From the NCBI GenBank assembly GCA_937892105.1, contig CALAUZ010000053.1, forward strand, positions 1 to 10,729: a stretch of 10,729 nucleotides of DNA. Direction: 5' to 3'. The stretch is from an uncultured Fretibacterium sp. (GTDB lineage Bacteria; Synergistota; Synergistia; Synergistales; Aminobacteriaceae). Shown here one piece after another: positions 1 through 10,729 of this stretch (position 1 is the stretch's first letter; each line of letters opens with the position of its first letter). A program made the position numbers and the translations under genes. A model generated the notes under the pieces. The model was not told where the DNA came from. It searched no databases and saw only the letters and a program-made list of their open reading frames with translations.

Positions 1-267
1 TCCATGCGCTAAACAGTCCAGAAGGGCTTTCAATCGGTTATCCACGTCCCAACGTCTGTGGTTTCCAACCGTGAACAGCACATGGACTTCGACTTCTTCT
101 GTGTATGGACGGGGGTTATTCCATGCTTGCCGCATCATTGAGGCTACTGCGTCTTGCCATTCCGACACTTCAGCTTTCTTGTACCTTACTGAGCCTCGCC
201 CTGTCCGGTACATCTGGTTCACGCTCGGCGGCAACCCCTCTAACTCCAACGATAATAATTTGTGCAT
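1..267 (-). CDS. RusA-like Holliday junction resolvase, 3' end cut by the window edge
   Basis: RusA-family enzymes are small Mg-dependent endonucleases that resolve Holliday junctions, usually in phage or plasmid recombination. Eighty-nine codons are visible and the frame runs off position 1. Near the N-terminus is the family's LEGLPPSVNQMYR segment. Near the visible end is WDVDNRLKALLDCL, which carries the D-x-D-N...K...D acidic cluster of the RusA active site. The frame is open to an ATG at 300, but I prefer the ATG at 267. It has AAGGA ten bases upstream, and a good promoter (-10 TATAAT at 304-299) overlaps the upstream ATG, so that one would lie before the transcript start. The gene follows the box array 361-613 and has its own promoter. 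The family call is seen in motifs. The biological role on this replicon is inferred. Confidence 0.85.
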   Translation of the reverse strand, partial: MHKLLSLELEGLPPSVNQMYRTGRGSVRYKKAEVSEWQDAVASMMRQAWNNPRPYTEEVEVHVLFTVGNHRRWDVDNRLKALLDCLAHG

Positions 268-298
268 TCTTGTTTTTTCCTTGATGTTATTAGCACTC

Positions 299-328
299 AT
301 TATACATAACTACTGCTGTATATGTCAT
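299..328 (-). promoter_or_regulatory. Promoter of the RusA-like gene
   Basis: On the minus strand, ATGACA (328-323) is followed by 18 bases and a perfect TATAAT (304-299). The predicted transcript start near 292 leaves a short leader that holds the AAGGA ribosome site for the ATG at 267. Confidence 0.55.
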
Positions 329-360
329 GTATAAACATAAAAATACTCTTTATTAATTCT

Positions 361-613
361 TTAGCGCAGAGATACGGTTATTCTTGCGCTAAAGAGATAT
401 AAATATAGATATTATCTATATATTTATTAGCGCAGAGTGTGCGCCAATAACTGCGCTAAAGCGCGCTAATTAGTGTTCATCGAATTGGCGCAGTTATTAG
501 CGCAGATTTTTTCTTGTGTTGCGCTAAAGAAAACCTAGTCAACAACTAATTGGAGCAGTTTATTAGCGCAGGTATCGGGGCATATGCGCTAATAAAATTT
601 TTGCTTGCGCTAA
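361..613. repeat. Array of TTAGCGCA boxes in both orientations (iteron-like)
   Basis: TTAGCGCA occurs exactly at 361, 427, 497 and 563. Its reverse complement TGCGCTAA occurs exactly at 385, 452, 520, 585 and 606. Near-copies lie at 440 (TGCGCCAA), 462 (CGCGCTAA), 485 (TTGGCGCA) and 550 (TTGGAGCA). The boxes pair into four inverted units with gaps of 14-17 bases, repeating every 66-70 bp. Flanking bases are also conserved: ATTAGCGCAG on one arm, TGCGCTAAAG on the other. One more copy sits inside the RusA-like gene at 5-12. The array lies directly beyond the replication gene's terminator and contains an AT-rich stretch. It is best read as a replication origin or as an operator array for a plasmid-encoded protein. 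The repeats are seen directly; the function is inferred. Confidence 0.8.
393..428. other. AT-rich segment with a dyad inside the box array (possible unwinding element)
   Basis: These 36 bases are almost only A and T. They contain the inverted repeat ATATAGAT-att-ATCTATAT (403-421). They lie between the first and second TTAGCGCA units, where an origin's DNA-unwinding element would be expected. The base composition and dyad are seen; unwinding is inferred. Confidence 0.4.
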
Positions 614-629
614 AGAATTTTTCAGGCAT

Positions 630-660
630 AAAAAAAGCCCAGATGTTAAACATCTGAGCT
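630..660 (-). terminator. Rho-independent terminator overlapping the end of the replication gene
   Basis: On the minus strand, AGCTCAGATG pairs with CATCTGGGCT (one G-T mismatch-type pair) around a five-base loop, followed by seven T. The stop codon TAA of the replication gene (648-646) lies in the loop, so the stem begins inside the last codons. Confidence 0.9.
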
Positions 661-2262
661 ATATTTCGCGAAAGAGTACTCGCTAAATTTTGTTGCCCCT
701 CTTTTTTGGAGTTTTCCAGTTTTGATGAACTCGGTGAGTATTCGCTTGAGTTGGTGTTCTGTTACATTACCGTCAATTTCGGAGATGATGATTTGAGAGC
801 GTGAAAACCATTCACCTGGAGCAAAATTTTGTCGCAGGTAATTCCACACAGCAATCTTTGAGTTGTTCACTGACGCTGGGGCTAGGTCAGTTTGCACGAC
901 TGTCCCGCCGTAGAAGCCTTCCTTCAGAGTGTATGTGAAGGGCATGAAAGAACTGAACCATGACTTGAGAGGTCTTACAAGCAGGAGCTTCTCATCTTCT
1001 TTCATAGGCTCAATGCCAACAATAAGACCGACTAACCTGTTCATGATACTGGAGCCAATGACATCATCTTGATTGAGAGATAAGGAGCGTTCTTTAGCGA
1101 GCCTCTTTCGTGAATGATGTACAGGAACGATGGCGATATTTTTGTCCCTTGCAAGTGTTGCCAGCTTCTTGATGATAGGCTTCATTTCGGTGGCTTTATT
1201 CTCGTCCCTCTCATGGAAAGAAGAGAAAGTGTCAATGAACAGTATATCGGGGTTGCACATGTCAACAGCGCGGAGAATATTCTGCCATCCTTCAGAATCA
1301 TCGAGCATGACGGGAATATTTTTAGTTTCCGCTTCGTATTGGTCAAGAACTTTAACATTCTCAGGATTAATAGGCCACTTCATAGACGCGCCTCTTCTTG
1401 TGAGAAGTTCATAACCAGCTTCGCCCGCAAGAATAAGGCAAGTTCTCTGGGGTTCATCTTCAGCGAAGCCGTCAAAGACAGAGCCGCCAATGCTAAGGTC
1501 AGACACGAACTTCTGCATGAATATAGTTTTGCCCGTACCAGGAGGAGCTATGAGCATACTGACGAACTTACGAGGGAACAAACCGCCGATGAACTCTTGA
1601 GGGGGGAGCTGTAAATTTGGGTCAAGATTATGTATGACGTAAGACAGCGATTTACGGGTATTATATTCGCGTTTTTCTGGTTCAGTCATACAGCCCCATC
1701 TGATTTTATCTTTCAGTAAATCGGATGTGTAGTCATCGCCGTGAAGTAGAGCAAAATCGTCCCAATCCGAGCCGTCTTCATCGTTTTTGAAAGATGGAGC
1801 GATGACATCGACAGCCAGTCCCATCTTGACGAGTTCTTGAGCGTGTGAAATACCTGGATTGAAGCCGCGTTTAGCTTCAGTAGCCCAATCATTGTCAGCC
1901 ATGACGATAATTTTGCACTTGAAGTATTTGCTCTTTATGGCTTGTGCAATAGCTTTTAGGGAGTAGCAAGATAGTCCTGCGACACAGGGTTTGCCTGTGA
2001 GTTCGTAAAGTTTAGCCATAGTAGCAAAGCCTTCGCCGAGCAAAATAACGCCCTCAAAATCGCTTGTATTAAGAGTATCGAGACCAATGCTCCAAAAGAG
2101 GCCATCAAGAGAGGTATCTTGCTGAAAGCGTTTAGAGCCGTCAGGGTTAATCCACTGTATAGATTTGACGATGCCGTTGATGTTTCGCAGTGGAACAGCG
2201 AGTTTGTTCTCGGAATTAATACGAATGCCGTAAGGGAAGACCTGCTTATTCTTGAGATACAA
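646..2262 (-). CDS. Toprim primase-like / RepA-like AAA helicase replication protein, N-terminus apparently missing
   Basis: This is a plasmid or phage replication protein joining a Toprim domain to a RepA/DnaB-like ATPase. Counting from the TTG at 2262 (538 aa), Toprim covers about 60-165, with GEGFAT (E77) and MADNDW (D123, D125) as metal ligands. The AAA_25-type ATPase covers about 220-420: Walker A APPGTGKT (239-246), Walker B PDILFIDTF (338-346) and VHHSRK (381-386). A winged-helix-like tail follows 470. The frame is open to 2418. Residues encoded there (lysine/glutamate-rich, then ILWETLKEAPEDHLYLKNKQV) look like the linker that precedes Toprim in plasmid primases. No ATG/GTG or ribosome site is found, and a TAA closes the frame at 2421-2419. 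The start is therefore uncertain. The usual N-terminal primase or zinc-binding part is absent and no other frame upstream supplies it, so the gene may be truncated. Confidence 0.85.
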   Translation of the reverse strand: MYLKNKQVFPYGIRINSENKLAVPLRNINGIVKSIQWINPDGSKRFQQDTSLDGLFWSIGLDTLNTSDFEGVILLGEGFATMAKLYELTGKPCVAGLSCYSLKAIAQAIKSKYFKCKIIVMADNDWATEAKRGFNPGISHAQELVKMGLAVDVIAPSFKNDEDGSDWDDFALLHGDDYTSDLLKDKIRWGCMTEPEKREYNTRKSLSYVIHNLDPNLQLPPQEFIGGLFPRKFVSMLIAPPGTGKTIFMQKFVSDLSIGGSVFDGFAEDEPQRTCLILAGEAGYELLTRRGASMKWPINPENVKVLDQYEAETKNIPVMLDDSEGWQNILRAVDMCNPDILFIDTFSSFHERDENKATEMKPIIKKLATLARDKNIAIVPVHHSRKRLAKERSLSLNQDDVIGSSIMNRLVGLIVGIEPMKEDEKLLLVRPLKSWFSSFMPFTYTLKEGFYGGTVVQTDLAPASVNNSKIAVWNYLRQNFAPGEWFSRSQIIISEIDGNVTEHQLKRILTEFIKTGKLQKRGATKFSEYSFAKYSSDV

Positions 2263-2418
2263 GTGGTCTTCTGGAGCTTCTTTGAGTGTTTCCCAAAGTA
2301 TACGAGAAAGTTCAGCGGCCTGTATCTGCTTTTTTCTGAGTTTCTCATCTTTTATTTTGCGTTCAGCATCAGATTTTTTGCGGAACTCGTCACTTGAGAA
2401 AGTTTGGTAGAGCCTGAA

Positions 2419-2559
2419 TTAAGGAAACAAGGGCAACTATATGCGCAGAAAGTTCACGTTGCTATATATTTTTCTATATCCCTATAAGAGTTGATAAAGG
2501 CAGTGCGAGAAAAAATTTCCCAGCCGCAAAGACAGGGGGAAGATGATACGTTAGGAAAA
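2419..2559. other. Gap between the replication gene and the ParB-like gene
   Basis: I see no coding sequence here. The stretch is AT-rich on the minus strand from about 2490 to 2461 (TATAGGGATATAG and similar). No convincing ribosome site or start for the downstream replication gene is present. It may hold what is left of that gene's 5' end or its promoter. Confidence 0.4.
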
Positions 2560-2832
2560 TTATAGAGTAGTTTCCTTCATCTGGAGGTATGCGTGAATAA
2601 TTTTCTGGTATTGCTCATTGTCCATAGCTTCCCTGATGAGAGCAAGAAACATAGAATTGTGATTAAGGTCTTTGACCTTAGCGAGAATTTTGACATTCTC
2701 CAGTTCGTCCTTGTTAGGGTAGATAGTAACCTGCTGTCTTTCCTTCGATGGCATTGACTCGGTGGGCTTCTGCTTTCGAGAGATGAAACGGGAGACATCA
2801 GAATCGGACGCAAAATCTCTTTTCTTAGCCAT
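2560..2832 (-). CDS. Small basic protein after ParA, probable centromere-binding partner (ParB-like role)
   Basis: This 90-residue protein starts at an ATG with AGGAGG eight bases upstream. The start overlaps the last eight bases of parA, so the two are translationally coupled, which is the usual layout of a partition cassette. The N-terminal third is basic and polar (KKRDFASDSDVSRFISRKQ). The C-terminal part (about 34-90) has a short strand-like VTIYPN followed by helices, compatible with a ribbon-helix-helix fold, though I recognise no exact family. The gene itself is intact. The insertion in parA separates it from the natural parA promoter and places at least one terminator-like hairpin between them. 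It is now probably translated, if at all, from transcripts that start in the insert. The function rests on position more than on motif. Confidence 0.7.
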   Translation of the reverse strand: MAKKRDFASDSDVSRFISRKQKPTESMPSKERQQVTIYPNKDELENVKILAKVKDLNHNSMFLALIREAMDNEQYQKIIHAYLQMKETTL

Positions 2833-3293
2833 GAAGATGACCTCCTAAAAATTCGTCAATGAAATGGCCGTAATCAAGAGCGGCATTTGTAGTAGGGTAG
2901 TCGAAGATACACTTTCGGTCAGACTGGCATACGCTGATAGTATTGCACCTGCGAATAACAGTATTGTAGACCTTAGTGTTCATGACGAGAGCGATTTTTG
3001 AGAGCTGTTCCTTCAAGTGTTGTCCGATGATAGTTCTGGGATTGAAGATGGTGATGAGAATGCCGTCAACAATGAGAGCCGGATTCATGAACTGGAGAAC
3101 ATCATCGAGAGTAGCGGAAAGATCCATGAGGCCATCGAGAGCGAAAGTCTCAGCAGAAGAACAGAAGATGATTTTGTTGCTAGCGATGAGAGAATTAGCA
3201 ACGGCAAGGTTGAGAGCGGGAGGATTATCAATGATGCAGAAGTCATAAGCCGAGTGAAGTTGAGCGAGAGCCTTTTTGAGCAGAAACTCACGT
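2825..3293 (-). pseudogene. parA: parA, C-terminal part (residues 100-255), separated from its N-terminus by the insert
   Basis: ParA partition ATPases move plasmid copies apart. This fragment supplies the second half: the switch II region DFCIIDNPPALNLA, then helices and strands up to the stop at 2825. It lacks the Walker A loop, which is encoded about 5.1 kb away at 8450-8748. Joining base 3293 to base 8450 gives one uninterrupted frame of 768 bases, or 255 aa, the usual ParA length, reading NKREFAGREFLLKKALAQ across the join. In the present sequence the frame is instead continuous with a serine-recombinase fragment (3298-3400), so a chimera of about 190 aa starting near TTG 3400 is possible. 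Without the P-loop it cannot be a working ParA ATPase. The stop overlaps the next gene's start. Confidence 0.9.
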
Positions 3294-3297
3294 CCCG

Positions 3298-3400
3298 AAA
3301 TGCTCCTGCTTTCTTCCTGTGCGATGCTGGACATCACGATCAATAGAAACTCACCTTTGGAGTCCAGTGTCCAGATGTTCTCTTTTTCAAATACCTCCAA
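3298..3400 (-). pseudogene. Serine recombinase catalytic-domain fragment fused to ParA
   Basis: The frame encodes FEKENIWTLDSKGEFLL followed by MSSIAQEESRSIS. This is the highly conserved stretch about 90-130 residues into large serine recombinases of clostridial elements, part of the resolvase domain. Only about 34 residues remain. The catalytic serine and all upstream sequence are missing, as is the large DNA-binding C-terminal part. Homology stops exactly at the insert edge, where the reading passes in frame into ParA residue 100. Upstream, an in-frame TAA (3412-3410) bounds it, so any translation would start at TTG 3400 or inside. The segment cannot encode a recombinase. Confidence 0.85.
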
Positions 3401-3567
3401 ACGTCCCGGTTACAACCTCGATGTTTTTCGTCGTAGGATCATAGAGAGAGCAGTTCACGCCAGATGGCTTCGATCTCATCCGGTAATAGAAGCTGCTCCT
3501 GTTACAGGTTTCTGAAAATCCATTTTGCAAGCCGGTATTCGACTTCCTTATGTGCGTTTTTGAGCAT
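3387..3567 (-). pseudogene. Broken SHOCT-like small ORF of the recombinase-linked type
   Basis: A perfect ribosome site (AAAAGGAGGT, 3585-3576) stands eight bases before ATG 3567. Translation begins MLKNAHKEVEYRLAKWIF but meets TAA at 3504-3502. Reading on in the same frame gives LLLPDEIEAIWRELLSL, the helix pair seen in short SHOCT-domain proteins that often sit just upstream of serine recombinases. A shift near 3440 is then needed to read YDPTTKNIEVVTGTF, ending at 3387. One nonsense change and one frameshift therefore make it non-functional. It directly adjoins the recombinase fragment, with the recombinase 5' end deleted between them. The SHOCT assignment is from memory of family sequence and is moderately sure. 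Confidence 0.6.
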
Positions 3568-3664
3568 ACGCACCTACCTCCTTTTCCATTTGGTAGGTCT
3601 AAGAATCGCTCTAAACTCCACACACAGCAAGCAAGTTTTGAACCCTTATCGTTGAATTGTAAGA

Positions 3665-3680
3665 CCACACAAAAGTGTGG
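3665..3680. repeat. Short perfect hairpin CCACAC-AAAA-GTGTGG
   Basis: Six-base arms surround a four-base loop. No T-tract follows on either strand, so it is a weak terminator candidate for the transporter operon. It lies between the broken membrane-protein remnant and the SHOCT-like remnant, where no coding sequence could be supported (about 3568-3751). Confidence 0.4.
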
Positions 3681-3751
3681 CAGTATGTCGGAAAAATGGC
3701 GTAAATACTGGCAAATGAAAGCTGGAATAACTCTTGTTATAACATTTGCCA

Positions 3752-3888
3752 CTATTTTCGGTGCATATTATCATACGATATCGGAACATAAAAAGTCGTG
3801 GCTGGATTCATTCCAAACAGAATGCCCCAATCTGAGTCGTGATGTAGAGAAGTGCGGAAAAGATTCCTGTCGTAACAAGATACTTCAC
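3752..3888 (-). pseudogene. Frameshifted membrane-protein remnant, possibly an MptD-like ECF transporter S component
   Basis: Two bases after the stop of the second ABC gene, a GTG opens a frame VKYLVTTGIFSALLYITTQIGAF that looks like the first membrane segment of an integral membrane protein. It stops at TGA 3810-3808. Continuity resumes in another frame with FGMNPATTFYVPI before a stop at 3752. The combination resembles the N-terminus of MptD-family putative ECF S components, which I recall being found next to ABC pairs of this type. Only about 40 of an expected 180-200 residues are visible. The shift is clear; the family name is tentative. Confidence 0.45.
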
Positions 3889-3890
3889 AG

Positions 3891-5627
3891 TTATCTTCTG
3901 ATCGACCAATCCTGTCCTTCGCTTTGAACCTTAACCATCCGTGCAAACAAGCCGTTAAGCTCCATAAGTTCGGAAGGCTTGCCACTCTTTTGAACTTTGC
4001 CGTCAGCAAGAACCACAATCTTGTCTGCACCGGAGACCGTCCGCATTCTGTGTGCAATGACAATCACCGTCTTGTTTTTTATCAGTCGTGACAGGGCGGT
4101 TTGGATCGCCGTCTCATTTTCGACATCAAGACTGGCGGAGGCCTCATCCAGCAAAATAATAGGGGAATCTTTTAGAAAAGCCCTTGCGATGGATATACGC
4201 TGACGCTCCCCTCCAGAAAGTTCGCTGCCATTCTCTCCGATTACTGTATCATAGCCTTTCGGAAGCCTCTGCACAAAATCGTCGCAGTTAGCGAGCTTCG
4301 CCGTAGCTAGAATTTCTTCATCTGTCGCATCTTTTTTTCCTATTCGTATGTTTTCCTTAATTGTGTTGTTAAACAATGTTACATCCTGAAACACAATAGA
4401 GTACACAGAAAGGAGAGTTTCGGGATCGATCTCAGATATATCAATGCCCCCAACTGTGATCTTACCTTTGTCAACATCCCAAAACCTCGCTACCAATCTT
4501 GAAATAGTAGTTTTTCCTACGCCGGATGTTCCAACAAGAGCTGTGACCTCTCCCTGATTTGCTGAAAAAGAAACATCCGAAAGCACTTTTTTCCCATCTT
4601 CATAGGAGAAAGCGACATTGTGGAACGCAATATCGTAACCATCGGGCGTGAAATCGCTTTTCCCTGTTTGTTCCGGATAATCAGTTATCTTATTCATACG
4701 ATCAACGTTTACCTGCAAGGCGTTCAACGCCCCAAGATTTATAAGCGTACCTGACATCGGTTCATAAAGTCTTGAAACAACAAGAAGGAATGAGAAGAAT
4801 TCCATCAGACCTATTTCCCCGCTTTTCAACAGGAAGCTTCCGCAAAGTGCCACTGTACCAATGCCAAGCTTCAGGACAAGCTGTGCAGAAACAACGAACA
4901 GTGCCACCCCAAGTTCTGCCCCGATTGCACGTTTCTCCACAATATCTATCTTTTGATCCAACTCATGCAGATAATCAGTCTCAAAGTTATAACTTTTCAA
5001 ATCACGGTTCGTCTCAATAAATTCCTGTACGCTTTCATACAAAGAAACCTTTGCTAAAGATTGATTCCTTGCAAAGATATGCTGAACTTTTTTTGATATC
5101 AGCACTATAGTAAGGGCAACCGGTATTACCCATACAGCAGCCAGTGCCATTTTCCATTGAAAGAAAAACAAGCCAACACAAATGACTATAGTAGAGATCA
5201 TGGCACCGTAGTATTGTGGTATTTGATGTGATCCTGCGTGTTCGAGCATCTCACTGTCCGACATAATGGTCATTGTCAAATCTGCAAGATCTCTTTTCCC
5301 AAAAAAGGAAAGCGGAAGTTTTCGTAGCTTTTCTGCAAGGGACACTCTGCGTTTTCCTGATTCAATATATGTAGAAAAATAAGAAGAATTATACTTCCTA
5401 AAGTTAGTAACATATATGAGTACCAGGCATATCACGACACCAATAATGTAGAAAACAATCCTGCAGGATGATATATTTTTATCAAGATAGTCGCTGGTAA
5501 AAAAGTAAAGCAGGCTTACAGGAAACATTAAGGACAAATTCGAACAGGCTGCAGCGATTATCGCCTTTTTCATATCTCTTGCACCCTGCTCTGAAAGAGA
5601 GAATTTTTTCATAATAGTGCTTTTCAT
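3891..5627 (-). CDS. ABC transporter subunit 2, fused membrane and ATPase domains
   Basis: This is a half-transporter of the type IV exporter fold and the likely partner of the gene just upstream. Starting at ATG 5627 it has 578 residues. The membrane domain (about 20-310) has several hydrophobic segments. The ATPase has Walker A GTSGVGKTT (366-374), Q-loop VFQDVTLFNN, signature LSGGERQR (470-477), Walker B IILLDE (490-495), D-loop SASLD and H-loop IAHRM, all canonical. The frame is open to a TTG at 5648. ATG 5627 is preferred because it follows the upstream stop by five bases and has GGAAGGTAGG upstream. Coupled translation with the upstream gene and the similar size point to a heterodimer. 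The substrate is unknown: drug export or siderophore/peptide transport are the main options. Confidence 0.9.
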   Translation of the reverse strand: MKSTIMKKFSLSEQGARDMKKAIIAAACSNLSLMFPVSLLYFFTSDYLDKNISSCRIVFYIIGVVICLVLIYVTNFRKYNSSYFSTYIESGKRRVSLAEKLRKLPLSFFGKRDLADLTMTIMSDSEMLEHAGSHQIPQYYGAMISTIVICVGLFFFQWKMALAAVWVIPVALTIVLISKKVQHIFARNQSLAKVSLYESVQEFIETNRDLKSYNFETDYLHELDQKIDIVEKRAIGAELGVALFVVSAQLVLKLGIGTVALCGSFLLKSGEIGLMEFFSFLLVVSRLYEPMSGTLINLGALNALQVNVDRMNKITDYPEQTGKSDFTPDGYDIAFHNVAFSYEDGKKVLSDVSFSANQGEVTALVGTSGVGKTTISRLVARFWDVDKGKITVGGIDISEIDPETLLSVYSIVFQDVTLFNNTIKENIRIGKKDATDEEILATAKLANCDDFVQRLPKGYDTVIGENGSELSGGERQRISIARAFLKDSPIILLDEASASLDVENETAIQTALSRLIKNKTVIVIAHRMRTVSGADKIVVLADGKVQKSGKPSELMELNGLFARMVKVQSEGQDWSIRR

Positions 5628-5632
5628 ACCGC

Positions 5633-7408
5633 TTAACCTACCTTCCAATTAATAGAGCTTTGATACTCCATCCACATCTTGTGGTATAACCCATTGCTTT
5701 GTATAAGCTCGTCATGTTTTCCACATTCTTCAACCTGCCCGTTATTCAGGACGTAAATCATATCGGCATATCTTACGGTAAACAGTCGGTGAGCGATCAT
5801 TATGACAGTCTTATCTTTTGCCAATTCCATAAATGCCTTCTGTATTTGGTTCTCACACTCCGGATCAGCAAATGCGCTTGCTTCATCCAAAATAACTATC
5901 CTGGCGTTTTTTAAGAAAGCTCTCACAATTGCAATCCTCTGTTGTTCTCCTCCAGAAAGATACGTTCCTTCACTGCCAAGCACTGTCGCTATGCCATCAG
6001 GGAAGCGTTCTATAATATCCATACACTGAGCCCTTTTTAATGCGTCCATCATCTCAGCTTCTGTTGCATCAGGTTTTGCTATACGGAGATTGTCAGCAAT
6101 CGATCGCTTTAATAATTTACTGTCTTGGAATACATAAGAAATATAATCCATCAGACGCTCTTTCGGTATACCACGCACATCAGAATGCCCTATTTTTACA
6201 CTGCCCTCCTGCGGATCAAAAAAGCGTGAAATGAGGCCCGCAACAGTCGTTTTTCCGCTTCCTGACGGTCCGACAAGAGCTACAATTTGATTGCTCTGAA
6301 CAGACAATGACAGCCCATTAACAGCAGCTGGAGCATTTTCTTCATAGCGATAGGAGACATTCTCTAAAATCACTGAACCATCTGACAACTCGTTACAAGT
6401 ATCTGTCTGCTCAAAAGGGGTAAGATTCATGATGCTGTCAATGCGCTCCATTGCATCATTGATTTTCATAGTATTCTCTGAAATAAACATCACTCTGTCC
6501 ATCGCCGTGACAATCACAGGAGTGAAAATGACATAAAACAAAAAATTCAGAAGTATATCCTGCCTGTATCCACTATGATGCATCAGTAAGATTGCAAGCA
6601 GCAATATAAATGCAAACGCAGAATTTATCATAACGGTATACATCAGCATCAGCTGGCGGCATCTAACAGTATAGCGAATACAAAAATCGCTATATTCATC
6701 AATAGATTTTTTGAACCTCTTAAATGAGAAAACCGTTTGTCCGAAGGTTTTTACAATCGGAATGCCTCTAATATATTCCACAGCCTCATTAGACATATCG
6801 CTTAAAGCATTCTGGTAGTTTTTCATATCCTCCTGCATCCCGGGCCCCGCCATTTTCATCATAGCTCCAAACCCCAGGGCGACAGGTATAAGGCATACTA
6901 TTCCAAATCTCCAATCATACAGAAACAAAAGAACGACCATTCCAATTGGTGTCACTACTGCCGTTGCCATATCCGGGAGATTATGGGCAAGAAGCGTTTC
7001 CGCGGCTCCTGCCGTTTCCGTAACAATTCTGCGTACCTTGCCGGAACCCATTTCGTCCGCAAACCCTATAGGAAGCCTTGCAATATGGGACAGTAAATCT
7101 CTCTTTATGTTGCTGGCCACTCGAAAGGCGGACATATGGGAATACATCAAGGCACTTATGTAAATCAACCACGATATAACCGCAAAGAAAACAGCCATCC
7201 AGCCATTATGGATAATGCTTGTCGCATTCTCAAATTCAGGATAGACATCAATAATCTCCTTGAAAATCCTCCATAAATACACAAATGGAAGAAGCCCTAA
7301 GCATGCACTAACAGCCGATAACACCAAGGACAGGTATGTAAGTCCCGCCCTTCCGCCCGCATATGTCATCAAACGTGGAAATGCGGAGGTTTTGCTTTTA
7401 TTTTTCAT
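5633..7408 (-). CDS. ABC transporter subunit 1, IrtA/B- or YbtP/Q-like half-transporter
   Basis: This 591-residue half-transporter has a membrane domain (about 20-315) followed by an ATPase. Motifs: Walker A GPSGSGKTT (380-388), Q-loop VFQDSKLL, signature LSGGEQQR (484-491), Walker B RIVILDE and H-loop IAHRL. After Walker B it reads DEASAFADPE, replacing the usual SALD D-loop. I know this AFADPE form from the IrtAB and YbtPQ siderophore-importing members of the exporter fold. ATG 7408 is chosen over ATG 7417 because AAGGA lies eight bases before it, while the earlier ATG abuts the purine tract. The gene follows the TetR gene by 57 bases, in one operon. The heterodimer with the next gene is inferred from order, spacing and size. 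The substrate is not shown by the sequence. Confidence 0.9.
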   Translation of the reverse strand: MKNKSKTSAFPRLMTYAGGRAGLTYLSLVLSAVSACLGLLPFVYLWRIFKEIIDVYPEFENATSIIHNGWMAVFFAVISWLIYISALMYSHMSAFRVASNIKRDLLSHIARLPIGFADEMGSGKVRRIVTETAGAAETLLAHNLPDMATAVVTPIGMVVLLFLYDWRFGIVCLIPVALGFGAMMKMAGPGMQEDMKNYQNALSDMSNEAVEYIRGIPIVKTFGQTVFSFKRFKKSIDEYSDFCIRYTVRCRQLMLMYTVMINSAFAFILLLAILLMHHSGYRQDILLNFLFYVIFTPVIVTAMDRVMFISENTMKINDAMERIDSIMNLTPFEQTDTCNELSDGSVILENVSYRYEENAPAAVNGLSLSVQSNQIVALVGPSGSGKTTVAGLISRFFDPQEGSVKIGHSDVRGIPKERLMDYISYVFQDSKLLKRSIADNLRIAKPDATEAEMMDALKRAQCMDIIERFPDGIATVLGSEGTYLSGGEQQRIAIVRAFLKNARIVILDEASAFADPECENQIQKAFMELAKDKTVIMIAHRLFTVRYADMIYVLNNGQVEECGKHDELIQSNGLYHKMWMEYQSSINWKVG

Positions 7409-7465
7409 ATGACACATCCTTTCCGGTCAGAATATCCCGACCGCAATATTTCACAAGCTAAAATA

Positions 7466-8116
7466 TCAAATTCCTTTCATTGACATAGAATCAGGTAACC
7501 GAATTCCCATTGTATATACAAAGCCAGCAGTGTAAAAATCATATAACTGTATTACATACTTGCGGGCACTCTCGATAGGAATATCGTGAATGATCAGTTC
7601 AAATAACCCCGCAAATCTGCCGCTTATAATGATATGCAATAGTTTCACTGGGATTTTTTCATATTGCTTTTCTTCGGTTTGAATGCTGTTCATGAATTTT
7701 TCAGTAGAAGCAATCTCCCTTTCTGTCAGTTCATGGAGCATATTCTCGTATTTTGTTCCTGCACTGCCGTTTATCAGAATGAGAAAAACTCGCTTATGTT
7801 CATACATATATTCCAGCATTTCAGCAAAGCATTTTCTCCCACCCTCATCCATATGTAGCATCTGTTCAGAAGGATTTAGTTTTGCAAAGTCACTTGCAAC
7901 GGCATCATGCATAGAGAGTAAATGCAAATAATGTTCGCCAACTATCGAATCGAACAGATCTTCTTTATTTTTATAATGCCAGTAAAATGATCCTGTGGTC
8001 ACACCTGCCAATTTAGCAATATTTCTAAGCGAGGCATTTTGAAAGCCTTTCTCCAAAAATTCTTCCTCAGCTGCTTTGTGTATCCGATCTTTTGTCACTT
8101 GATCGTCCGTATTCAT
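7466..8116 (-). CDS. TetR/AcrR-family transcriptional regulator
   Basis: This 216-residue regulator has a typical N-terminal helix-turn-helix at about 9-55 (AAEEEFLEKGFQNASLRNIAKLAGVTTGSFYWHYKNKEDLF), broken here only by my reading of its helices: AAEEEFLEKG, NASLRNIAKLAG, TTGSFYWHYK. The helical C-terminal part, about 60-216, is the variable ligand-binding and dimer domain. ATG 8116 has AGGAGG eight bases upstream. The gene leads an operon with the two ABC genes, and two copies of ATAACnnnGTTAT lie in its promoter. It most likely represses its own operon until a transporter substrate binds. The family call is secure from the motif; the ligand is unknown. Confidence 0.92.
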   Translation of the reverse strand: MNTDDQVTKDRIHKAAEEEFLEKGFQNASLRNIAKLAGVTTGSFYWHYKNKEDLFDSIVGEHYLHLLSMHDAVASDFAKLNPSEQMLHMDEGGRKCFAEMLEYMYEHKRVFLILINGSAGTKYENMLHELTEREIASTEKFMNSIQTEEKQYEKIPVKLLHIIISGRFAGLFELIIHDIPIESARKYVIQLYDFYTAGFVYTMGIRLPDSMSMKGI

Positions 8117-8132
8117 TAATAGCGCCTCCTCT

Positions 8133-8179
8133 ATAACGCTGTTATGGTATAATCTATAACTGTGTTATGGAAAAGTCAA
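8133..8179 (-). promoter_or_regulatory. TetR operon promoter with two operators
   Basis: On the minus strand, TTGACT (8179-8174) is followed by 17 bases and TAGATT (8156-8151). Two perfect palindromes with five-base arms, ATAACnnnGTTAT, sit at 8156-8168, inside the spacer, and at 8133-8145, near the transcript start. Their centres are 23 bases apart. A dimeric TetR-type repressor on either would block RNA polymerase. The palindromes are seen; which protein binds is inferred. Confidence 0.75.
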
Positions 8180-8314
8180 TACACCTATCAAAAAAATCAG
8201 CATTCTGCACAGCCCGCCCTCGTTTACCGATTTGATTTTGTGCGTTATAACCTTTTTATTTTGACTGCGAAGCGGGTTCAAACGCTTCTTGCATCCGCTC
8301 CGCCATATCTTGGC

Positions 8315-8368
8315 AAAAAAAGTAAGGCTTTCGGCAGACCGTCCAAATCCGCTGAAAGCCTTTACTTT
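8315..8368 (-). terminator. Terminator-like inverted repeat inside the insert's right end
   Basis: Arms AAAGTAAGGCTTTC (8319-8332) and GAAAGCCTTTACTTT (8354-8368) pair along about 14 bases with one bulged T, around a 21-base loop. On the minus strand the stem is followed directly by seven T (8321-8315). It would stop transcripts coming from the truncated parA, insulating the TetR operon and cutting the ParB-like gene off from its native promoter. Confidence 0.6.
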
Positions 8369-8386
8369 AGGCACTTTTCTACACTT

Positions 8387-8410
8387 CCGTGTGCAGGACC
8401 GTGTGCAGGA
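8387..8410. repeat. Two tandem copies of CCGTGTGCAGGA
   Basis: Two exact, adjacent 12-bp copies (8387-8398 and 8399-8410) lie about 40 bases inside the insert's right boundary. They might be recombinase or accessory-protein sites at the element end. No matching copy is seen at the left end. Confidence 0.7.
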
Positions 8411-8449
8411 CATTGTATCAATCTTTGGTTATACATATTGGCGTAGATG

Positions 8450-8748
8450 CCCGCGAACTCCCGCTTATTGAGAGCGACATCAAGAGAGCTGAGACGTTTG
8501 TCTGCGCCGATGAGGTGATATAAAGGAAGTTCCTGAATGGTCTCATTGATGTTCTCTTTGCCAGTGAGGATGTCGAAAGAGCCAACAACGTTGTCCTCGC
8601 CACCACTAGCTTTAGAGAAGTTAGCCTGAGCATCGCAGTCAATAGCGAGGACATGAAAATTACGTTTTGACAGGTCGCTGGCGAGAGCGAGAGCAGTAGT
8701 AGTTTTAGCGACCCCGCCCTTCTTATTGACGATACTAATGATTTGCAT
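8450..8748 (-). pseudogene. parA: parA, N-terminal part (residues 1-100), cut by the insert
   Basis: ATG 8748 has AAAGGAGA seven bases upstream. The product begins MQIISIVNKKGGVAKTTTAL, with the ParA-type deviant Walker A loop at 9-17 (an A where most have G before KTT). Walker A' AIDCDAQAN follows at about 35-43. Sequence characteristic of the family continues to NKREFAG (94-100), where the insert begins. After the junction the frame reads about 29 foreign residues (IYANMYNQRLIQ...) to a stop at 8362. The fragment keeps the nucleotide-binding loop but lacks switch II and the dimer and DNA-binding surfaces, so partition activity must be lost unless a second copy exists elsewhere. It fits in frame with 2825-3293. 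Confidence 0.9.
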
Positions 8749-8763
8749 GAAGCAGTCTCCTTT

Positions 8764-8906
8764 CATGTGATAACTTAATACGTTATAACATTTTCATAAG
8801 ATTTAATGTTAAAAGTTAAAATGTTAATAATAACGATAGAGATATAGATGAAGGAATGACGGTAGTATGTGTGAAGACTAATATTGAGCGAGCCTGTTGC
8901 AGTAAT
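8764..8906. repeat. AT-rich region upstream of parA with AATGTTA repeats, candidate parS
   Basis: AATGTTAA occurs at 8805-8812 and again at 8820-8827, 15 bases apart. The inverted form TAACATTTT occurs at 8786-8794, matching AAAATGTTA at 8818-8826. Centromere sites of small plasmids often lie just upstream of parA as short AT-rich repeats bound by the partner protein, which would also regulate the operon. A parA promoter should also lie here, but I cannot fix it. A TTAACA with a TATAAC 19 bases on is the best weak candidate. No gene is seen. Confidence 0.45.
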
Positions 8907-8981
8907 AAAAAAGGAAGGGGACATTGAAAAGACTTTACGATTTCAAGCAGTGAAGAATCTGAATTCTAGCTCAAGTCCCCT
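8907..8981 (-). terminator. Large hairpin with T-tract after the Rpn-family nuclease gene
   Basis: Arms AGGGGACATTGA (8916-8927) and TCAAGTCCCCT (8971-8981) pair with one bulge around a loop of about 43 bases. On the minus strand the stem is followed by TTCCTTTTTT (8916-8907). It can end transcription of the nuclease gene, whose stop is 33 bases upstream. The long loop is unusual for a plain terminator and could be part of a structured or antisense RNA. Confidence 0.5.
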
Positions 8982-9013
8982 GTAGGAGCGACAGCCTTTG
9001 ACTTTAAGTGCGA

Positions 9014-9991
9014 TTATAAAGAGCTTATTTCGTCGAAGGATAAGTTAGTGAAGGTATGAATGTCATTATCGCTCATGCCCGCATGGCGTAAGCGTCTGGC
9101 GGTTTCAAAGTTAGCTTCACGCCTGCCGCGTTCAATTCCGCGTTCTTCCCCAATAGTGATTCCTTCATTAAGTCCTTCGCTATGCCCTTTGTCGTGGAAG
9201 TATTTTTCGACAAAAGTTAATTGAGCCATAGTATCATCTCCTTGAAAATCATGAATGTCATGAATGAATTTTTGCTGTAGAGCTTGGTCTTTTAGGTTGA
9301 CAGCGCGGACGATGAAATTGAAGATGTCTTTGCGTTCTTCCTTGCCCCAACCTTTAGAAGCGAGTAGGCGAGTGAGTTTCAACAAGTAAGAGAATTTCTT
9401 TTCTTCCTTGCTTTTTCCGCTGAGGCCGATAGTCTTTTTAGTGGCGTAGAAAATGAGGTCGAAGGGATTATCGGAGTTAAGGAGATTATCATCATCGAGA
9501 GCGTAGACCTCGAAGCAGTTATACTTGTAAGAAATACTAGAACCATAATGCTCAAGGTGATAAGCCCCAATGATTTCATCTTTAGGACGGCGTTTAGTGA
9601 GAATAGCGAGCCCAACGGGCATTTTTCTGTGATGAGCGAAGATGAGACAGCAGTAGAGCATCATGCGGAAGGAAATATCCTCGCCGCCGCTGCCTTGAAC
9701 CTCAATATGTAGCAAAATCCATTCAGATCTGCCGTCTTTGAGGAAAATTTTAATGAGTTCATCAACAAAGAGAGGAGAATTATGCTCACCAGCAACAGGA
9801 CGTTGAATAGAATCGCGAAGTTCTTTAGAGAGGAACTCCGGCTCCCGAGAAAAATCCACGTCCTGATAAAGAGCGGGTAAAGTGCGTTGAATGAGCTGAG
9901 GAAGGAAACGTTTAATAGCGTCCTTCCATAAGCCGTCGAAATCAGCGCGCTCAGAAGCAGTAGAAATGTTGTCAGAAAAATTGTTATCCAT
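9014..9991 (-). CDS. Rpn-family PD-(D/E)XK nuclease / putative transposase
   Basis: Rpn proteins are DNA endonucleases linked to RecA-independent recombination and are widespread on mobile DNA. From ATG 9991 (GAGGA seven bases upstream) the protein has 325 residues. An earlier in-frame start (10081) lacks this support and would overlap the gene upstream. The nuclease core shows D77 in PLFVDELIKIF and the E97-x-Q99 of LLHIEVQG, fitting the D...ExK/Q active site of this branch. Around residues 270-300 glycine recurs every fourth position (GHSEGLNEGITIGEERG). The tail ARRLRHAGMSDNDIHTFTNLS is the small helical end often seen in this family. It follows the Xre gene by 65 bases and is probably co-transcribed. 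Role inferred from family. Confidence 0.88.
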   Translation of the reverse strand: MDNNFSDNISTASERADFDGLWKDAIKRFLPQLIQRTLPALYQDVDFSREPEFLSKELRDSIQRPVAGEHNSPLFVDELIKIFLKDGRSEWILLHIEVQGSGGEDISFRMMLYCCLIFAHHRKMPVGLAILTKRRPKDEIIGAYHLEHYGSSISYKYNCFEVYALDDDNLLNSDNPFDLIFYATKKTIGLSGKSKEEKKFSYLLKLTRLLASKGWGKEERKDIFNFIVRAVNLKDQALQQKFIHDIHDFQGDDTMAQLTFVEKYFHDKGHSEGLNEGITIGEERGIERGRREANFETARRLRHAGMSDNDIHTFTNLSFDEISSL

Positions 9992-10056
9992 GTAAGAATC
10001 CTCGACAAAAAATAATGATGTAATTATACATGTAGATGTGTCGGAGACAGAGAAAA

Positions 10057-10332
10057 TTAAGGGAGAGAATTTTGGTCGCAAAAAGAGTTAATGAAATAAG
10101 CGAGGCGATAAGAAAAATCCTTTTGAGAAATGTTGAGAGCTTTGCAAATATGTTTAATGGTATGAAATTGAGGCCATTGATTGCCGTTTTCAATGCTGAT
10201 CCATTTTTTGAGGGACAAGCCAGAGAGTTGAGCAGCTTGTAGTTGAGATAAGCCCTTCTCTAAGCGAAACTGTAAAATGACGTTAGCGAACATGTTTTTA
10301 ACGTTGTTACTGGAGTCATCATAGTTGTACAT
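10057..10332 (-). CDS. Small Xre-family helix-turn-helix regulator
   Basis: This 91-residue protein has AGGAGG seven bases before ATG 10332. Residues about 20-72 form a Cro/CI-type helix-turn-helix: FRLEKGLSQLQAAQLSG, then LKKWISIENGNQWPQFHTI, then KHICKALNIS. The rest is a short tail. The gene lies upstream of the Rpn-family gene and behind a promoter overlapped by the dyad ATCTAC-n5-GTAGAT, so it is likely an autorepressor also controlling the nuclease. It could instead be the antitoxin-like half of a pair with the nuclease, but that is only a guess from position. Confidence 0.85.
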   Translation of the reverse strand: MYNYDDSSNNVKNMFANVILQFRLEKGLSQLQAAQLSGLSLKKWISIENGNQWPQFHTIKHICKALNISQKDFSYRLAYFINSFCDQNSLP

Positions 10333-10366
10333 AAAGCCACCTCCTAACGAGAAAAGAGATGAAGAT

Positions 10367-10407
10367 ATTATATTATTAAGGAGAGTAAATATCTACGAAA
10401 AGTAGAT
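10367..10407 (-). promoter_or_regulatory. Promoter and dyad operator of the Xre gene
   Basis: On the minus strand, TAGATA (10395-10390) is followed by 17 bases and a perfect TATAAT (10372-10367). The inverted repeat ATCTAC-gaaaa-GTAGAT (10391-10407) covers the -35 box. A Xre dimer bound there would block the promoter. With little T-tract after it, the repeat is a poor terminator for the radical SAM gene that ends at 10413. Confidence 0.55.
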
Positions 10408-10412
10408 AAGTA

Positions 10413-10729
10413 TTAGGTATAGAGAGGGTCATGCCAGTTAGGAGAGTAAATAGTGGCAGGTCTAGCCCAAGAGCGTTGAAATCTGCGCCAATCGCGAGAG
10501 GTATAGTCTTTGAAATCCCTGTAGAGCATGGCCATAGGACAGAAACCGAGAGCCTTGACGGTCTCCAGTCGTTTAGTGGCGAAGTCGAAGGAATCGCCGG
10601 GATAACCGATGAGGACGTAACAGCGTAAAAGATTTCTGTTGCCGTACCCCGCATCCCTGAATAGCATTGCGGCATGTTCGAGAGGTGGCAGGTCATCAGG
10701 AGTGTCGTAAGCGAAGAAAATCTGCTTAG
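10413..10729 (-). CDS. Radical SAM protein, C-terminal end only, cut by the right window edge
   Basis: About 104 residues are visible, read in frame from the edge to the stop at 10413. They begin KQIFFAYDTPDD and include LLRCYVLIGYPGDSF, GFCPMAMLYRD and WRRFQRSWARPATIY. This set is characteristic of the C-terminal half of a radical SAM protein found on phages and plasmids of Firmicutes. The CxxxCxxC cluster motif would lie upstream, outside the window, so the enzyme class is recognised from the downstream barrel and tail. Its substrate is unknown. The gene is followed after 80 bases by the Xre gene, in the same direction. Confidence 0.75.
   Translation of the reverse strand, partial: KQIFFAYDTPDDLPPLEHAAMLFRDAGYGNRNLLRCYVLIGYPGDSFDFATKRLETVKALGFCPMAMLYRDFKDYTSRDWRRFQRSWARPATIYSPNWHDPLYT

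What the first reader, a model, noticed from the sequence alone, without database searches (positions are those of the whole stretch)
3290..8455. A 5156-bp cargo element splits parA with base-exact restoration of the frame
Minus-strand flanks TTCGCGGG and GGGACGTGAG rejoin to give a 768-base, 255-aa ParA with no extra or lost codon and no target duplication. This is the signature of conservative site-specific recombination or clean microhomology joining, not of a DDE transposase. It disables the plasmid's own partition gene, so the carrier either has another stabilising system or is a losing variant.
Basis: partly seen in the sequence, partly recalled or inferred. Interest (0 to 1): 0.75.

Follow-up and report, generated by a model that had tools for sequence, protein, structure and literature searches.

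The report
Transporter cargo splits plasmid partition gene
A Synergistaceae-type plasmid contig has its partition gene parA interrupted by a 5.2-kb segment that carries a regulator and a transporter pair like those of Clostridia, and both ends of that segment are scraps of serine-recombinase genes, so it looks like the decayed remains of a known kind of mobile element.

Summary
The interruption is real. ParA-derived sequence stops at 8463 (minus strand) and resumes at 3297-3295. Uninterrupted relatives span the site (52 compared), and both halves are closest to the same two. Nothing is lost or duplicated to within about 2 bases.

The insert (about 8462-3298, 5165 bp) is a TetR regulator plus two ABC half-transporters, an arrangement found in Clostridia. 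Both ends are scraps of large serine recombinase (LSR) genes: 23 bases of a W-E-F-A-G-I-Y-A motif on the left, about 95 bases of FEKENI...QEESRSIS on the right. I found no intact recombinase or transposase in the insert and no inverted repeats joining its ends. Best reading: a passenger operon from a Clostridial LSR-type element, stranded in parA after recombinase loss. Illegitimate joining is favoured; LSR strand exchange with a GG core is not excluded. Substrate unknown. The left junction was found in no other protein searched.

The parts
8464..8766 (-). N-terminal half of parA (residues 1-95 of the 252-aa family, Walker A KGGVAKT); the ORF 8362-8766 runs on into foreign codons
   Evidence: Pfam AAA_31; 97% identical over 95 aa to P0002
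8463..8463 (-). last ParA-matching base at the left junction (first base of the codon that is Pro in most relatives)
   Evidence: BLAST to L001 ends at 8463
8440..8462 (-). left LSR scrap, 23 bases: last two bases of a Trp codon then E-F-A-G-I-Y-A
8117..8439 (-). non-coding leader of the cargo: two tandem copies of a 12-base unit at 8388-8411, a hairpin followed by T-rich sequence (read by eye), promoter-like site at 8179-8151
   Evidence: sequence; promoter scan finds no more sites than shuffles would (17 against 12.5, sd 3.5) and the terminator scan did not report the hairpin
7466..8116 (-). TetR-family regulator, 216 aa
   Evidence: Pfam TetR_N E 1.8e-15; a relative beside the ABC pair in 5 of 9 loci opened
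5633..7417 (-). ABC half-transporter 1, 594 aa, membrane + ATPase domains
3891..5648 (-). ABC half-transporter 2, 585 aa, membrane + ATPase domains; overlaps ABC1 by 16 bases
3439..3567 (-). remnant of a small ORF (MLKNAHKEVEYRLAKWIFRNL*..., stop inside) resembling ORFs just upstream of LSR genes
   Evidence: weak tblastn to L167 (E 0.085) and L214 (E 0.20), where the similar ORF precedes an LSR reading frame
3297..3391 (-). right LSR scrap, about 95 bases (FEKENIWTLDSKGEF...AQEESRSIS); N-terminal catalytic part absent, cut off at the ParA junction
   Evidence: 18 of 19 DNA matches, in 16 of 17 matching genomes (291 searched), fall in this stretch; tblastn E <= 6.1e-10 in 18 loci; PHROG 95 integrase E 7.6e-7 on the fused ORF; an Enterococcus lactis plasmid match annotated 'recombinase family protein' over 3297-3393
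2825..3295 (-). C-terminal half of parA (residues 97-252), in frame with the LSR scrap in the ORF 2825-3400
   Evidence: 91% identical to P0001
2560..2832 (-). small protein after parA (90 aa), conserved in L001 and L002, putative partner of ParA
   Evidence: no Pfam match
646..2262 (-). replication-type protein, Toprim + AAA_25, with repeats containing GCGCTAAAGA at 378-616 nearby

Best explanation
A segment of about 5165 bp from a Clostridial mobile element of the large-serine-recombinase kind lies inside the parA gene of a Synergistaceae-type plasmid. Shown: parA is interrupted cleanly; the cargo is a TetR + ABC + ABC set of a type found in Clostridia; both ends match LSR gene sequence, and I found no working recombinase in the insert. 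Inferred: the set travelled as accessory cargo of an LSR element, the LSR genes were truncated, and the piece became joined to parA by illegitimate or short-homology end joining rather than by its own recombinase; it is now immobile. It disables ParA (Walker A separated from the remaining domain). The kept trait is probably export, or siderophore-type traffic, of an unknown substrate under TetR control.
For: Uninterrupted relatives and one shared lineage for both halves. Left end matches LSR motif DNA, 22 of 23 bases at best. Right end matches LSR codons up to the junction. An LSR-upstream-type ORF remnant next to the right scrap, with the LSR N-terminus missing (weak similarity). ABC1-ABC2 side by side in 9 of 9 loci opened (9 of the 13 genomes that matched, of 391 searched in the class of G004, the genome of Lachnoclostridium locus L004) and TetR in 5 of 9. 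Of the 120 ABC1 relatives listed, the 6 that show an organism name are Clostridia or Oscillospiraceae MAGs. LSR transposons of Clostridioides difficile with ABC-transporter accessory genes are described in PMC3158075 (passages read).
Against: The 5-mer CGGGA shared at both junctions is somewhat unlikely by chance (1.5%), and a GG core would also fit if the target codon had been Arg, as in P0208; both would favour a recombinase-made join. The left scrap is only 23 bases; its best match, L226, sits in a frame cut short (101 aa) and is one of the 3 of 120 without the upstream pattern, though it has the FEKENI-like segment at the expected spacing. The donor element was not found intact: no near match of the window in the plasmid collection, only ABC or recombinase pieces at distant settings, and the left end matched genomes of that class over about 30 bases at most. 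Whether the operon is commoner outside that class was not searched in genomes.
Confidence: 0.62

Rival explanations
1. Site-specific insertion by a large serine recombinase supplied in trans, with a GG (or CGGGA) crossover core; the ends are the element's true ends.
For: Both junctions share CGGGA; if the target codon was CGG (an Arg is found at this site in P0208) the two junctions share exactly GG at the same parA position. LSR elements are reported with 2-bp direct repeats (Tn6104; GG for Tn6115, where the recombinase is predicted) and perfect 5-bp repeats (Tn6103) (PMC3158075, passages).
Against: 50 of 52 relatives have Pro here, which breaks the GG register by one base. Both ends lie inside LSR coding sequence, unusual for LSR element ends (recalled). 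No other protein searched carries the left junction.
Confidence: 0.2
2. Ordinary DDE transposition with a 5-bp duplication CGGGA.
For: CGGGA occurs at both junctions.
Against: The left GGGAG is part of the LSR Trp-Glu codons, and the model needs a target one base shorter than the family, i.e. a frameshifted parA. No listed inverted repeat joins the ends (25 of 35 pairs shown, minimum 16 bases; the nearest, 3627-3645 with 8274-8292 at 79%, lies 170-330 bases inside), and no transposase is in the insert.
Confidence: 0.05
3. Assembly chimera between a Synergistaceae plasmid and a Clostridia contig.
For: The left junction is seen only in the window's own protein; cargo and backbone have their relatives in different phyla; no reads available.
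Against: Two independent false joins would have to meet at the same parA position within about 2 bases; the bases shared at the joins (5) are far below usual assembly k-mers (recalled). A 97% relative of ABC1 exists on another contig (P0088), but its surroundings could not be read.
Confidence: 0.08
4. Two-step version of the best explanation, overlapping with it: the operon was inserted inside one LSR gene, and an LSR-gene piece (codons about 64-165) carrying it later ended up in parA.
For: The scraps are in the same orientation and in N-to-C order, and both junctions are in frame with ParA.
Against: An ORF that in two loci precedes an LSR lies between cargo and right scrap, and most LSRs with WEFAGIYA have a different FEKEN segment, pointing to two LSR genes.
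Confidence: 0.15

Closest known systems
LSR transposons of Clostridia (Tn4451/TnpX, Tn6104, Tn6115, Tn6103 kind)
   Same: serine-recombinase module, ABC-transporter accessory genes in several, short direct repeats of 2 or 5 bp (passages of PMC3158075)
   Different: here the recombinase is only scraps, no mobilisation or excision gene was recognised, ends lie inside LSR codons
TetR + two ABC half-transporter operon of Clostridia
   Same: gene order; 52-56% (ABC1) and 60-61% (ABC2) identity in 9 loci, TetR in 5
   Different: here on a Synergistaceae-type plasmid; the 97% relative of ABC1 is known only as a protein
YbtPQ / IrtA exporter-fold importers and TM_0288, MsbA transporters
   Same: half-transporter architecture by sequence; 6p6i (YbtPQ; the YbtP name is recalled, YbtQ is in the listing) and IrtA score above MsbA and TM_0288 for ABC1, 6p6i also tops the single half-transporters for ABC2
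   Different: two-domain eukaryotic ABCB proteins score higher overall; no substrate evidence; the 25 best NCBIfam hits shown for each subunit are all below curated cut-offs
Deletion-broken parA in L002 (goat reticulum Synergistaceae)
   Same: same neighbourhood with parA broken
   Different: broken by an internal 332-bp deletion (my count) at a GCTC repeat, no insert

Membership tests
Large-serine-recombinase mobile element | intact LSR gene with catalytic N-terminal domain | tested here: not met
   only 23-base and about 95-base LSR scraps; no recombinase ORF of 60 aa or more in the insert other than the fused scrap
Large-serine-recombinase mobile element | shared core dinucleotide at both ends matching the empty site | tested here: inconclusive
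   GG shared in register only if the target codon was Arg; 50 of 52 relatives have Pro
Large-serine-recombinase mobile element | excision / circular form | not testable with these tools
   no reads or cells
DDE transposon | terminal inverted repeats and transposase | tested here: not met
   no listed inverted repeat joins the insert ends (25 of 35 pairs shown, repeats under 16 bases not searched) and no transposase in the insert; the Rpn-like ORF 9014-10081 lies outside it and is also in L001 and L002
ParA partition ATPase (interrupted gene) | AAA_31/ParA domain, both halves of one gene | tested here: met
TetR-regulated heterodimeric ABC transporter | TetR beside two complete membrane + ATPase half-transporters | tested here: met
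   that TetR regulates the pair and that the two subunits pair up is not tested
Known drug-efflux ABC pair (Tet(46)) | score above curated cut-off | tested here: not met
   tet_ABC_46 subunits at most 199 bits against a cut-off of 1250

The most novel reading that the evidence does not exclude
A recombinase-less cassette whose ends are LSR codon motifs: LSR genes themselves could serve as crossover points, so that a foreign LSR acting in trans moves passenger operons flanked by LSR scraps into sites with a short matching core, such as the K-P-G-R-E-F codons of parA, and could later free them exactly.
Probability: 0.1. Interest if true: 0.55.

Novelty: new member of a known kind. Interest (0 to 1): 0.3.

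Why it matters
It points to transfer of a Clostridial transporter operon into a Synergistaceae-type plasmid and shows how a decayed serine-recombinase element can strand cargo in a plasmid maintenance gene. Together with the deletion-broken parA in L002 it suggests that this plasmid family may tolerate loss of ParA, which can be tested. It is of modest, not general, interest.

Tried and rejected
DDE transposition with CGGGA as duplication: disfavoured (needs a frameshifted target; GGGAG is LSR). tRNA- or RNA-family-guided insertion: no tRNA and no Rfam match in the window. Window as a closed circle: not supported, the radical-SAM-like gene is cut at base 10729 and its N-terminal part was not found elsewhere in the window.

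Searches that led nowhere: plasmid collection near; distant, only ABC pieces in 7 records at 68-76%; left end in plasmids; exact left-end patterns in viral contigs; TetR in viral contigs; left end in 21 and 391 genomes, matches of 27-33 bases only; parA region in 81 genomes of the family of G001, 2 matches, both already known; ParA in viral contigs, 70 loci at 25-38%; in genome contigs 38 loci, only L001 and L002 above 34%; ABC1 in plasmids, at least 5000 records, all below 60%; replication protein in plasmids, all below 60%, with the ten listed at 21-32%. PADLOC: only weak HTH-type hits and one weak mad8 hit among five proteins.

Limits of counts: the 52 leave out proteins without a GRE motif or with less than 60 aa before it, and come from P0001-P0055 only; identities there are ungapped, so P0008 scores falsely low. 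Searches scored only the 2-3 best candidates per genome. Of 13 matching genomes only 9 were opened. In one search candidates were limited to about 74-234 aa and clustered at 90%; besides the window's own protein (96% covered) the highest coverages were P0220 (84%, at 35% identity) and P0210 (76%).

Papers: PMC3158075 passages only; the others as search listings with abstract starts only. The LSR motif WEFAGIYAD, the 'SHOCT-like' label in my notes and the first comparison with TnpX began as recall; the motif was then tested. My notebook gives TetR as 5-6 of 9; the count is 5.

The rival probabilities add to more than 1 because the two-step version overlaps with the best explanation.
Full report
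Observation. The window encodes on its minus strand a radical-SAM-like gene fragment (so named from recall; conserved in L001 and L002), an HTH protein, an Rpn-like protein, the first half of ParA, a TetR regulator, two ABC half-transporters, the second half of ParA, a small conserved protein and a Toprim/AAA_25 replication-type protein. The ParA halves lie 5.2 kb apart. The quoted flanks are present.

Empty relatives. L001, a Fretibacterium MAG contig, has the same gene order around an uninterrupted 252-aa ParA; DNA identity is 89.8% beyond the 8463 side and 86.3% beyond the 3295 side, and the aligned parts stop at 8463 and 3295. The protein search found 86 relatives of the C-half. In an alignment of 22 of them, 21 have Pro at the site. 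Of 52 that span the site and could be compared, 50 have Pro, 16 are exactly 252 aa long and none is 255; against P0001 and P0002 the N-half is 96-97% and the C-half 90-91% identical, so the halves are one gene. One more relative, P0208, has Arg at the site.

Where the junctions really are. ParA sequence ends at 8463 and resumes between 3297 and 3295. Within about 2 bases nothing is lost or duplicated. Both junctions carry the 5-mer CGGGA, one base out of register relative to ParA; a simple simulation puts such sharing at 1.5%.

What the ends are. The first 23 bases of the insert match the DNA of a conserved LSR motif (last two bases of Trp, then E-F-A-G-I-Y-A): of 120 viral-contig matches to the degenerate motif, 117 lie in frames with a recombinase-like pattern upstream and 82 have a FEKENI-like segment 68 codons on; the best DNA match is 22 of 23, in L226, whose frame is cut short and is one of the 3 without the upstream pattern; the next best are 21 of 23. 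The last 95 or so bases match LSR codons FEKENIWTLDSKGEF...AQEESRSIS: in 16 of 17 matching genomes, of 291 searched, the match falls in this stretch; 18 loci match as protein; PHROG 95 integrase matches the fused ORF; and one plasmid match there is annotated as a recombinase family protein. Beside it lies a remnant of a small ORF that in L167 and L214 sits before an LSR; this similarity is weak (E 0.085 and 0.20). The LSR start and catalytic part between that ORF and the right scrap are missing. So the insert carries LSR debris on both sides, and I found no working recombinase in it.

What the cargo is. ABC1 and ABC2 lie side by side in all 9 loci opened (9 of 13 matching genomes of 391 in the class of G004, the genome of Lachnoclostridium locus L004), with TetR in 5 of 9. 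The nearest protein to ABC1 is 97% identical on another contig (P0088), the next 74%. Among single half-transporters of known structure the best are YbtPQ (both subunits) and, for ABC1, IrtA; two-domain ABCB proteins score higher. Tet(46) models score far below cut-off. The substrate is unknown.

Mechanism. The picture is of an accessory operon of a Clostridial LSR element, a kind known to carry ABC transporters and to be flanked by 2-bp or 5-bp repeats (passages of PMC3158075), reduced to a recombinase-less fragment and joined into parA. Because the ends lie within LSR codons, I favour illegitimate or short-homology joining. A GG-core LSR reaction remains possible if the target codon was Arg. 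A chimera is unlikely because two false joins would have to meet at one site within 2 bases, but no reads were available to test it.

Consequence. ParA is split between its Walker A half and its remaining domain, so it is very probably inactive (inference). A sister locus, L002, has parA broken by a 332-bp deletion at a GCTC repeat, so loss of parA may be tolerated in this family. I recognised no second stabilising system in this window, but did not search for one specifically, and the window is not a closed circle.

Verdict. Real insertion, partly mis-described; a new, decayed member of a known kind, its left junction seen only in this window among the proteins searched.

Noticed in passing
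L002 2827-2860: parA of a goat-reticulum Synergistaceae contig is broken by a 332-bp internal deletion at a 4-base GCTC repeat, relative to L001.
   Followed up: partly
window 331-616: Repeats containing GCGCTAAAGA or TTAGCGCAGAG near the replication gene look like an iteron origin.
   Followed up: no
window 9014-10081: Rpn-like recombination-promoting nuclease ORF conserved in L001 and L002 beside parA.
   Followed up: no
L001 8957-9532: A small serine-recombinase-like ORF follows the parA/small-gene pair in L001 (and, split, in L002), whereas the window diverges below about 2391 and has a replication gene instead.
   Followed up: no
window 8388-8411: Exact tandem 12-base repeat GTCCTGCACACG (minus strand) between the left LSR scrap and the TetR gene; no exact match of the stretch in viral contigs.
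   Followed up: partly
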